A stretch of DNA of 64,000 bases from Methanoculleus chikugoensis (GTDB lineage Archaea > Halobacteriota > Methanomicrobia > Methanomicrobiales > Methanoculleaceae), in NCBI RefSeq assembly GCF_019669965.1, contig NZ_AP019781.1, positions 2,295,092-2,359,091 of the forward strand. The letters are read 5' to 3'. Of this stretch, positions 1 through 64,000 are shown piece by piece (positions within the stretch are counted from its first letter, which is position 1; the number at the start of each line of letters is the position of its first letter). Made by a program: the position numbers and the translations under genes. The notes below the pieces were generated by a model. That model saw nothing but the letters and a program-made list of their open reading frames with translations, did no database searches and was not told the origin of the DNA.

Positions 1-1280
1 CGACCGGGAAAGACTGGATCGCGGAGTTCCAGCAGCAGGAACGGGAGAGAACCGGGATCAAGTCGCTCAAGGTAGGCTACAACCGGGTCTTTGGGTACTA
101 CATCGAGGTGACGAGACCGAACCTCTCCCTGGTGCCGCCGGAGTACGAGCGGCGGCAGACGACCGCGAACGGCGAACGCTACACGATACCCGACCTCCGG
201 GAGAAGGAGGCGATGATCGCGACCGCCGAAGAGCGACTTACTGCCCTCGAAGCGGAGATCTACGCCGAACTCGTCCGGACGCTCACGGCGGAGGTCGCCG
301 GCCTCCAGGCGACCGCACGGGCGGTGGGGCTCCTCGACGTCTATGCGGCGCTTGCCGAGATCGCCGCCCGCTACGGCTACACCCGCCCGGTGATCGAGGA
401 GAGCGGCCGGATCGTCATCCGCGACGGCCGCCACCCGGTGGTGGAGCGGCACCTCCCGGTCCCGTTCGTCCCGAACGACACGGAACTCGACTCCGCCGGC
501 GACCAGATCATGATCATCACCGGGGCGAACATGGCCGGCAAGTCCACCTACATGCGGGCGGTGGCGCTCTGCTGCATCATGGCCCAGATGGGGAGTTTCG
601 TCCCGGCCCGGCATGCCACCGTCGGGATCGTCGACCGCGTCTTCACCCGGGTCGGGGCGTTCGACGACCTCGCCTCCGGACAGTCCACGTTCATGGTCGA
701 GATGCTGGAACTTGCAAACATCTTAAACAACGCGACGGCGAGAAGCCTCGTCATCCTCGACGAGATCGGGCGGGGGACGAGCACGCTCGATGGGTGTTCG
801 ATTGCCCGGGCGGTGGTGGAGTTCCTGCACGGGAAGGCGGTCGCGGGGCCGAGGACGCTCTTTGCGACCCACTTCCACGACCTGGTCGATCTCGAAGGAT
901 CGCTCAAACGGGTGAAGAACTTCCACTTTGCGGTGAAGGATACCGGAACCGACGTTGTCTTCCTCCGTAAGATCATCCCCGGCGCGACCGACCGGAGCTA
1001 CGGCGTCCACGTCGCACACCTTGCCGGGATCCCGAAGAAGGTGACCGACCGGGCGATGGAACTCCTGAAGGAGGCGTCGACCCGGGAGCTCCCGGCCGGG
1101 GTGCGGGCTCCCCGCTACACCCAGATGCTCCTCGTCGACCCCGGCGAGGGGGTCGTGGAGGAGAACCCGGCGGTCCGAGAACTCAAAACCATGAATCCCA
1201 ATGAGATGACTCCTATCGAGGCGCTGAACACCCTCTGCAGGCTCCAGAGGCTCGCGAACGGGGAGAGGAGTGAGCGATGA
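1..1280 (+). CDS. mutS: DNA mismatch repair protein MutS (5' end outside window)
   Basis: C-terminal half of the mismatch-recognition ATPase; the reading frame is open from base 3, so the start lies upstream of the window. The visible part contains the clamp/lever region and the ABC-type ATPase: Walker A (GANMAGKST, near base 520-545), Walker B with the ILDEIGRGTS signature (near 755-785) and the ATHFHDL switch histidine. Family knowledge: MutS homodimers bind mispairs and, with ATP, slide and recruit MutL. The stop overlaps the mutL start by 4 bases (ATGA), so both are translated from one message. Bacterial-type MutS in an archaeon implies ancient lateral transfer, but base composition matches its neighbours. 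Confidence 0.97.
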   Translation, partial: TGKDWIAEFQQQERERTGIKSLKVGYNRVFGYYIEVTRPNLSLVPPEYERRQTTANGERYTIPDLREKEAMIATAEERLTALEAEIYAELVRTLTAEVAGLQATARAVGLLDVYAALAEIAARYGYTRPVIEESGRIVIRDGRHPVVERHLPVPFVPNDTELDSAGDQIMIITGANMAGKSTYMRAVALCCIMAQMGSFVPARHATVGIVDRVFTRVGAFDDLASGQSTFMVEMLELANILNNATARSLVILDEIGRGTSTLDGCSIARAVVEFLHGKAVAGPRTLFATHFHDLVDLEGSLKRVKNFHFAVKDTGTDVVFLRKIIPGATDRSYGVHVAHLAGIPKKVTDRAMELLKEASTRELPAGVRAPRYTQMLLVDPGEGVVEENPAVRELKTMNPNEMTPIEALNTLCRLQRLANGERSER

Positions 1281-3034
1281 CGAAGATCCGCGTCCTCGAC
1301 CCCGACACCGTGAACCAGATCGCCGCCGGCGAGGTCGTGGAGCGGCCGGCATCGGTGGTGAAGGAACTCCTGGAGAACGCGATCGACGCGGGGTCGACGA
1401 GCATCCTCCTCGACGTCTCCTCGGACATGGCGGGGATCACGAAGATCCGGGTGACCGACAACGGGGAGGGCATGAGCGGGGAGGAGGCGGCCCTCGCGTT
1501 TCACCCCCACGCAACGAGCAAGATCCGGGAGATCGCCGACCTCTCCGCCATCCGCACCCTCGGGTTCCGGGGGGAGGCGCTCGCGAGCATCGCCGCCGTC
1601 GCGGAGGTGACCCTGGTCACCCGTCCACGGGGAGGGGGAGCGCTCGCCGGGACGCGGATCGTCGTCAGGGGCGGCGAGGTTGTGGAGGAAAGCGAGGTGG
1701 GAGCACCGGAGGGGACGACAGTCGCGGTGGAACGCCTTTTCTACAACACCCCCGCCCGTCGGAAGTTCCTCAAAAGCAGGAACACCGAGCTCGCCCACGT
1801 CTACGCGGTCGCAGAAAGTCTCGCCCTTGCCCACGGCGAGGTCGCCTTCCGGGTGGTGCAGAACGGCAAGGAGCGGATGGCGACCCAGCGATCGGGAGGG
1901 GGCTTAACCACCATCGCGGGGCTTTACGGCGCCGAACTCGCCAGGTCGCTCGTCCCGGTCGAGGGAAGGCTCCCGTTCCTCCGTATCGGCGGCTACATCT
2001 CCCGGCCGTCGGAGAGCCGGGGGAACCCCTCGCAGATCTCCGTCAGCATCAACGGGAGAAGCATCTCCTCCCGGCAGATCGCCGCCGCCGTCCGGGAGGG
2101 CTACGGCACCCTCCTCCCGAAAGACCGCTACCCGGTGGCATTCCTCGAACTCTCGATCGACACCGGTCTCGTGGACGTCAACGTCCACCCGACCAAACGG
2201 GAGGTCCGCCTCTCCCGGGAGCGGGAGATCACGGGGGCGATTGCGGCCGCAGTGGAAGAGGCACTTACAAAGCACGACCTCACACGCGAAACCCCGGACG
2301 AGCCGGTTCAGCAGCAGATCGTACCCGGGGGGGCCGAACCGGTGCCGTCACCGCCGCCGGTCGCCGAGTCCGGGGCATCCTACACGGCCGGCCACCGAAG
2401 CTTCACCCTCTCTGACAGGCAGCTCCGCCGGACGGAGACGGAAGGCGGAGAGAACCTCCTCCCCGCGATGGAGCCGATCGGACAGGTGGCCGCGACCTAC
2501 ATCGTGGCGGAGGGGAGCGACGGCACCCTCTACCTCATCGACCAGCATGCGGCCCACGAGCGGATCCTCTACGACCAGGTCTCGGAGCAGCGCGACAGGG
2601 CGGCCGGGTCGCAGGAACTGATCACGCCCGTCGTCGTCTCGCTCCCCCCGAAGGAGTCCGCTGCGCTCCGTGATGCGATCCCTCTCCTCGCAGACGGCGG
2701 GTTCGTCGTGGAGGAGTTCGGACGGGACACCTTCGCCGTCCGTGCAGTGCCGGCCGCCCTCGGCGCGGCCGAAGACCCCGGGACGATCCGGGAGGCGATC
2801 GCCGACCTCCTCGCCGACGAGTCACGAACCGCCCCTGACCGGCGTGAGGCGGTCACCTGCATCGTCGCCTGCCGTGGGGCGGTGAAGGCCGGCGCCATCC
2901 TCACGCCCGAGCAGCAGAAGCGTCTCCTCATGCAACTCGCCCGGACGAAGACCCCCTGGGCATGCCCCCACGGGAGGCCGACGGTCGTGGCGTTCGACAG
3001 ACGCAAACTCGACGGGATGTTCAGGCGGGGATGA
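1277..3034 (+). CDS. mutL: DNA mismatch repair protein MutL, endonuclease type
   Basis: 585 aa. N-terminal GHKL ATPase: ELLENAIDAG (Mg/ATP-binding Glu and Asn), DNGEGM and GFRGEAL lid. C-terminal dimerisation/nuclease domain: DQHAAHE at residues 422-428, ACRG about 535 and CPHGRP near the C-terminus, which are metal-site motifs of nicking MutL proteins from organisms without MutH. The last acid of the DQHA(X)2E(X)4E motif is Asp instead of Glu (residue 433). Known role: activated by MutS to nick the new strand. Start fixed by ATGA overlap with mutS. A T-rich tract follows about 40 bases after the stop. Confidence 0.97.
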   Translation: MTKIRVLDPDTVNQIAAGEVVERPASVVKELLENAIDAGSTSILLDVSSDMAGITKIRVTDNGEGMSGEEAALAFHPHATSKIREIADLSAIRTLGFRGEALASIAAVAEVTLVTRPRGGGALAGTRIVVRGGEVVEESEVGAPEGTTVAVERLFYNTPARRKFLKSRNTELAHVYAVAESLALAHGEVAFRVVQNGKERMATQRSGGGLTTIAGLYGAELARSLVPVEGRLPFLRIGGYISRPSESRGNPSQISVSINGRSISSRQIAAAVREGYGTLLPKDRYPVAFLELSIDTGLVDVNVHPTKREVRLSREREITGAIAAAVEEALTKHDLTRETPDEPVQQQIVPGGAEPVPSPPPVAESGASYTAGHRSFTLSDRQLRRTETEGGENLLPAMEPIGQVAATYIVAEGSDGTLYLIDQHAAHERILYDQVSEQRDRAAGSQELITPVVVSLPPKESAALRDAIPLLADGGFVVEEFGRDTFAVRAVPAALGAAEDPGTIREAIADLLADESRTAPDRREAVTCIVACRGAVKAGAILTPEQQKRLLMQLARTKTPWACPHGRPTVVAFDRRKLDGMFRRG

Positions 3035-3509
3035 AATCACCCGGGCGCCGCGATCTGAAATACCGGCGATAAACCCTTTTTTTAAAAATCAACGGGAAAA
3101 AGACGCCCCAAAAAACAAAATAGCGTATCATAATGGATTTATCCCGGGAGATCAGTATGATTATACGTCGCAGCGGACACCCGCTGCAGACGAAACGGAT
3201 TGAACTATACGATACCAGTCCAGCAGATTCGCCTCCGTATGAGAGAGGATAACTGGTACGGGCCCAGATACACGACCGGACTGTCGAATAGCAGATCGGT
3301 ATTCTCGCCCGCGGCCCTCCTCTCCGGTCACCCGCGAGATCCTGCTGGGAAAGAACAGGTGACGGGGAAACACCCCTAAACGTCCTGCCGGAGATGATTG
3401 TCTCTCGACAACACCATCTCCCCGCCACCTTTTTTTCTGATGATCCCGAACTCACGGTCAGGGCTGTTACTCTCGGTGCTTCCGGATAGGGGTGCGGGGC
3501 AAAAAAAAG
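3035..3509. other. Convergent intergenic region, no gene seen
   Basis: About 475 bases between the ends of mutL and the PsbP-like gene. It is more AT-rich than the coding DNA. T7 tract at about 3077-3083 (for mutL) and A8 tract at 3501-3508 (T8 on the minus strand, just after the minus gene's stop) are likely archaeal terminators. Between them I found no frame with coding character and no tRNA-like fold. Confidence 0.6.
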
Positions 3510-4109
3510 TTAGAGGAAACGGAACGACTCCGCCGTCGGAGCCGCGTCGACGTTGTAAACATCGTACTCGGGGGGGAAGACCGTGTGCATGACCGAGTAG
3601 ATGACGCCGTCGTTGACGCCGTAACGGATGACGAAGGTATACCGGTCCTCATCGACGATGGGGACGGAGAAGACCGACTCGTACGCCGGAACGCCGTCAA
3701 GGGAGATCTCCTCCGTCGAGACCCATTCGGCACCGATATCGGTCTTGAGATTCTCGGCGTAGGTCGCGTTCAGCGCTTCGAGAACGTTCTCGACGTCCCC
3801 TTGAGTCGAAAGCGGGTTCGTGTTCACGCGAACCTCCTCGTGCTTATCCGGCGAGGAGAACCAGACGCTCTCGCCGGATTCGGTGTAGAACCACCCCTCC
3901 GGGCAGGTGACGGCATACCCGTAGGTGGCGTTGACGTAGGTGCCGTTCCCGGGAACGGGTGCCGGGGTCGGGGTCGGAGCCGGGGTAGGCGGTTGGGTCG
4001 GGCCGGGGTCGGGCGGTTGCGGCGCGGAGAGCCCCGGCAGCAGAACCGCCAGGACAACGACGAGGGCAACCACGAAGACCCCGGCGATCAGCAGTCTCTC
4101 TGTTCTCAT
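3510..4109 (-). CDS. Membrane-anchored PsbP-like protein
   Basis: 199 aa. One N-terminal hydrophobic segment (about residues 8-28), then a Pro/Thr-rich linker (about 29-54) and a globular domain starting with YVNATYGYAVTCPEGW. The pattern 'Y.N..YG..v..P.gW' and the following beta-rich region resemble PsbP/PsbP-like domains that occur in many methanogen surface proteins. Inferred to be anchored in the cytoplasmic membrane with the domain outside. No catalytic residues are evident and the function is unknown. A T8 tract follows the stop directly. Confidence 0.75.
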   Translation of the reverse strand: MRTERLLIAGVFVVALVVVLAVLLPGLSAPQPPDPGPTQPPTPAPTPTPAPVPGNGTYVNATYGYAVTCPEGWFYTESGESVWFSSPDKHEEVRVNTNPLSTQGDVENVLEALNATYAENLKTDIGAEWVSTEEISLDGVPAYESVFSVPIVDEDRYTFVIRYGVNDGVIYSVMHTVFPPEYDVYNVDAAPTAESFRFL

Positions 4110-4151
4110 ACTATCCGGTACGTAGCCCGGGAGAAGATAAATATCCTTCAG

Positions 4152-5012
4152 TCAGGCTGCCGGGTCGGGCGCAGGGGCACGAAGATCGGCGAGCAGGTCG
4201 TCGACAGTATTCACGTATTTCACCCGGATGCCGAGGTTCTCCTCGATATACTCTTTTGAATCCACAATGGGCGGCCATTGCCGTGATATTCGCAGTCCGC
4301 CGAACGATCGGGTTCCCTCATGGTAATCGAACACTTGATTGTTCTCGTCGGAGAGGATGAGGAGCGTCTTCCCGCCGCGGCGAGCAGCCTCGGCCTTCTC
4401 GAGGATCCCGCCGACCGGGCCGATCCTCCCATCCTCGTCGATGGTTCCCGTCACGGTCACGCTCTCGTTGAGCGGGACATCCTCCAGCACCGAGAGGAGG
4501 AGCGCGGCCATCAGCGCCCCCGCACTGGGGCCGTCGATCTCGGAGATATCCTCCGGCCCCTGGATGCTGAAGATGATGTCGCTCTTCGTAAGATCCGCAC
4601 GGGACCGGTTGGCGGCGACGACGACCGCGAGGTTCGCGGCGTCCTGAAAGGCTATCCCCATCAGAGGCGTCGTCTGGACGAGCACCCTCCCTCTCCCGGG
4701 CACGACCTCGACCGAGACGTTCACCATCGCCCCCTCTTCGGTCATCTCCTCGTAGAAGAACGGGCCGCCCCGGTCGACCTCGATCTTCTGGAGGATGACC
4801 GGCGCCTGCATCGAGGCGGCGCTTCCGTTTTCGACCGCCTCCACGGGGAGGAGGGGGGCGACGGTCGCGGTCGGGAGGGGTTCGGCCTCCCCGGGTCTGG
4901 AGAGCGCCGGGGAGAGGTCGTCCGACGGCATGAGAACAACGGCCAGGAGGAAGACATTCGCAACAAGCGACAGAACAAGCAGAATTGTCAGGGTCCTCTC
5001 CCGTATGCGCAT
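4152..5012 (-). CDS. Membrane-anchored Lon-type (S16) serine protease
   Basis: 286 aa from the chosen ATG. Residues about 6-30 form one membrane anchor. The C-terminal S16 domain carries the catalytic Ser in DGPSAGALMAALLLS and the catalytic Lys in GGILEKAEAARRGG, the Ser-Lys dyad of Lon. There is no AAA+ domain, so this is not a complete Lon; an ATP-independent membrane-associated S16 protease is inferred. A TATA-like element (AAATTATATAT on the minus strand, about 5039-5049) sits 30-35 bases upstream, which rules out the longer frame to 5177 as coding and suggests a very short leader. An in-frame ATG at 5030 is the alternative start. Confidence 0.85.
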   Translation of the reverse strand: MRIRERTLTILLVLSLVANVFLLAVVLMPSDDLSPALSRPGEAEPLPTATVAPLLPVEAVENGSAASMQAPVILQKIEVDRGGPFFYEEMTEEGAMVNVSVEVVPGRGRVLVQTTPLMGIAFQDAANLAVVVAANRSRADLTKSDIIFSIQGPEDISEIDGPSAGALMAALLLSVLEDVPLNESVTVTGTIDEDGRIGPVGGILEKAEAARRGGKTLLILSDENNQVFDYHEGTRSFGGLRISRQWPPIVDSKEYIEENLGIRVKYVNTVDDLLADLRAPAPDPAA

Positions 5013-5055
5013 ATGCTGCCCGAATACCATGCATCCGGATATATAATTTTCTGGT

Positions 5056-5101
5056 GAGCGACGTTCCGAAGGAACGGAGCTCGAGCACCCCAAGGTGCGA
5101 G
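5056..5101. repeat. Hairpin repeat unit, copy 1
   Basis: Contains GTTCC-gaa-GGAAC followed by GCACC-ccaa-GGTGC, two short stems joined by an AGCTCGA word. An inverted copy lies at 60824-60870: the same two hairpins in the same relative order when read on the minus strand, differing at few positions and by one base in the first loop. Confidence 0.75.
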
Positions 5102-5227
5102 TTGCGGCGGCCCGAAGAACGACTTTCCCGCCCAGGTCCCATGCAGGCCCGGGGCAGGAAAAAAACGGGGGCAACACCGGGCGGAGACGTTTAGCGTTTC
5201 GCCTCGAGATCTCTGCAATCCGGCCGA

Positions 5228-5247
5228 GTTAATCCACATCAATTAAC
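5228..5247. promoter_or_regulatory. Candidate operator palindrome before uptake operon
   Basis: Perfect inverted repeat GTTAAT-N8-ATTAAC located 117 bases before the fecB-like start. It is AT-rich in a GC-rich region and symmetrical, as expected for a dimeric regulator site. Which regulator binds is unknown; a metal-responsive repressor would fit the operon, but this is inference. Confidence 0.4.
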
Positions 5248-5363
5248 CCAAGCCCAAAAGAGAACCGTTTTTTACCTCCCGAAGAGATTTCTCACCAGTT
5301 CGGCGGGACCGCTCCCGATGGTGGTCTGTTCCCGCTGTATACCGGATTACAGGAGTAACAATA

Positions 5364-6470
5364 ATGAAAACCAGTTACATGCTCTGCACACTCATCATCG
5401 CAGCAGGCATACTCTGCTGCGGTTGCACGACAACAACAACGCTGGAAGATCCGGCCGCGACACGAACGATCACCGACATGGAGGGAAACCGGATCACGCT
5501 TCCTGCAGAGGGGGCGACGTTCGGTGTCTTCGGAGGCCCCATCAGCCAGGTGCCCTACCTCCTCGGAGCGAACGCCAGTGTCACTGCAGTCACGAAAGGA
5601 CCGCAGATGATGGAGATGATGCAGGAGATGGACCCGGGCATCATCGATAAACCGGCGCCGCGGACGACAAACGGCAACGTGAACATCGAAGAGCTCCTGG
5701 TCGCGAACCCCGACTGCGTCATCGCCTTCGATGTCGACGGGAAGATCGTGGAATCCCAAACCGATATCCCGGTCATCTGCCTCTCCGGGACAATGAGCGA
5801 CGGGTTCGATGAGATGCGGCAGGAGATCACCTTCATGGGCGAGGTCTTCCAGAACCCCGATAGGGCACGGGCCTACATCGATTACCTTGATGGAACCCTC
5901 GCGTTCCTCCGTGAACGCACTGCCGATATCCCCGAAGACGAACGCGTCACCATCTTCTTGGGCGAGGGCGTAAGCCATCTCCAGACGCTTGGAGGCGACA
6001 CGTTCTTTACCGAGTGGACCGACGCTGCGGGATGCAGAAACGCTGTCGCCGGCATCGAGACCACGCAGGGACAGCAGGAGGGAATGCACACGGGTATCAA
6101 CGAGATCTCGATGGAGCAGGTCCTTGCCGTCGACCCCGACATCATCATCATCGATACCGGCAGCCCCGCCGACCTTGAAAACGACAGCCGCTGGAAAGAA
6201 CTCAGTGCCGTCAAAGACGGCCGTGTCTACAAGCAACCTACCGGACTCTTCCTCTGGAGCCGGCCGTCCGCCGAGTCCGCCGTCCTCTACCCGCTCTGGC
6301 TTTCCTACGCTGCCTACCCCAACCGCTTCGAGGACGTTCCGCTCACCGACCGGGTGAAGGACTTCTACACTGAGATATACGGCTTCCCCATCACCGATGC
6401 GCAGGCGCAGAAAGTCATCGACGGCACCTACGGCAGCGTGACGTTCGGCCAGGTGAAGCAGTCCGGATGA
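5364..6470 (+). CDS. FecB/BtuF-type substrate-binding lipoprotein
   Basis: 368 aa. Signal peptide with Cys-rich lipobox (residues about 8-21, GILCCGC) followed by a Thr-rich linker. Then a cluster A-2 (TroA/FecB superfamily) fold: RTITDMEGNRITLP opening strand, ANPDCVIAF and VDPDIIIID lobe strands, and a long interdomain helix (about 155-185). Family members bind iron-siderophores, heme, cobalamin or other chelates outside the membrane. Substrate cannot be read from sequence. First gene of a five-gene operon; RBS GGAG 8 bases upstream. The permease start overlaps its stop (ATGA). Confidence 0.92.
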   Translation: MKTSYMLCTLIIAAGILCCGCTTTTTLEDPAATRTITDMEGNRITLPAEGATFGVFGGPISQVPYLLGANASVTAVTKGPQMMEMMQEMDPGIIDKPAPRTTNGNVNIEELLVANPDCVIAFDVDGKIVESQTDIPVICLSGTMSDGFDEMRQEITFMGEVFQNPDRARAYIDYLDGTLAFLRERTADIPEDERVTIFLGEGVSHLQTLGGDTFFTEWTDAAGCRNAVAGIETTQGQQEGMHTGINEISMEQVLAVDPDIIIIDTGSPADLENDSRWKELSAVKDGRVYKQPTGLFLWSRPSAESAVLYPLWLSYAAYPNRFEDVPLTDRVKDFYTEIYGFPITDAQAQKVIDGTYGSVTFGQVKQSG

Positions 6471-7585
6471 GACCAGAGCCGACAGGCACCCGGGATGCGC
6501 ACGGGGGGGGAGGAGGGGGAGCCCCGGCGACCGGAACGGCAGCTGCAACGCCGGGACAGGCACTCAGCAGGAGTTGGGGTGAGCAGCATCCCGGCACCAT
6601 CCTGGTGCTCCTCCTCGGCGTGCTCGGGGTTGCAGCGTTCGTCGCCCTGATGGCCGGCCGGTACATGCTCCCGCCTGAGACGGTTATAGCGGTGATCCTG
6701 AGCTCGGTCTTCCCAATCGAGGCGACCTGGGGAGCAACAGCGGCCTCCGCCGTCGTCAACGTCCGCATCCCCCGGATCATCGCCGGCCTCCTCGTCGGAG
6801 CCGGGCTTGCCGTCAGCGGGGCCTCGTTCCAGGGGATGTTCAGGAACCCCCTGGTCTCCTCGCAGATCCTCGGCGTGGCCTCCGGCGCGGGCTTCGGAGC
6901 GGCGATCGGCATCCTCCTCTCGGACAGCCTCGTCCTCGTCCAGATCCTTTCGTTCGTCTTCGGCCTGCTCGCCGTGGGGATGGCCTACGGGCTCAGCCGG
7001 GTCAGGAGCACGACGCCGATCCTGATGCTCGTCCTCTCGGGCATCGTGATCGCATCGCTCTTCTCGGCCCTCACCTCGATGGTGAAGTACGTGGCCGACC
7101 CGATGAACAAGATGCCGGCGATTGTCTTCTGGCTGCTCGGGTCGCTCAACCACGTCTCGGCGCCGGACCTGATGGTCCTCGGCCCGATCGTCGCAGTCTC
7201 GATAGGAGGGCTGCTTGCTGTCCGGTGGCGAATCAACGTCCTCACGATGGGCGACGAGGAGGCACGGGCGCTCGGGGTGAACACCGAGCGCTTAAAGGTC
7301 GTCATCATCCTGCTCTCGACGGTGATCACCGCTGCTGCGGTCTGCATGAGCGGGATCATCGGGTGGATCGGGCTTGTCATCCCGCATATGGGACGGATGC
7401 TCGTCGGACCGGACAACCGCTACCTTTTGCCGGTCTCGGTCCTTCTTGGTGGATCGTTCCTGATCGTCGTCGACACCATCGCAAGGACGGCAGCCCCTGC
7501 CGAGATCCCGATCGGCATCCTGACGGCGGTCATCGGGGCGCCGATATTTGCGATACTCCTCCGGCGGAACAACCCGGGGTGGTGA
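6467..7585 (+). CDS. FecCD-family ABC transporter permease
   Basis: 372 aa, about ten membrane segments. Family landmarks: RIPRIIAGLLVGAGLAVSG, the GASFQGMFRNPLVSSQILG signature of the FecCD/BtuC family, and the GDEEARALGV coupling helix that contacts the ATPase. Moves the chelate delivered by the upstream lipoprotein across the membrane as a homodimer. The N-terminus has an unusual extension of about 45 residues rich in Gly, Ala and Thr, encoded partly by a G8 tract at 6503-6510; a later start inside this stretch cannot be excluded. Confidence 0.93.
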   Translation: MRPEPTGTRDAHGGGGGGAPATGTAAATPGQALSRSWGEQHPGTILVLLLGVLGVAAFVALMAGRYMLPPETVIAVILSSVFPIEATWGATAASAVVNVRIPRIIAGLLVGAGLAVSGASFQGMFRNPLVSSQILGVASGAGFGAAIGILLSDSLVLVQILSFVFGLLAVGMAYGLSRVRSTTPILMLVLSGIVIASLFSALTSMVKYVADPMNKMPAIVFWLLGSLNHVSAPDLMVLGPIVAVSIGGLLAVRWRINVLTMGDEEARALGVNTERLKVVIILLSTVITAAAVCMSGIIGWIGLVIPHMGRMLVGPDNRYLLPVSVLLGGSFLIVVDTIARTAAPAEIPIGILTAVIGAPIFAILLRRNNPGW

Positions 7586-7587
7586 GC

Positions 7588-8385
7588 ATGGGGAACCGCA
7601 TCAGCGTAGAGGATATATCGTTCAACTATCCGGGCGGAGCCGCCGTTTTTACGGGCATCACGCTCGCCGTGGAAGAAGGATGCGTATACTCGCTCCTTGG
7701 TCCGAACGGCACGGGGAAGTCCACGCTTCTCAAGTGCATGGCCGGGCTCATCTCCCCCTCGCAGGGCCGCGTTCTTCTTGACGGCCGCGACATCGCAGGG
7801 ATGCAGCCGCACGAGATCGCCCGGCAGATCGGGTTCGTTCCCCAGACGCAGGTCTCGCCGTTTCCGTTCATGGTCAGGGACATCGTCCTGATGGGCAGGG
7901 CGTCCCACCTCGGCCCGTTTGCAACCCCGTCGGCAGAGGACGAAGAGATTGCTGCCGACGCTCTCGACCGGGTCGGCATCTCTCGCCTCGCCGAGAGGCC
8001 ATGCACAGGGATCAGCGGCGGCGAGTGGCAACTTGTCCTGATCGCGCGGGCGATTGCACAGCGTCCGGGGATTCTCCTCCTCGACGAGCCGACGTCCCAC
8101 CTGGACCTCGGCAATCAGGTGCGGGTGCTCAACGTCATCGGGGGACTCGCAGAGGACGGAATGACCATTGTCGTTGCGACCCATTTCCCCGATCACGCGC
8201 TTCTGACGTCGAACCGGGTCGCAATCCTGAAAGATCAAAGAATCCTTGCCATAGGGTGCCCCGAGGAGGTTATCGGCGAGGATACGATGCGTCGTGCCTA
8301 CGGCACGGACGTTCATATCGTACACCTCGGCGATCCGATCAACCGGCGGATCTGCGTACCTGTGGCAGGAAAGGTGATACCATGA
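7588..8385 (+). CDS. FecE/BtuD-type ABC transporter ATP-binding protein
   Basis: 265 aa. Walker A GPNGTGKST (residues 38-46), Q-loop in FVPQTQ, signature ISGGEWQL, Walker B ILLLDEPTSHLD and switch His in VATHFPDH. Energises the FecCD-type permease. The ATG chosen lies 2 bases after the permease stop; the frame is open further upstream but only as a shadow of the permease gene. Its stop overlaps the methyltransferase start (ATGA), so the next gene is part of the same message. Confidence 0.94.
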   Translation: MGNRISVEDISFNYPGGAAVFTGITLAVEEGCVYSLLGPNGTGKSTLLKCMAGLISPSQGRVLLDGRDIAGMQPHEIARQIGFVPQTQVSPFPFMVRDIVLMGRASHLGPFATPSAEDEEIAADALDRVGISRLAERPCTGISGGEWQLVLIARAIAQRPGILLLDEPTSHLDLGNQVRVLNVIGGLAEDGMTIVVATHFPDHALLTSNRVAILKDQRILAIGCPEEVIGEDTMRRAYGTDVHIVHLGDPINRRICVPVAGKVIP

Positions 8386-9023
8386 CCGAGCAACCACATA
8401 ACCAGTTCACCGGCAGAGGTGCCGGGAGGATGGATGCCATCGCCAAAGGGCCGTTTGCGCCGATATACCCGGTCATCGCCCAGCAGATCCTCGATACCTG
8501 CAGTATTTCCGCAGGCAGATGCATCGATATCGGATGCGGGCCGGGACACCTGGCAATGGCGCTCGCGGCCGCAAGCGACCTTGTTATCGACGCTCTCGAC
8601 TCATCGGCCGATATGCTTGAGATAGCAGAACACAATATCCGGAAGGCCGGGCTCGCCGATCGCGTACACCCGGTCCGCGGCGACGTCAATGACCTGCCCT
8701 ACGACGACGGCTCCGTCGATCTCATCGTGAGCCGCGGCTCGCTCTTCTTCTGGGAGAATCGGGTGCGGGCGTTCTCGGAGATCCGGCGGATTCTCCGGCC
8801 CGGCGGAAGGACGTTTGTTGGCGGAGGATTCGGCACTCCTGCCCTGAAGGCAGCAATTACAGAGAAGATGCGCGAAATTGACCCGGAATGGGAGGCAAAG
8901 GCCGCGGAACGCCTCTCACGGAAGAACAAGGATGCCATCCGCCGGGAACTGGAACAGGCAGGGATAACGGCATACGATATCCACGAGGATGAAGCCGCGT
9001 TCTGGATAATCATGGAGAGGTAA
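8382..9023 (+). CDS. Class I SAM-dependent methyltransferase of the uptake operon
   Basis: 213 aa. Rossmann methyltransferase: motif I IDIGCGPGHLAMAL, acidic motif II IDALDSS, motif IV-like NDLPYDDGSVDLIVSRG and post-motif LRPGGRTFVGGG (UbiE/Tam-like architecture). The substrate is unknown. Four-base overlap with the ATPase gene and 6 bases to the radical-SAM gene make it an integral operon member, so it probably acts on, or on the route of, the imported compound. This is inference from context. Confidence 0.88.
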   Translation: MTEQPHNQFTGRGAGRMDAIAKGPFAPIYPVIAQQILDTCSISAGRCIDIGCGPGHLAMALAAASDLVIDALDSSADMLEIAEHNIRKAGLADRVHPVRGDVNDLPYDDGSVDLIVSRGSLFFWENRVRAFSEIRRILRPGGRTFVGGGFGTPALKAAITEKMREIDPEWEAKAAERLSRKNKDAIRRELEQAGITAYDIHEDEAAFWIIMER

Positions 9024-9029
9024 TAGCGG

Positions 9030-10781
9030 ATGCAGTGCAATATTTGCGAGGTCGGGTGCGATATCCCGCCGGGTGGGAGCGGGAGGTGCCGGATGTACCG
9101 GCATGACGGCACCGGGATCGTCGAACGGTTCCCCGACACCTTCCTCGCCGCATTCCCCGTCGCCATCGAGACGCTGCCGATGCTGCACTTCTTCCCCGGC
9201 GCGAAGTTCCTTCAGGTCTGCACGGTCGGGTGCAACCTCTCGTGCGGCGGGTGCGTCTCGGAGATACTCGTCGGGCACGCCGAATCGCTTGCAGCCTCCG
9301 GGACGGCACTCACGACCGGGGATCTCCTCCGCCTCGCAGCCGATCATGCCTGTACCGGGATCGCCTTCGCGCTGAACGACCCGATCGCCTCTCTCCCGAC
9401 CTTCTGCCGTCTTGCGGAGAGGGCAAGGGAGCAGAGGCTTCTCGTCGGCTGCTCCACGAACGGCTACATGACCGAAGCGTCCGCGCTCTACCTCCGCGAA
9501 CGGATAGACTTCGCGAACGTCGGGCTCAAGGGGTCAACCGATGCGAGTTACCGTGCCTGCGGTGCGAAGAGCGCCGCACCGGCCTACCGCACAATCCGGC
9601 TGCTCCACGAGGGCGGGGTGCACGTCGAGGTCTCGATCGTCTACCGCCGCGGCGGGGAAGAAGAGGTGATGGGGGCAGCACGGATGCTCGCGGCGATCTC
9701 CCCCCATATTCCTCTTCAGGTGATGCGGTTCGTCCCCTTCGGCGATGCGGGGCTCGGCGAGGAGCCGACGATCTACGCGAGCGAAGAACTCTGCGACCGC
9801 CTCCGCAATATCCTCCCCTGGGCCTACCTCTTCAACTCGCCGGGAACAGCGAACTTGACGACCTTCTGCCCGGCATGCAAAAAACCCTGCATCGAACGCG
9901 AGTTCTTCGGGCCGATGGGCGCCCACCTCGCCGGAGAGGCCCGGACAGCCTGTGCGTGCGGGCATGCCCTGCCGGTCCGGGGTGCCGCGAACCCCGAAGT
10001 CTTCTACGAACCGGGTATGATGGGAGGCTACCGGGCGACCAGGGGGCTCGAGATGGTCTGGGCGATCCTCGCCTGCCTCGGTGTAGAGGGGCAGGCGGAC
10101 CTCGCCCGGATCTGGAGCGAGGTGCTCCGGACAGGGATGCTCGGGAAAGAACTGCATGACCGGATGAACAACATCGACGCATACCTTGATCTCGTCATGG
10201 ACTTCGCGCATCGGGCCGGGCGCGAGGAGGCAGGCAGGGAACTCTGCACCTACATCCGGGAGCGGCTGGACTTCGTCCGGGAAAGGGTGGTGGATGCCCC
10301 GCGCCCCCGGGTCTACTACGCGATGGGGCATCCGCTCTTCGCCCTCAACCCCGGCAGGTTCGAGGGGAAACTCGTGGAGGCTGCCGGCGGAACTTACGTC
10401 AACCGGGCGATCGGCCGGGAAGGAAAACCGGGTGTCAGCATACCGCGGGAGGAGTTCATCGCGCTTGCGCCCGAGTATCTCTTCACGTCGGGCTTCCTTA
10501 CCTCCACGGTGGAGGATACTCTCCGATACTGCGCGGAGCACAATCTCGACGTGCCGGCGGCCAGGAACGGGCGGGTCTACGCGATGCACCCCTCCTGGGA
10601 CTTCGGGAGTCCCCGGTGGATCCTCGGCCTGATGACGATCGCAAACGTCCTCCACCCCGACCGGTTCGCCTTCCGGATCGATGAGGAGGCGGACGAGTTC
10701 TACCGCCGGTTCTACGGGGTGCCCTACCGGGCGTCCGCAGCAAACCGCTCGTTCGCCCACCCCGGGACGGAGCGGCGGTAG
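9030..10781 (+). CDS. Radical-SAM protein fused to a partial substrate-binding domain
   Basis: 583 aa, no signal peptide. N-terminal Cys set C3, C6, C10, C20 (CNICEVGC, GRC), resembling the N-terminus of AmrS/PflA-related radical-SAM proteins. Radical-SAM motif C68-x3-C72-x2-C75 (CNLSCGGC), with an additional C64. A third Cys group lies at 280, 283, 287, 308, 310. Residues about 425-565 match the hinge helix and C-terminal lobe of FecB/TroA-type binding proteins (PRVYYAMG, AAGGTYVNRA, SPRWILGLMTIANVLHPDRF). A cytoplasmic enzyme that may bind the imported ligand is inferred. The reaction is unknown. Confidence 0.85.
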   Translation: MQCNICEVGCDIPPGGSGRCRMYRHDGTGIVERFPDTFLAAFPVAIETLPMLHFFPGAKFLQVCTVGCNLSCGGCVSEILVGHAESLAASGTALTTGDLLRLAADHACTGIAFALNDPIASLPTFCRLAERAREQRLLVGCSTNGYMTEASALYLRERIDFANVGLKGSTDASYRACGAKSAAPAYRTIRLLHEGGVHVEVSIVYRRGGEEEVMGAARMLAAISPHIPLQVMRFVPFGDAGLGEEPTIYASEELCDRLRNILPWAYLFNSPGTANLTTFCPACKKPCIEREFFGPMGAHLAGEARTACACGHALPVRGAANPEVFYEPGMMGGYRATRGLEMVWAILACLGVEGQADLARIWSEVLRTGMLGKELHDRMNNIDAYLDLVMDFAHRAGREEAGRELCTYIRERLDFVRERVVDAPRPRVYYAMGHPLFALNPGRFEGKLVEAAGGTYVNRAIGREGKPGVSIPREEFIALAPEYLFTSGFLTSTVEDTLRYCAEHNLDVPAARNGRVYAMHPSWDFGSPRWILGLMTIANVLHPDRFAFRIDEEADEFYRRFYGVPYRASAANRSFAHPGTERR

Positions 10782-10799
10782 CGAGGAGACCGGACTCCC

Positions 10800-11612
10800 T
10801 CACTCCAGCCCTTTGACCGCCTCCATCTCAAGGCGCACCATGGGGACGTGGATGCGGCCGTCGGCCGGGGGGAACCTCTCCACGTATCGGTTCGCCACCC
10901 CTTCGATGAACGTCGGTCGGACGTCTTCGGGCAGCGGCTCCAGGTAGAGGTGCCAGGTGGTCCGGACCCACCCCATGAGGCCCTCAAGCAGATCGAATAT
11001 CATGTCCTTCCCGATCAACTCGACCCGCAGGGGCGTGAGCCCTGCCGCTTCCAGCAGTTCGCGCTCCTCTTCTGGGCCGTAGAAAGCGTAACGGGAGGAC
11101 GGACCGCTGGAGAATCCCCTCCACGGCTCTTCCGCGAGCATCTCGTCCGCGATCTCGAAGAGCGGCGCGGCATTGCCGCTCCCGCCCATCTGGAGGATGA
11201 TCCTCCCTCCCGGCCGGAGAGCGCAAGCGATGCCCTGAAATACCCTGCCGTGGTCAGGAACCCAGTGCAGGGCAGCGTTCGAGAAGACGACATCGAACTC
11301 CTCATCGAACGGCAGATCGAGCATGTCGCCCTCCATGAACCGGAGATTCGGATACCGTTCCGGGGGGAAGCGCTCCCGGGCAAAGGCGATCATATCGCGG
11401 GAGAGATCGAGGCCGAGCGCCGAACCGGAGGGGAGGCAGGCCGCGAGCTCCGCGGTCACCTTCCCCTCCCCGCACCCGAGGTCGAGCACCCGCTCGTCGC
11501 CGGCAAGCGCGAGCTTTTCAATCAGTTCATGTGCCCAGGCCCGCTGGGCGGCGGAGTGGCGGTGGTAGTCATCCGGGTTCCAGGCATGCGTGATGATACT
11601 TCCTCCGTGCAA
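10800..11612 (-). CDS. Class I SAM methyltransferase (Tam/BioC-like)
   Basis: 270 aa. Motif I VLDLGCGEGKVTAEL, then GLDLSRDMIAFARERF, FDVVFSNAALHWV and LRPGGRIILQMGG: the layout of trans-aconitate/malonyl-ACP type methyltransferases (the NAALHW stretch is typical). Substrate unknown. Convergent with the uptake operon, 18 bases away, and not part of it. The start used is the first ATG; an internal alternative is not obvious. Confidence 0.85.
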   Translation of the reverse strand: MHGGSIITHAWNPDDYHRHSAAQRAWAHELIEKLALAGDERVLDLGCGEGKVTAELAACLPSGSALGLDLSRDMIAFARERFPPERYPNLRFMEGDMLDLPFDEEFDVVFSNAALHWVPDHGRVFQGIACALRPGGRIILQMGGSGNAAPLFEIADEMLAEEPWRGFSSGPSSRYAFYGPEEERELLEAAGLTPLRVELIGKDMIFDLLEGLMGWVRTTWHLYLEPLPEDVRPTFIEGVANRYVERFPPADGRIHVPMVRLEMEAVKGLE

Positions 11613-11763
11613 GTTAGCCCGACCGGAACAGCGCTCAGGCTCTCACGGACGAGGTATCGCCGTCACAGAACATCAAGACACCGGCACAGGATCGCAGCGG
11701 ACAAAAACGTCCGGAGGCTCCTTGCGGGGCCGGTCGAAAAAAGGTTGCCGGAGATTCTCCGGG

Positions 11764-13137
11764 TTAATTCTCTCCGCCGAGATTCAGTTTCTTCGTCTTC
11801 CAGGCTCCCTGCCGGTAGAAGAACAGATCGCACAGGAACACCACAACGGTGCCGCAGACCACCGCGTACCAGATGTACTGCAGCGGCAGACCCATCGTAA
11901 CAAAGATCGCAGCAAGACCCACCTGCACGATCAACTGCCCTGCGATCGCCGCGTACATGCCGGGTCTCGTCATCCCCGCACCGTTCATCGCAAATCCCAT
12001 CGTCATCGCCATAGCGATCACGAAGTACGACATCGGGATTATCTGCATAAACAGGATGCCGTTTGAAAGCGACTCGCCCGTCGCGCCGAAGAGCGCCAGG
12101 AGATTCTTCGCATACAACAGATAGAGGATACCCACCATCGCCATGAACGATGCGTTCGCGATCATCGCGATCCTGACCGCTTTCTCCGCTCTCTCCACTT
12201 TTCCCGCTCCCAGGTTCTGCCCGACCATCACCGCGACTCCCGTGCAGAGCCCCATCACGAAGATCAGGCCCAGCATATCCAGACGCTGGCAGATGCCGTA
12301 TGCCGCCACCGCCGCCGTCCCGTACAGCGCAACGATCGCCGTCATCCCCAGGAACGCAAAGCTCCTGACCCCGCTCTGTACCGCCGAGGGTATCGTGATC
12401 TTCACGATGTCCTTGATCAACTGTGGCTCAAGCGTCCACTTCTTCGGGAACCTGACCGGCCTGTTCTTTCTGGACGGCAGATACATCACCCCGATCAGAA
12501 GCAGTACGCCGATCGTACGCGATGTAAGGGACGCATACGCGGATCCGGCTATTCCAAGCGCCGGGAGTCCGCCAAGACCCGTGATCAGCGTCGGGTTCAG
12601 GACAATGTTCACGATATTCACCGCGATCATCACGTACATCGGCGTTCGTGAATCTCCCGTACTCTGAAAGACGGTCGTCAGGATCATCAGCGTGACGAAG
12701 ACGAACATTCCCATCAGCATCGGGGAGAGGAAGCGTGCTCCCACCACTGCGACCTCGCTCTCCGCTCCAAGGAGCAGGAGGAGATCCTGTGACCAGAAGA
12801 TGCCGATGACCATGAGGATCGCCGAGAAGGCGAGTGCCAGATACAGCGAATGCGCGAGGATCACCGGGATGCGCTCAAGCCGCTCCGAACCGTAGGCTCG
12901 CGAGACGAATGCAGCCGTTGCCGTCACGGTCCCGAAGATCACTGTTGTAAGCACCATTATGATGGATATGCTCATCGCTCCGCCAGCGATCGGGACATCG
13001 CCGAGTTTGCCGATGAAATACATATCCACCACCTCCAGGATGCTCGCGAGAAAGTTGCTGATGATGATCGGAAGAGCCACGACCCAGAGACCTTTTCCGA
13101 CCGATCCTTCGGTGAGGAGATTATTGGAATGTTGCAT
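11764..13137 (-). CDS. MATE family efflux protein
   Basis: 457 aa from ATG 13137, 12 predicted membrane segments in two homologous halves. Opens with LLTEGSVGKGLWVVALPIII and VVDMYFIGKLGDVPIAG, typical of MATE transporters, which export cationic compounds or drugs using Na+ or H+ gradients. A TTG codon 6 bases upstream is a less likely start. An AT-rich palindrome overlaps the promoter region at 13148-13160. The methyltransferase 151 bases downstream points the same way, but no operon can be shown. Confidence 0.9.
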   Translation of the reverse strand: MQHSNNLLTEGSVGKGLWVVALPIIISNFLASILEVVDMYFIGKLGDVPIAGGAMSISIIMVLTTVIFGTVTATAAFVSRAYGSERLERIPVILAHSLYLALAFSAILMVIGIFWSQDLLLLLGAESEVAVVGARFLSPMLMGMFVFVTLMILTTVFQSTGDSRTPMYVMIAVNIVNIVLNPTLITGLGGLPALGIAGSAYASLTSRTIGVLLLIGVMYLPSRKNRPVRFPKKWTLEPQLIKDIVKITIPSAVQSGVRSFAFLGMTAIVALYGTAAVAAYGICQRLDMLGLIFVMGLCTGVAVMVGQNLGAGKVERAEKAVRIAMIANASFMAMVGILYLLYAKNLLALFGATGESLSNGILFMQIIPMSYFVIAMAMTMGFAMNGAGMTRPGMYAAIAGQLIVQVGLAAIFVTMGLPLQYIWYAVVCGTVVVFLCDLFFYRQGAWKTKKLNLGGEN

Positions 13138-13147
13138 CGTCAAGGTA

Positions 13148-13160
13148 ACATATATTATGT
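13148..13160. promoter_or_regulatory. AT-rich near-palindrome before MATE exporter
   Basis: ACATATATTATGT on the plus strand, 11 bases upstream of the ATG: five of six outer positions pair. It is too close to the start to be the TATA box, while a CTTTATCTTA element about 20 bases farther could be. A repressor operator between TATA box and start is inferred. Confidence 0.35.
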
Positions 13161-13332
13161 GAGGTGAAGTAAGATAAAGCTTGACCGATCGTTAAAACAT
13201 CGATAATCGCACAAATTAAAAAATTGAGACATTTCAGGCCCCGGATCAGGCTGTGGGGAGTACCGGAATAAGAAGAATTTCAACTAAAGTCGTATCAGGA
13301 GAGGCGGGGCCGTAAAGATGCCCGAAGGAGCC

Positions 13333-13899
13333 TCACGCCCCCATCCGGCAGAGGTCCCGCATCGCCCGCAGAACGTAGAGCCGCTCCCCCTCGAGCGGTT
13401 CCTCGTCGACGACGAACGAGACGAACCCCGCCCGGGCGAAGAGTTCCCGGATTTCGTCGAGCCCGGTCAGCGACGAGACGAGGAGCAGGATGCGCCCGAA
13501 GGGCGAGAGCACCCTCCCGGCATCCGCGACGAACCGTTCAATCACGACCCTTCCTGTCGGCCCGCCGTCGAGGGCGTACTCCAGCCAGTCGTCCATCCGC
13601 TCATCGGGAGCCGTCGGGAGGTAGGGCGGGTTGAAGAGGATGAGATCGAACGGGCCGGAGAGCCCCGCGACGAGGTCGGTTCGGACCGCCGCCACCCCGC
13701 GGGCGCGGGCGCACCGGGCGGCGTGGGGGTTGATATCGGTCGCGACCACGCTCGTCGCCCTGCCGAGAAGCCCGGCCGCGACGTAGCCGCTCCCCGTCCC
13801 GACCTCAAGCACCCGGTCGGTCTCCCGGACCTCCCGCTGCGCCGCCCGGAGGAGGAGGAACGAGTCCTCGGCGGGAGGATAGACCTGGTCGGGGAGCAT
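13333..13899 (-). CDS. HemK/PrmC-like protein N5-glutamine methyltransferase
   Basis: 188 aa. Begins YPPAEDSFLLL, the archaeal/eukaryotic Mtq2 opening. SAM motif VLEVGTGSGYVAAGL and the NPPY motif at residues 90-93 that holds the target amide nitrogen. Known for the family: methylation of the GGQ glutamine of class I release factor (aRF1). Start at ATG 13899, two bases after the ksgA stop (TAG-TG-ATG); a GTG immediately upstream is possible. Last gene of the translation-related series. Confidence 0.88.
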   Translation of the reverse strand: MLPDQVYPPAEDSFLLLRAAQREVRETDRVLEVGTGSGYVAAGLLGRATSVVATDINPHAARCARARGVAAVRTDLVAGLSGPFDLILFNPPYLPTAPDERMDDWLEYALDGGPTGRVVIERFVADAGRVLSPFGRILLLVSSLTGLDEIRELFARAGFVSFVVDEEPLEGERLYVLRAMRDLCRMGA

Positions 13900-13901
13900 C
13901 A

Positions 13902-14675
13902 CTAACTCCCGGCAAGCGTGTTCGCGATCAGCGCGAACTCCTCGAGCGTCAGGTCTTCGGGCCGGCGCTGCAGGAGATCGTCGGGCAACTCCGCGATCGC
14001 CCGCTCGATCGCCTGGGCGGGAAATGCATCCTTCCCGCTCCGGAGGCCCTTCCGGACGGTCTTCCTCCGGTGGGAGAAGAGCACCCGGACGACGTCCGCG
14101 TAGACCCACCTGTCCGCGACCGGATAGGGCGGCTCGTGCGGCGTGATCCGGACCACCCAGGAGCGGACCTGGGGTTGCGGCCGGAACGAGCCGGGCCCGA
14201 GGTCGAGGAGCGGTTTTACCGAGGCGTAGGTCTGCACCATCACCGAGAGCCGGCCGACGTTTGGCGTTCCCGGCGGCGCAATCATCCGCTGGGCGAACTC
14301 CTTCTGATACATCAGGACGGCGACCTCAAAGCCGATCTCGAGCAGCCGGAACGTGATCTTCGAAGAAACGGAGTAGGGGAGGTTCGCGACGACGATATCG
14401 AACGGCGGGATATCCACTTTCTTTGCATCGCCGCGGATGATCTCGAGACGGCCCTCCTCGATCTCGTCGGCGAAGCCAATCTCGAGCTCCTCCACGAGAG
14501 CCGGATCGATCTCTACCGCGATGACGGTTGCGCCCCGGTCGAGGAGGGCGCGGGTGAGGATCCCTTCGCCGGGCCCGATCTCGAGCACCCTCCTGCCGGA
14601 GACCTCGACAAAACCGGCAATCTTCTCGACGGCTCTACGGTCGACGAGAAAATGCTGATCCCTCGGAGCACTCAT
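13902..14675 (-). CDS. ksgA: 16S rRNA dimethyladenosine transferase KsgA/Dim1
   Basis: 257 aa. Motif I VLEIGPGEGILTRALLDRG, motif IV NLPYSVSSK, and the C-terminal PQPQVRSWVVRI region. It dimethylates two adjacent adenosines in the helix 45 loop of small-subunit rRNA late in ribosome assembly. The frame is open upstream, but ATG 14675 overlaps the DUF655 stop (ATGA), and MSAPRDQHFLVD matches the family start. Confidence 0.96.
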   Translation of the reverse strand: MSAPRDQHFLVDRRAVEKIAGFVEVSGRRVLEIGPGEGILTRALLDRGATVIAVEIDPALVEELEIGFADEIEEGRLEIIRGDAKKVDIPPFDIVVANLPYSVSSKITFRLLEIGFEVAVLMYQKEFAQRMIAPPGTPNVGRLSVMVQTYASVKPLLDLGPGSFRPQPQVRSWVVRITPHEPPYPVADRWVYADVVRVLFSHRRKTVRKGLRSGKDAFPAQAIERAIAELPDDLLQRRPEDLTLEEFALIANTLAGS

Positions 14676-15235
14676 CTCGATGTAAAGACGTGATACTTCT
14701 CGTCCGGATCCTCGATCTCGCGCAGGATCCGGCTGACAATCATCCGGCTCGGGTGCGGAAGCGACTTGATCCGCCCGGAGATGTCGGCGAAACTCTCGAA
14801 CGGCTTCTTCTCCCGCTGTTCGAGAACCTCCCACATCAGTTTCTTCCCGATGCCGGGGAGCAGGTGCAGCATGTGAAACTTCGGCGTGATGGGCACGGAC
14901 TTGTTGAAGAAGTCGACGAACCGCTGCTCGTTCTCGCCGACGATCTGCTCGATCACGAACGGCAACTCGAGTTTTGCCGTCGCCGTCAGGTCTTCGTAAC
15001 TGATCCGCCGCTTAACGCGCTCGATCTTCTCCCGCTCCGCATCGCCGATATAGACGCGATCGTAGATCTGAATATCCGCACCCTGTTTCGGGACGAGCTC
15101 GAGCAACTTGAACTGGTCCACGCCGACCGCCTGGACGACCGGTTCGCGCTTGTAGGCCGGACGCTGCTCGCTCACGTATCCCATGGGGAGGACATCGATG
15201 ACTACCGCGTTCTCCTCTTTCCTTTCGGTCTTCAT
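14672..15235 (-). CDS. DUF655 RNA-associated protein
   Basis: 187 aa. Archaeal DUF655 family. N-terminal S1-like beta region (VVIDVLPMGYV, DRVYIGDAEREKI), then a helix-hairpin-helix-like segment (HLLPGIGKKLMWEVLEQREK, about 130-150). In archaea it is found almost always next to ksgA and ribosomal genes, as here; a role in rRNA maturation or translation is inferred, with no known biochemistry. Start ATG 15235 with GGTGGTG upstream; an in-frame GTG pair 6-9 bases earlier is an alternative. Confidence 0.85.
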   Translation of the reverse strand: MKTERKEENAVVIDVLPMGYVSEQRPAYKREPVVQAVGVDQFKLLELVPKQGADIQIYDRVYIGDAEREKIERVKRRISYEDLTATAKLELPFVIEQIVGENEQRFVDFFNKSVPITPKFHMLHLLPGIGKKLMWEVLEQREKKPFESFADISGRIKSLPHPSRMIVSRILREIEDPDEKYHVFTSR

Positions 15236-15252
15236 TGGCACCACCCCTTCAA

Positions 15253-15603
15253 TCAGAAGTGGGTCATTACCAGGTCAAGGATCTCGTCCAGCTCTTCCGT
15301 TGTAAGATTGAACCGTTCTTTGGCGTAAATTGCCCGCAGTTCGTCACGGGTTCGCGGCATCAGATTCGCGATGCGGTAGGCGATATCCTCTTTCATCTTC
15401 TCGAGTTTCAGGAGCTCGTCGACAAGGGCGCGAGCCTTCTCGGAAGATGTCTTTGAGAGCTGGTTGGCATGCTCGATACTCTTACGAAGCTCATAGGACA
15501 TCTCTTCTCCGGACTCGATCCGGGCTGCCTCCACCACGAGAAGAGTGTCCCGCAGCTCGGGAAGCAGCATCCGCTCTTCACTTACAATGCGTTTTACCTT
15601 CAT
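15253..15603 (-). CDS. rpoF: DNA-directed RNA polymerase subunit F (Rpo4/Rpb4)
   Basis: 116 aa. HRDC-like helical protein: LLPELRDTLLVVEAARIE, SYELRKSIEHANQ, and a C-terminal LTTEELDEILDLVMTHF helix. Forms the stalk of archaeal RNA polymerase with Rpo7. ATG 15603 preferred over GTG 15612 because GGAG sits 8 bases before the ATG. Lies between rpl21e and DUF655, its usual archaeal location. Confidence 0.92.
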   Translation of the reverse strand: MKVKRIVSEERMLLPELRDTLLVVEAARIESGEEMSYELRKSIEHANQLSKTSSEKARALVDELLKLEKMKEDIAYRIANLMPRTRDELRAIYAKERFNLTTEELDEILDLVMTHF

Positions 15604-15624
15604 GCCAACCACTCCTGTTGAGGA

Positions 15625-15918
15625 TTATACTTTCTGCGCTTTTAGATGTTGCGGTCTCGCAATCACCTGTTTTACCGAATCTCCATCCCTGACCTCGAGC
15701 AGCCATGCGCGTCCGCGCTGTCCGATGACCGTGCCGGTCTTCCCGTGGAACCTCCGGTGGGGCATGCCCTTCTGGACACTCGGCTCGACCACGACGTGCA
15801 CCTTCTGCCCGATCTCGAAGTTCTGAATCACCGAGCTGACCGGCGGAATGCCACGTTTTCTGAGGTCCTTCTTGAACTTATACCGCGTCTTCTTGCGTGG
15901 TCCATTGTGATGTGCCAT
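15625..15918 (-). CDS. rpl21e: 50S ribosomal protein L21e
   Basis: 97 aa. Basic N-terminus (HHNGPRKKTRYKFKKDLRKR), then IGQKVHVVVEPSVQKGMPHRRFHGKTGTV split by the typical KOW-like turn and RGRAWLLEV. Full length for the family. RBS GGTGAGT just before the ATG. Part of the series pus10-rpl21e-rpoF-DUF655. Confidence 0.97.
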   Translation of the reverse strand: MAHHNGPRKKTRYKFKKDLRKRGIPPVSSVIQNFEIGQKVHVVVEPSVQKGMPHRRFHGKTGTVIGQRGRAWLLEVRDGDSVKQVIARPQHLKAQKV

Positions 15919-15920
15919 GA

Positions 15921-17159
15921 TTACTCACCATACTCGTTTGCAGTTTTGACCAGCACCACATCGAGGCTGACAACACTTGCGGTGCGCCCCAGGATCCGGG
16001 CAAGGCTGGGCTGGGTTCTGCCGCCGTCTCCCGATACCAGTTCTTTGATGTAGAGGCCCGCTTCGCCGACGACTTCGACCCAGTATCTGCCGTCTTCCGT
16101 GCCCGTGCATCCGATATCGAGGACACGCCGTTCCCGAACTTTATCTGCCCGTCGGTGTGACACCCGCAGGGGGGTGCGCTGTCGTATCGTTACACCTTTT
16201 AACTGATCGAGGGCCGCCCTGAACTCATCTGGGGTTACAGAACCGTCGATCTCGACCAGGATCCTGTATTTTTTATGCGCTTTGTCGGATTTAAGGCTTT
16301 GCACCATCTTCCGATCCGCCCATCCGTCAAGGTGAACCGCCACCCGGCCTTCGCCTGCACGGTTGATCTCCGCTTCGAGCGCCGCAAGATCCACCGACCG
16401 CTTCCGCGGCGCCTCGATCTCCATCACGAAGGGGCGGCCCGACCCGAGCATCCGGGCGTCGATATCCTCTCTCCCGGCACCGTGCAGGACGGCGTTCTCC
16501 GCGTCGAAGGCCTCGATCGCCGGCCGGCCGATCAGTTCCTCGACGGAGTCGGCGTACTGTTTGCCCGTGAAGTCGCACTTCTCGCACCCGGCCCCCCTGC
16601 ACGCCCGGCAATCCCAGTGGGTCTGGGGGATGCCGCGCTCGTACTTCAGGTAGCGGCCGGAGAAGAAGACGGGGTTCACCTGCACCTCGACAGTGCCTTC
16701 CCCGAGATCGAGGATCGCGACGACGTCGGGTTTTTTCAGGTCGGCCGTCTTCCCCGTGAGGGCCGAGACGGCTTTTCCGACCTCCCGGTTCATCTCGGCC
16801 TTCAGCGGTTCGGGATCGTGGAGCGAGAGATCGCTCCAGACCATCTCCTCGCTCTCCGCGACGATCGGCGGCACCTTCGTCCCGATGAGGAACGTCTCGA
16901 ACTCGATGCCGGCGAGCGCCTCGACGACCTTCTCCGCCCATTCTTCGGTGCGGGAGAGTTCTCCGGCGCATATCCAGCAGGAGTCCGGGTCGGGTTCGCA
17001 GTGCGGCTCGTTTGCCGTAAGCTCGCGGGTGATCCGGAGCGCCCTGCCCCGCTCCTCGTTCGTCAGCCCAAACGACCGTTTCCCATAAAATCGCCCGAGA
17101 CAGTGGTCGCAGGTCTCGCCATATCCAAGGATCGCTTCTATCTCTTGTATGATATCCAT
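15921..17159 (-). CDS. pus10: tRNA pseudouridine synthase Pus10
   Basis: 412 aa. N-terminal zinc/THUMP-like part with Cys pairs (CDHCLGRFYGKRSFG; CWIC; CRACRGAGCEKCDF) and C-terminal pseudouridine synthase fold; catalytic Asp inferred in GREDIDARMLGSGRPFV. Known in archaea: makes pseudouridine at tRNA 54 and 55. The neighbour trmY methylates pseudouridine 54, so the two adjacent genes (1-base overlap of stop and start) supply successive steps of T-arm modification. Confidence 0.96.
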   Translation of the reverse strand: MDIIQEIEAILGYGETCDHCLGRFYGKRSFGLTNEERGRALRITRELTANEPHCEPDPDSCWICAGELSRTEEWAEKVVEALAGIEFETFLIGTKVPPIVAESEEMVWSDLSLHDPEPLKAEMNREVGKAVSALTGKTADLKKPDVVAILDLGEGTVEVQVNPVFFSGRYLKYERGIPQTHWDCRACRGAGCEKCDFTGKQYADSVEELIGRPAIEAFDAENAVLHGAGREDIDARMLGSGRPFVMEIEAPRKRSVDLAALEAEINRAGEGRVAVHLDGWADRKMVQSLKSDKAHKKYRILVEIDGSVTPDEFRAALDQLKGVTIRQRTPLRVSHRRADKVRERRVLDIGCTGTEDGRYWVEVVGEAGLYIKELVSGDGGRTQPSLARILGRTASVVSLDVVLVKTANEYGE

Positions 17160-17728
17160 CAGGATTCCCTCCGGTCTATCTCGTTTTGGAGAACGGTGAT
17201 GGCATGATCGCCGTGCAGCGACCGCGGGCCGACCGAGTAGCGCTGAGAGCCCGCGATCAAAGCTTCCTCCTCGGGGGCGAAGTTGTGGTGATCCGAGAGG
17301 AGATAGTTCTCCGGGAGCGCCGGGGCCGTCCTGACGTCCTCCCCCGCCTCGTCGAGCACCGCGAACGGTATCTCGGTGAGCAGCCGGGCAAGCCCGCCGC
17401 GGCGGACGTAAACGCCCGGGGTCGACTCCCGAAACTCAGTCCCGCAGGGGATCGAGAGCGCCTTCTTGATCAGGGCACCGCTGCTCCGCTCGTCCGGCGA
17501 GAGGTGACGCACCTCGGCGCCGCGAAAGAGGACGGTCTTCTCGGGCCCTGGCTCTCCAAGGAGAACGAGGTAGCACTCCACGTCGCGCCGGAGATCGTGC
17601 GAGAGGAAGAATGACGAGTTGACGGCGCGGCAGAGGACGTCCATCCTCCCGCCGCTCCCGGGCAGATCGTTGAGGCTGAAAGTGCCGCTCGTTGCGGCAA
17701 GGTGGCCCACGACGGCAAACCGCCTCAT
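17159..17728 (-). CDS. trmY: tRNA (pseudouridine54-N1)-methyltransferase TrmY
   Basis: 189 aa, SPOUT-class methyltransferase (DUF358). Features: [30 protein letters not shown] and a C-terminal knot region with [16 protein letters not shown]. Converts pseudouridine 54 to N1-methylpseudouridine in archaeal tRNAs. Starts inside the end of ffh (4-base overlap) and ends at the start of pus10, which makes the product of Pus10 its substrate source. Confidence 0.94.
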
Positions 17729-19056
17729 TTGCTGGGTCCGCCGAACTTCTTCATCATGCGCTGCATGTTGAACTTGCCGCCGCCCATGCCCCGCATGCCC
17801 TTTAAGGCACGCTGCATGATCTTGTAGTACTTGATGAGGTCGCGGACGTCGTCGGGCGTCACGCCGGCGCCCCGGGCGATCCGCTGGATCCGGGAGCTCC
17901 CGATCATCGACGGGTCGTCGAGCTCGGGAGACGTCATCGAGTCCATGATCACCTTGTAGCGCTGCATCTTCGTGCTGGTGATGTCGTAGGCGTCGTCGGG
18001 GATCTGCATCCCGCCGAGAGGGAGCATGCTCATGATCTGCTTCAGGGGCCCCATCTTGTTGAGCGCCTCGAGCTGCTTGTACATGTCCCGGAGCGTGAAC
18101 TTCCCCTTGAGCATCGCGTTGACGTCGAGATCCTCGGTCGAGACCGCTTCCTCCGCCCGCTCGACGAGCGCTTTTAAGTCGCCCATCCCGAGCAGCCGAG
18201 ATATGAACCCGTCCGGGTCGAACCTCTCAAGGTCCTCGATCGTCTCGCCGCTCCCGATGAAGACGATCCCGCTCTGCGTCTCGGCTACCGCCGAGAGAGC
18301 GCCGCCGCCCTTCGCCGTGCCGTCCATCTTCGTGACCAGGACACCGTCGATCCCGATCGCCTCGTGGAATCTCCGGGCCTGTTCGCTCGCCTGCTGACCG
18401 AGCGCCGCGTCGATGACGAGCCACCGGTGGTCCGGGTGCGCGATCTCGTTGATGTTGACGATCTCCTCGATCAGGTTCTCCTCGAGGGCGTGCCTCCCTT
18501 GAGTATCGATGATGATGACCTCGTAAAGCTTGCGGTACTTCGGGAGGCCTTCGCGGACGATCTTGAGGGCATCGGCCTCCTTCGGGTCGCCGAAGCACGG
18601 GACGGCTATCCGGTCGCAGAGGGTCTTCAACTGCTCGTAGGCGCCCGGCCGGAAGGTATCGGCGCAGATCACCCCGACCCGCAGCCCCTTGCGCTGGAAG
18701 TAGCGGGCGAGTTTCGCGGTCGTCGTGGTCTTCCCGCTCCCCTGCAGCCCCGCCATCAGGATCGTCTGGGGCCCGAGAGCCACCTCGCCGGGCGTTCCCA
18801 TCAGCCGGACGAGTTCCTGGTAGACGATCCGGAGAACGTGCTCGCGGACGCCCATCCCCTTCAGGGGCTCCTCATCGAGAGCGCGCTGCTTGATCGCCTG
18901 GGAAAGGTGCATCACGAGTTTGACGTTGACGTCCGACTGGAGGAGCGCACGTTGCAGGTCGCGCACCAGTTCGTCGACCGCCGCACGGTCGATCACCGTC
19001 TTGCCGGCGAGCTTCTTGACGGCGTCTTTCAAGGACGTGCCGAGGTTATCGAGCAT
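17725..19056 (-). CDS. ffh: Signal recognition particle GTPase SRP54
   Basis: 443 aa. N domain, then G domain: P-loop [39 protein letters not shown]; then a C-terminal M domain with Met-rich [19 protein letters not shown] that binds 7S RNA and signal peptides. The G3 motif reads DTQGRH where archaeal SRP54 normally has DTAGRH. Directs ribosome-nascent chains to FtsY at the membrane; ftsY is the upstream gene with one-base overlap. Confidence 0.98.
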
Positions 19057-20147
19057 CAGGCATCATCTCCAAGGAGTTCGTTCACCACGACGCGGGGTTC
19101 AAACGGCATGATGTCGTCGTAGCCCTGGCCGGTACCGAGGAAGAGGATCGGTTTTCCAACGGTGTGGGCGACCGATATCGCCGCGCCTCCCTTCGGATCC
19201 ATATCCGCCTTCGTCAGAACGACCGCATCGGTGCCGACGGCCTTGTTGAACTCGTCGGCCCGGATGACCGCGTCGTTTCCTGCGACCGCCTCGTCGACGT
19301 AGACGACGAGATCGGGCTTCATGACCCGCCGGATCTTATCGAGCTGGTTCATGAGGTTCGCCCGGTTGTGGAACCTTCCCGCCGTATCGGCGAGGACGAC
19401 GTCGATATCGTGCGCCTTCGCGTACTGGACGGCGTCGAAGAGGACCGCAGAGGGGTCGGCGCCCGCCTGGTGCTGGATCGTCTTGATCCCGAGGCGGTCG
19501 GCGTGAACCCGTATCTGCTCGATCGCACCCGCACGGAAGGTGTCGCCTGCACCGATCACGACCGTAAAACCGTTCTTCTGCAGGTATTGCCCGACCTTCG
19601 CGACGGTCGTCGTCTTGCCGGTCCCGTTCACGCCCGTAAAGAGGATCTTCACCGGTCGCTCATGCTCGCGGATGTAGGTGGCAAGGTCAAGACCGTCGCC
19701 CAGCACCCCGCAGAGCGCGGAGCGCAGGGTCGATACGACCAGGTCGTCGACCGATGCGCCGATCTTACGGCGCCTGCCCACCAGATCGCGGCGCATGCGG
19801 GCGATGATCTCGTCCGTGACCGGGAGCGCGACGTCGTTTTCAAGGAGAACCATCTCGAGTTCGAAGAGCGGCTCCTCGACGTCCTTCTCCTGGAGGAGGA
19901 CCTCCCGGTCCCGGACAAGGACTTTCACCTTCTCAAAAAACGTGGGGTTCTCCCGGGCCTCCTGCACCTTCTTTTCCGTGATGGAAGGTTCGGATCGGGT
20001 GGTCGGGGTGGGGACAGGTGCTTGAACCTCCGCAGCCTCCGGCAGTTCTGCAACCTGCGGCTCCGGTTCCGGCCCGGCAGCCTCCTCGATATTCGAGGCG
20101 AACTTCGTCCTGATATTCTGAAGTTTTTTCTTTAAGGAATCAAACAT
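19056..20147 (-). CDS. ftsY: SRP receptor FtsY
   Basis: 363 aa. Acidic/Pro-rich N-terminal region (about 1-70), NG domain: [46 protein letters not shown] and [14 protein letters not shown]. Docks SRP54 at the membrane by forming a GTP-dependent heterodimer. Adjacent to ffh and pfdA, the standard archaeal arrangement; start overlaps the pfdA stop. Confidence 0.98.
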
Positions 20148-20605
20148 TATGAACTTCCGCCCTGGCCTGCCTGAGCCTGCCGGGCCCCCCGATACGCCGC
20201 CTCGAGACGCCGGGAGATCTCCGTTGCCTGGCCCTGAAGGTGTTCGACCGAGCCCGAGACCTTCTTTGCCACGGCCTCAAGTTCGGTTAGCCGATCCCCC
20301 AGATACTCCACCGCGTCTGCGGTGGCCCTCTCGACGGAGACATCTGAACCGATGTTCACGAGAACGTGGCCGGCGTCGAGCACCTTCACCCGGAGGTACG
20401 CGCCTCCCCCGACAGGGAGAAGGACGACTCCGTCCGCGTTCTCCTGGATCGCGCGGAGGGTCTCGATGGCGGCGGTGCCCTCAAGCCGCTGCTGCTCGAT
20501 CATCGCGAGTTGCTGCGTCATGAGTTCGATCTGCTGCCCGTACTCGTTCAGGTACATCTGGAGGGTCTGTATCTCGCGGGGATCTGCCTGGTTCACGTCA
20601 TTCAC
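20147..20605 (-). CDS. pfdA: Prefoldin subunit alpha
   Basis: 152 aa. Two long coiled coils (about 10-55 and 95-140) flank a central beta segment (VLLPVGGGAYLRVKVLDAGHVLVNIGSDV, shown here in part), the prefoldin-alpha layout. Captures unfolded proteins for the thermosome with beta-prefoldin. A GTG start at 20605 overlaps the L18a/LX gene by 8 bases; an ATG close by is out of frame. C-terminal Gln/Gly-rich tail. Confidence 0.93.
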   Translation of the reverse strand: MNDVNQADPREIQTLQMYLNEYGQQIELMTQQLAMIEQQRLEGTAAIETLRAIQENADGVVLLPVGGGAYLRVKVLDAGHVLVNIGSDVSVERATADAVEYLGDRLTELEAVAKKVSGSVEHLQGQATEISRRLEAAYRGARQAQAGQGGSS

Positions 20606-20789
20606 CAGCTACTACGTTAACCGATTCGATCGAGATATAACTTCTCTTCAGGCGGTGTTTGCTCCCGATATCGGCAAGAACCTTCTCTTTTGCCAGGTTC
20701 TCGTTCAGAGCGCCGATGACCTTGCGGTACGGTTTCCACTCGTTGTTGATCTTGCACGCGCCTACAACTTCAAACATCTGGTTCTCCAT
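20598..20789 (-). CDS. rplX: 50S ribosomal protein L18a/LX
   Basis: 63 aa from ATG 20789 (MENQMFEVVG). Single L20a/LX domain: EVVGACKINNEWKPYRKVIGALNENLAKEKVLADIGSKH in two parts, ending RRSYISIESV-like strand (KRSYISIESVNVV). The ATG at 20813 would add eight unsupported residues. Lies between eif6 and pfdA, as in many euryarchaea. Confidence 0.92.
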   Translation of the reverse strand: MENQMFEVVGACKINNEWKPYRKVIGALNENLAKEKVLADIGSKHRLKRSYISIESVNVVAGE

Positions 20790-20796
20790 GGTTGTA

Positions 20797-21459
20797 TCAC
20801 TCCAAAAACCCAAAGACTTCTTCTATTCGTCCCAGCTCAAACCCGGTCGTGACGGAACCTGCGACGTAACCCCTGCTGTTTGCAAGGAGTCCGGTACCCA
20901 CGAGACCGCTGCCCATGTTGACCGACCCGAGCCCAATCGGGAGATCGACCACCCGCTCGAGGCTCGCGATCTCCGTATCGTTGGCTCTCTGGTGGACAAG
21001 GATACCCTTGTTCGTCGCGAACCCGGCCATGCCGACGGTCTTGATGCCGCCTAGCGTTAGCCGGACCACCGGCACCCCGAGGAACGACCCGATCTCTTCT
21101 GCAACATCGAGCGGCATCTCGGGGTGGACGGCGGCAACGTAATCGTTTGCGAGAATAACATTGCCGGCCGCGTTCATGGGCCCCTCGAGCAGAAATATGT
21201 CCCGGTACTCGCTCAAGACCGCCAGTTCCTCGTCTGCGGCAAGGCCGCTGACGATCAAGCCCCGGCTGTTTCCGGCAACGAGCGAACCGATGATGCTGCT
21301 TCCCTGGATGAAGGTGCTCACGATCTCGAGATCGAGTTCCCGTGCGAGGGTCGCGGTGAACGCCTCAGGGGCCCCGGGATACACGATCGCCATATCCTCA
21401 AATACCCGGGCATAAACGCCGATGTTCGGATCGCCGGCGAGATCGATCGTCCCTGTCAT
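20797..21459 (-). CDS. eif6: Translation initiation factor 6 (anti-association factor)
   Basis: 220 aa, five-fold pseudo-symmetric beta/alpha propeller repeats, visible as recurrent [32 protein letters not shown] and [11 protein letters not shown] units. Binds the large subunit and keeps it from joining the small one until maturation is complete. RBS GGAG ends just before the start; rpl31e stops 1 base upstream of that ATG region. Confidence 0.97.
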
Positions 21460-21460
21460 T

Positions 21461-21724
21461 TCACTCCTCGGCGAGCTCGGCCTGGACCTGCCCGTCCTCG
21501 AACTTCATCGCACGGACGCGAATCTTTCTCGGGGGCTTGGAACTGCCGTTCTCCCAGACCTTCTCGTTGATGCTCTTATCGAGTTTGACGTCCTCGCTCT
21601 TCATGTGCCGCTCGAGAAACGCCCTGATGTCCTTGATCGCGGTGTTCCCCCGCTTCCACCGGGGCGAACGCTTCACCTCACGGAGAGGGATGATATAGAT
21701 ATGCTCCTTCAATGCTTCTGCCAT
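21461..21724 (-). CDS. rpl31e: 50S ribosomal protein L31e
   Basis: 87 aa: [20 protein letters not shown] then [21 protein letters not shown] and [14 protein letters not shown]. Complete family length; lies near the exit tunnel of the large subunit. One-base spacing to eif6 and 4 bases from rpl39e indicates co-transcription. Confidence 0.97.
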
Positions 21725-21728
21725 AACC

Positions 21729-21881
21729 TTACACCTTCAGGGAACTCCGTCTCCAGTTGCGTCGCCTCGGATGCGACGCAACCGCACGGTTGGTCTTGAT
21801 CATCACCCATGCCGGCACGCGGCGGTTCTGCTCGCATGCCTTTGCCAGCCGGATCTTCCGGCCCTTCATCAATTTGCTCAT
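21729..21881 (-). CDS. rpl39e: 50S ribosomal protein L39e
   Basis: 50 aa, very basic: [32 protein letters not shown] and C-terminal [12 protein letters not shown]. Matches the whole family, including the conserved W and terminal NWRR. Extends into the exit tunnel. ATG 21881 is the family start; the frame is open upstream without coding meaning. Confidence 0.97.
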
Positions 21882-21901
21882 AATCTTCACTCTCGTAATA
21901 T

Positions 21902-22492
21902 TCAGGTCTCTCTCAGAGCGACCACCAGCGACTGCAGGTGGCGGGAGGGGAAGAACGACGCCGGATCGATGCCGCGGGCACAAAGGGCGCTGCGGATTTC
22001 TCCTTCATAGTCGCCGTTCCCGATGCTGCCCGTCTCCCCGTACCGCACCACAAGCAATCGCTCGCAGAGCCGCTCCACCTCGGTTTTTCCGTAGCCGAGG
22101 AGCGGCCGGACGTAGGAGCAGCCGGTGGTCATCTCCAGGTGCTGGACTTCGGAGCGTTCGAGCCGGGGAACCCGGTCTTCCCGGCGTGTGCCGTCGCCGA
22201 CCACAGCATACTCGGCCGCAAGGGTCTCGACCGCCGTCCGGTGAACCATGTCGATTGCGTCGTTCGGGTATCCGCATGAGAGGAGCAGGTCGACGGCTTC
22301 AGAGAGCAGATCTCTCCCGAGGACCCTTTTACGGAAGGGGAGGCCCAGAGCGGCCGCTGCGGCCCGTACCCCGGGAACCTCGCGGTCGGGATCGAATACA
22401 CAGGTATTCAGTTCCACGCCGTAATCGCGCGCGAGCATGATCGCCGCGAGCGCGCTGTCTTTCCCACCCGAGAAGAGCACACCTGCTTCCAT
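21902..22492 (-). CDS. PP-loop (adenine nucleotide alpha hydrolase) protein
   Basis: 196 aa. N-terminal PP-loop [16 protein letters not shown] (residues 5-20) as in ATP pyrophosphatases that adenylate substrates (tRNA thiolation, asparagine synthase, NAD synthase). Later motifs: GDGTRREDR and [15 protein letters not shown]. No extra domains or CxxC pairs, so the substrate is unclear. Located between rpl39e and the PDCD5 gene (1-base overlap), which makes an RNA- or translation-linked role likely (inference). Confidence 0.82.
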
Positions 22493-22830
22493 TATTTCCG
22501 CGTAATCCTGAACTCTCTCTTCGACGGCGTCAGCTGGGCAAGCAGGGCTTTCAGCTGCTCGTCGGTGATCCGCTGCCGGACCCTGCCGCTCTGGGCCAGC
22601 ATCACCAGCTGCTGCTCGACCGCTTTTGCAAACTCCGGTCGGGTCAACTTGATGGTATTGAGCCGCTCCCTCGCTTCAGGTTCAAGGATCTCCATGAGCG
22701 CGGCGCGGACCTGTGCATCGATCTGCTGCTGGCGTGCGGCCTCGTCCTCCATAGCCTGCTGATCCATCGCCTGCCGCTGCATCTGTTCCATCCTGCGGCG
22801 GCGAAGTTCAGAGAGTTCGTCGTCTACCAT
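22492..22830 (-). CDS. PDCD5/TFAR19-like DNA-binding protein
   Basis: 112 aa. Charged helical N-terminus (ELRRRRMEQMQRQAMDQQ), then a three-helix core (ILEPEARERLNTIKLTRPEF, VEQQLVMLAQSGRVRQRI) and C-terminal LKALLAQL. Matches archaeal homologues of programmed cell death protein 5; role in archaea uncertain. Located after rps19e, its usual partner, 18 bases downstream. Confidence 0.92.
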   Translation of the reverse strand: MVDDELSELRRRRMEQMQRQAMDQQAMEDEAARQQQIDAQVRAALMEILEPEARERLNTIKLTRPEFAKAVEQQLVMLAQSGRVRQRITDEQLKALLAQLTPSKREFRITRK

Positions 22831-22848
22831 CAGTCATACCCCTCTCGA

Positions 22849-23298
22849 TCAGTATTTCGCAAGGCCCGGGGCAGCTTTGGCGGCCTCAGATTTCAGGCCG
22901 TTCGCAACGTTGTCGAGGAAGGACCTGCCCGCCGGGGTCACCGTGCGCCCCCCAACGCCGTGGGCGACATATCCTGCCGCTTCGAGCTGCTGGAAGATCT
23001 TCCGAACGATCGACCCGCTTCCCCGCTTGAACCGGTTCGGAGCCGAACCACGGTTCAGCGCTCCGCCGTAAGCGGAACGCATCCTCTGGATACCGACAGG
23101 GCCGTCGGTGTAGATTCGCCGGAAAACAGCCGCCGCACGCACGTACCACCAGTCGTCATTCTCGGGGGGCATCTCTTTGTGTACCCCCGTCTTTGCAAAA
23201 GCGGCCCAGTCGGGGGGCTGAATCTGCGAATTTTTCTTGAGTTCTTCTGCCACCTGCCGGATGAGCATATCGGCAGGGATGTCATATACAGTCGTCAT
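22849..23298 (-). CDS. rps19e: 30S ribosomal protein S19e
   Basis: 149 aa: TTVYDIPADMLIRQVAEELK, WWYVRAAAVFRRIYTDGPVGI, GGALNRGS and RKIFQQLEAAGYV. Winged-helix ribosomal protein needed for small-subunit maturation. A clear TATA box (AAATATATAAAA on the minus strand, about 23347-23358) lies 50-60 bases upstream, so this gene starts its own transcript running through PDCD5 and possibly further. Confidence 0.97.
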   Translation of the reverse strand: MTTVYDIPADMLIRQVAEELKKNSQIQPPDWAAFAKTGVHKEMPPENDDWWYVRAAAVFRRIYTDGPVGIQRMRSAYGGALNRGSAPNRFKRGSGSIVRKIFQQLEAAGYVAHGVGGRTVTPAGRSFLDNVANGLKSEAAKAAPGLAKY

Positions 23299-23346
23299 AG
23301 ATGAACCTCACTCTCGCTAACAGTCTTTACATATTCGTCCAGTGAT

Positions 23347-23358
23347 GTTTTATATATT
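23347..23358 (-). promoter_or_regulatory. TATA box of rps19e
   Basis: On the minus strand the sequence reads AAATATATAAAA, a near-ideal archaeal TATA element. The expected start of transcription is about 25 bases downstream, giving a leader of roughly 25-30 bases before the rps19e ATG. It overlaps the very end of the YhbY gene. Confidence 0.7.
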
Positions 23359-23610
23359 TCGAGGATTGTGCCCGGGCGATCGGTTCCGCCGCTCCGCAAG
23401 GACCAGCGTCCGCCCCCGGACCTCGACCAGGACCGCGCCGGCCGACGCCGCTATCTCCTCGGGATCGACCTCGGTGTTCCTGAGCCATCTCACTTTGACG
23501 ACCTTCCGGTCCTTGAGCTGCCGCCGGATCTCGTCGATCATGACGTTCGTGATGCCGCGTTTCCCGATCCAGATGGTGGGCTTGATATCCTGGAACGATT
23601 CTCTGCTCAT
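23350..23610 (-). CDS. YhbY/CRM-domain RNA-binding protein
   Basis: 86 aa, single CRM domain: KPTIWIGKRGITNVMIDEIR (GKRG loop replaces the common GxxG), QLKDRKVVKVRWLRN and GAVLVEVRGRTLVLAERR. Bacterial YhbY associates with pre-50S particles. Start 23610 overlaps the rnp4 stop (ATGA), so it is co-translated with an RNase P subunit, which supports an RNA maturation role. Confidence 0.9.
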   Translation of the reverse strand: MSRESFQDIKPTIWIGKRGITNVMIDEIRRQLKDRKVVKVRWLRNTEVDPEEIAASAGAVLVEVRGRTLVLAERRNRSPGHNPRNI

Positions 23611-23924
23611 TGTCGGGGCCTCCCGACCGGGAACCGTGACCGGTGCCCGCAGGAAAGACAGGTGACGACCACGCGGCCCCGGTGAACCCGGACCCGGGCG
23701 TTCGAGCCCGGGACCAGGTAGGTGTAGCACCGGCGGCAGAAGCGGCGTTTCAGCGGCCGCTCTATCCGGACGCGATGACGCATGCCGATCCTGCGGGCCA
23801 GTTCCACGCACCGGTTGCTCCAGCCGGGGTTCTCCGGGTAGAACTCCGCGGCACGCGCAAAGAGAACGGTAATCCTCTCGCGAGCGAGTCTCCGGGAGCC
23901 TGATCTTCGTGTAGTGTCTGCCAT
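23607..23924 (-). CDS. rnp4: Ribonuclease P protein component 4 (Rpp21)
   Basis: 105 aa. Basic helical N-terminus, then a zinc ribbon: CRRCYTYLVPGSNARVRV and CLSCGHRSRFPVGRPRQ (four Cys). Subunit of archaeal RNase P, which trims 5' leaders of tRNA; pairs with Rpp29. ATG at 23924; an AT-rich TATA element lies about 50 bases upstream. First gene of the minus-strand series. Confidence 0.93.
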   Translation of the reverse strand: MADTTRRSGSRRLARERITVLFARAAEFYPENPGWSNRCVELARRIGMRHRVRIERPLKRRFCRRCYTYLVPGSNARVRVHRGRVVVTCLSCGHRSRFPVGRPRQ

Positions 23925-23970
23925 GGTGCGATCCGTCTCAGTGGTGGGTCTTGAGGTTGGAGGCGGGAGA

Positions 23971-23980
23971 ATATATATGC
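23971..23980 (-). promoter_or_regulatory. TATA box of rnp4-yhbY
   Basis: GCATATATAT on the minus strand, about 47-56 bases before the rnp4 ATG, in otherwise GC-rich DNA. Gives an expected leader near 20-25 bases. It sits just beyond the end of purN. Confidence 0.6.
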
Positions 23981-23995
23981 GGTAGATGGTCGCGG

Positions 23996-24622
23996 TCAGC
24001 GAACCCGCACGCGCCGGCCGTCGACCTCCAGGCGATCCTCGCAGAAGAGTTTCACCGCGAGCGGGAGCGCTTCGTGTTCTTCTGCGAGGATCCGGTCGGC
24101 GAGCGTCGTCTCGTCGTCGTCCGGGAGGACCGGCACGCACCGCTGGACAATGATGGGGCCGGTGTCCATCCCCTCGTCGACCAGGTGGACGGTGCAGCCC
24201 GCGACCTTCACCCCGTACTCGATCGCCTGCCGTTGCGCGTGCAGGCCGGAAAACGCCGGGAGCAGAGCGGGATGGATGTTCATCATCCGGCCCGAGAACT
24301 CGCGGACGATCCCGGCCCCGAGGATCCGCATGTAGCCCGCGAGGACGAAGAGGTCGGCCCGGCAGCCCCGCATCGCTGCGAGGAGGGCCTCCTCGTAGGC
24401 GGCCCTCGAGGGGAACCGCGCGTAGTCGACGACCGTCACCGGGATACCGGCGTTTTTCGCTCGCTCTATCGCGTACGCCCCGGGGTTGTCGGTGACGAGC
24501 CCGGCGCAGATCCCGGGGATATCTCCGGCCGCGACGGCGTCGGCCACCGCCTGAAAGTTCGATCCTCGCCCCGAGGCGAGGAACGCAATCCGTTTCTTAT
24601 CGACAGGCAACTCTCTACGCAT
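23996..24622 (-). CDS. purN: Phosphoribosylglycinamide formyltransferase
   Basis: 208 aa. N-terminal IAFLASGRGSNFQAV (phosphate-binding), formyl-transfer residues in MMNIHPALLPAF (Asn, His) and GCTVHLVDEGMDTGPIIVQ (His, Asp). Transfers formyl from N10-formyl-tetrahydrofolate/pterin to GAR in purine synthesis. In methanogens PurN and PurT can both occur. No partner purine genes nearby. Confidence 0.96.
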   Translation of the reverse strand: MRRELPVDKKRIAFLASGRGSNFQAVADAVAAGDIPGICAGLVTDNPGAYAIERAKNAGIPVTVVDYARFPSRAAYEEALLAAMRGCRADLFVLAGYMRILGAGIVREFSGRMMNIHPALLPAFSGLHAQRQAIEYGVKVAGCTVHLVDEGMDTGPIIVQRCVPVLPDDDETTLADRILAEEHEALPLAVKLFCEDRLEVDGRRVRVR

Positions 24623-24643
24623 ACGTATCGTTCTCCGGGTTCC

Positions 24644-25924
24644 TTACCGGGCCTCGCCCGGCCCGTTCTGGGGGGCGACGATCAGTTTTACCTTGACGAT
24701 CCGCCGGCCCCGCATCTGCATCACCACCAGCGTGATGTTGCTCTCCTCGATCTTGACCACCTCGCCGCGGCGGGGGATGTGGCCCAGCCGGTCGATGACG
24801 AGGCCGCCGATGCTCTCGTAGGCATCCGTCAGCGGGAGGGATAACTCCAGGTCCTCGTTGAGGTGCTCCACCCATGCCCGCGCATCGACCAGGTAGACGC
24901 CCTCTTCGACCTGCTGCACCTCGGGCTCCTCCTCGTCGAACTCGTCCATAATCTCGCCGACCAGTTCTTCGAGCATATCTTCGACGGTCACGATCCCGGC
25001 AAACGACCCGTACTCGTCGAGGACGACCGCCATGTGCTGCTTCTTCACCTGGAGCTCCTTCAAGAGTTCGTCGATCTTCTTGCTCTCCGGGATGAAGTAG
25101 GGTTCGTACATCAGGTTCCCGAGCGTCGCGCTCGTCTGCTGCCGGAAAACCGCCGAGAAGACGTCTTTCACGTTCAGGAGCCCGACGACGTTGTCGATCT
25201 GCTCGTGGTAGACGGGGATCCGGGAGAAACCCGTCTCGTTGAAGATGGCGAGGGCGTTCTCGAGCGTGGACACGTCCTCGATCATGACGACGTCTATCCG
25301 CGGCGTCATCACTTCGCGGACCGTCGTGTCCCCGAACCGCAGCACCGAGTAGAGCATGTCCCGCTCCTCCTCCTCGATGGTTCCCTCCTCCTCGCCGACG
25401 TCGATCCACTCCTTGATCTCCTCCTCGGTGACGACCGGTTCGGTCACGCCGGGCCTGAAGGCGAACTGCTGTTTGATGCGGTCAGTGACCCAGAGCACCG
25501 GGTACAGCACCCTTGAGAGGTAGAGGATCGGCAGGGCGACGCGGAGCGCGAGTGCCTCGGTGTGCCGGGAGGCGTACATCTTCGGCCCGATCTCCCCGAA
25601 GACCAGCATCAGGATGACCGTAACCCCGGTCGCTATCCCGATACCGACGTCGCCGTAGATGCCGATGGCGATCGCGGTCGCGAGCGATGCCGCGGCCACG
25701 TTGACGACGTTGTTCCCGATCAGGATGGTGATCAGGAGGGCGTCGGTCGAATGTTTCACCGTATCGAGTGTTTTCGCTCCTTTTTTACCCTGGTTTACGA
25801 GGGCGCGGACTTTCGCCCGGGTTATTGATATGAGGGCAACTTCCGAACTTGAGAAGAAGGCCGAAAGGAGCAGACAAACAATGAATAAAATGATCTCTAT
25901 GGTCAGAAGGTCTACGACTACCAT
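24644..25924 (-). CDS. CNNM/CorC-type membrane protein with CBS pair
   Basis: 426 aa. N-terminal DUF21 (CNNM) membrane domain with three to four segments (IILFIVCLLLSAFFSSSEVAL, LITILIGNNVVNVAAAS, and VTVILMLVFGEIGPK). Then two CBS domains (VREVMTPRIDVVMI; FIPESKKIDELLKEL) and a C-terminal CorC/HlyC domain (AWVEHLNEDLELSLP, GRVVKI-like strands). The family is associated with Mg2+/Co2+ efflux and regulated by nucleotides at CBS. RBS GGAG precedes the ATG. Confidence 0.92.
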   Translation of the reverse strand: MVVVDLLTIEIILFIVCLLLSAFFSSSEVALISITRAKVRALVNQGKKGAKTLDTVKHSTDALLITILIGNNVVNVAAASLATAIAIGIYGDVGIGIATGVTVILMLVFGEIGPKMYASRHTEALALRVALPILYLSRVLYPVLWVTDRIKQQFAFRPGVTEPVVTEEEIKEWIDVGEEEGTIEEEERDMLYSVLRFGDTTVREVMTPRIDVVMIEDVSTLENALAIFNETGFSRIPVYHEQIDNVVGLLNVKDVFSAVFRQQTSATLGNLMYEPYFIPESKKIDELLKELQVKKQHMAVVLDEYGSFAGIVTVEDMLEELVGEIMDEFDEEEPEVQQVEEGVYLVDARAWVEHLNEDLELSLPLTDAYESIGGLVIDRLGHIPRRGEVVKIEESNITLVVMQMRGRRIVKVKLIVAPQNGPGEAR

Positions 25925-26018
25925 TTACTCCACGCCGCATCAACGGCAGCATCCGGTATTGATTGATTCCCGGGATTTTATGAATTATGTCGCAGGCAGA
26001 TGATATAAAACCAGCGCT

Positions 26019-26843
26019 TCACGAGAATGCCTCCCGTAACGCCTCCGATTCCCGGGAAAGAAGCACGACCTTCTCTTCGGACGAGAGCGCCCCGGGAAAG
26101 ACCATGTCCTCGAGCTCCAGCGTGAGGTATCCGCCGTAGCCGCGGTCGGCAAGTTCCGCGAGCACCCGCAATGCCTCCGGGTCGTCATGAATGGGGTGGT
26201 GAGGCCGCCCGTTCCCGCCGAGCGCACTGACGTGGACGTTCGTCATCCTCTCGATGCAGAGATCGATGAACCGGATTGCCTCGTCGCACGACGTCATCAT
26301 GGCGTGCCCCATATCCAGCGTGAACCAGAGCCAGGGTTCCCGTTCGAGCACCTCGGCGGCATCCTCCGCCGTGGAGAGGAGGGCGTTGACCCGGGGTTCC
26401 AGGTTCTCTATCGCCACCTTCACCCGCGTCTCCTCCGCCACCTCCCGGAGCCGGGCGATGTACGCCTCGAACCGCCGGTAGTCGTAGGCGCTCGGGTGCC
26501 GTTTCGCCGTTCGCTTCCCGGGGTGGACGGTGACCACGGCGGCACCCATCCGCTCCGCCATCCGGATAGCCTCGATGGCGTAGTCGACCGAGATCTCAGC
26601 GACCCGGGGGTTGATGGAGCAGGGGTTCAGGTCCAGCGACGGGGCGTGGACGGTGATCGGCGAGAGTTCCGGGTGGCCCGCGATGCAGCCGGCAAGTTCG
26701 TCTTCAGGGCGGTCGCGAAGCCAGAAGTGCGGCGTCTCGACCCAGAACTCAAGCGAGTCAAGGCCGGATTCGGCGATGTAGTCGAAGATATGGTCGCAGG
26801 GATACTCGTGGAAGAACATGGTCGAGACGGCGAAACGGCCCAT
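26019..26843 (-). CDS. Xylose-isomerase-like TIM barrel (sugar phosphate isomerase/epimerase)
   Basis: 274 aa, AP endonuclease family 2 fold. Metal ligands inferred in SPITVHAPSLDLNP, AVVTVHPGKR, VAIENLEP, FTLDMGHAMM, NVHVSALGG and the final TLELED. Either an isomerase/epimerase or endonuclease IV relative; lack of the complete endonuclease IV set favours the former. Divergent from xseA with only 36 bases between them. Confidence 0.8.
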   Translation of the reverse strand: MGRFAVSTMFFHEYPCDHIFDYIAESGLDSLEFWVETPHFWLRDRPEDELAGCIAGHPELSPITVHAPSLDLNPCSINPRVAEISVDYAIEAIRMAERMGAAVVTVHPGKRTAKRHPSAYDYRRFEAYIARLREVAEETRVKVAIENLEPRVNALLSTAEDAAEVLEREPWLWFTLDMGHAMMTSCDEAIRFIDLCIERMTNVHVSALGGNGRPHHPIHDDPEALRVLAELADRGYGGYLTLELEDMVFPGALSSEEKVVLLSRESEALREAFS

Positions 26844-26879
26844 AACACTAGTTGATATAAACCATCGGTCTAATAGATT
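26844..26879. promoter_or_regulatory. Shared divergent promoter (isomerase-like / xseA)
   Basis: 36 bases separate two divergent starts. A single AT-rich element, GTTGATATAAACC (about 26851-26863), reads as a TATA-like box on both strands. With 25-base spacing both messages would begin at or next to their start codons (leaderless). Confidence 0.45.
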
Positions 26880-28130
26880 GTGATGATGCTCGGCGGTCAT
26901 TCCACCGGCTCGGAACGGTTCGGAACCCCTATCTTCGGGGTCTCGGAGGTCTCGGGGCTCATCTGCGACCTCCTCGACGACGCACGCCTGCACCAGATCT
27001 GGGTGCGGGGGGAGGTGACCAACTACAAGAACCACGCCTCCGGCCACCGCTACTTCTCGCTCTCGGAGAGGAGCGGAAGGAACTCCGCGGTGATCAACTG
27101 CGTCATGTGGCGCACCTCCGCTTCAACGCTCGCGTTCGCGCCCAAAGACGGCATGGACGTCCTCGCCTGGGGGTCCGTAGAGGTCTACGAGCCTCACGGC
27201 AGGTACCAGTTCATCGTCCGGGAGATGCTCCCGGCGGGCCTCGGCGAACGCCACCTCATGGTCGAGCGGTGGAAGCAGGAGCTCGACGCGGAGGGGCTCT
27301 TCGATCCCGGGCGGAAACGCCTTCTGCCACTCTTCCCGCAGCGGATCGGCGTGGTCACCTCGCCGACCGGCGCGGCGCTCGCGGATATCCTCTCGGTCAT
27401 CTCCCGGCGCTACCCGGCGGAAGTTCTCCTCTCCCCGACGGCCGTCCAGGGAGATGGGGCGCACGTCGAGATTGCGGAGGCGATCCGGCGGATCGACGGG
27501 CTCGTGGACGTGATCATCGTCGGGCGCGGGGGAGGAAGTTTCGAGGACCTCTTCCCCTTCAACCACCCGGACGTCGTGCGGGCGGTTGCGGCGTGCAGGA
27601 CGCCGGTGATCAGCGCCGTCGGGCACGAGGTGGACACCGCCCTCTGCGACTTCGCCGCGGATCTCCGGGCGCCGACGCCGTCCGCGGCGGCGGAACGCGC
27701 TGTGCCGGAACGCCGGGAGGTGCTCCGGGAACTCGCCGGGTTCGAGGAGAGGATGCGCTCGCTCCTCCTCCACCGCCTTGCCGCCGCGGGAGCCGAGGTC
27801 GAGGACCTGCGGGAGCGCATGCACCCCCGGCGGCTCGCGCGCCGTATCAACGAGCGGATGCAGCGCCTCGCCGAGCACGAGGAACTGCTCAGGCGGGCCG
27901 CGGCCGCCCGGGTGCAGCGGGAACGCGCGGCCCTCGCGGAAGTCCGCGCGAGCCTTGCGGGGCAAAACCCGCTCGCGATCCTGGAGCGGGGCTACTGCAT
28001 CGTCGAGGCGGACGGCAGGGTCGCGAGAAGCGCCGCGAGCCTCGCGCCGGGAGAGCGCGTGACGATCAGGATGATGGACGGCCGGGCGGTTGCCGTCGTT
28101 GAGGAGAGAACGTATGACGAAGACATTTGA
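26880..28130 (+). CDS. xseA: Exodeoxyribonuclease VII large subunit
   Basis: 416 aa. N-terminal OB fold (IWVRGEVTNYKNHASGHRYF, VINCVMWR), catalytic core with RIGVVTSPTGAALADI, DVIIVGRGGGSFEDL and ISAVGHEVDTALCDFAAD, then a long coiled coil (about 280-360). With XseB it degrades single-stranded DNA to oligonucleotides. A bacterial-type enzyme known in some euryarchaea. First codon GTG followed by two ATGs, any of which may start translation. Confidence 0.96.
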   Translation: MMMLGGHSTGSERFGTPIFGVSEVSGLICDLLDDARLHQIWVRGEVTNYKNHASGHRYFSLSERSGRNSAVINCVMWRTSASTLAFAPKDGMDVLAWGSVEVYEPHGRYQFIVREMLPAGLGERHLMVERWKQELDAEGLFDPGRKRLLPLFPQRIGVVTSPTGAALADILSVISRRYPAEVLLSPTAVQGDGAHVEIAEAIRRIDGLVDVIIVGRGGGSFEDLFPFNHPDVVRAVAACRTPVISAVGHEVDTALCDFAADLRAPTPSAAAERAVPERREVLRELAGFEERMRSLLLHRLAAAGAEVEDLRERMHPRRLARRINERMQRLAEHEELLRRAAAARVQRERAALAEVRASLAGQNPLAILERGYCIVEADGRVARSAASLAPGERVTIRMMDGRAVAVVEERTYDEDI

Positions 28131-28299
28131 AGAGATGCTGGAAGAACTGCGGGGGATTGTCCGGAAACTCGAAGACGGCGAGACGAGCCTTGAGGAGAGC
28201 ATCGCCATCTACGAGCGGGGCGCGCTCCTCGTCAAGCAGTGCGAAGACCTCCTCGGCACAGCCGAGATGAAACTCACCGAGCTTGGCCGCGACCGGTGA
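28114..28299 (+). CDS. xseB: Exodeoxyribonuclease VII small subunit
   Basis: 61 aa. KTFEEMLEELRGIVRKLEDG, SLEESIAIYERGALLVKQCE and a final LTELG: complete XseB, a helical hairpin that wraps the large subunit coiled coil. Start lies 17 bases inside xseA, so translation is coupled. Its last 26 bases overlap the end of the convergent histidine kinase gene. Confidence 0.95.
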   Translation: MTKTFEEMLEELRGIVRKLEDGETSLEESIAIYERGALLVKQCEDLLGTAEMKLTELGRDR

Positions 28300-29872
28300 A
28301 GCGGTAGAACCCCGGCGGGACCCCGATCTCGAATCGTGCACCCTTCCCGGGCTCGCCGGTCTCACGTATGGAAAGATCGGTGATGGCGAGGATCTCCCGG
28401 GAGAGAAAGAGCCCGAATCCGGTCTGCCGCCCGAAACCCCGCTTGAAGAGGTTCTCTTTTACTTCATAGGGAATGCCGATGCCGTCATCCTCGTAGACAA
28501 GGCTGATCCCCCGGTCGGACTCTTCGGGGTAGATGCATATCCGGGTAACCCGTCCGCCGTGCCGGAGCGAGTTGTCGATGAGGTTTGCAAAGACCCTGAC
28601 GATGAGCGGGTCGGCATACACCTCCAGATCGCCCGTCCGCACCTCGACGGCGATCTTGCCCGGATCGAGCGCCGCCGCCGCCTCGCTGACGATCCGCCTG
28701 ATATCCCGCCAGGCGGGGGCGGTCACGCCGACATCCCGGTACTCCGCGGTGAAGGCCATGTAGCGCTGGATGTCCCGGATGGCCTCTTCCTCTTTCCGGC
28801 AGTATTCCAGCAACTCCGGGTCGCTCACCTGCTCCCGGAAGAGGGCGAGGTAGCCGGTGAGCACGGTGAGCCGGTTTAAGATGTCGTGCCGGGTCACATC
28901 GGAGAGCAGGTTGAGTTTCCGGTTCGCAAGAAGGAGCGCCTCCCCCGCCATCCGCGCATCGGTGATGTCCCGGCCGACCGACTGGTACTCGACGACGGAA
29001 CCTCTCTCGTCGAAGAACGCCGTATCCGTCCACTGCTGCCACCGGACGCTGCCGTCCGGCATGATCACTCGGTGCTCGACCGTCGATACCGGGTGGTCGG
29101 GGGTGAGGGAGGCGAGGCTCTCCTGGATCCGGGCCTGGTCATCGGCCGGGATGGTGAGGGCGTACCGCCGCCCGATGAGGTCGCCGCACGGGATGCCGAC
29201 GTAGCCGCAGTAGGCGTCGTTCGCGAAGGTGATGGTGCCGTCGGGGAGCCGGCGGCAGATCAACTCGGTCTGGCTCTCCACGACCGTCCGGGACCGCTCC
29301 TCGCTCTCCCGGAGGGCTTCCTCAAACTGCTTCTCTCTTGATATGTCGCGGAAAACCCACTGGAACTCCGTTACACGGCCGCCGGGCCCGTAAGAGGCCG
29401 AAACGGCCGCGGCTGCCGGCACAGTGCTGCCGTCGGCACGGACGAGCAGGAACTCCTGCGCCGGTAGTTCTTCGCCCCGGCCGAGCGCTGCGACAGCCAA
29501 CCGGAACGCCGGGATGCTTTCCGGGTGGAGGTGCGCATCGAGAGGCAGGCCCTGCAACCGGGCGGGAGCGATCCCGAGCAGGGCGCCTGCCGCCCGGTTC
29601 GCCTCCAGGACGACGCCGTCCACGCCCGTGCAGAGGCAGACCGCCGGAAGGTTGAGGAACCGGTCGTGGTACCGCCGGTATGCGGCGTCGATGCTCCGGA
29701 TGTCGGCGATCAACGCGTCGACCTGATCGTAGATCTCAGCAAGATCGGGTTTGAGCAGGAGCAGGTCCCCCGCGGGAGCCGCACCCTCGCCGGCCCTGAG
29801 CGAGCCGAGGCGGCGGTCGAGATCTTCCAGGTGTTCGAGGAGGTCCTCGAGCGCCGGGGTGAGCGGTTGCAT
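28274..29872 (-). CDS. Soluble PAS-domain sensor histidine kinase
   Basis: 532 aa without membrane segments. N-terminal coiled coil (about 5-65), PAS 1 (about 70-180), PAS 2 (about 190-310, ending VVEYQSVGRDIT), dimerisation helix with phospho-acceptor H329 in VTRHDILNRLT, then HATPase: NLIDNSLRHGG (N box), DDGIGIP (G1) and GRQTGFGLFLSREI (G2). Typical methanogen cytoplasmic kinase. No response regulator is adjacent. Good RBS (GGTGAG). Convergent 26-base overlap with xseB. Confidence 0.92.
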   Translation of the reverse strand: MQPLTPALEDLLEHLEDLDRRLGSLRAGEGAAPAGDLLLLKPDLAEIYDQVDALIADIRSIDAAYRRYHDRFLNLPAVCLCTGVDGVVLEANRAAGALLGIAPARLQGLPLDAHLHPESIPAFRLAVAALGRGEELPAQEFLLVRADGSTVPAAAAVSASYGPGGRVTEFQWVFRDISREKQFEEALRESEERSRTVVESQTELICRRLPDGTITFANDAYCGYVGIPCGDLIGRRYALTIPADDQARIQESLASLTPDHPVSTVEHRVIMPDGSVRWQQWTDTAFFDERGSVVEYQSVGRDITDARMAGEALLLANRKLNLLSDVTRHDILNRLTVLTGYLALFREQVSDPELLEYCRKEEEAIRDIQRYMAFTAEYRDVGVTAPAWRDIRRIVSEAAAALDPGKIAVEVRTGDLEVYADPLIVRVFANLIDNSLRHGGRVTRICIYPEESDRGISLVYEDDGIGIPYEVKENLFKRGFGRQTGFGLFLSREILAITDLSIRETGEPGKGARFEIGVPPGFYRFTGRGQAR

Positions 29873-29944
29873 ATCTCACCCGTTCCCCGCACCGCGAATG
29901 GATAAACCTATCCCCGGCGGCATCGCGGGGACCGGTCATGGAAG

Positions 29945-30181
29945 GTGAACTCTTTTCAAAACGGATATACCATAGACGGCGCGCCACGCATCATTGTGGA
30001 CGAGAAGGCGTGGGCTGTGATAACGGTCTTTGTTCTAGGCGTCGTCGCGGTCCGGGATCTCCTCGGGGGGCTCCCGGCGGGAGTGATCCTGACCGTCGGG
30101 ATCTTCGCGGCCGTTCTGCTCCTCGGAATCGGCATACTGGTTCTCGGCGAGATCCGGGACGGGGCGGGGGACAGCCGGTGA
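29945..30181 (+). CDS. Small two-helix membrane protein
   Basis: 78 aa from a GTG start. After 20 polar residues come two hydrophobic segments (WAVITVFVLGVVAV, about 23-40, and AGVILTVGIFAAVLLLGIGILVLG, about 45-68). Charged tail. No recognisable family. Start uncertain; codon use is consistent with neighbours. Stands alone between the kinase and DUF371 genes. Confidence 0.5.
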   Translation: MNSFQNGYTIDGAPRIIVDEKAWAVITVFVLGVVAVRDLLGGLPAGVILTVGIFAAVLLLGIGILVLGEIRDGAGDSR

Positions 30182-30185
30182 GGGA

Positions 30186-30305
30186 GGGCGCACTTCGCGC
30201 GAGGTCGTATCGTCGCCTATATACCGTTAACTCACGCGAAGAACGACTTCACCCTGGGGAAGGAGTTTGAGAAGCCGCAGGCTTCGAGCCGCGAAGAACG
30301 CGAAG
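30186..30305. repeat. Hairpin-rich intergenic repeat, copy 2
   Basis: Region with CGCACTTCGCG, an AACTCACGCGAAG word (30229-30241) and GCGAAGAACGCGAAG (30291-30305). The last two words recur exactly at 60968-60980 and 60983-60997. No coding frame of note. Confidence 0.6.
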
Positions 30306-30315
30306 TTCGGCATAA

Positions 30316-30771
30316 TTACTTGTAACTCTCCTTCGGCCCGCCGTCCTCAGGAATCTCCGCCTCGAGTTCGACCACCAGTTCCTCCTCCCGCCGGAGCGCC
30401 TCGATGAACTCCCGGGGGAGGGTCGCCGCGACCCGGTCGGAGCGGATGCCCACCGTCCGGTCGGAGACGAAGTCGCTCCGCCGCCAGACGAGGTCGGCGG
30501 GGTGATCGAGGGTGAACGCCGCGCTCCCCCGCGACGTCACCTCGACGGTTTTGCCCCCCGCGGTAAGGCGGGTCGTGAGCACCGCCCGGTCGTCGCACAG
30601 CAGCGCTTTGAGGCCGGAATCAAGGTCGGCGGCACCCTTGTCGGCGGCGACGGCGATGATGCAGTCCCCGGTCTCTGTCAGCGTCTCGTCCTTTGTCACC
30701 TCAAACGTCGTTCGATGGGTTCCCCTGACCAGCGGGTGCCCCCGCGCCCGCACGATATCCTTCGCCTTCAT
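30316..30771 (-). CDS. DUF371 family protein
   Basis: 151 aa. KAKDIVRARGHPLVRGTHRTTFEVTKDE in two parts, GDCIIAVAADKGAADL and the DRTVGIRSDRVAATLPREFI stretch are hallmarks of archaeal DUF371. Beta-rich, cytoplasmic, no known biochemistry. Divergent from the zinc-finger protein with only 33 bases between starts. Confidence 0.88.
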   Translation of the reverse strand: MKAKDIVRARGHPLVRGTHRTTFEVTKDETLTETGDCIIAVAADKGAADLDSGLKALLCDDRAVLTTRLTAGGKTVEVTSRGSAAFTLDHPADLVWRRSDFVSDRTVGIRSDRVAATLPREFIEALRREEELVVELEAEIPEDGGPKESYK

Positions 30772-30804
30772 GCTTAATTAGGAGAGGGACGCTATTGCTA
30801 ATGA

Positions 30805-31395
30805 ATGATCAGCATCGTTTGCCCCGTCTGTAAAGAGGAGTGCGAACACCAGGTTCTCCGGGAAGCCGCCGAACTGGTGGTGCAGTGCAGCGAGTGCGGC
30901 CAGGTTCACCGGATACCGAGGCCGCCCGAACCCGAGATCCTTACCATCAGGGCCATCGTGAGCCGGGAGACGGAGTCGATGGTCTGCAGCGTCGAGATGC
31001 TCGACGACGAGGCCGTCTCCCTCGGCGACCGGATCGTCGCGGAGTGCGGCGACGAGGTCTTCGGTGTCGAGGTCACCGGCATCGAGGTGGGGCCAAAGCG
31101 GGTTCGCCGGGCTAAGGCCGGCGAGGTGACGACGCTCTGGACGCGGGGGATCGAGCAGGTCGTGGTGAAGGCGTCGATCCATACCGGGCGCACGACCATC
31201 CCGCTCTACCAGACCGCCGACGGCGAGGACGAGTTCGTCGTCGGGGAGACCTACACCTTCGGCGGCCGGCGGATCCGTATCTCGCATATCAAACTCCGCG
31301 ACGGCCCGGTTATACGAAAAGAAGGGTGGAAGACGTTTGCCCGCAGGGTGAAGCGGATCTACGGGTACCTTGAGGGCCGCACCCGGGGGCGCTGA
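30805..31395 (+). CDS. HVO_0476-type zinc finger protein
   Basis: 196 aa. N-terminal zinc ribbon: CPVCKEECEHQV and CSECGQVHRI (about residues 6-36). Following domain is beta-rich (VSLGDRIVAECGDEVFGVEVTGIEVG across two stretches; VGETYTFGGRRIRISHIKLR). Matches an archaeal family of unknown function. The chosen ATG is the second of two overlapping ATGs; the other is out of frame. Confidence 0.85.
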   Translation: MISIVCPVCKEECEHQVLREAAELVVQCSECGQVHRIPRPPEPEILTIRAIVSRETESMVCSVEMLDDEAVSLGDRIVAECGDEVFGVEVTGIEVGPKRVRRAKAGEVTTLWTRGIEQVVVKASIHTGRTTIPLYQTADGEDEFVVGETYTFGGRRIRISHIKLRDGPVIRKEGWKTFARRVKRIYGYLEGRTRGR

Positions 31396-31398
31396 CCC

Positions 31399-31677
31399 TC
31401 ACCGGGGCAGGGGCTCGGTGAGGTGGCGGCGGATCGCGGCCTCGAGGTCTTCACGGTGGACGAGCCCCTCCATCCGCTCTCTGACCTCGTCGCCATCGAG
31501 GACGATGGTCGTCGGCGTCACCCGGAGATTGTACTTCTTGATATACTCCGGGTTCTTCACGGCATCGATCTCTTCTATCTTGATGCCAAGGTCCTTCTCG
31601 GCCTCGCGCAGGACCGGAGTCTGCTCCTCGCACCCCATGCATCCTTCCTGGTAGAAACTGATCACCTTTACCGCCAT
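31399..31677 (-). CDS. Thioredoxin-fold protein
   Basis: 92 aa. Active site CMGC (residues 13-16, FYQEGCMGCEEQTPVL), cis-Pro in RVTPTTIVL and helix KNPEYIKKYNL. Single small thioredoxin domain without a signal peptide, so cytoplasmic. Could reduce disulfides or act as a thiol carrier; partner unknown. Convergent with the zinc finger gene. Confidence 0.88.
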   Translation of the reverse strand: MAVKVISFYQEGCMGCEEQTPVLREAEKDLGIKIEEIDAVKNPEYIKKYNLRVTPTTIVLDGDEVRERMEGLVHREDLEAAIRRHLTEPLPR

Positions 31678-31723
31678 GTAAGGCAGGTCGCAGGGAGATT
31701 ATAAAAAACTGTGGGGGGTGCCG

Positions 31724-32422
31724 TCACCCGGTGATAACGCCGAGCGTGACCCGGGCGCTGCCGTAGCGGTGCGCGATGGTCATCGAGTCGGGACTCTTGG
31801 CGGTGACCTTGCCGAAGCGCAGCGCAGGGCTCTCATTGCTCTCGTTGCCGAGGGGGATATCCGGCGTCGTCGTCAGCCCGAGCGGAACCAGGTCGCCCAC
31901 CGCCGTCTTCGTGAAGTTGAGGCCGATGCCGTCTGCATCCTCTTCGCTCAGGTTCATGGCAAGGTCGTTCTCCCCGTAGGAGAAACTGATCGTCTTCGTC
32001 TCGCCGGTCCGCATCCCGACGAGCCCCACGGAGATTGCGTTGGTCTCGAAGCCGAGCAGGCCGAATCCCGAGAAGCCGCTGATCTCCGGGTACAGCACAG
32101 GGATAACGGCAATATTCTCACCCGAGACCTGCCCGCCGACGGGCATCTCCAGACGCTGGGTCAGGAGGACGACGTTCCCCTTCTTGTATTCGCTCTCAAG
32201 GAGGTTCTGGTCGGTCGTGATGAGGGGGCGCCCGTCCTCGCTGAAAATCGTGTAGTCGACCACCGCCGTGTTTCCTACCTGGGCGGCCGGTTTCTTCTCG
32301 AACATCGGGGCGAGGTAGGTGCCCACCATGGCAACCGCAACCAGAAGGGCAATTCCCACGTAGGCCCATTTCATCCACGGGGAGTTGTCGTCCTTCGAGG
32401 TCTTCTGCTGTGTCTTTTTCAT
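31724..32422 (-). CDS. Membrane-anchored FKBP-type peptidyl-prolyl isomerase
   Basis: 232 aa from ATG 32422 (MKKTQQKTS). One anchor segment (WAYVGIALLVAVAMVGTYLAP), then FKBP-like strands: VGNTAVVDYTIFSEDGRPL, a large inserted region, GMRTGETKTISFSYGEND and AVGDLVPLGL. The pattern of an early beta strand plus GE.. turn fits SlyD/FKBP proteins of methanogens that face outward. Activity is inferred. TATA-like TTTTATTTTACC lies about 30 bases upstream, which argues against the longer frame. Confidence 0.75.
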   Translation of the reverse strand: MKKTQQKTSKDDNSPWMKWAYVGIALLVAVAMVGTYLAPMFEKKPAAQVGNTAVVDYTIFSEDGRPLITTDQNLLESEYKKGNVVLLTQRLEMPVGGQVSGENIAVIPVLYPEISGFSGFGLLGFETNAISVGLVGMRTGETKTISFSYGENDLAMNLSEEDADGIGLNFTKTAVGDLVPLGLTTTPDIPLGNESNESPALRFGKVTAKSPDSMTIAHRYGSARVTLGVITG

Positions 32423-32493
32423 TATGAGTACAATCGCCGTTTGGTAAAATAAAATGGTATTGTCCTGGAGAGAAATGGGGAATTTGAGACACA

Positions 32494-32508
32494 TTTATAT
32501 TCTATAAA
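32494..32508 (+). promoter_or_regulatory. TATA box of hsp20 within a perfect palindrome
   Basis: TTTATA-ttc-TATAAA, a 15-base perfect palindrome that contains the TATA element for the Hsp20 gene. The predicted transcription start is around 32522-32530. Confidence 0.6.
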
Positions 32509-32510
32509 CA

Positions 32511-32525
32511 CTACCTAAAGGTTAG
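32511..32525. promoter_or_regulatory. HSR1-like heat-shock operator candidate
   Basis: CTACC-TAAAG-GTTAG. It differs at one base from CTAAC-N5-GTTAG, the palindrome described for the heat-shock regulator HSR1 of Archaeoglobus fulgidus. Lies between TATA box and coding start of hsp20 and over the expected transcription start, a position suited to repression. Confidence 0.5.
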
Positions 32526-32577
32526 CCTTGGGCGACCCGCTTATCCGGGGCGATCCGAGTCTACAGGAGTGATTACA

Positions 32578-33048
32578 ATGGCAAGAATCGAACGAGGGCC
32601 ATACCGGACGATCTGGCAGGACTTCGACGACCTGATGGCCGAGATGGAGAGCAGGTTCCAGTCCATGCTCGGTGGGATCGGCGCGCGGGGAGAAGAGGTC
32701 CGTGGCCGGATCGTCCCGGCGGTCCGCGACTTCCGCGTGGATGTCCGCGACCACGAGGAGGAGGTGATCGTCGTTGCCGATCTGCCCGGCGTCGAGAAGG
32801 AGAACGTTGCCGTCCGGCTCACCGATCCCCAGCACCTGGAGATCACCAGCAGGCGGGCGGAAGAGACCGGGGAGGAGAGCCGTGACTTCTTCATGCGGGA
32901 GCGCATCTACGGCCAGATGAGCCGCATGGTGCTGCTTCCGGCGGAAGTGACCGAGGAGGGCTCCGCCGCATCGTTCAAGAACGGGGTTCTCGAAGTCCGG
33001 CTGAAGAAAGCGCCGAGCGAGACCGGGACGACGATCCCCATTGAATAA
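32578..33048 (+). CDS. hsp20: Hsp20/alpha-crystallin small heat-shock protein
   Basis: 156 aa. N-terminal helical region (IWQDFDDLMAEMESRFQSM), alpha-crystallin domain from about residue 50 (VDVRDHEEEVIVVADLPGV, LEITSRR), ending in the A-x-x-x-n-G-v-L motif (AASFKNGVLEVRLKK) and IPIE tail for oligomer contacts. Holds unfolding proteins. ATG 32578 with GGAG 8 bases upstream; GTG 32569 overlaps the RBS and is unlikely. Confidence 0.95.
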   Translation: MARIERGPYRTIWQDFDDLMAEMESRFQSMLGGIGARGEEVRGRIVPAVRDFRVDVRDHEEEVIVVADLPGVEKENVAVRLTDPQHLEITSRRAEETGEESRDFFMRERIYGQMSRMVLLPAEVTEEGSAASFKNGVLEVRLKKAPSETGTTIPIE

Positions 33049-33112
33049 CCATTTTTCGGGGGCATTGCCGGGTTCAACCGAACATTTCATGTCGGGCCAG
33101 CGTGACACTATC

Positions 33113-33904
33113 ATGATGGATAAGAAGAGGGTCAAGGATTACATGACCTACGACGTCGTCACCGTCAACGCCCACGGGACGGTCCGGGATGTCATCGAGA
33201 CCATAAAAAAGACGCATCATGACGGTTTTCCGGTCGTGGAGAACTCAAAAGAGGTGGTGGGCTACATATCGGCACGGGACCTCCTCTTTGCCCATCCGTC
33301 GACACCGGTGGAGCAGGTGATGTCCCGTCATCTCATCGTCGCCGATCCGGACATGAGCGTGAACGATGCAGCCCGCGTCATCTTCCGTTCCGGCATCCAG
33401 AAACTCCCGGTCGTCAACGAGAAGAACGAGCTCATCGGGATTATGTCGAACGCCGACGTCATCAGGTCGCAGATCGAGCACGTCTCGCCGGAGAAGGTCT
33501 TCAAGTTCATCGAGACCCTGAAAAAACTCTACGGGGTCGAGCCGACCCTGAAGCGGGGCTCGGTCCCGATCAACGACCTCCTGCCCACCCAGTCGAAGAT
33601 CTACGAGGACGAACTCGAGGGGCGGATGTACGAGATCAAGAAAGGGCTCGCCGAACCCCTGATCGTGGTCCGGCGGCCGGGCCGCTGGATCCTGGTCGAC
33701 GGGCACCACCGCGCGATCGCGGCAAAACGGCTCGGGATCACGAACCTCGACGCCTACATCATCGAGGTCAGGGAGAACATCGAGCTCGGGATGGAGCGGA
33801 CGGCCCGGACACTGAACCTGAAAACGCTCGACGATATCAAGGTGCTCGATTACGCCCGCCATCCCCTCGTCGCGCTGACGCACCGGCTTGTGCGGCACGG
33901 GTGA
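33113..33904 (+). CDS. CBS-domain protein with ParB/SerK-like C-terminal domain
   Basis: 263 aa. Two CBS domains (about 1-130: VKDYMTYDVVTVNAHGTVRD; PVEQVMSRHLIVADPDMS) followed by a ParB-like domain: LAEPLIVVRRPGRWILVDGHHRAIAAKRLG. The DGHHR motif is shared with ParB/sulfiredoxin-fold proteins and with the ADP-dependent serine kinase SerK of Thermococcus. Either a nucleotide-regulated small-molecule kinase or DNA-linked protein; the first is favoured since no HTH follows. ATG 33113/33116 chosen; the frame is open to 33041. Terminator follows. Confidence 0.8.
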   Translation: MMDKKRVKDYMTYDVVTVNAHGTVRDVIETIKKTHHDGFPVVENSKEVVGYISARDLLFAHPSTPVEQVMSRHLIVADPDMSVNDAARVIFRSGIQKLPVVNEKNELIGIMSNADVIRSQIEHVSPEKVFKFIETLKKLYGVEPTLKRGSVPINDLLPTQSKIYEDELEGRMYEIKKGLAEPLIVVRRPGRWILVDGHHRAIAAKRLGITNLDAYIIEVRENIELGMERTARTLNLKTLDDIKVLDYARHPLVALTHRLVRHG

Positions 33905-33908
33905 GGAG

Positions 33909-33944
33909 CCCCTCCGCCGGGAGGAGGGGATTTCAGTCTTTTTT
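33909..33944 (+). terminator. Hairpin plus T-run terminator
   Basis: CCCCTCC (33909-33915), a 7-base loop and GGAGGGG (33923-33929) form a 7 bp stem; TTT and then TTTTTT follow within 15 bases. Lies 5 bases after the stop of the CBS/ParB-like gene. Confidence 0.65.
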
Positions 33945-34255
33945 CAGCCCGGAGATTCTGCCCGGGCATCTCGATACAGTAACCCGGGGGTGCCGTAACC
34001 GTCCCATACGGGTATTGCTCCGACGTCCCGGCTGCATGCTCTGATGAGCATAAAGTCTACTTAACCTGATTGAATCCATCAGAAAGTATATCTGATATTA
34101 AATAGCATTTCGAACCATCCGAAACGTCCGCTCCTAATTCAGAGCGATGACGAGCCTCAGTTGTCCTGAAGGCTTTTCAAGAGTGCTGTTTCGCAGCCGA
34201 CATGGCTTTTCGCGGACGAGAACGGGCATGAGACCAGGCCTACCGGAGCGTCGAG
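33945..34255. other. Upstream region of duplicated membrane protein
   Basis: AT-rich centre with palindrome ATCAGA-N7-TCTGAT (34078-34096) overlapping a TATA-like GATATTAAATAG (about 34094-34105). The downstream ATG is 150 bases further, so either a long leader exists or this promoter serves an unseen short product. A GGAG motif lies before ATG 34256. No convincing gene in between. Confidence 0.5.
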
Positions 34256-36274
34256 ATGAGAGGCATACGAGAATCAATCACCCGCCGGACAGAAGACCAT
34301 CTTGGGGAACAGCCGCCGCACCCGGCGACGATCGCCGTGCTGTACCTGCTCTGCATATTGCTCATCTGGTTCCTCCCGGGCTTCCTCGCGCCGGAACTCT
34401 TCGGCGGGGGCAACACCTATCCGTTCATCATCTTCGAATACGGCGGCGTATACCTGCTCGCGGCCGTTCTCTTCGGGTGCTCCGCGGCACTTCTCTTTGC
34501 ACTGATGAGGAGGAAGGCCGGATCGGGCGTGCGGTTACTCGCCCTGGCCGTCGCGCTCGTCCTGCTCTACCTGGTCCCCGCCTACCTCGGGGGATCGATG
34601 CAGATGATACTGCCGTTTTACGTTCCCGGGTGGGATTATTTCGGCTTATCGCCCGCCGTCGACGTCCTGATGAGCGCCGTCATCTCCTTCTCGGGCATCG
34701 GCCTCCTCTCTCTCGCGACGATCGTGCCCATCCTCCTCATCGACCGGTACGCCCCGATGAAGCGGCCGTATGCCGCCGCGGCAGTGCTCGGCACCCTCCT
34801 CTTCCCCTGCCTGGCGACGGCGATCTTTACAGTCGATCCCGTTCCGTCCCTCATCCCCTGGCTCTCCCTCTCCCTCTCGACCCTCTCCGTCCTCTGCCTC
34901 GGGGTCGCCGGGGCGGCGGTGCTCTCCATCCCACTGGTCGTCCGCCATCTCCTGAAGGGGAGCGGCAACCCGCCGCAGCAGGCCCGGGTCTTCGGGTTGC
35001 TTCTCCTCTGTCTCCTCCTCGTCTGGTTCGCCCCCGGGTATCTCGAACCCGGGCTGTTCCTTATGGGCCACGATTACCCTGACCCCGGGCTGAAGATGAA
35101 ATGGTTCATCCCCTATGGCCCGGGGGGTAGCGAATCTTCGCGGTTCACCGTCCCCACGATCGAAGGCAACTATCTCATCGACGAGGAACGCTTCATGATC
35201 CGCCCTCCTGCTTCCCCCCTCTCCGGAACAGCCCTTCGCGCAGTGTACATCCGCGAACATACGGACGAACAATACGTCGTCGATCAATGGTGGTACAATA
35301 ACCAGGGAACCTTCAGAGACGAGAAGAGGATACTATTCGAATCGCTGGCCGGTATCGGCGAGGTCTCGGAGACCACGCTCGATCTCGGCGACCACCTCCT
35401 TGCCGCCGGGTTCGAGCGCTCCGACGCGGAGCGGGAATACCCCGCCTGGCTCTTTGTCGGCAAGACCACGAGGGGCTACATCCTCACCTACGAGAGGCCG
35501 TTTGACGACGGAAGGAGCAACGACTTCTTCATCGTCTACTACGGGACATACGGTAACACCGTGGGCCCCGACCCGGACAGGTCCCTCAAAGCGCTGATCG
35601 CACAGCGGCTCACCCCGTCGGCGATCCGGGCTCCCGGCGAGGGGCTCGATGAAGAGGTACGACCGAGCCGGATGCCGGAGGCGAAACCGTTCCTCTACAT
35701 CTCCGAGATGATCCGGTATGCCGGCATCCTCCTCCTGATGCCCCTCCTCTTCGGGTGCTCCGCCGCTCTCCTCTTTGCGGGTGCGCTGACCGAACTGGAG
35801 ACCCAAAAAAGGCGACTCGCGGTTGCGATTCCGCTCCTCGCCGCCGTCCTCCTGTTCCTCTCCCTCATCTCCGCCTACCTGACCGGTTCGACATGGATGC
35901 CAATCCCGCCGTTTTACCTCCCCACGAGCGAGCCCCTCGGCGTATCGGTTCTTCTCGATGCCCTGCTGAACCTCATGGTATTCCTGTCGGCCCTCACGCT
36001 CATCGGTCTCGGGGTGATCGCGCCGTACCTTCTCCTCAGGCGCCATCTCCCCCTGAAGCGACCTTTCCGGGCTGTTCTCGTCTCCGGCTCACTCACCTTC
36101 GGCATCCTCATCTACCCGCTCATGATGATGCATGCCGTCTGGCACGGATTGCGTCCTGCCCCCTGGATCTCTCCCCTTGTCTGGATGGCCCTCGGGTTCT
36201 GCCTTGCCGCCGCGTGGGCGGTGGTGATCTACGCAGTCCAGGCAGCGGCGGGGCGGGGGGCTGAATCGCCGTGA
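34256..36274 (+). CDS. Large membrane protein with internal duplication and inserted domain
   Basis: 672 aa, family not recognised. Residues about 28-230 and about 246-270 plus 480-665 are two copies of one membrane module: paired landmarks are WFLPGFLAPELF/WFAPGYLEPGLF, LFGCSAALLFA/LFGCSAALLFA, AYLGGSMQMILPFYVP/AYLTGSTWMPIPPFYLP and PMKRPYAAAAVLG/PLKRPFRAVLVSG. A polar domain of about 205 residues (272-478) is inserted after the first helix of the second copy and is expected on one face of the membrane. About 12 membrane segments. Function unknown. Confidence 0.8.
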   Translation: MRGIRESITRRTEDHLGEQPPHPATIAVLYLLCILLIWFLPGFLAPELFGGGNTYPFIIFEYGGVYLLAAVLFGCSAALLFALMRRKAGSGVRLLALAVALVLLYLVPAYLGGSMQMILPFYVPGWDYFGLSPAVDVLMSAVISFSGIGLLSLATIVPILLIDRYAPMKRPYAAAAVLGTLLFPCLATAIFTVDPVPSLIPWLSLSLSTLSVLCLGVAGAAVLSIPLVVRHLLKGSGNPPQQARVFGLLLLCLLLVWFAPGYLEPGLFLMGHDYPDPGLKMKWFIPYGPGGSESSRFTVPTIEGNYLIDEERFMIRPPASPLSGTALRAVYIREHTDEQYVVDQWWYNNQGTFRDEKRILFESLAGIGEVSETTLDLGDHLLAAGFERSDAEREYPAWLFVGKTTRGYILTYERPFDDGRSNDFFIVYYGTYGNTVGPDPDRSLKALIAQRLTPSAIRAPGEGLDEEVRPSRMPEAKPFLYISEMIRYAGILLLMPLLFGCSAALLFAGALTELETQKRRLAVAIPLLAAVLLFLSLISAYLTGSTWMPIPPFYLPTSEPLGVSVLLDALLNLMVFLSALTLIGLGVIAPYLLLRRHLPLKRPFRAVLVSGSLTFGILIYPLMMMHAVWHGLRPAPWISPLVWMALGFCLAAAWAVVIYAVQAAAGRGAESP

Positions 36275-36348
36275 ACGTCACCCACCCTGCAGGTGAATTC
36301 CGGAAAGGTAAAGATAGCTATCGGAAACCATAAGTTCAGGGTGAATCC

Positions 36349-37314
36349 ATGACATCCGACCGCCCGACGACTCTGCAAAACCTCAAGCGCCTCCTCCCTG
36401 CCTCGCTTTTCGCCGGGCTGGTCGGCGGCGGACTGCTGGCGCTCCTGACCCACGTCCATACATGGTGCTGGGGCGATATCGCCTGCTACAACCACGGGCT
36501 CTTCGACGGCATCGGCACGTACCAGAACCTGGTGCTCGGCATCCTCTCCCTCCTCCTTGCCGGGATGCTCCCGGTCGCCCTCTCGCGGGAAGGCAGGGCA
36601 AACAGGAGTGCGGCCGTCCTTGCAGGCGGGATCGCCGGATTTGTAGCATTTTTAATCAACGAACTTCATTTTACGACCCTATTGATCTTCGACCACGGGA
36701 GCCCCGCCGGAGCCGGGGATCTCCTCTCTGCGATCTGCTCTACCCTCGTGAACCACCCTCTCCCCCTCCTCGTGATCGGCCTCGCTATGGCAGCCCTCGC
36801 CGCACTCGGGGCCTTCATCGTCTCGTTCTTCAGGGAGAGAGCGGCCGGGCCGGACGAGGGTGCCGCGGCATCGCGGCTCCTCCTCTGCTCCACGGCCGCC
36901 ATCATCCTCGTCGTCGCGGTTCTTCCCCCGCTCACCGCCCATGCAATGCTCGGTGCGGGGATGGTCGACGTGAACCCCGGAACAGCGCTGATGACGATCG
37001 CAGTCTCAGGAGAACGCACCGCTCCCGACACCATTGTCATCACCGTCGAGGAGGTGCCTCCCGCCTCCGTGCTCGACCCCGATCTACCGTTCTCGATCTT
37101 CATGAACGGAGTCGACGTCTCGAACGCCTCCGCGTGCGCTGCAAGCGGTTTTGCCGCGACGGTCGAGCCGCTCGGAGGAGTTCCGGCCGTTAAAGGATCG
37201 GAGACCGCCTGGACGGGGGGCGGGGTCTCAAACAACGGCACGCCGGCGGACGTCGTGGTCATGGCCCACGGGGTCGACGGCTCGGAGATCATCGTCCTGA
37301 GCCTCATGATCTAA
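36349..37314 (+). CDS. Membrane protein with pilin-head-like C-terminal domain
   Basis: 321 aa. Four to five N-terminal membrane segments (about 18-35, 58-78, 85-105, 135-160, 177-205), then an outer domain of about 115 residues with SGERTAPDTIVITVEEVPP and a beta-rich remainder, reminiscent of head domains of archaeal pilin-like proteins. 74 bases after the duplicated membrane protein, same strand, RBS GGGTGA. Not assigned to a family; function unknown. Confidence 0.72.
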   Translation: MTSDRPTTLQNLKRLLPASLFAGLVGGGLLALLTHVHTWCWGDIACYNHGLFDGIGTYQNLVLGILSLLLAGMLPVALSREGRANRSAAVLAGGIAGFVAFLINELHFTTLLIFDHGSPAGAGDLLSAICSTLVNHPLPLLVIGLAMAALAALGAFIVSFFRERAAGPDEGAAASRLLLCSTAAIILVVAVLPPLTAHAMLGAGMVDVNPGTALMTIAVSGERTAPDTIVITVEEVPPASVLDPDLPFSIFMNGVDVSNASACAASGFAATVEPLGGVPAVKGSETAWTGGGVSNNGTPADVVVMAHGVDGSEIIVLSLMI

Positions 37315-37423
37315 AGCGAGGCACTCGGCTCCACGCTCCGCGGGCACGTTGCGGATAAAATCGCCCGCAGGAGCAGTCTTGGCGGGTAAAAAGAGAACCG
37401 GAAGGGTCTGGAGTCCTCGGACT

Positions 37424-38602
37424 CTACGACCCCTCGGTCCGGGTATCGTAGTCCTCGTTCAAGACGTGCTCTTTCACGACCGTCCCCTCCGGGATGATCA
37501 CCTCCGGCCAGAGCCGGGTCCCGGAGTGGATGACCACGCCGCTCTTCATGACCACGTGCGGCCCGATGACCGTGTCGTGCTCGATGTTGCACCCGCTGCC
37601 GATGAGGGTGTCGTTGTCGATGATGCTCCCGCTGACGGTGCTGTCTCTCCCGATCACCACCCGGTTGTAGATGGACGAAGAGAAGATCTTCGCGCTGTTC
37701 TTGATGATGCAGCCCTCCCCGATGCTCGTATACGGCCCGATGATGACGTTCTCCTCGATGATCGTTCCGGCGCCGATCGAGACCGGCCCGATCACCCGGG
37801 AGTTCGCCGCAATCGAGACGCAACTCCCTACCTGCGCCGGGCCGAGGATCCGGGCGCCCTTGATGTAGAGGTCGCCGGAGATGTTCGTGAACCCGATATC
37901 CTGCAGTTTCCACCGTTCCGCTTCGCGGAGCGACCTCGGGCTCCCCACGTCCGACCAGTTGCCGCGGGCAAGCCAACCTTTGAGGGAGTAACCCTTCTCC
38001 ATCAGTTCGGGGAAGAGGTTCCGGGCGAAGTCGAACTTCTCGCCGGTCGGGATATGGTCGAAGATCTCCGGGTCGCAGACGTACATCCCGGTGCTCGCAA
38101 GGTTCGAGAAGATCTCGCCCGGGCTCGGCTTCTCCTTGAACCGTTTGATCTGGTAGTTTGCATCGATCTCGGCGATCCCGTACTCCGTCGGGTCGTCGAT
38201 GCTGATGAGGCCTATCGTGGTGATCGAGTCGTTTCCAAGATGCTCGCGGTAGAACTCAAGCAGGTTCAGGCCCACCACGTGGTCGCCGCCGACGACCAGG
38301 AACGGCTGCTCTTCAAGGTATTTCTGGGCGTTCTTGACGCTTCCCGCCGTCCCGAGTTTCGTCTTCTCGTGGACGTAGGTGACGTTGACCCCGAAGAGCG
38401 AGCCGTCCCCGAGGGCCGCCTCGATCGACTCGCTCATGTAGCCGAGCGTGATTACCACGTCGTTGAACCCGAGGTTCGCGAGGTGTGAGACCAGGTGCTG
38501 GATCGAGGGTTTGTTGACGATCGGAATACACGGCTTAGGGCGCCCGAATGTGAGGGGGCGGAGCCGTGTGCCCTCCCCTCCGCACATAATGCACACCTTC
38601 AT
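37424..38602 (-). CDS. Nucleotidyltransferase with hexapeptide repeats (NDP-sugar synthesis)
   Basis: 392 aa. N-terminal nucleotidyltransferase: CGGEGTRLRPLTFGRPKPCI (signature G-x-G-T-R-L-x-P-L-T), VVGGDHVVGL metal site, GNWSDVGSPRSL. C-terminal left-handed beta helix from about residue 245 (VIGPVSIGAGTIIEENVIIG-type repeats). Joins a sugar-1-phosphate to an NTP; whether glucose, mannose or GlcNAc is not decidable. ATG 38602 has GGAGTGG upstream; the frame continues upstream but without support. Confidence 0.93.
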   Translation of the reverse strand: MKVCIMCGGEGTRLRPLTFGRPKPCIPIVNKPSIQHLVSHLANLGFNDVVITLGYMSESIEAALGDGSLFGVNVTYVHEKTKLGTAGSVKNAQKYLEEQPFLVVGGDHVVGLNLLEFYREHLGNDSITTIGLISIDDPTEYGIAEIDANYQIKRFKEKPSPGEIFSNLASTGMYVCDPEIFDHIPTGEKFDFARNLFPELMEKGYSLKGWLARGNWSDVGSPRSLREAERWKLQDIGFTNISGDLYIKGARILGPAQVGSCVSIAANSRVIGPVSIGAGTIIEENVIIGPYTSIGEGCIIKNSAKIFSSSIYNRVVIGRDSTVSGSIIDNDTLIGSGCNIEHDTVIGPHVVMKSGVVIHSGTRLWPEVIIPEGTVVKEHVLNEDYDTRTEGS

Positions 38603-38679
38603 GCCACTCCATTGTATGCGTATCGATTTAACCCTATTGGGGCGGCAAAGCACTCGTTCGCGAACCTTTATCCATCGTT

Positions 38680-39195
38680 ATGCAAAGAATCTACAGGATG
38701 ACGGCGTTCGAATGTAACCTCTGCGGAAGGTGCTGCATGCAGGCAGGCGGCGCGCTCATCGAGGTCGAGAAGAGGCTCACGAGCCGCGATTTCCTCTGCC
38801 GGCAGAAGGTTGTCGGCGGCACGTTCCGCGCCCGGGTAGAGGAGCGGTTCCTCGACACCTTCAGGGAGACCTCCGAGAACGACAGACACCCATCGTGGTG
38901 TCCGTTCCTCCGACCTCTCCCGGAAGAGAGGGGGAAGTACGTCTGCACCATCCACAACAGCCGCCCGCTGATCTGCCGGTCGTACATCTGCTGCACCATG
39001 CGGATCTTCGATTCCGGCGGGCGGGAGGCCGGGAGGGTGAAGGGGAGGAGAAGCCTCGTCACCGAGGATGCCGCTCTCCGCCGGTGCTGGGATGAGGGGG
39101 TCGCACCGCTCGCGACCGACGACGATACCGCCTGGAAAATCGAAGTTGCCGCGATCCTCGGCCGTGCGGGATACCGGGTCGAAGCCTATGAATGA
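38680..39195 (+). CDS. YkgJ-type cysteine-cluster protein
   Basis: 171 aa. Cys pattern CNLCGRCC near the N-terminus, CPFL about 74, CTIHNSRPLICRSYICC about 90-107: the YkgJ/CxxCxxCC family that likely binds Zn or an Fe-S cluster. Function unknown. ATG 38698 is an alternative start, with TATA-like CCTTTATCC about 30 bases before it. Overlaps the next Cys-rich gene by 8 bases, suggesting a functional pair. Confidence 0.82.
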   Translation: MQRIYRMTAFECNLCGRCCMQAGGALIEVEKRLTSRDFLCRQKVVGGTFRARVEERFLDTFRETSENDRHPSWCPFLRPLPEERGKYVCTIHNSRPLICRSYICCTMRIFDSGGREAGRVKGRRSLVTEDAALRRCWDEGVAPLATDDDTAWKIEVAAILGRAGYRVEAYE

Positions 39196-39448
39196 ACCCC
39201 GGCGTCTTACGGTCGTCCGGGGCCGGGTCCGGTGCACGGAAAAAGAGAGCGTTCCCGTCGATCAATGCAGGCTCTGCGTCCATTCCGCCCGCGTTGTGGT
39301 CAAAGGAATAGAACTGCCGTCGCCGGCACGGGCCTACTGCAGCCGGTGCCGGGACGCACCCGATATCGATATGGCGAAGGTCGAGGCGGTTCTCTGCGAC
39401 GACCTCTCCGGCGAGGGGTTCCGCAGCATCGCGAATATCATCAGTTAA
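39188..39448 (+). CDS. Small cysteine-rich protein
   Basis: 86 aa. Possible metal ligands C16, then CRLC (about 27-30) and CSRC (about 51-54), plus one later Cys (AVLCDD). No family recognised. Starts inside the end of the YkgJ-like gene (8-base overlap), so translation is likely coupled and the products may share a metal- or redox-related task. Confidence 0.65.
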   Translation: MNEPRRLTVVRGRVRCTEKESVPVDQCRLCVHSARVVVKGIELPSPARAYCSRCRDAPDIDMAKVEAVLCDDLSGEGFRSIANIIS

Positions 39449-39453
39449 CCGGG

Positions 39454-39789
39454 CTACTTCCGCCAGAACTCCCAGGGGTGCTTTGTCTGGAACGGAACGC
39501 CCTTCGCCTCTTTGTTCCAGTCGGTCTCGATCGTGTGGTGGACCAGCCGGACTTCGTTCCTAAGCTCGGTAAGGACTTCTTTGACATCCTCAAGTTCCTG
39601 CTGGAGCCGGTTCAACTCCTCAAACGAGCGCGGCTGCCGGACCGTCACCGCCCCCGCCTCCTTGGAGGCAAGACCGGCCTCGATCAACTCGAGAATCGCC
39701 TCGTTTCTGTCGAACGCGTGATCCCTGGCAAACCGGTCGATCTGCTCCATCAGGTCGGAATCGAGCGCAAACGAACATCTCATTGCCAT
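39454..39789 (-). CDS. Ribbon-helix-helix-like protein with coiled coil
   Basis: 111 aa. N-terminal RCSFALDSDLMEQIDRFA and RNEAILELIEAGL fit a ribbon-helix-helix DNA-binding core (strand, helix A, helix B). Residues about 55-90 form a coiled coil (LNRLQQELEDVKEVLTEL). A CopG/NikR-like regulator without a ligand domain is inferred. Convergent with the Cys-rich pair. Confidence 0.65.
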   Translation of the reverse strand: MAMRCSFALDSDLMEQIDRFARDHAFDRNEAILELIEAGLASKEAGAVTVRQPRSFEELNRLQQELEDVKEVLTELRNEVRLVHHTIETDWNKEAKGVPFQTKHPWEFWRK

Positions 39790-39918
39790 AGGTCGTCTAC
39801 CCTCTGTATTGTACCTGTCTGCTGATTATAGTGTCTCCCGTCCGGAGAGGGAATATCCTCATCCGGTGCAGTGTCGTCGTAAAAAAAGTGTCCGGATCCT
39901 CTATGGAGGACAGCCCGG

Positions 39919-40224
39919 TCAACTGATATTTTCCATGTTGTATCCTTTCTGGGCGAGCAGGTCCTTCACCCGCTCGCGATGGTTGCCCTGCAGCTCGATC
40001 GAGGAGTCCTTGACCGTGCCGCCACAGGCCAGTTTCGCTTTCAGGAATTTAGAGAGGTCTTCGAGATCGATGTCATAGGGGTCGAGGCCCTCGATGACCG
40101 TGACTTCTTTCCCGTACCGGCGCCTGTTTATCTTTACGCTGATTCTCTGCTGCTCTTTTGCTACTTCTTCACAGATACACAGTTCCTTTGGCAGTCCGCA
40201 AGTCGGACATATCCCACCGTTCAT
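39919..40224 (-). CDS. Translation initiation factor 1 (SUI1 family)
   Basis: 101 aa. N-terminal zinc-like [13 protein letters not shown], then SUI1 core: [35 protein letters not shown] and [15 protein letters not shown]. aIF1 promotes start-codon selection on the small subunit. Full length. Upstream the ribonucleotide reductase gene ends 42 bases away. Confidence 0.95.
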
Positions 40225-40265
40225 TGCATGTACCTTTCAGCTCTCGTTATATATTATTTGGCATG

Positions 40266-41912
40266 TCATCCGTCAATCCGGCAGACATCGCACCCTAGCG
40301 AGAATATCTGGTCGGGTCTGCTCCGGTAGCGGTAGACGGTTGTGCCCTTGCACCCGAGATCATGGGCGAGAGAGAAGACACGGGCGATCTCGTCGACGGT
40401 TGCACTCTGTGGCAGGTTCACGGTCTTCGAGACGGCGTTGTCCACGTGCTTCTGGAACGCCGCCTGCATCCGGACGTGGTGCTCCGGTGCGATCTCGATG
40501 GCCGTCCTGAAGAGGTCGCGGGCATGCTCGTCGAGGGGGAGGCCGGCGACCGTGCCGTGGCGGCGGACGTGCTCTGCCACGTCCTTCCCTCCGGCGGTCC
40601 CGGGCAGGAACCCGGCGACGAGGTCGCTGACGACGCTGACCGGCCGGCCGTCGATCGTCCGGTCGTAGGCGAGCGAGAAGACCGGCTCGATGCCGCTCGT
40701 CGTGCTGGCGATGAGGTGGATCGAGCCCGTGGGGGCGATGGTGGTGACGGTGGCATTCCGCATCTCGCCTGAGAAGACCGAACCCTCGATCGCCGGAAAC
40801 GACCCCATTTCCTTCGCGAGTTCCTCCGAGCGCTCCCGGGCTGTCTCCTGAATCCGTTCCATCAGGCTCCCGGCAAACCGGAGCGCCTCCTCCGACTCGT
40901 AGGGTATCCCGAGGCGTATGAGTGTCTCGGCAAACCCCATGACCCCGAGGCCGATCTTGCGGGTCGCGAGGGTCTTCTCCCGGATCTCGGGCAGGGGGAA
41001 GCGGTTCACATCGATGACCGCATCGAGGAAGTCGACGCCGCACCGGACGACCGTTGCAAGCAGGTCCCCGTCGAGGTCGTCCTTTCTAACACACCGGGCG
41101 AGGTTGACGCTTCCGAGGTTGCAGCTCTCGTAGGGGTAGAGCGGCTGCTCGCCGCAGGGGTTCGTCGCCTCGATGGAGCCGAGATGCGGGGTGGTGCTCC
41201 GGCGGTTGATCTCGTCGAGGAAGAGCACCCCCGGCTCGCCGGAGGCGCTGGCGGACGCGGCGATGAGATGCCAGAGCGATCGGGCGTCGATGCTCTTCCA
41301 GATCGTGCCGTCGCGGGGGTTCGTGAGGTCGTACTCCTTCCCTGTCGCAAGGCACGAAAAGAATTTCTCGTCGACGCCGACCGAGATGTTGAAGTTCGAG
41401 AGCCCTCCTTCCTGCTTTGCGGTGACGAACTCCTCGATGTCGGGGTGGGAGGCCGCGAGCACCCCCATGTTCGCCCCTCGGCGCCGGCCGCCCTGCCTGA
41501 CCGCCCCGGTCGCGGCATCGAAGACCCGCATGAACGAGACCGGCCCGGTTGCGGCGCCCGTGACCCCGTTGACGGCGTCGCCCCGGGGCCGGAGACGCGA
41601 GAACGAGAACCCGGTCCCTCCCCCGGACTGGTGGATGAGCGCCATGTGACCGAGGGTCCCGAATATCCCTTCGAGCGTGTCCTCCATCGGAAGGACGAAG
41701 CAGGCCGAGAGCTGCCCGGCAGCGGTTCCCGCGTTCATCAGGGTCGGGGAGTTCGGGAGGAAGAGGAGGCCCGAGAGGAGCGAGAAGAACTCGCGGGACC
41801 GTGCCGTCCCGCCCACGGCGTCGGCGACCCGGGAGAAGAGGCCGCCCGGCGTCTCGCCCGGAAGGAGATAGCGGCTCTCCAGGAGGAGGCGGGCCTGCGG
41901 GGAGAACTCCAT
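40266..41912 (-). CDS. nrdJ: Adenosylcobalamin-dependent ribonucleotide reductase (class II)
   Basis: 548 aa. Finger-loop and barrel motifs: LPNSPTLMNAG, QLSACFVLP (first redox Cys), SGGGTGFSFSRLRPRGD, NPCGEQPLYPYESCNLGSVN (thiyl Cys in N-x-C-x-E), and a C-terminal CDVC pair for re-reduction. Compact version lacking an N-terminal ATP cone. Makes dNDP/dNTP precursors from ribonucleotides by a B12 radical. Divergent from cobyric acid synthase across 59 bases. Confidence 0.92.
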   Translation of the reverse strand: MEFSPQARLLLESRYLLPGETPGGLFSRVADAVGGTARSREFFSLLSGLLFLPNSPTLMNAGTAAGQLSACFVLPMEDTLEGIFGTLGHMALIHQSGGGTGFSFSRLRPRGDAVNGVTGAATGPVSFMRVFDAATGAVRQGGRRRGANMGVLAASHPDIEEFVTAKQEGGLSNFNISVGVDEKFFSCLATGKEYDLTNPRDGTIWKSIDARSLWHLIAASASASGEPGVLFLDEINRRSTTPHLGSIEATNPCGEQPLYPYESCNLGSVNLARCVRKDDLDGDLLATVVRCGVDFLDAVIDVNRFPLPEIREKTLATRKIGLGVMGFAETLIRLGIPYESEEALRFAGSLMERIQETARERSEELAKEMGSFPAIEGSVFSGEMRNATVTTIAPTGSIHLIASTTSGIEPVFSLAYDRTIDGRPVSVVSDLVAGFLPGTAGGKDVAEHVRRHGTVAGLPLDEHARDLFRTAIEIAPEHHVRMQAAFQKHVDNAVSKTVNLPQSATVDEIARVFSLAHDLGCKGTTVYRYRSRPDQIFSLGCDVCRIDG

Positions 41913-41971
41913 AGAATACCTGATGGAACCCCGCCCTTAATAACCCGTCGTGCCCAACTCTTCTGCCGGCA
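41913..41971. promoter_or_regulatory. Divergent promoter: B12 reductase / cobyric acid synthase
   Basis: 59-base gap containing CCCTTAATAACCC (about 41932-41944), an AT-rich element able to serve as TATA box for cobQ with a near-leaderless message. No riboswitch-like fold is evident. Confidence 0.4.
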
Positions 41972-43438
41972 ATGTCTCTCATCGTGCTCGGAACTGCATC
42001 CCACGTGGGCAAGAGCGTGACCGTTGCGGCGCTCTGCCGTGCGCTCCATCGCCGCGGAATCCCGGTTGCGCCGTTCAAATCCCAGAACATGAGCCTCAAC
42101 TCCTACGTCACGGCCGACGGGAGCGAGATCGGGATCGCCCAGGCCGTCCAGGCCTTCGCGGCCGGGGTCGAACCGGAGGCCGATATGAACCCGGTTCTCC
42201 TCAAGCCCAGGGCGGATTCGGTCTCGCAGGTGGTGCTCCTCGGCCGGCCCTATAAGGATGTGCAGATCCGGGACTACTACAGGGAGACCGATACGCTTCT
42301 CACCGAGGCCGTTGCTGCGTTCGAACGTCTTCGGAGACGCTTCGGGAACGTGGTGGTGGAAGGTGCCGGGGGAGCTGCGGAGGTGAACCTCTACGACCGT
42401 GACATCGCAAATATCAGGCTCGCACGCTCGCTCCGCCTCCCCATCCTCCTGGTCGCCGATATCGAGCGGGGCGGGGTCTTCGCCCAGGTTTACGGGACGC
42501 TTGCCCTCCTCCCGGAGGATATCCGGCCGCTCGTCGCCGGGGTCATCGTCAACAAGTTCCGGGGAGATCCCGGGCTCTTCGCTTCCGGCGTCACAAAACT
42601 CGAGGAACTCACAGGTGTCCCGGTGCTCGGGGTGGTTCCTTTCGCCGATATCCCCCTCCCGAGCGAGGACTCACTCTCGATCGCCGATAAAAGAGAGCGA
42701 TCGACCGCCCGCCCGGTCAGGATCGCCGTCCTCCGCCTCCCCCGGATCGCGAACTTCACCGACTTCGAGCTCCTCGAAGAGCACGCCACGGTGGATTACG
42801 TCCCGCCCGGCGCAACGCTCTCCGGCTACGACTGCATCATCCTCCCCGGGACCAAGAACACCGTCGAGGATCTCGCCGTGCTGAACCGCCACGGCGTGGG
42901 TGAAGAACTCCGGCTCGCCCGGAAGCGGGGCGTCCCGATCATCGGGATCTGCGGCGGCTACCAGATGCTCGGGAGCCGGATCGTTGACGCCGGCATCGAG
43001 TCGGAGAACCTCGCAGAGTACCCGGGATTCGGGCTCCTCGACGTCGTGACGGCGTTTTCCGGCTACCGCAAGACGACGGTGCAGGTTCGGCGCCGGGCGA
43101 CCGGCCCCGGCCCCATCCTCACGGCGATGGAGGAGGTGGAGGGCTACGAGATTCACATGGGCGAGACGGAGCGGGGAGAACTGCCCGAAGCGTTCGCCGG
43201 CGAAGGGGCCGCAACCCCCGACGGCCTGGTCTTCGGAACCTACATGCACGGCCTCTTCCGGAACCCCAGCGCCGTAAACGCCCTCCTCGCCCACCTCTCG
43301 GAACGGCGGGGCGTAGCCTTCGAGCCGGTGACGGACGCGAGCGCGGGCGCCCTCGGGGCCGCGGCATCCTACGACGATCTGGCACGGCACTTCGAGGAGC
43401 ATGTGGATATGGATGCGATTCTGGAATTTTTTATGTGA
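41972..43438 (+). CDS. cobQ: Cobyric acid synthase
   Basis: 488 aa. N-terminal P-loop-like [19 protein letters not shown] and [10 protein letters not shown], then class I glutamine amidotransferase domain with nucleophile Cys about 328 ([10 protein letters not shown]) and His in YMHGLFRN. Amidates four carboxylates of adenosylcobyrinic diamide on the way to B12-type cofactors. Methanogens need corrinoids for methyl transfer; here the gene also faces a B12-dependent reductase. Confidence 0.97.
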
Positions 43439-43439
43439 G

Positions 43440-43600
43440 GGACGGAACGTCCGGAACATGAGAAACTCGAAGGGTTTCGAACTGCGAACGGTTCGTTAAG
43501 GCGCGAAGTACGGGAGTTGAGTGTTGGCAACTCCCCTTCGCGGCTTCGCGTGCGGCCCTCTCAACTCGAAGGCTTTTGATGCTCGAATACCGATCATTCG
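43440..43600. repeat. Hairpin-rich intergenic repeat, copy 3
   Basis: Includes GGGAGTT-N10-AACTCCC (43512-43535), a 15-base word CTTCGCGGCTTCGCG (43536-43550) found identically at 60916-60930, and shorter stems around 43466-43490. Separates cobQ from the convergent pilus assembly genes. Confidence 0.6.
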
Positions 43601-43634
43601 GCTTTCACAAAAAAAGAAACCAGTCCCGGCTCTC

Positions 43635-44684
43635 TCAGATGATGAACCGGAACGCAATCCAGGCGATAAACACCATGATCGCCGAGTACTTCAGCCCCGC
43701 GACCACCCGGCCTTCGCCCATGATACCCGCTGCAAGTCCTGAGAACAATCCCTGGATAAGCGCGGAGTGGCTGAAGATCCGGTTGTAGAGGAAGAGATCC
43801 ACGTTGCCCATGAACGACTGGGCCGAGCTCGAACCCGACGCGGCCACCGCCTCGCCCGCCTCCGCCATCGTGGTGAGGAAGGTGCCCGAGAGCACCCCGA
43901 TCACGAAGAGGAAGACAAAGAACGACATCAGGATGATGATCATGTAGATCATCATCCCGTTTTTGCGCTCCGACTGCAGGTTGAAGAACTCGTATGCATC
44001 GTGCGCCGCCGCCCGCAGCACCTCGCTCACGTCGCCGCCGGCGGAGCTCGCGTGGGCGATCAGGTCGACGCTCCGCTCCGCGAGCGGGGTTTTCACGGCC
44101 TTCCCGAACCGGCGGATGGCCTCCACGAACGGGACGCCCCAGGACATCTCGGTATCCAGTTTGCGGATATGCGGGGTAAGCGCCCCGTACTCGCCTTCCG
44201 AGACGATATGGATGGCGTGCGGGAGCGTCATGCCCGAATCGTTCATCCCGGCAACATCGCGGAAGAAGTTCGGCAGCGACGCCTCGACGCTCGATATGCG
44301 CCACGCCTCCTTGAAATCGAGGAGGGCAAGCGGCACGATGGCGATGAGGAGCGCGAAGACGAAGAAGTCGTCGATCATCGTCGTCGTAAAGAGAGCGCCG
44401 ATGCCGTAGGACGTCACCACGCTCACGAACCCGCCGATGAAGAGGAGAAGCGCGGCCGGAACGGATACGAAGAGGACGGTGTAGGGCTCCTCCATCATCA
44501 CCCTGACCGGGTGTTTGAGGAACCGGTAAAACCCTTCCTGGTACTTCCGCCTGTTCTCAACCCTGCTGAAGATCTCCTGGTCCTGTTCCACGAACCGGTC
44601 GGACTCCAGTTCGACCGCCGGAACCATCTCCCCATCCGTGGGTTTCCTGTTTAAGAAATCGTTGAAAAGGTCTTTAAATCCCAT
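43635..44684 (-). CDS. Type II/IV pilus assembly membrane protein (TadC/GspF-like) 1
   Basis: 349 aa. T2SSF domain: cytoplasmic FFRDVAGMNDSGMTLPHAIHIV and WGVPFVEAIRRFG, between membrane segments (about 95-115, 120-140) and C-terminal segments (about 225-250, 295-345). Forms the membrane platform that couples the ATPase to filament assembly. One base from the second T2SSF gene, so both are expressed with the ATPase. Confidence 0.9.
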   Translation of the reverse strand: MGFKDLFNDFLNRKPTDGEMVPAVELESDRFVEQDQEIFSRVENRRKYQEGFYRFLKHPVRVMMEEPYTVLFVSVPAALLLFIGGFVSVVTSYGIGALFTTTMIDDFFVFALLIAIVPLALLDFKEAWRISSVEASLPNFFRDVAGMNDSGMTLPHAIHIVSEGEYGALTPHIRKLDTEMSWGVPFVEAIRRFGKAVKTPLAERSVDLIAHASSAGGDVSEVLRAAAHDAYEFFNLQSERKNGMMIYMIIILMSFFVFLFVIGVLSGTFLTTMAEAGEAVAASGSSSAQSFMGNVDLFLYNRIFSHSALIQGLFSGLAAGIMGEGRVVAGLKYSAIMVFIAWIAFRFII

Positions 44685-44685
44685 A

Positions 44686-45609
44686 TCACACCTCCGGAGT
44701 CATGGAACTGATCAGGATGACGAACATCATGCTCCCGAACGGGACGATCAGGTAGATGATGATGTAGAGGAAGAACGGGTTTGAATCGCCCGAGAGGATC
44801 GTCATCACCGACTGCAGGATGATCAAGAAGAGCATGCCGGCGACCATCGCGGTGACGTAGGACTCCGCGATCAGCCCGAGCGTCTCTAAGAACGTCTTCT
44901 GCTGCTGGTTGTTCTCGAGCGTGTACTGGTGAGCCTTGGTGCGGAAGTACTCCGTGAGGTTGCTCCCGCTGGAGATGCTCGCAACGGCTCCCTGCAAAAA
45001 CTCCCGCATCCGTTCACTCGGCGTCGCCTGCGAGACCGACCGCAGGGCCTCGAGGAGATCCTTCCCGAAGAAGTCGGTCTCCCGGGAGATATAGCGCGCT
45101 TCGACAGCGCTCTCGCCGTATATCGTGCTCTGGCCGAGCAGCCGGAAGACCTCGTCGGGGGTGATCCCGGCTGAAGACATGGCGGTGACGTAGTTGATGG
45201 CGTACGGGAGGGTGGCATCGATGTTCCGGCGTCGTTCTCCCGCCTTTATACCGGGATAGAGGAGGAAGATCAGGTAGGTCAGCCCGCCGAAGACCAGGAG
45301 GGAGATGATCGTGATGGCGGCGGTGCCGAGCAGCATCTTGTAGTCGTTCAACGCGTACAGGACCTGCGGAACCGCTCCGCGGTAGACGATCATATCGGGA
45401 ACCCGCAGGAGGTAGGTCAGAAGCCCGATCAGCACGGCGGCGACCAGCCCCACGGCGACCGAGGAGACGTACGCGGTCGCGAGATACGCCTCGAACGGAG
45501 TCGTCATCCGGGCCCCCATCAGGTCGTTTCGGAGGCTGATGTAGTCTCCCCGTTTCTTCTTCAGGTTGTGCCCGATCAGATTGAAGCAGAACCGTTCGTA
45601 ACTGTTCAT
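44686..45609 (-). CDS. Type II/IV pilus assembly membrane protein (TadC/GspF-like) 2
   Basis: 307 aa. Membrane segments at about 50-70, 95-120, 225-245 and 275-300 around a T2SSF cytoplasmic domain (LPYAINYVTAMSSAGITPDE, ATPSERMREFLQGAVASI). Second platform subunit; archaeal adhesion pili and archaella often need one or two such proteins. Start overlaps the ATPase stop by 4 bases. Confidence 0.9.
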   Translation of the reverse strand: MNSYERFCFNLIGHNLKKKRGDYISLRNDLMGARMTTPFEAYLATAYVSSVAVGLVAAVLIGLLTYLLRVPDMIVYRGAVPQVLYALNDYKMLLGTAAITIISLLVFGGLTYLIFLLYPGIKAGERRRNIDATLPYAINYVTAMSSAGITPDEVFRLLGQSTIYGESAVEARYISRETDFFGKDLLEALRSVSQATPSERMREFLQGAVASISSGSNLTEYFRTKAHQYTLENNQQQKTFLETLGLIAESYVTAMVAGMLFLIILQSVMTILSGDSNPFFLYIIIYLIVPFGSMMFVILISSMTPEV

Positions 45610-48062
45610 GCGGAACCACCTTCCCCGTAGAGGTCGACACGCACCCGCTGGACGACCGTCTCCGGATCGCGGAAGTAGGAGATCAGGACCTTACTCACGT
45701 CCCTGAAGTGGCGGATCTTCTTGATACGCATCCATTCAAGGACTTCCTGCCGCCGTTTCAACTCTTCGCGCATCCGCTCCTCGCTCCAGCCCCGGTCTTC
45801 CATGATCTGCTCGAGGATGTAGGATTTGCCGGAATACCGGATCTCGTCGGTTGCCGGGTGCCACCGGAAGACCTCGTTCGTGATCAGTTCGTTCGTCCGG
45901 GGATCGATGTCCAGGATCTCGATGAGCTGCTTGTTCCGCCGGATCCGCTGACCGCCGATACGGGCCTGCACCTGGATGGACATCAGGGAGAGGGCAGAGA
46001 GCATGTTCCTCGGCACGTCGATCGGCGGGTTCTCCAGACGGTGGACGGCGCTCGCCACCGAGTCGGCGTGCATCGTCGCGTAGGTGACGTGGCCGGTGCT
46101 CATCGCCTGGAAGAGGGTCAGGGCCTCCTTGCCACGGACCTCACCGACCAGGATGTACTCCGGACGCTGCCGGAGAGCGGCGCGCAGGAGTTCGTACATA
46201 TCGATCTCGCCCCGCCCGTCCTGCGAGAACGAGTCGCGGGTGATGCTCGGGATCCAGTTCGGGTGAGGCAGTTTCAGTTCCCGGGTATCCTCGAGGGTGA
46301 CGATCTTTGCGAGCGGCGGGATGAAGAGCGATATGGCGTTCAGGGTCGTCGTCTTTCCGGACGCCGTCCCGCCGGCAAAGATGCAGGACTTGGCGTTCTC
46401 GACCGCGAGCCAGATGAACGCGATCCCGAGCGGCGAGAAGGTGTGCCACTCGATGAGATCCGTCGGCGTGATCGGCTCCTCCCGGAACTTACGGATCGTG
46501 AACGTCGAGCCGTGTGCGGTCACTTCCGCTCCGAGCGTCATCTGGATACGCGATCCGTCGCTCATCGTGGCGTCCAGCATCGGTTCGGCGATGGAGATGT
46601 ATTTCCCGGCACGCTGCGCGAGTTTCGTGACGAACGAGTCGAGCTCCACGTGATCGTGATAGATAAGGCTCGTCTTCATCGATTCGTACGTCGTATGATA
46701 GACGAATATAGCGCTGCCCACACCGTCACAGGAGATATCCTCGATGTACTTGTCGTGCATCACCGGGTCGATCAGCCCGTCGCCGAGGAACTCCTTCTCG
46801 ACGTGATAGAGGATCTTCTCGCGCCCGAGAGGGTCGAGCCGGATCCCGTAGTCGGCGATGATCGTGTTCGCCGCATCGCGAAGCGCTGTGCGGGCTTCTT
46901 CGCGGGTGAGGTCACGGGAAGTGATGTTGAGCGTCTCAAAAAGCCGTTCTTTGATCTCCGCGAAGAGCATCTGCTCCCCGGGAGTGAGCACGGGCTCGAT
47001 GACGTTATAGGTGTACTCGTGCGTCGTGCTGTCGTAGGTCACCCGGACATAGGCATAAGGTTCGTTCACCGGGTAGAGTTCGATCTCCTCAACCCCCGGC
47101 GACGGCCGCATCGCGAGATCGACGAGCGGACCGTGGAGCGTGGCGTTGTACTCCTCGACCGCGACGCCGACTTTCGGGACCTGAAGTTTTTTGAGGAACC
47201 CGAACCGGGGCTGCGGAACCTCTTCGACCGGGGTCACCACCTGTGCGGCGGCCGCAGCAAGCGAAGTGGAGGAGAACGACTGGGAGAAGATGTCGTCGAA
47301 CTCCGATACGACCCGGGCGTTATCGACGAAATCAAAGCGGTTCTCGCCCCGGTTGATGCTCAGTTCATCGATCGTGAACGTCGCGCTCTTCGGGAGGATT
47401 AAATCCGCCAGATTTCCGAGCTCCTCGACCGTAACCACGCCGTCAGAGATCTCCTCTTCGATCCCGGGATCGTCGACCGCTTCCGCAACGCGGGGTTTCG
47501 ATTGGGTGGTGCCGGATTTATCGCCCTCACGCCACCCTTTCACCCGTTCGAGGATTCCCGCGGGAGCATGGTATCCGGGGGAAGAAGCCGGCGCATCCGG
47601 CTTCGCAGCGAGTTTCTCAACCGCCGCCGGCGGATCAGCCGGCATCTCCGGCCCTGTAGGGAGATCGTCCGTCTCTACCGTCGGGGCGGAGACGACCTCT
47701 TCGGCGCCGTCCGGACTGCTCCGGCCGATCCGTTCGAGAAGCGCACGGACCGGGTCCTTCTCGGCGGATGCATGCGATTCGGCGGAGTCGTCCGACATCG
47801 CCGCCGTCTCGATGAGCGAACGGATACCCGCGCTCTGTTGCGCCTGCACCGGAGACGACTCCGGCTGCTCGTTCATCTCATCGGTGACGGGCCTGAGAAC
47901 CTCCGGGACCGTCTCATCCTCCTCGGGAGACGGGAACGGCAAACCCGCATCGACGCTCTCCACCGTGGTTCCTCCATCGCCAGCCCCCAGTTTCCCGGGT
48001 TGTGAGAGAAGGCTCCTGACTGCTGCTATCAATTCACGTTCTTCATCTTCACCTGAACTCAT
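45606..48062 (-). CDS. Type II/IV secretion ATPase (GspE/FlaI-like) with long N-terminal extension
   Basis: 818 aa from ATG 48062. C-terminal core: Walker A GGTASGKTTTLNAI (about 560), Asp box TLEDTRELKLP, Walker B YILVGEVRGKEAL and His box MSTGHVTYATMHADS. The first 250 residues are acidic, Ser/Pro-rich and look disordered, much longer than in typical archaeal relatives. Powers filament extension. Overlaps the 212-aa accessory gene by 14 bases; the earlier in-frame ATG at 48083 lacks RBS support. Confidence 0.92.
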   Translation of the reverse strand: MSSGEDEERELIAAVRSLLSQPGKLGAGDGGTTVESVDAGLPFPSPEEDETVPEVLRPVTDEMNEQPESSPVQAQQSAGIRSLIETAAMSDDSAESHASAEKDPVRALLERIGRSSPDGAEEVVSAPTVETDDLPTGPEMPADPPAAVEKLAAKPDAPASSPGYHAPAGILERVKGWREGDKSGTTQSKPRVAEAVDDPGIEEEISDGVVTVEELGNLADLILPKSATFTIDELSINRGENRFDFVDNARVVSEFDDIFSQSFSSTSLAAAAAQVVTPVEEVPQPRFGFLKKLQVPKVGVAVEEYNATLHGPLVDLAMRPSPGVEEIELYPVNEPYAYVRVTYDSTTHEYTYNVIEPVLTPGEQMLFAEIKERLFETLNITSRDLTREEARTALRDAANTIIADYGIRLDPLGREKILYHVEKEFLGDGLIDPVMHDKYIEDISCDGVGSAIFVYHTTYESMKTSLIYHDHVELDSFVTKLAQRAGKYISIAEPMLDATMSDGSRIQMTLGAEVTAHGSTFTIRKFREEPITPTDLIEWHTFSPLGIAFIWLAVENAKSCIFAGGTASGKTTTLNAISLFIPPLAKIVTLEDTRELKLPHPNWIPSITRDSFSQDGRGEIDMYELLRAALRQRPEYILVGEVRGKEALTLFQAMSTGHVTYATMHADSVASAVHRLENPPIDVPRNMLSALSLMSIQVQARIGGQRIRRNKQLIEILDIDPRTNELITNEVFRWHPATDEIRYSGKSYILEQIMEDRGWSEERMREELKRRQEVLEWMRIKKIRHFRDVSKVLISYFRDPETVVQRVRVDLYGEGGSA

Positions 48063-48687
48063 CCTCTGTGCCCCCAATATCAACGTACGCTTCTACCTGA
48101 GGTTCATGGATCTCAACGATGCACCGTGCCCGCTCTCCAATCCGATCCGAGACCACACACATATAGCGCCCATTGAGCAGCCGAAAGCAGACCTTTCCCT
48201 CGGAATCCGTCACATCGCTCGTCATGACGAGTTTTCCCTTCCGGATCGCGACGTGGGCTCCGGCAAGAGGCATTCGGCCGTCGCGCACGATCAGGTACAG
48301 CATTCCTATCCGCTGCCGGTTAGGGGTGCCGACGGTCGGGATGTCGAGGCGGCCGTTCTTCTTCAGGTGGCTTTTGTCGAAGATCCGGCACCTTGAGACC
48401 AGCGCGTCGACAATCGGCGCCGTCACCGTGAAGAGCTCGAACTCTTCCTCCCCGGTCAGGCGCAGGACGGCCGAGTCTCCAAAGAGTGTCCCCTTCGCAT
48501 CGACAAACATGGCACCGTCCGGTTCGCCCCCGGAGAAAAAAAGGAAAAATGAGTGCCCCTTCTCTTCCGAAACCCCTATTCCGGTCATGAGAGTGCTGCT
48601 GCTGTACCGTAGCAACTCATCAAGCGCGAAGTCTCCCTCGCTCGTCGACTGTCGAAGGATCTCGCCCATAAGGTCGTTTATCTCCAT
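48049..48687 (-). CDS. Pilus-locus accessory protein, function unknown
   Basis: 212 aa. N-terminal part (about 1-95) resembles a small sensor-like or roadblock-like fold (ELLRYSSSTLMTGIGVSEEK, GAMFVDAKGTLFGDSAVL). C-terminal part (about 125-205) looks like a carboxypeptidase-regulatory/Ig-like beta domain (PLAGAHVAIRKGKLVMTSDV, DSEGKVCFRLLNGRYMCVV). No membrane segment. Coupled by a 14-base overlap to the ATPase gene; first gene of that operon. Confidence 0.7.
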   Translation of the reverse strand: MEINDLMGEILRQSTSEGDFALDELLRYSSSTLMTGIGVSEEKGHSFFLFFSGGEPDGAMFVDAKGTLFGDSAVLRLTGEEEFELFTVTAPIVDALVSRCRIFDKSHLKKNGRLDIPTVGTPNRQRIGMLYLIVRDGRMPLAGAHVAIRKGKLVMTSDVTDSEGKVCFRLLNGRYMCVVSDRIGERARCIVEIHEPQVEAYVDIGGTEDEFR

Positions 48688-49058
48688 GCAAATCTTCAGG
48701 TACGGTATTTTGTAGATTATATGCCGGAAAGGGGATTTTTACCCCCTATCACAATATATCACATCAGTATGCTATTATTAATACCTTGTGATAATGGAAT
48801 TGAGATTCTAACAGATATCCTTGAGAAAGAAGCGTATCCGGAAGATAGAAGGAGACCGTTTGCGCTCAGCCGCCTTCGAAGGATTTTCGGCCATGGAGGA
48901 AGTTGCAACCAGAGATCCGGAACCTTCAGGCTGCCCGACCGGCGAGGAGTGGCCGTATCATGCCAAATCCAGCCGGAAAAAGCATCGAAACGGCAGCGAT
49001 CCCCTGCAAAGAAAGATCGCCAGAAATAAGAGATAACAGGTGAATAAGGTACCTGCCC
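48688..49058. other. Divergent regulatory region of the pilus locus
   Basis: 371 bases, with an AT-rich half (48700-48800) holding an inverted repeat TATCACAA (48747-48754) / TTGTGATA (48786-48793) and a short GGGG-N6-CCCC stem (48731-48745). Candidate TATA elements on both strands. A possible 47-codon frame starts at 48893 but has no family support. Confidence 0.55.
48893..49036 (+). CDS. Possible very short protein (weak)
   Basis: 47 codons, ATG to TAA, beginning MEEVATRDPEPSGCPTGEEW and ending in a Lys/Arg-rich tail. Frame may extend upstream to a TTG at 48821. No family known to me and codon choice is not clearly like neighbours. Listed because it fills an otherwise empty region before the prepilin peptidase. 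Confidence 0.22.
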   Translation: MEEVATRDPEPSGCPTGEEWPYHAKSSRKKHRNGSDPLQRKIARNKR

Positions 49059-49865
49059 ATGATTCTTCCGCTCGTGGTAAGTGTTCCCCTTATGATTGCA
49101 GCGGCTGCAATAGGGGTTACGCTCATATATGCGTCCATCCTGGACGCGAAGGAGCGGCGGGTGCCCCACAAGACCTGGCGTCCCGCACTCGCGATCGCGA
49201 TCCCGGCGGCCGTCTGGGTGTACGGGCTGGCCGTCCTCGCGGACTGGCGGACGGCGGCGGCGTACCTCATCATGGTCGCGATCTTCTGCGGGTTTTTTTA
49301 CCTCTTCCAGGCGGTAAACCTCTTCGGGGGGGCGGATGCATACGCCCTCATCATCATCACCGCTTGCATCCCGTTCTACCCGCTCGAACCGTACTTCGGC
49401 GCATCGCCTCTCGGGTTCTTTCCGTTCAGCGTGCTGACGAACGCCGTGCTCATCAATATCGCGGCACCCGTCGCAATACTCGCGAAGAACATCCTGGAGG
49501 GAAACCGGGCCCCGCTGCCCTGCCTCTTCCTCGGCTTCCCGGTCGATGGAAAGGGCATCCAGAACGAGTTCGGTTTTGTGATGGAAGAGATCGAGGAGGG
49601 GGAGGACGGCAGACTGGTCAGGCGGTTCGTCGGGTTTACGGAATCGCTCGGGCGCATCGTGCGGGGGGAGCGGCGGCTATACACAAAAGATCTCAGGCTG
49701 CACCCCGAAGACTACCAGCGGGAACTTGCCCTCTACCGGAAGGCCGGCAGGGTCTGGATATCCTACGGCATTCCATTCATCATACCTATCGCGGCGGGGT
49801 TTCTGACCGCACTGTTCATGGGAGATATTCTCTATGTAATCATGAAGGCAATCGCGGGAATGTGA
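49059..49865 (+). CDS. Prepilin peptidase (A24, aspartic, FlaK/PibD-like)
   Basis: 268 aa, about six membrane segments. Catalytic Asp candidates: D29 in SILDAKERRVP and D93 in FGGADAY (GxGD-like motif, here GGAD). Contains a cytoplasmic insert of about 90 residues (about 145-235) typical of methanogen members. Cleaves class III signal peptides of pilins or archaellins. Divergent from the pilus assembly operon, which it likely serves. Confidence 0.9.
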   Translation: MILPLVVSVPLMIAAAAIGVTLIYASILDAKERRVPHKTWRPALAIAIPAAVWVYGLAVLADWRTAAAYLIMVAIFCGFFYLFQAVNLFGGADAYALIIITACIPFYPLEPYFGASPLGFFPFSVLTNAVLINIAAPVAILAKNILEGNRAPLPCLFLGFPVDGKGIQNEFGFVMEEIEEGEDGRLVRRFVGFTESLGRIVRGERRLYTKDLRLHPEDYQRELALYRKAGRVWISYGIPFIIPIAAGFLTALFMGDILYVIMKAIAGM

Positions 49866-49871
49866 ATAGAC

Positions 49872-50237
49872 ATGAAGATACAGTTCAAGGACGGATTGGT
49901 GCCTGTCATCGTGCAGGAAAGACGGACTCGTGATGTCCTGATGCTCGCCTACGCGAACACGGAGGCGCTGGAACTCACCAGGACCACGGGATATGCACAC
50001 TATTACAGCAGGAGCAGACGGAAACTCTGGAAGAAAGGGGAGGAGAGCGGACACGTCCAGCGGGTCTGCCGCATACTCGTCGACTGCGACGAGGATGCCG
50101 TCCTCTACGAGGTGGAGCAGACCGGTGCCGCCTGCCATACCGGCCACGCCTCGTGTTTCTACCGGACGGTCGAGGGGGAGGAGATCGCTAAAACGGTCTT
50201 CGATCCGGAGAAGGTATACGCTAATAAGGGTGAATGA
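49872..50237 (+). CDS. hisI: Phosphoribosyl-AMP cyclohydrolase
   Basis: 121 aa. [37 protein letters not shown], and metal site [15 protein letters not shown] with the Cys pair in [14 protein letters not shown]. Opens the adenine ring of PR-AMP in histidine synthesis. Stand-alone HisI, without HisE fusion. No other his genes nearby. Starts 6 bases after the peptidase stop. Confidence 0.96.
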
Positions 50238-50260
50238 CCTCATTACTATGGTGATTTTTT

Positions 50261-52162
50261 ATGAAAATTGTACCCGATACAAGCGTCGTGATAGACGGAC
50301 GCATAACATCGCTGATAAAAACCGGAGAATATAAGGGCGCAACAATAATCATACCGGAAGCCGTCGTCGCCGAACTGGAGGCCCAGGCGAATCAGGGACG
50401 GGAGATAGGGTTTTCCGGTCTGACCGAACTCCAGGAGCTCTTCCGGATGTCGGAGGAGAAGATCATCGAACTCCAGTTTTCCGGAGAACGCCCGAGCCTC
50501 GACCAGGTGAAACTCTCCAGCGGAGGCGAGATCGACGCCCTGATTCGGAACGTCGCGATCGACCACGACGCCCGGTTCATCACGAGCGACCTCGTGCAGG
50601 CGGAGGTGGCGAAGGCAAAAGGGCTCGACGTCACCTACCTGCGGCCGCAGATCGGCGACTTCTCGCCGCTCTCGATCGACCAGTACCTCGACGAGGAGAC
50701 GATCGCGATCACGCTGAAGGAACGGGCGCCGCCGGTGGCAAAGATCGGGAAACTCCAGGAGACCCGCCTGGTGACCCTCCGGGATGCGCCGATGACCGAG
50801 TACGAACTCAAGGCTATGGCGCAGGAACTCCTTGAGAGGGCGAAACGCGACCCGGACGGCTTCATCGAACTCGAGAAGCGGGGGATCACGGTCGTCCAGA
50901 TTGGATCGCTCCGGATCTCGATTGCCCGGCGGCCGTTCTCGGACGGGATGGAGATCACCGTCGTCCGGCCGCTCGTGGATCTCTCGCTCGACGACTACGA
51001 CATGGCGCCGGAGATCAAGCAGCGGATCCTCGGAAACCGCCGCGGCGTCCTGATCGCGGGCCCGCCGGGAGCAGGGAAGACCACCCTCGCCCAGAGCCTT
51101 GCGACGTTCCTCGCCGACAACAACTTCGTCGTGAAGACGATGGAGGCCCCGCGGGACCTGCAGGTACCCGACCACATCACCCAGTACACGGCGCTCGAGG
51201 GGAGCATGGCGAACACCGCCGAAGCCCTCCTGCTCGTCCGGCCCGACTACGTGATCTTCGATGAACTCCGGAAAAACGAGGACTTCTCCGTCTATGCGGA
51301 TATGCGCCTCGCGGGGATGGGCATGGTCGGCGTGGTCCATGCCATGGAGGTGCACGACTGCCTCCGGCGGTTCTGTGACCGTGTTGACTACAGCATCCTG
51401 CCGCAGATCATCAACACCGTCATCTACGTCGTCCAGGGCGCGATCACGAAGATCTACGACCTCGAACTGACGGTCAAGGCACCGGAGGGCATGCCCGGCG
51501 ACGTGCATATCCGCCCGGTGATCGTCGTCCGCGAGCACGCCCGGCAGGAACCCGAGATCGAGATCTTCCGCTACGAAGGGGAGACCCTGGTGATGCCGCT
51601 CGCCCGGAAGAAGAACGCCGTAGGACCGGTCGTTGCACCTGCGGAGCCTCCGGTCGTCGCGGCACCGGCACCGGTAGCGGAGCCCGAGGAGAACGTCACC
51701 TGGAAGGTTGCGGGAAAAGAGGTCCAGCGCGAGATCGGGCGGTACACGAGCGGCCCGGTCGAGGTCCGGATCATCAGCGACAACAAGGCCGTCGTCTATA
51801 TCGAGGACAAGGACGTCCCGGCGGCGATCGGGAAGGGCGGCAAGAACGTCTCGGCGATCGTGAACAAACTCGGCATCGGGATCGATATCCGGCCGAGGAG
51901 CGAACTCGAGGCGCAGAAACCCATCGAAGAGGAGATGCACCTTGCCGGCGGCATCAAGATCCGTCTCGACAAGAAACAGCTGACGATTGTATCTCCCGAG
52001 AACAAGGGCAAGATTGTGGACGTCTTCGCCGGGAAGGAGTATCTCTTCACGGCAACGGTGAACGAGGAGGGGGACATCCTCCTCGCCAAGAACAGCACGA
52101 TCGCCCAGGAGATGATCAAGCGCTACAACGAGGGCGAGACGATCCGGCTGCGGCCGGTATGA
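50261..52162 (+). CDS. PIN domain-ATPase-KH protein (archaeal PINc/VapC family)
   Basis: 633 aa. N-terminal PIN domain with acidic site residues (VPDTSVVIDGRI; EAVVAELE), central PilT/GspE-like ATPase with Walker A AGPPGAGKTTLAQS (about 266-279) and YVIFDELRKNEDF, and a KH RNA-binding domain (about 510-545: AAIGKGGKNVSAIVNKLG). Conserved in Euryarchaeota; presumably an ATP-driven RNA nuclease or RNP remodeller, not experimentally defined that I know of. RBS GGTGATT. Confidence 0.9.
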   Translation: MKIVPDTSVVIDGRITSLIKTGEYKGATIIIPEAVVAELEAQANQGREIGFSGLTELQELFRMSEEKIIELQFSGERPSLDQVKLSSGGEIDALIRNVAIDHDARFITSDLVQAEVAKAKGLDVTYLRPQIGDFSPLSIDQYLDEETIAITLKERAPPVAKIGKLQETRLVTLRDAPMTEYELKAMAQELLERAKRDPDGFIELEKRGITVVQIGSLRISIARRPFSDGMEITVVRPLVDLSLDDYDMAPEIKQRILGNRRGVLIAGPPGAGKTTLAQSLATFLADNNFVVKTMEAPRDLQVPDHITQYTALEGSMANTAEALLLVRPDYVIFDELRKNEDFSVYADMRLAGMGMVGVVHAMEVHDCLRRFCDRVDYSILPQIINTVIYVVQGAITKIYDLELTVKAPEGMPGDVHIRPVIVVREHARQEPEIEIFRYEGETLVMPLARKKNAVGPVVAPAEPPVVAAPAPVAEPEENVTWKVAGKEVQREIGRYTSGPVEVRIISDNKAVVYIEDKDVPAAIGKGGKNVSAIVNKLGIGIDIRPRSELEAQKPIEEEMHLAGGIKIRLDKKQLTIVSPENKGKIVDVFAGKEYLFTATVNEEGDILLAKNSTIAQEMIKRYNEGETIRLRPV

Positions 52163-52202
52163 GGCAGGCCAAATATGAGGAACCAGAATCTGGAGGCTTA
52201 GA

Positions 52203-54980
52203 GTGGGCGGATTAGATATGCAGGGCAACGAACGGGAGTGCATCGCCCGGTGGGAGCACGCGTTCGAGGCCGATCCGGCAGAGAAGGAGAAATATTACCT
52301 GACCGTGGCGTACCCGTATCCAAGCGGGGCGATGCACGTCGGGCACGGACGGACCTACATCGTTCCGGACGTCCTTGCCCGGTACGAGCGGATGAGGGGG
52401 AAACAGGTCCTCTTCCCGATGGCGTTCCACGTCACCGGCACCCCGGTCATCGGGATCTCGAAGAGGATCGCGAACGGCGACACGCAGACGATAGGACTCT
52501 ACCGCGACCTCTACCGGGTGCCGCAGGATATCCTTGACCGGTTCATCGACCCGATGGAGATCGTCCGGTACTTCTCGGAGGAGTACCGGCGCGTGATGCA
52601 GAAGTGCGGGCTCTCTATCGATTGGCGGCGGCGATTCATCACCGTCGACCCGCAGTACAGCAGGTTCATCGAGTGGCAGTACAAGCACCTGCACGAGGAG
52701 GAGCACGTCGTCAAAGGGGCGCACCCGGTCAAGTACTGCCCGCAGTGCGAGAACCCGGTCGGCGACCACGACCTTCTCGAGGGCGACAAGGCCGAGATCG
52801 TCAAGTTCACCCTGGTCCTCTTCCAGTGGGGCGACGCCAGGATCCCGTGCGCGACCCTCCGGCCCGAGACGATCTACGGCGTGACGAACCTCTGGGTGAA
52901 CCCGGCCGTCACCTACGTCCGGGCGACGGTCGACGGCGATGAGTGGGTCTTAAGCCGCGAGGCTGCGGCGAAACTCGCCCTGCAGGACCACGAGGTCACC
53001 GTGGGAGAGGAGATCCCCGGAACGGTGCTCGTCGACCAGACGGTCTCCCACCCACTCTCCGGCGAGGTCCCCGTCCTCCCGGCGACCTTCGTCGACCCGG
53101 ACATGGGGGCCGGGATCGTGATGAGCGTTCCCGCCCACGCACCCTTCGACTACATCGCGCTCCGCGACCTGCAGCAGCAGGGGAAGTACACGGGCATCCA
53201 GCCGGTCCCGCTCATATCCGTCGAGGGCTACGGCGAGATCCCGGCAAAGGACGCGGTCGAGCGGGCGGGTATCCGCGACCAGAACGATCCGGGGATGGAG
53301 GCGCTCACCCAGGAGGTCTACAGTGCGGAGTTCTCCCGCGGGAAGGTCTTTGACAACTACGGCGGAAAGCCGGTCCGCGAGGCCCGGGATGATGTGGCGG
53401 CGCTGATGATGGAACGCTACGGCTCGATCCCGATGTACGAGTTCGATAACCGGCAGGTGATCTGCCGGTGCGGTGGGCGGGTCTTTGTGAAGATCCTGCA
53501 CGACCAGTGGTTCCTGGAGTACAGCGACCCGTGCTGGAAGGAGCAGGTGAAGACCCAGCTCGAGCGGATGGCGCTCGTCCCGCCCGAGGTCAGGACGGAG
53601 TTCGTCCGGACGGTCGACTGGCTGAAGGACTGGGCCTGCACCCGGCGGGTGGGGCTCGGGACGAAACTCCCCTGGGACCCGACCTGGATCATCGAACCGC
53701 TCTCCGACTCGACGATCTACATGGCCTACTACACGATCGCCCACCACTTAAAGGCCATTCCGCCGGAGGACCTGACACCGGAGGTCTTCGAGTACATCTT
53801 CTTCGGGGAAGGGAATCCCGAGACCGTCGACCGCGAGACGCTTGACCGGCTCAGGAACGAGTTCCTCTACTGGTACCCCTACGACTACCGGTTCTCGGCG
53901 AAAGATCTCATCTCGAACCACCTCACCTTCCAGCTCTTCCACCACCGGGCGATCTTCCCGCAGGAACTGCAGCCGCAGGGCATGGTGGTCTTCGGGATGG
54001 GGCTCCTGAACGGGGCGAAGATGTCCTCGAGCAAGGGCAACGTCTTCCTGCTCGAGGACGCCGTGGAGGAGTTCGGGGCCGATACGGTCAGGATGTTCCT
54101 CGTCGGGAGCGCCGAGCCCTGGCAGGACTTCGACTGGAGGAACGAACTCGTCTCGTCGACGAGGAAGCAGATCGAGCGGTTCTGGAACACGGTTACGGAG
54201 GCAAAAGAAGCGACGGGCGCCTACGATATCGACGCCTGGCTCGCGAGCAGGCTCCAGAAGCGCATCGAGAGCGCCACCATGGCGCTCGATCTCTTCCAGA
54301 CCCGGCAGGCGCTGCAGGAGGCGTTCTTCGGTGTGGAGGCCGACCTGAAGTGGTACCGCCGCCGCCTGCCCGAGGGCGCAACCGGCGGGGCGGTGATGCA
54401 GGACCTCTGCCGCACCTGGGTGCGGCTGCTTGCTCCCTTCATCCCGTTCACCTGCGAGGCGCTCTGGAGCGACGTCGGCGGGAAAGGCATGGTCTCCTTC
54501 GCCCCCTGGCCCGAGGTAGACGAGAGCAGGGTCAGCCCGGCGATCGAGCTCGCCGAGGAACTCCTCGCCCGGACGGTCGAGGACATCGAGTCGATCAGAA
54601 GACTCATCCCGATGGAGCCGACGTCGATCAGCCTCTTCGTCGCCCCCGCCTGGAAGCACGAGGCCTTCCGGATCATCGCGGCATCGGCCGATAAGACGAG
54701 GGTGATGCGGGAGATCATGCAGAACGAGGAGATGCGCAGGCGCGGCCGCGAGGCGACCGATGCCGCGAAGCAGATCACGAAACTTGTCCTGAAGCTGCCG
54801 CCCGAACTCGTGAAGCAGCTCACAGCGTCGCCGCTCGACGAGCAGGCGGTCCTCGAGGGCGCACGGGCGTTCCTGGAGCACGAGTTCGGCGTGCCGGTGA
54901 AGGTCCTCGACGCCGAGGCGAGCTCGCACCCGAAAGCCTCGGGGGCGCTGCCGTTCAAGCCGGCGATTGTGATCGAATAG
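52203..54980 (+). CDS. leuS: Leucyl-tRNA synthetase
   Basis: 925 aa, archaeal/eukaryal type. HIGH-like HVGHG at residues 45-49 (YPYPSGAMHVGHG), CP1 editing domain (about 220-430, VTNLWVNPAVTYV; TFVDPDMGAGIV), KMSKS as KMSSSKGN at about 606. C-terminal anticodon-binding helices. Attaches leucine to tRNA-Leu. GTG 52203 chosen because GGAGG lies 6 bases before it; ATG 52218 is an alternative. T-rich terminators follow the stop (about 54990-55005). Confidence 0.97.
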   Translation: MGGLDMQGNERECIARWEHAFEADPAEKEKYYLTVAYPYPSGAMHVGHGRTYIVPDVLARYERMRGKQVLFPMAFHVTGTPVIGISKRIANGDTQTIGLYRDLYRVPQDILDRFIDPMEIVRYFSEEYRRVMQKCGLSIDWRRRFITVDPQYSRFIEWQYKHLHEEEHVVKGAHPVKYCPQCENPVGDHDLLEGDKAEIVKFTLVLFQWGDARIPCATLRPETIYGVTNLWVNPAVTYVRATVDGDEWVLSREAAAKLALQDHEVTVGEEIPGTVLVDQTVSHPLSGEVPVLPATFVDPDMGAGIVMSVPAHAPFDYIALRDLQQQGKYTGIQPVPLISVEGYGEIPAKDAVERAGIRDQNDPGMEALTQEVYSAEFSRGKVFDNYGGKPVREARDDVAALMMERYGSIPMYEFDNRQVICRCGGRVFVKILHDQWFLEYSDPCWKEQVKTQLERMALVPPEVRTEFVRTVDWLKDWACTRRVGLGTKLPWDPTWIIEPLSDSTIYMAYYTIAHHLKAIPPEDLTPEVFEYIFFGEGNPETVDRETLDRLRNEFLYWYPYDYRFSAKDLISNHLTFQLFHHRAIFPQELQPQGMVVFGMGLLNGAKMSSSKGNVFLLEDAVEEFGADTVRMFLVGSAEPWQDFDWRNELVSSTRKQIERFWNTVTEAKEATGAYDIDAWLASRLQKRIESATMALDLFQTRQALQEAFFGVEADLKWYRRRLPEGATGGAVMQDLCRTWVRLLAPFIPFTCEALWSDVGGKGMVSFAPWPEVDESRVSPAIELAEELLARTVEDIESIRRLIPMEPTSISLFVAPAWKHEAFRIIAASADKTRVMREIMQNEEMRRRGREATDAAKQITKLVLKLPPELVKQLTASPLDEQAVLEGARAFLEHEFGVPVKVLDAEASSHPKASGALPFKPAIVIE

Positions 54981-55592
54981 GACGCTCACTCTTTTTTACG
55001 CTTTTTCGAGCATGGTTCTTTAAGCGTCCATCCCCCACGCCCCTCGTATCTCCATGGAGATTCGGCGGTGGAGCCGGGGCAGAGGGTCTTGTATACAATA
55101 AGGATGAAGGCCACTGTCCGTCACATGCCTCTTGAACAACCAAAACGAGGGAAAAGCCCGTTACGGTGGACCGTTGGGGTATCGCCATTGGGGGTGGGGC
55201 CGACGGGGAGGGGGGCAACCCCCCCCCCCTGTCTCCGACACCCATCTCAGGTGCTTCGGATCTGATTGAGAGACCGCTCCCTTCGCCCCCCACCCCTCCC
55301 GGCCTCCGGCCTCCTCCCCCGCACCTGACGGTGCTTTAACTCCTGCCGTTCCGGCAGTCGTTCCCCGCCCACGAGGGGCGGGGGCAGTGCATGGCGATAG
55401 CCAATGGAAAGCCGTGCATGGGTTTGTGTATCCCGCCAGAGAACTGAAGCGGGAGATGACCTGCGTACAAGTGACAAGCAACGACATCAGAACGGCAGGA
55501 GCACTCTACCTCACTGCACCGAAAATCAGAATGAAGAACGCGGATTTACAGCCCGCAAAAGAGAAGCGATACCGGGTCGAAGAAAAATCCGG
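54981..55592. other. Gene-poor region with hairpins and homopolymer tracts
   Basis: 612 bases after leuS. T6/T5 tracts (54991-55005), TTGTATACAATA palindrome near 55090, GGGGG-caa-C11 (55211-55229), then stems CGCACC-tgac-GGTGC and CTGCCG-ttc-CGGCAG, and CCCCGCCC-N5-GGGCGGGG. The 55430-55590 part has plus-strand frames (for instance one ending in LKREMTCVQVTS-like text) with no family I can defend; a decayed mobile element is possible but unproven. Confidence 0.45.
55320..55385. repeat. Hairpin repeat units, copy 4
   Basis: The 40 bases 55321-55360 match 60874-60913 at 32 positions: GCACC-tgac-GGTGC then CTCCTGCCG-ttc-CGGCAGTCG. Immediately followed by CCCCGCCC-ACGAG-GGGCGGGG, a stronger stem not seen elsewhere. 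Confidence 0.7.
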
Positions 55593-55937
55593 TTACTCTT
55601 TCCCCTTTACGGCCTGCTGGGCCTTCTTCGCCCGCTCTTTCGCCGTATACCCGGTCACCTGCTGGAGGTAATTGCGGAACCGGCGGTTGGTGTCGATGAT
55701 CGTCTCGTCGTCGACGATCTTGTCCGCCTCAGTATCGACGACGAGTGTTTTGCCTCCTGTACCCACCCAGACCTCAAGACGCAGGAGTGCTCCGTAGGAG
55801 ATGCTATAGTGGCCGTCCTCCGCCGCACGGGGTTCGGTCCCGAACTGGTCGCGGAGTCCCTGGATCATTGATTCTGCAAGTTGTTTCGTGTATCCGCGCT
55901 TGATCTGGTATTCCTGCATAATATTTTTAAGGGACAT
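55593..55937 (-). CDS. DUF5611 family protein
   Basis: 114 aa. QEYQIKRGYTKQLAESMIQG, YSISYGALLRLEVWVGTGGK, LVVDTEADKIVDDETIIDTN and NRRFRNYLQQVTGYTAKER match a small archaeal family known mainly from methanogens. Cytoplasmic alpha/beta protein, no catalytic motif. Promoter lies in the 29 bases shared with the divergent PAC2 gene. Confidence 0.82.
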   Translation of the reverse strand: MSLKNIMQEYQIKRGYTKQLAESMIQGLRDQFGTEPRAAEDGHYSISYGALLRLEVWVGTGGKTLVVDTEADKIVDDETIIDTNRRFRNYLQQVTGYTAKERAKKAQQAVKGKE

Positions 55938-55966
55938 TCAGCTATGTTAAACTAATCCAGGAGTGA

Positions 55967-56692
55967 GTGATTGATCCCATGGACGATATAAAGGTTATAT
56001 CCAGAGCGCTCGAGGGCGCCGAAAAGACGGTCCTGATCGGCTTTCCCGGGAGCGGGCTCGTCGGGAGTATCGCCCTGCAATACCTCGTCGAGCAGATGGA
56101 ATTCGAGCAGATCGGGGCGATCACGAGCAAATACTTTCCCCCGGTCGCCCTTATGACGAAGGGCGTGATCAACGCCCCCGTACGCCTCTACGAGAAGGAT
56201 CACCTCGTCGCGGTCATCTCCGACGTCCCCATCCACCCGGCGATCTGCTACGAGGTGGCGAACGGCATCATGGACTGGCTCGCACAGTTCGACATCAAAG
56301 AGGTCGTCACGATCGCCGGGATCATCACGAACGAACCGGAGAAGAGGGTCTTCGGGGTCGCGACCAGCAGCGGAGCGCTGCAGCGCGTCGAAGAGAAGAC
56401 GATCATCCTTCCGATGGGGAGCATATCCGGCGTCGCGGCAAGCCTCCTCACGGAGTGCAAGACGCGGGGCATCCCGGGGATAGGGCTCCTCGGCGAGACG
56501 GTGAACACCCCCGATCCGCGGTCGTCCGCGGCCACGATCGAGGTTCTGAACCAGATCTACGGCCTCAACCTGGACATCCAGCCGCTGCTCGAACAGGCGG
56601 TGGAGATCGAGGCTGCAATGTCCCAGATAGCCGAGCAGGTGCAGAAGACCGAGGCCGCGCCCCGGAGAGAACAGCTGCCGATGTACGGGTGA
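55967..56692 (+). CDS. Proteasome assembly chaperone (PAC2) family protein
   Basis: 241 aa. VLIGFPGSGLVGSIALQYLV, GAITSKYFPPVALM, GVINAPVRLYEKDHLVAVIS and TIAGIITNEPEKRVFGVATS define the PAC2/DUF75 fold. Archaeal PbaA/PbaB-like proteins may chaperone proteasome or other assemblies. C-terminal helical tail (EQAVEIEAAMSQIAEQVQ). GTG 55967 follows GGAG closely; ATG 55979 is equally possible. Seven bases before DUF473. Confidence 0.88.
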   Translation: MIDPMDDIKVISRALEGAEKTVLIGFPGSGLVGSIALQYLVEQMEFEQIGAITSKYFPPVALMTKGVINAPVRLYEKDHLVAVISDVPIHPAICYEVANGIMDWLAQFDIKEVVTIAGIITNEPEKRVFGVATSSGALQRVEEKTIILPMGSISGVAASLLTECKTRGIPGIGLLGETVNTPDPRSSAATIEVLNQIYGLNLDIQPLLEQAVEIEAAMSQIAEQVQKTEAAPRREQLPMYG

Positions 56693-56698
56693 GGAACC

Positions 56699-57088
56699 AT
56701 GAAGTACGCAGCGTTAACCGGAATCTCGCCGTCGGTCATTGCCGAACTCAAGAGCGGCAAGGCCCGCACCCTCGAGCTGAACAGCGCCCACAACATCATC
56801 ACGCTGACCGAGACCGCCCCCGGCGAGTGCATCTTCATGACGTCGATCAACGAGGAAGACCTCTCACCCGGCGATCCGGGGATCATGGTCGATCTCCTCG
56901 CCCTCAGCATCGGCATGAGACGGATCGAGGTCACCAACCCGTTCTTCTACGAGGAGAGGGAGCGAATGTCCGCCCGGATCAAGGTCCAGTTCCGGGGGGT
57001 GACCATCGCACGCGACGTGGAGGGGCGGAAGTGGGGAGACCCGACCAAGGTCGAGATCATCCGGTCGGCATGTTACCGGGCCGGATAA
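56699..57088 (+). CDS. DUF473 family protein
   Basis: 129 aa. YAALTGISPSVIAELKSGKA, ARTLELNSAHNIITLTE, GECIFMTSINEEDLSPGDPG and a final KWGDPTKVEIIRSACYR agree with methanogen-specific DUF473 proteins. Beta-rich; function unknown. Co-oriented with and 6 bases from the PAC2-family gene. T6 tract 10 bases after the stop (CCCCCTTTTTT). Confidence 0.88.
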   Translation: MKYAALTGISPSVIAELKSGKARTLELNSAHNIITLTETAPGECIFMTSINEEDLSPGDPGIMVDLLALSIGMRRIEVTNPFFYEERERMSARIKVQFRGVTIARDVEGRKWGDPTKVEIIRSACYRAG

Positions 57089-57166
57089 TACCCCCTTTTT
57101 TACCCATCTCCCGACCCTCAAAGGGTTAATATCCCCATGCGACCAAAATGTATGGGAATACCACAG

Positions 57167-57241
57167 GGGTCTGTGGCTTAGCCAGGACATAGCGCCGGGC
57201 TTCTAACCCGGATGCCGGGGGTTCGAATCCCCCCAGGCCCG
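57167..57241 (+). tRNA. tRNA-Arg (anticodon TCT)
   Basis: 75 bases. Acceptor GGGTCTG pairs with CAGGCCC (one G-U), D arm GCTT..AGC, anticodon stem CCGGG/CCCGG with loop CTTCTAA (anticodon TCT, reads AGA/AGG arginine codons), T arm CGGGG/CCCCG with loop TTCGAAT. No intron; CCA not encoded. A possible promoter element TTAATATCC lies about 40 bases upstream. Confidence 0.93.
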
Positions 57242-57577
57242 TCTGTTTTTGAAGTTCAGTCACGAGTAACGGGTATGTCCATCCCCATCGTTCGTTCTCG
57301 GGCATAGAGAGCCAGGGGGACTTCGGCACCTCCTCCGGGTCAGGGATGAGAGATGTTCGGCATGGCACCCGGTGTACCATGAAATATAACCGCGAGTTAT
57401 TAACTAACCATTAGTTATATTACGACCGACAGGCATACTCCTCGGGCGAGACTCACCCCGGGAACCATACCTCCTGAGGGGCGAGGAGCGCGATCGGGTC
57501 CTGAAGATAGGCCCCTTAAGAAAAATTAAGGAAAGAAGCGTTGAGTGGAGAGTTCATACAACGATGGAGTGCATGAA
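57242..57577. other. Upstream region of the redox cassette
   Basis: 336 bases between the tRNA and the flavodoxin gene. Holds T5 after the tRNA (57245-57249), two tandem palindromes (57386-57417), a GTTATATTA TATA-like element (57414-57422) and RBS GGAG at 57566. The distance from TATA to ATG (155 bases) implies a long leader. No gene seen. Confidence 0.55.
57386..57417. promoter_or_regulatory. Tandem palindromes, candidate TetR operator
   Basis: ATAAC-N5-GTTAT (57386-57400) and directly adjoining TAACTAA-CCA-TTAGTTA (57401-57417), the latter a perfect 7-base inverted repeat. All share TAAC/GTTA half-sites. Placed over a likely promoter of the cassette whose last gene encodes a TetR regulator. 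Confidence 0.5.
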
Positions 57578-58378
57578 ATGAAGATAGAGTCCGTGAAACT
57601 GGTTTATTTTTCACCTACCAGAACAACGAAAGCGGTTGTCGAGGGCATTGCACGCGGATTGAATCCCGCCAGCGTGGAGATGCTCGACATCACCCGGCCG
57701 GATGCGAGAGTACAGCCGCTCCGAACTTCGGAGAACGAGCTCCTCGTCATCGGTGTGCCGGTGTACATGGGAAGGGTGCCGGCGCTCCTGACCGAATGGC
57801 TGCACGCGATCTCCGCCCGGAATACGCCTGCGGTATGTGTCGTCGTCTACGGCAACCGGGTGTATGAAGATGCGCTCATCGAGCTGAAGGATATCCTGAG
57901 CGGGTGCGGATGCAGACCGATCGCCGGTGCAGCCTACATCGGGGAGCACTCGTTCTCCACCGACGAGACCCCGACGGCGAAAGATCGTCCGGATGCAGGC
58001 GATCTGCACCACGCAGAGTCGTTCGGGCGAATGATACAGGAGAAACTCGCCGCCATCCCCTCCGCCGATCGGATCGCCGATCTCGACATACCCGGCTGCC
58101 GTCCTTACCGGGGGGATTCGCGACTGTGGACGGTCGATTTTATCGCGGTCAGCGATGCGTGTATCCAGTGCGGGATCTGTGCGGCCGGATGCCCCGTCGG
58201 TGCCATCGATCCGGAGGATAGTGCCCTGATCGACACGGCAGCGTGCATCACCTGCTGTGCGTGCACCAAAAACTGCCCGCAACATGCCAGATCGATGAAA
58301 CCCGGGCCGGTCAAAGACGCATCGATGCGCCTTCATACGCTGTATAGCGAGCGAAAGGAGCCAGAATACTTCCTGTAA
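57578..58378 (+). CDS. Flavodoxin-ferredoxin fusion (EFR1 type)
   Basis: 266 aa from ATG 57578. N-terminal flavodoxin-like domain with FMN loop FSPTRTTKAVVEG and VIGVPVYMGRVP; C-terminal pair of 4Fe-4S motifs: CIQCGICAAGCPVGAI and CITCCACTKNCPQHA. Transfers electrons between FMN and clusters; partner enzymes unknown. GGAG 8 bases upstream supports this start over a GTG at 57545. First gene after the palindromic operator region. Confidence 0.9.
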   Translation: MKIESVKLVYFSPTRTTKAVVEGIARGLNPASVEMLDITRPDARVQPLRTSENELLVIGVPVYMGRVPALLTEWLHAISARNTPAVCVVVYGNRVYEDALIELKDILSGCGCRPIAGAAYIGEHSFSTDETPTAKDRPDAGDLHHAESFGRMIQEKLAAIPSADRIADLDIPGCRPYRGDSRLWTVDFIAVSDACIQCGICAAGCPVGAIDPEDSALIDTAACITCCACTKNCPQHARSMKPGPVKDASMRLHTLYSERKEPEYFL

Positions 58379-58438
58379 CGGGTAGACTCATGCCGGCAAT
58401 CGGGAGATATTTCAGGGATACAGACTGAGGATATATGT

Positions 58439-59281
58439 ATGGAGCACCGTTCGTTCTACGCAGTCCGCCCCCTCCTCCCCGTCTACCCGGAGCCGGAGGA
58501 GACACCGCCTGCACGGAAGCGCTGGATCCTGGTCAGGGAGAGTTCCGTGCTCTTCGCGAGCAAACCGGCACCCGGCACCGTCCTCATGCCGGACCCGCTC
58601 CCCGCCGGTCTCGCGTGCGGTGCGCCGGCGTACCTCGGCACCTGTGACGACGTCGTCTACTACGCTGCCGAGGTCGCTGCCGGTGCCGCGCCGCCGGCCG
58701 GCTGGCAGCCGTCGCCGGTCAGGGAACTCTTCGGAAAGGTTCCGGAAGACGACATGGCCGTTGCCTCCTATGCCGTGCGGATCCTCGACTTCGAGCGGTC
58801 GACCGCCTTCTGCGGCAGGTGCGGTGCAACAACCCGCCCGCTCACGACCGAGCGGGCACGGGTCTGCACGGCCTGCAACCGCATCATCTACCCCCGGATC
58901 TCCCCCGCCGTCATCGTGCTGATCAAGAAGGGGGAGGAGGTTCTGCTCGCCCGTTCCCCCCGCTTCCCGCAGGGAATCTTCTCGGTCATCGCCGGCTTCA
59001 ACGAGCCCGGTGAGAACCTCGAACAGACCGTCCACCGCGAGGTCGGTGAAGAGGTCGGCATTGCGGTGCGAAACCTCCGGTACTTCGGGAGCGAGCCCTG
59101 GCCGTTTCCCGACTCGCTCATGATCGGCTTCGTCGCGGAGCATGCCGGAGGGGAGATCCGGGTCGACAACCAGGAGATCGAAGCCGCCGGCTGGTTTACC
59201 CGCGACACCCTGCCCGCTGTCCCAACAGGAGCGAGCATCTCGCGGGCGCTGATCGAGGCCTGGATCCGGCGGGAGATTTAA
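58439..59281 (+). CDS. nudC: NADH pyrophosphatase (Nudix, NudC-like)
   Basis: 280 aa. N-terminal NUDIX-like domain, four-Cys zinc ribbon (CGRCGATTRP; CTACNRI, about 122-147), and Nudix box GFNEPGENLEQTVHREVGEE (last residues VGI follow) at about 184-206, then FIGFVAEH-type substrate loop with SEPWPFPDSLM, the NudC SQPWPFP signature. Hydrolyses NAD(H) to NMN(H) and AMP, in bacteria also NAD-capped RNA. Second gene of the redox cassette. Confidence 0.94.
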   Translation: MEHRSFYAVRPLLPVYPEPEETPPARKRWILVRESSVLFASKPAPGTVLMPDPLPAGLACGAPAYLGTCDDVVYYAAEVAAGAAPPAGWQPSPVRELFGKVPEDDMAVASYAVRILDFERSTAFCGRCGATTRPLTTERARVCTACNRIIYPRISPAVIVLIKKGEEVLLARSPRFPQGIFSVIAGFNEPGENLEQTVHREVGEEVGIAVRNLRYFGSEPWPFPDSLMIGFVAEHAGGEIRVDNQEIEAAGWFTRDTLPAVPTGASISRALIEAWIRREI

Positions 59282-59363
59282 CGAAAGGGGCCGGCGGATC
59301 TCGTCGAGAGGGGAGAAGAGATCGGGACTGGATATGCATGGAGAAAAAGAGACTGGGTGATGG

Positions 59364-59951
59364 ATGATGACGAAGGTGATTGCGATCAACGGCAGCCCCC
59401 GGAGAAAGGGGAATACCTCCATTCTGATGGGGCACATCCTGGAAGAGCTCGAAGACGCCGGTATCGCCACCGAAGAGGTGAGCCTGAGCGGAGGCGTGGC
59501 ACGGGGGTGTACCGCCTGCATGAGATGCCGGGAGAGCCGGGACGGGCATTGCGTCTTTGACGATGATATCGTCAACACCTGCATCGATAAAATGGCCGAT
59601 GCGGACGGGATCATTCTTGGTTCGCCGGTGTACTTTCTGGACGTCACGGCCGAGATGAAAGGATTGATCGACCGGGCGGGGCTTGTCGCAATGGTCAATA
59701 ACGACCTCTTCCAGCGCAAGGTCGGCGTTGCAGTGACCGTCATGCGCCGGGCCGGAGCCACCGCCGCCCTGAACACGATGATCAACTTCATGGTGTATTC
59801 CGGCATGGTCGTCCCGGGAAAGCCCGTTATCGGCATCGGGAGAGAGATCGGTGCGATCCTGGGGGATGAAGAGGGAATCAGGCGTGCCCATGATGCCGGG
59901 AAGAACATGGTGTGGCTGCTTGAGGCGCTCTCGACCGCGCGTGCATCGTGA
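59364..59951 (+). CDS. NADPH-dependent FMN reductase/iron-sulfur flavoprotein-like
   Basis: 195 aa. FMN site INGSPRRKGNTSILM, then CTACMRCRESRDGHCVFDDD with four Cys (compact motif as in iron-sulfur flavoproteins or redox-active thiols), and GSPVYFLDVTAEMKGLIDR. Resembles methanogen iron-sulfur flavoproteins, which reduce oxygen species or other acceptors. Two consecutive ATGs at the start. Upstream of the TetR gene by 33 bases. Confidence 0.88.
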   Translation: MMTKVIAINGSPRRKGNTSILMGHILEELEDAGIATEEVSLSGGVARGCTACMRCRESRDGHCVFDDDIVNTCIDKMADADGIILGSPVYFLDVTAEMKGLIDRAGLVAMVNNDLFQRKVGVAVTVMRRAGATAALNTMINFMVYSGMVVPGKPVIGIGREIGAILGDEEGIRRAHDAGKNMVWLLEALSTARAS

Positions 59952-59984
59952 GAGGGAAGACCGGACAGCAACGGGAGATTAGAT

Positions 59985-60668
59985 ATGGGAATAGCCGAGA
60001 GAAGACAACGAGAGAAGAAACAGCGAAAGACCGAGATCGCCGACGCAGCCGAGCGTCTCTTCTTCTCCCGGGGTTATGAAGACGTCTCGATGGACGACAT
60101 CGCCCGGGAGGTCGAACTGAACAAGGCCACCATCTATCTCTATTTTAAGAATAAGGAGGCGCTCTTTGCCACCATCGTTCTGCGTGGCATTGAGATCCTC
60201 AAGGAGAAGTACCTGGAGTGCATGGAAAAAGATGTTCCCGGGATCGTCAAGGTGACCCTGATGGGGCGGGCTTACTACCGGTTCTCGCAGGAGTACCCGG
60301 AATACCTCCGACTGATCCACTTCTACGGCTCCGAACGGTTTTCCCGGGAGAACCCGTACACCGCAGAGATTGGAAAGGGATACGGCACCTGCCGCAGGAT
60401 GCTTGCGGACGCGGTCCGGGAGGGGATCGACGACGGCACCATCCGGGGCGATCTCGATCCCTTCCTGACCTCGATGTACCTTATGACATCCTTCATGGGC
60501 ATCCTCTCCATGGAACACAGATGGAAGCTGGCGATCGAGGCAGAGGGGTTCAGTTACGACCGGTTCGCCGACGAGTTCTTCCGGTTCATCATGCCGGCGA
60601 TCTCTTCCGGCGGGGGATCTCAGGATATCGACGATCTCGCGAAACCTGAAGAGAGGAAGAGATCGTAG
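59985..60668 (+). CDS. TetR family transcriptional regulator
   Basis: 227 aa. N-terminal HTH (IADAAERLFFSRGYEDVSMD, then AREVELNKATIYLYFKNKEALF) and C-terminal ligand domain with RAYYRFSQEYPEYLRLIHFY. Typical repressor responding to a small ligand. Last gene in the cassette and likely autoregulated at the palindromes 2.6 kb upstream. RBS GGGAG. Confidence 0.93.
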   Translation: MGIAERRQREKKQRKTEIADAAERLFFSRGYEDVSMDDIAREVELNKATIYLYFKNKEALFATIVLRGIEILKEKYLECMEKDVPGIVKVTLMGRAYYRFSQEYPEYLRLIHFYGSERFSRENPYTAEIGKGYGTCRRMLADAVREGIDDGTIRGDLDPFLTSMYLMTSFMGILSMEHRWKLAIEAEGFSYDRFADEFFRFIMPAISSGGGSQDIDDLAKPEERKRS

Positions 60669-61148
60669 CGCTGGGAAGATAACGCGTCCCCGCCGTCGGG
60701 TTTCAAGAAATTTCCCGGCGCACCCCCCCGCCCCAGTAATTCACTCGTTTCGGCGCCCGACACCGAGCAATGCGGCCTCGTACAATACGGCAACGAGGAG
60801 TTGGCAGCACTCGAAGACCGGACTTCGCACCTTGCGGTGCTCGAGCTCTGTTCCTGACGGAACATCGCACTTCGCACCTGATGGTGCTCACGCTCCTGCC
60901 TTTCGGCCAGTCGCACTTCGCGGCTTCGCGATCTTCGCGTGAGACCGTATTGGTATCTTCGCTCATCAACTCACGCGAAGGCGCGAAGAACGCGAAGGAC
61001 GATGGATGGAACATCCGGAGTTTGAGCAACCGTTAGGTTGCGAAGGGAAGTCGATGGTTTGACCCCTTGAAAACTATCTCAGCCATTTTAGCGAAGTACT
61101 GTGCCCCGAACCGCGGGGTTGATGACGACATCTGGCCAATTACATCCC
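60669..61148. repeat. Hairpin-rich intergenic repeat, copy 5 (largest)
   Basis: 480 bases with a chain of short stems: GCACC-ttgc-GGTGC (60827-60840), GTTCC-tgac-GGAAC (60850-60863), GCACC-tgat-GGTGC (60874-60887), CTGCC-tttc-GGCCAG (60896-60910), CTTCGCGGCTTCGCG (60916-60930), ACTCACGCGAAG (60969-60980) and GCAACC-gtta-GGTTGC (61026-61041). Segments recur at copies 1-4. No gene supported. Confidence 0.7.
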
Positions 61149-61451
61149 ATGCAGCACGAAACGGTCAGACTGACCGGAAAAGACGCCGACGGGTACGTCA
61201 TACCCCTCGGCCCGGTGAACCTCGTGGCGGTGGTGACGGATGCGGGGATGGTCGGTTGCGGTGCGTTCGACGTCGACGCGCTTGAAAGGTTCGGCTACCC
61301 CGCGGCGCGTGTCAAACCCGCAGGAGGCGCATCCTCGATCGAGACCGTCGAGGATCTCCTCCGCGGCGAGATCAAGGGGGCGAACAGGCATGCAGAGGAG
61401 CGCGGCGTCGCCGTCGGCATGACCGGGCGCGAGGCGCTCGACCGGCTTTAG
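61149..61451 (+). CDS. DUF1805 family protein
   Basis: 100 aa. QHETVRLTGKDADGYVIPLG, PVNLVAVVTDAGMVGCGAFD, VDALERFGYPAARVKP and TVEDLLRGEIKGANRHAEER match DUF1805 (YunC-like). Small alpha/beta protein, role unknown. ATG 61149; a longer frame to 61101 has no support. T8 terminator tract at 61473-61480. Confidence 0.85.
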   Translation: MQHETVRLTGKDADGYVIPLGPVNLVAVVTDAGMVGCGAFDVDALERFGYPAARVKPAGGASSIETVEDLLRGEIKGANRHAEERGVAVGMTGREALDRL

Positions 61452-61472
61452 AACGCCCGGTCAGTCTCCCCG

Positions 61473-61480
61473 CTTTTTTT
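61473..61480 (+). terminator. T8 tract after DUF1805
   Basis: Eight T following a GC-rich CTCCCCGC, 22 bases after the stop: the usual archaeal U-tract terminator. Confidence 0.5.
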
Positions 61481-61568
61481 TCAATACATCTTTCTGCTTT
61501 CCGCCCATCCTCTCCCCGCTCCGCTCAACCCATAGTATCAAATACAGGATGCGCAACAAAGGCTGCTC

Positions 61569-62084
61569 ATGAGACGGGGGCCTATCTCCACCGGGACGGC
61601 GACGATCTTCGCCGTCGTCATCGCCGCAGTGATGATGACCGCCGTAGCCGCTGTTCTTCTCCCGCCCGGCGAGACGGCGGGGATCACGGTCCCGGGGCGC
61701 TCCTCCGCCTCCCCGGTGGAGGCCGTCGCCGGTTATAACGGGACATCGGTGATATGGATTGCTGCGGACGCCGTCAACCTCACGGAGTGCCGGGTCTACC
61801 TCACCGACCCGGAAGGAGTGCTCCATAACGTGGATGCCGCAGTCCTCAGAAACACAACCCCCGCTGACGGCCGGGCCGCATACATCTTCTACCTCCCCGT
61901 CGACGGCCGCTCCGGCTACTGGATCACCGACGAGCCCGACCTCGTCTTTACGACGGCCCACCACCCCGGCGTCCGGCCGTTCTCACCCGGCGGCGACTGG
62001 CGGGTCGTCGTCTACGATCGGTTGCTCAGGAAAAACAGGGTTGACCGGGTCGTCCCGATCAGCGGACCTTCGTCCCCGGCCTGA
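61569..62084 (+). CDS. Pilin-like or single-span exported protein
   Basis: 171 aa. Starts RRGPISTGTATIFAVVIAAV with a hydrophobic stretch (about 10-32), resembling class III signal peptides of archaeal pilin-like proteins, then a beta-rich outer domain (VIWIAADAVNLTECRVYLTD, FYLPVDGRSGYWITDEPDLV). Not assigned to a defined family. Its last 26 bases overlap the end of metG on the other strand. Confidence 0.6.
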   Translation: MRRGPISTGTATIFAVVIAAVMMTAVAAVLLPPGETAGITVPGRSSASPVEAVAGYNGTSVIWIAADAVNLTECRVYLTDPEGVLHNVDAAVLRNTTPADGRAAYIFYLPVDGRSGYWITDEPDLVFTTAHHPGVRPFSPGGDWRVVVYDRLLRKNRVDRVVPISGPSSPA

Positions 62085-64000
62085 CCGGGCGGAGAGGAAC
62101 CAGGAGGGAGGCCTCGTCGCCGGCGGCGAGGATCATCCCCCGGCTCTCGACGCCGAAGATCTTCGCCGGGGCGAGGTTCGCGATCAGCGCGACGTCCTTG
62201 CCCACCAGTTCGTCGGGGGCGTAGAACTGTGCGATCCCGCTGACCACCTGCCGCTTCTCGCTGCCGAGGTCGACGACGAGTTTGTAGAGCTTCTTCGAGC
62301 CCTTGATCGGCTCGGCCGAGACGACCTTCGCGATCCGGATGTCAAGGGTTGCGAACTCATCGATCGAGACGGTCGGCATCTTCGGTGCAGCCGCCTCCTT
62401 CGCCCTCTCCACCCGCAGATTAAGGGTCGCCTCAAGGGCGGCGACCTGATCCTTCTCGACCTTCGTAAAGAGCGTGGTGGGTTTTTCAAGCGCCCGTGCC
62501 CTCACCGGCTCCGTGGCCTCGGCAATCGGGTGATCCGCAATATCGTCTTCGTAGCCGAGCATCGTCCAGGCCCGCTGCATCGACTCGGGCATGAGCGGCT
62601 CGAAGACGAGGGCGAGCGCTTTCACGATCTGGAGACAGTCGGCGATCACCTGCTGTGCCGCCGCCCGGTCCTCCTTGATCAGTTTCCAGGGGGCGTTGTT
62701 CTGGATGTAGCCGTTCCCGTACGACGCGAGCGCCATCATCGCATCGACGGCGTTCTTGAAGTCGTAGTCCCGCATCAGACCGTCGACAGCGGCGAGCGAC
62801 CGCTCGATCTCCTCGACGACCTCCGGCCGCGGAGCGAGATCGGGCACGCCGGCAAACTCCTTCTCGGCGAAGTACATCGTCCGGTAGATGAAGTTCCCGA
62901 GCGTCCCGACGATCTCGTTGTTCACCCGCTCGGCGTAGACCTTCCAGGAGAAGTCGAGCTCCTTCGTGTGGTTTGTGTAGGAGAGGAGGTAGTAGCGGAG
63001 GTAGTCCGCCGGAAGGCCCTGGTCGAGGTAGTCGTCGTTCGTCCAGACGACGTAGCCGCGGGACTTCGAGAACTTCCGCCCCTCGATCGTGACCATGCCG
63101 CTCGCGACCACCGCGTGCGGGAGGCCGTAGCCCGCCCCTTTGAGGAGCGCCGGCCAGAAGATGCAGTGGTGGTAGATGATGTCCCCGCCGATGAAGTGCG
63201 CAACACGGGTCTCGTCGCCGCACCAGTAGTCCTTCCAGTCGGCACCGGCAGCCTCTGCCCACTCCTTCGTGAACGATATGTAGCCGATCGGCGCGTCGAC
63301 CCAGACGTAGACGACGAGGTCGTCACGGCCCGGGAACTTGACGCCCCAGTCGAGCGTCCGGGTGATGCACCAGTCGTGCAGGAGTTCCTTCACCCACCCG
63401 AGCGCGTAGTTCCGGGCGGTGGACGTGCCTTTGAGGTTCGGGAGATACTCGAGGAGGAACTCCCGGAACGCCGAGAGCCTGAAGAAGTAATGCTCCTGCT
63501 CGCGGTACTCCGCCTTCCCGCCGCAGACCTTGCAGACCGCGTCCTTGATCTCGCCGGGCTCCAGGTGCTGCCCGCACCCCTGGTCGCACTCGTCGCCCCG
63601 GGCGACCGCTCCGCAATGCGGGCAGATCCCCTCCACGTAGCGGTCGGGGAGGAAGCGCTCGCACTCCGGGCAGTAACTCTGGCTGACGGTCTCTGCGTAG
63701 ACGTAGCCGTTTTCGATGAGCCGTTCGACGATCGAGCGGGTGGTCTCCTGGTTCGTGGCATCGTCGGTCATCCCGAACCGGTCGAAGACGACCTCCATCC
63801 GGCGGAACGTCTCGTAGAAGTGCTCGTGATACCGCTCCGAGAGGGCGCGGGGGGTCGAGCCCTCCTGCTCGGCGCTGATCACGATCGGCGTTCCGTGGTT
63901 GTCGGAACCGCATATAAAGACGACCTCCTCCCCGGACCGGCGCATATACCGGACGTAAAAATCCGCCGGCACGTAGGTCCGCAGGTGCCCGATATGGCAG
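62059..64000 (-). CDS. metG: Methionyl-tRNA synthetase (start outside window)
   Basis: About 646 residues visible; N-terminus cut. The frame continues past base 63972 to the window end, with HIGH motif readable as CHIGHLRTYVP. Zinc knuckles (CPECERFLPDRYVEGICPHC in parts; CDQGCGQHL; CKVCGG), KMSKS-like KFSKSRGY, anticodon domain, and a C-terminal tRNA-binding OB fold (TLDIRIAKVVSAEPIKGSKK, VSGIAQFYAPDELVGK). Charges tRNA-Met and initiator tRNA. Confidence 0.97.
   Translation of the reverse strand, partial: CHIGHLRTYVPADFYVRYMRRSGEEVVFICGSDNHGTPIVISAEQEGSTPRALSERYHEHFYETFRRMEVVFDRFGMTDDATNQETTRSIVERLIENGYVYAETVSQSYCPECERFLPDRYVEGICPHCGAVARGDECDQGCGQHLEPGEIKDAVCKVCGGKAEYREQEHYFFRLSAFREFLLEYLPNLKGTSTARNYALGWVKELLHDWCITRTLDWGVKFPGRDDLVVYVWVDAPIGYISFTKEWAEAAGADWKDYWCGDETRVAHFIGGDIIYHHCIFWPALLKGAGYGLPHAVVASGMVTIEGRKFSKSRGYVVWTNDDYLDQGLPADYLRYYLLSYTNHTKELDFSWKVYAERVNNEIVGTLGNFIYRTMYFAEKEFAGVPDLAPRPEVVEEIERSLAAVDGLMRDYDFKNAVDAMMALASYGNGYIQNNAPWKLIKEDRAAAQQVIADCLQIVKALALVFEPLMPESMQRAWTMLGYEDDIADHPIAEATEPVRARALEKPTTLFTKVEKDQVAALEATLNLRVERAKEAAAPKMPTVSIDEFATLDIRIAKVVSAEPIKGSKKLYKLVVDLGSEKRQVVSGIAQFYAPDELVGKDVALIANLAPAKIFGVESRGMILAAGDEASLLVPLRPVRPGTKVR

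Follow-up and report, generated by a model that had tools for sequence, protein, structure and literature searches.

A radical-SAM enzyme fused to the hinge helix and C-terminal lobe of a class III substrate-binding protein, encoded with a FecBCD-type importer in Methanoculleus chikugoensis

Introduction

Class III substrate-binding proteins are extracytoplasmic two-lobe clamps. A locus of the methanogen Methanoculleus chikugoensis raises the question of what one half of such a clamp might be doing inside the cell, joined to a radical-SAM enzyme. The locus lies in a stretch of 64,000 nucleotides (contig NZ_AP019781.1, positions 2,295,092 to 2,359,091), referred to here as the window, and was initially annotated as a cytoplasmic radical-SAM enzyme that carries half of a binding-protein fold and might receive the chelate handled by the neighbouring transporter. 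Metal acquisition by methanogens and sulfate reducers is poorly known, and no description of such a fusion or of its operon was found in the openly licensed literature, a result which does not prove its absence. The analysis described below establishes the architecture as real, unusual and conserved, and leaves the functional idea plausible and partly supported.

Results

Domain architecture of the fusion

Features of the locus are collected in Table 1. Pfam searches with the full-length protein returned two matches: Radical_SAM (PF04055) at residues 64–207 (E 1.3e-7, 32.4 bits against a cut-off of 29.5) and Peripla_BP_2 (PF01497) at residues 383–521 (E 1.3e-6, 28.5 bits against a cut-off of 27.5). 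The second match spans only positions 93–233 of the 235 in the profile, corresponding to the hinge helix and C-lobe, and the N-lobe is therefore absent from the fusion; positions 1–92 of PF01497 were without a match in searches with both the full-length protein and the isolated C-terminal part, for the window protein and three relatives. A radical-SAM domain of the PflA/AmmeMemoRadiSam-like type and a linker precede the hinge helix instead, in keeping with the replacement of the N-lobe that had been proposed. When residues 325–583 were searched alone, Peripla_BP_2 was again recovered (E 2.5e-7, Pfam), as were the solved class III binding proteins 4pag, 4hn9, V. cholerae BtuF (5ysc) and MolA (3psa). 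The hinge helix is found at approximately residues 383–420 and the lobe at 427–562, so the range of about 425–565 first given for both covers the lobe alone, the helix sitting upstream. Inspection by eye of the start of the protein (MQCNICEVGCDIPPGG) revealed no export signal or lipoprotein anchor; the N-terminus, MQCNICEVGC, instead carries a conserved Cys motif, as expected for the cytoplasmic enzyme of the initial annotation.

Table 1. Coordinates of the fusion gene, its domains and the accompanying operon in the window
Feature	Position	Strand	Evidence or remark
Palindrome GTTAAT-N8-ATTAAC, possible operator	5228..5247	.	117 bp upstream of first operon gene
Substrate-binding protein, 368 aa, lipoprotein-like N-terminus	5364..6470	+	nearest solved 4ovk, 4pag, MolA 3psa
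FecCD/BtuC-type permease, 372 aa	6467..7585	+	
ABC ATPase, 265 aa; start inferred from MGNRISVED open frame	7588..8385	+	tblastn conservation
Class I SAM-dependent methyltransferase, 213 aa	8382..9023	+	adjoins 33/42 fused copies
Radical-SAM/binding-protein C-lobe fusion, 583 aa	9030..10781	+	single open frame; 64 fused relatives
Residues 1–320: C3/C6/C10/C20, radical-SAM domain with C68/C72/C75, zinc-ribbon-like C280/C283/C308/C310	9030..9989	+	PF04055, TIGR04337 (94.7 bits, below cut-off of 220)
Residues 321–382: helical linker with invariant G332-G333-Y334, where the N-lobe would be	9990..10175	+	fusion alignment, AlphaFold model
Residues 383–565: hinge helix and C-lobe of a class III (FecB/TroA/BtuF) substrate-binding protein	10176..10724	+	PF01497 profile 93–233; fold matches

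Two AlphaFold models were examined. The first drew on 18 sequences in an alignment without any binding-protein rows and reached a mean pLDDT of 72.6, with low confidence at residues 425–525 because the alignment was shallow there; Foldseek searches with this model still retrieved 4hn9, 4pag, 3psa and 2etv, in addition to PflA and NifB. For the second model, C-lobes of the operon binding proteins were added to the alignment, by which it leans towards that fold, a bias that the first model does not share. With a pLDDT of 85.5 and a pTM of 0.85, the second model suggests that the fusion has a defined domain arrangement. Its C-terminal part matched class III binding proteins with E values down to 5e-12 and a TM of approximately 0.5 of the target, which is consistent with half of one binding protein, whereas PflA and NifB were the top fold matches of the N-terminal part, PflA being the best. 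The C-terminal part thus resembles a binding-protein lobe even when no binding-protein rows enter the alignment, and the partial Pfam match, the PDB relatives and the structural matches all bear out the half-fold first proposed.

Conservation and origin of the fusion

A total of 64 distinct full-length fused proteins were collected from Methanomicrobiales, other methanogens and Desulfobacteria, the closest relatives of the window protein being encoded on Methanoculleus contigs (83–87% identity). Matches at E 1e-40 were found in 36 of 295 genomes sampled from the phylum of the window, a few of these matches being radical-SAM-only or partial, and at E 1e-60 in 42 of 150 genomes sampled from its order. 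In the class Desulfobacteria, full-length fusions were present in approximately 20 of 291 genomes. None of 201 Chloroflexota genomes gave a match at E 1e-60, in a sample that held no internal positive control.

The radical-SAM site is intact, as marked by C68, C72 and C75 (CX3CX2C) in 64/64 fusions and by N116 and P118. Three groups of cysteines had originally been singled out as a sign of more than one metal site; C3, C6, C10 and C20, the radical-SAM triad, and C280, C283, C308 and C310 are indeed found in 64/64 fusions, but C64 and C287, which had been counted among them, are not conserved. The same 11 cysteines are invariant in unfused AmmeMemoRadiSam-type relatives, and the groups are therefore an inheritance from these relatives, not a special feature of the fusion. 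Two further cysteines, C177 and C501, are each conserved in 98% of the fusions, the latter located in the lobe, in a column absent from the aligned binding proteins.

In a tree of the radical-SAM part, all fusions were placed in one group (support 99), the sole unfused row within it being a broken copy. An unfused operon enzyme forms the sister group (99), and the two together are separated from the AmmeMemoRadiSam rows (100). In a tree of the lobe, the fused lobes form one clade (100), separate from every operon binding protein, and a recent origin of the lobe from the binding protein encoded beside it is therefore rejected. As each half forms one group in its tree, the phylogenies are most simply explained by a single, old fusion event.

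Several individual genomes are of note. Some Methanoculleus genomes encode two convergent fused genes, one standard and one divergent, the latter approximately 42% identical to the window protein (L058:7669–9297 and 9375–11108); in L059, which also has two, the standard copy is split into two frames. In a Desulfosarcina cetonica draft (L014), frame breaks interrupt the genes for the binding protein, the TonB receptor, the fusion and the methyltransferase alike, which looks like poor sequence quality and not decay. An in-frame TAG in some relatives was considered as a possible pyrrolysine codon; the case checked (G131/L057) proved to be a normal terminal stop near the end of the alignment.

Genomic context

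The fusion is the last gene of a five-gene operon, in the order binding protein, FecCD permease, ATPase, methyltransferase and fusion, with overlaps or short gaps between genes. Context was then counted by hand for 42 fused copies, window included, for which the surroundings (approximately 10 kb each side) had been fetched. The methyltransferase gene was directly adjacent to the fusion in 33 of these, and a FecCD gene lay in the fetched region of 32, from both archaea and Desulfobacteria; it was missing from that region in the other 10, one of which is a short contig. The tie between the half-receptor enzyme and a FecBCD importer that the initial annotation had drawn is thereby borne out. Bacterial operons contain a TonB-dependent receptor gene, which is directly beside the fusion in L114, L116 and L122. 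In three loci of Desulfobacteria (L111–L113), the unfused sister enzyme, a 390-aa protein, the methyltransferase and the fusion are encoded in one gene run. Downstream of the window fusion, the opposite strand (10800–13143) encodes another class I methyltransferase and an efflux pump that was assigned by eye to the MATE type; the pump stays nearby in two relatives (L006 and L007), not in all.

Because the fusion is usually found in one operon with the importer and the methyltransferase, its context suggests that it acts on whatever the importer handles. Clues to that cargo are weak: the solved proteins nearest to the window binding protein (4ovk, 4pag and MolA, which binds molybdate) differ in their ligands, TonB receptors of fused loci show matches to models for heme, B12 and siderophores without distinction, all below cut-off, and the surroundings of 12 bacterial loci yielded no B12 or molybdenum-cofactor riboswitch.

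The palindrome ahead of the operon recurs elsewhere. Three more GTTAAT-N8-ATTAAC places were found in the genome at one mismatch, versus one per strand for a control pattern, and one of these (G000:C1:2142057-2142076; L129, L130) lies in a second FecBCD operon (DUF364/FecCD/ATPase/SBP), between its DUF364 and FecCD genes. The Methanomicrobiales loci L004, L006, L007, L008, L009, L066, L070 and L073 have comparable sites ahead of the operon, mostly one or two mismatches away from the pattern. This recurrence before both FecBCD operons and related operons suggests a shared regulator, for which the palindrome would be a likely operator.

Selection on the fused lobe

Across the fusion alignment the lobe is conserved to the same degree as the radical-SAM domain (mean 0.63 and 0.62, respectively). 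At column 474, which we take to be the permease-docking Glu of BtuF, Glu is found in 35/35 non-redundant operon binding proteins versus 13/30 fusions, the window fusion itself being among those that keep it. In the fusions, conservation is higher in the cleft loops than elsewhere in the lobe (0.68 versus 0.58, p 0.025, a value which is indicative only because the loops were picked from the secondary structure of the model after the column table had been seen), whereas the operon binding proteins show the opposite trend (0.42 versus 0.53 for the remainder). Residues P435, E445, N458 and W530 are fixed in the cleft of the fused lobes and are mostly unlike those of binding proteins; other residues occupy these positions in the operons' own binding proteins, which are a diverse set. 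A docking Glu that has become variable, together with cleft loops that are conserved but altered, argues for a lobe released from permease docking, with its cleft face repurposed under strong selection. High conservation of the cleft could equally reflect packing against the radical-SAM domain.

These observations bear on the proposal that enzyme and transporter share one chelate. The operon supports an association with the importer, but the fused lobe is an old clade with a fixed cleft unlike the diverse binding proteins beside it, and hence does not copy the binding site of the importer; it could instead serve as a lid or an interface.

Discussion

We tentatively favour the reading that the fusion serves a chelate-type (FecBCD) uptake system as its cytosolic radical-SAM enzyme, with the lobe shutting over the radical-SAM site and helping to hold a bulky ligand. 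Held in place by the hinge helix and the short helical linker, the receptor C-lobe would have stopped docking to the permease and would sit over the mouth of the radical-SAM barrel, forming one wall of the substrate pocket. This pocket may accommodate a bulky ligand, either a metal chelate or a compound of tetrapyrrole size, that the operon transporter brings in or recycles; a 5'-deoxyadenosyl-radical reaction would be carried out on it, and the neighbouring methyltransferase would work on the same compound. By opening or remodelling the chelator, we infer, the enzyme would free a metal or cofactor for use in an anaerobe. The heme-uptake operons with HmuW described below offer a precedent. A more specific version, about which we are more doubtful, is that C-lobe and barrel clamp a chelate or tetrapyrrole much as the two lobes of a binding protein do outside the cell, with radical chemistry then opening the ligand so that its metal or cofactor is set free without oxygen. 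Since the cleft residues of the lobe differ from those of the operon binding proteins, which are themselves diverse, the imported compound is not necessarily what the lobe binds. Counting against an uptake enzyme are the 10 of 42 fused copies with no FecCD gene in the fetched region, and the unfused relative of the radical-SAM enzyme, which works in similar operons and has no lobe.

Chelator biosynthesis is the main rival. Here the fusion would help to make a metallophore: the radical-SAM enzyme and methyltransferase, with or without an O-methyltransferase, DUF364 and an extra methyltransferase, would build a secreted chelator that is re-imported by FecBCD/TonB, while the lobe holds the growing product. 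Several loci do contain genes for an O-methyltransferase and for DUF364, a family putatively linked to heavy-metal chelation, between the transporter genes, with further methyltransferases in some, and a role for DUF364 in the synthesis of chelating compounds has been proposed from structure and context (PMC2954201). However, the window operon and many others contain no biosynthetic genes beyond those for the methyltransferase and the fusion, and no exporter was seen as a constant member of the clusters in the fused loci examined; we consider this route rather unlikely.

Next is a purely structural lobe, a docking module that would tie the radical-SAM enzyme to the methyltransferase or transporter and bind no small ligand. 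The relaxed constraint on the docking Glu, the cleft residues unlike those of binding proteins, the invariant GGY of the linker and the unfused sister enzyme that manages without a lobe are all in its favour, yet the strong conservation of the cleft loops, subject to the possibility of packing noted above, makes it unlikely. An activase of the AmmeMemoRadiSam or PflA type, acting on a protein or nucleic acid and encoded near a transporter by coincidence, is improbable: TIGR04337 is the closest family model and PflA the best fold match of the N-terminal part, but the TIGR04337 score is below cut-off, the FecBCD and methyltransferase context recurs across two domains of life, and no AMMECR1 or Memo gene was detected in a Pfam scan of the window neighbours (108 to 12667). 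Finally, a frameshift, assembly join or chance gene fusion, which the initial annotation had itself raised, has a negligible probability, for although broken relatives do occur where genomes are drafts or have decayed (L014, L059, L072), 64 distinct intact fusions in archaea and bacteria, with one clade per half, refute it.

Should the uptake-enzyme reading be correct, receptor lobes would be reusable as catalytic substrate clamps, a cytosolic half having been conserved on a radical enzyme and long kept in two domains of life; an undescribed anaerobic pathway that processes or makes chelators would then also be indicated in methanogens and sulfate reducers.

Comparison with known systems

Among family models, the N-terminal part of the fusion is closest to the AmmeMemoRadiSam radical-SAM enzymes (TIGR04337), with which it shares its length, the N-terminal C-x2-C-x3-C-x9-C, the CX3CX2C motif and a C-terminal CPxC...CxC zinc-ribbon-like pair, all 11 cysteines being invariant across both. 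Against a curated cut-off of 220 bits, however, the window protein scores 94.7 and other fused members 108 and 79, and in contrast to these enzymes the fusion carries a receptor lobe and sits with FecBCD, not with AMMECR1/Memo. The fused clade and its unfused operon sister split off from them with full support.

The sister enzyme itself (L067, L111–L113, L119–L121) is likewise encoded beside FecBCD, in most loci with the same methyltransferase family, and differs in having no receptor lobe; it is followed by a protein of approximately 390 aa, whose family (e.g. L067:9752-10912) has no Pfam, NCBIfam or PDB relative. With class III binding proteins (PF01497: BtuF, FecB, MolA, YiuA and CeuE) the fusion shares the hinge helix and C-lobe in both fold and sequence, but it lacks the N-lobe and signal peptide, does not maintain the docking Glu across its members and conserves other cleft residues.

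Heme-uptake operons combine a TonB receptor, an ABC importer and the radical-SAM enzyme HmuW, which opens imported heme anaerobically (PMC10404700). The anaerobilin synthases ChuW/HutW/HmuW are thus, like the fusion, radical-SAM enzymes encoded with TonB/ABC uptake, and HmuW acts on an imported metal complex (PMC10404700). They are of another radical-SAM type (class C methyltransferase) and have no receptor lobe, and the HutW/ChuW NCBIfam model gave no match to the window fusion. Although the fusion is not of that family, HmuW/ChuW is its nearest functional parallel.
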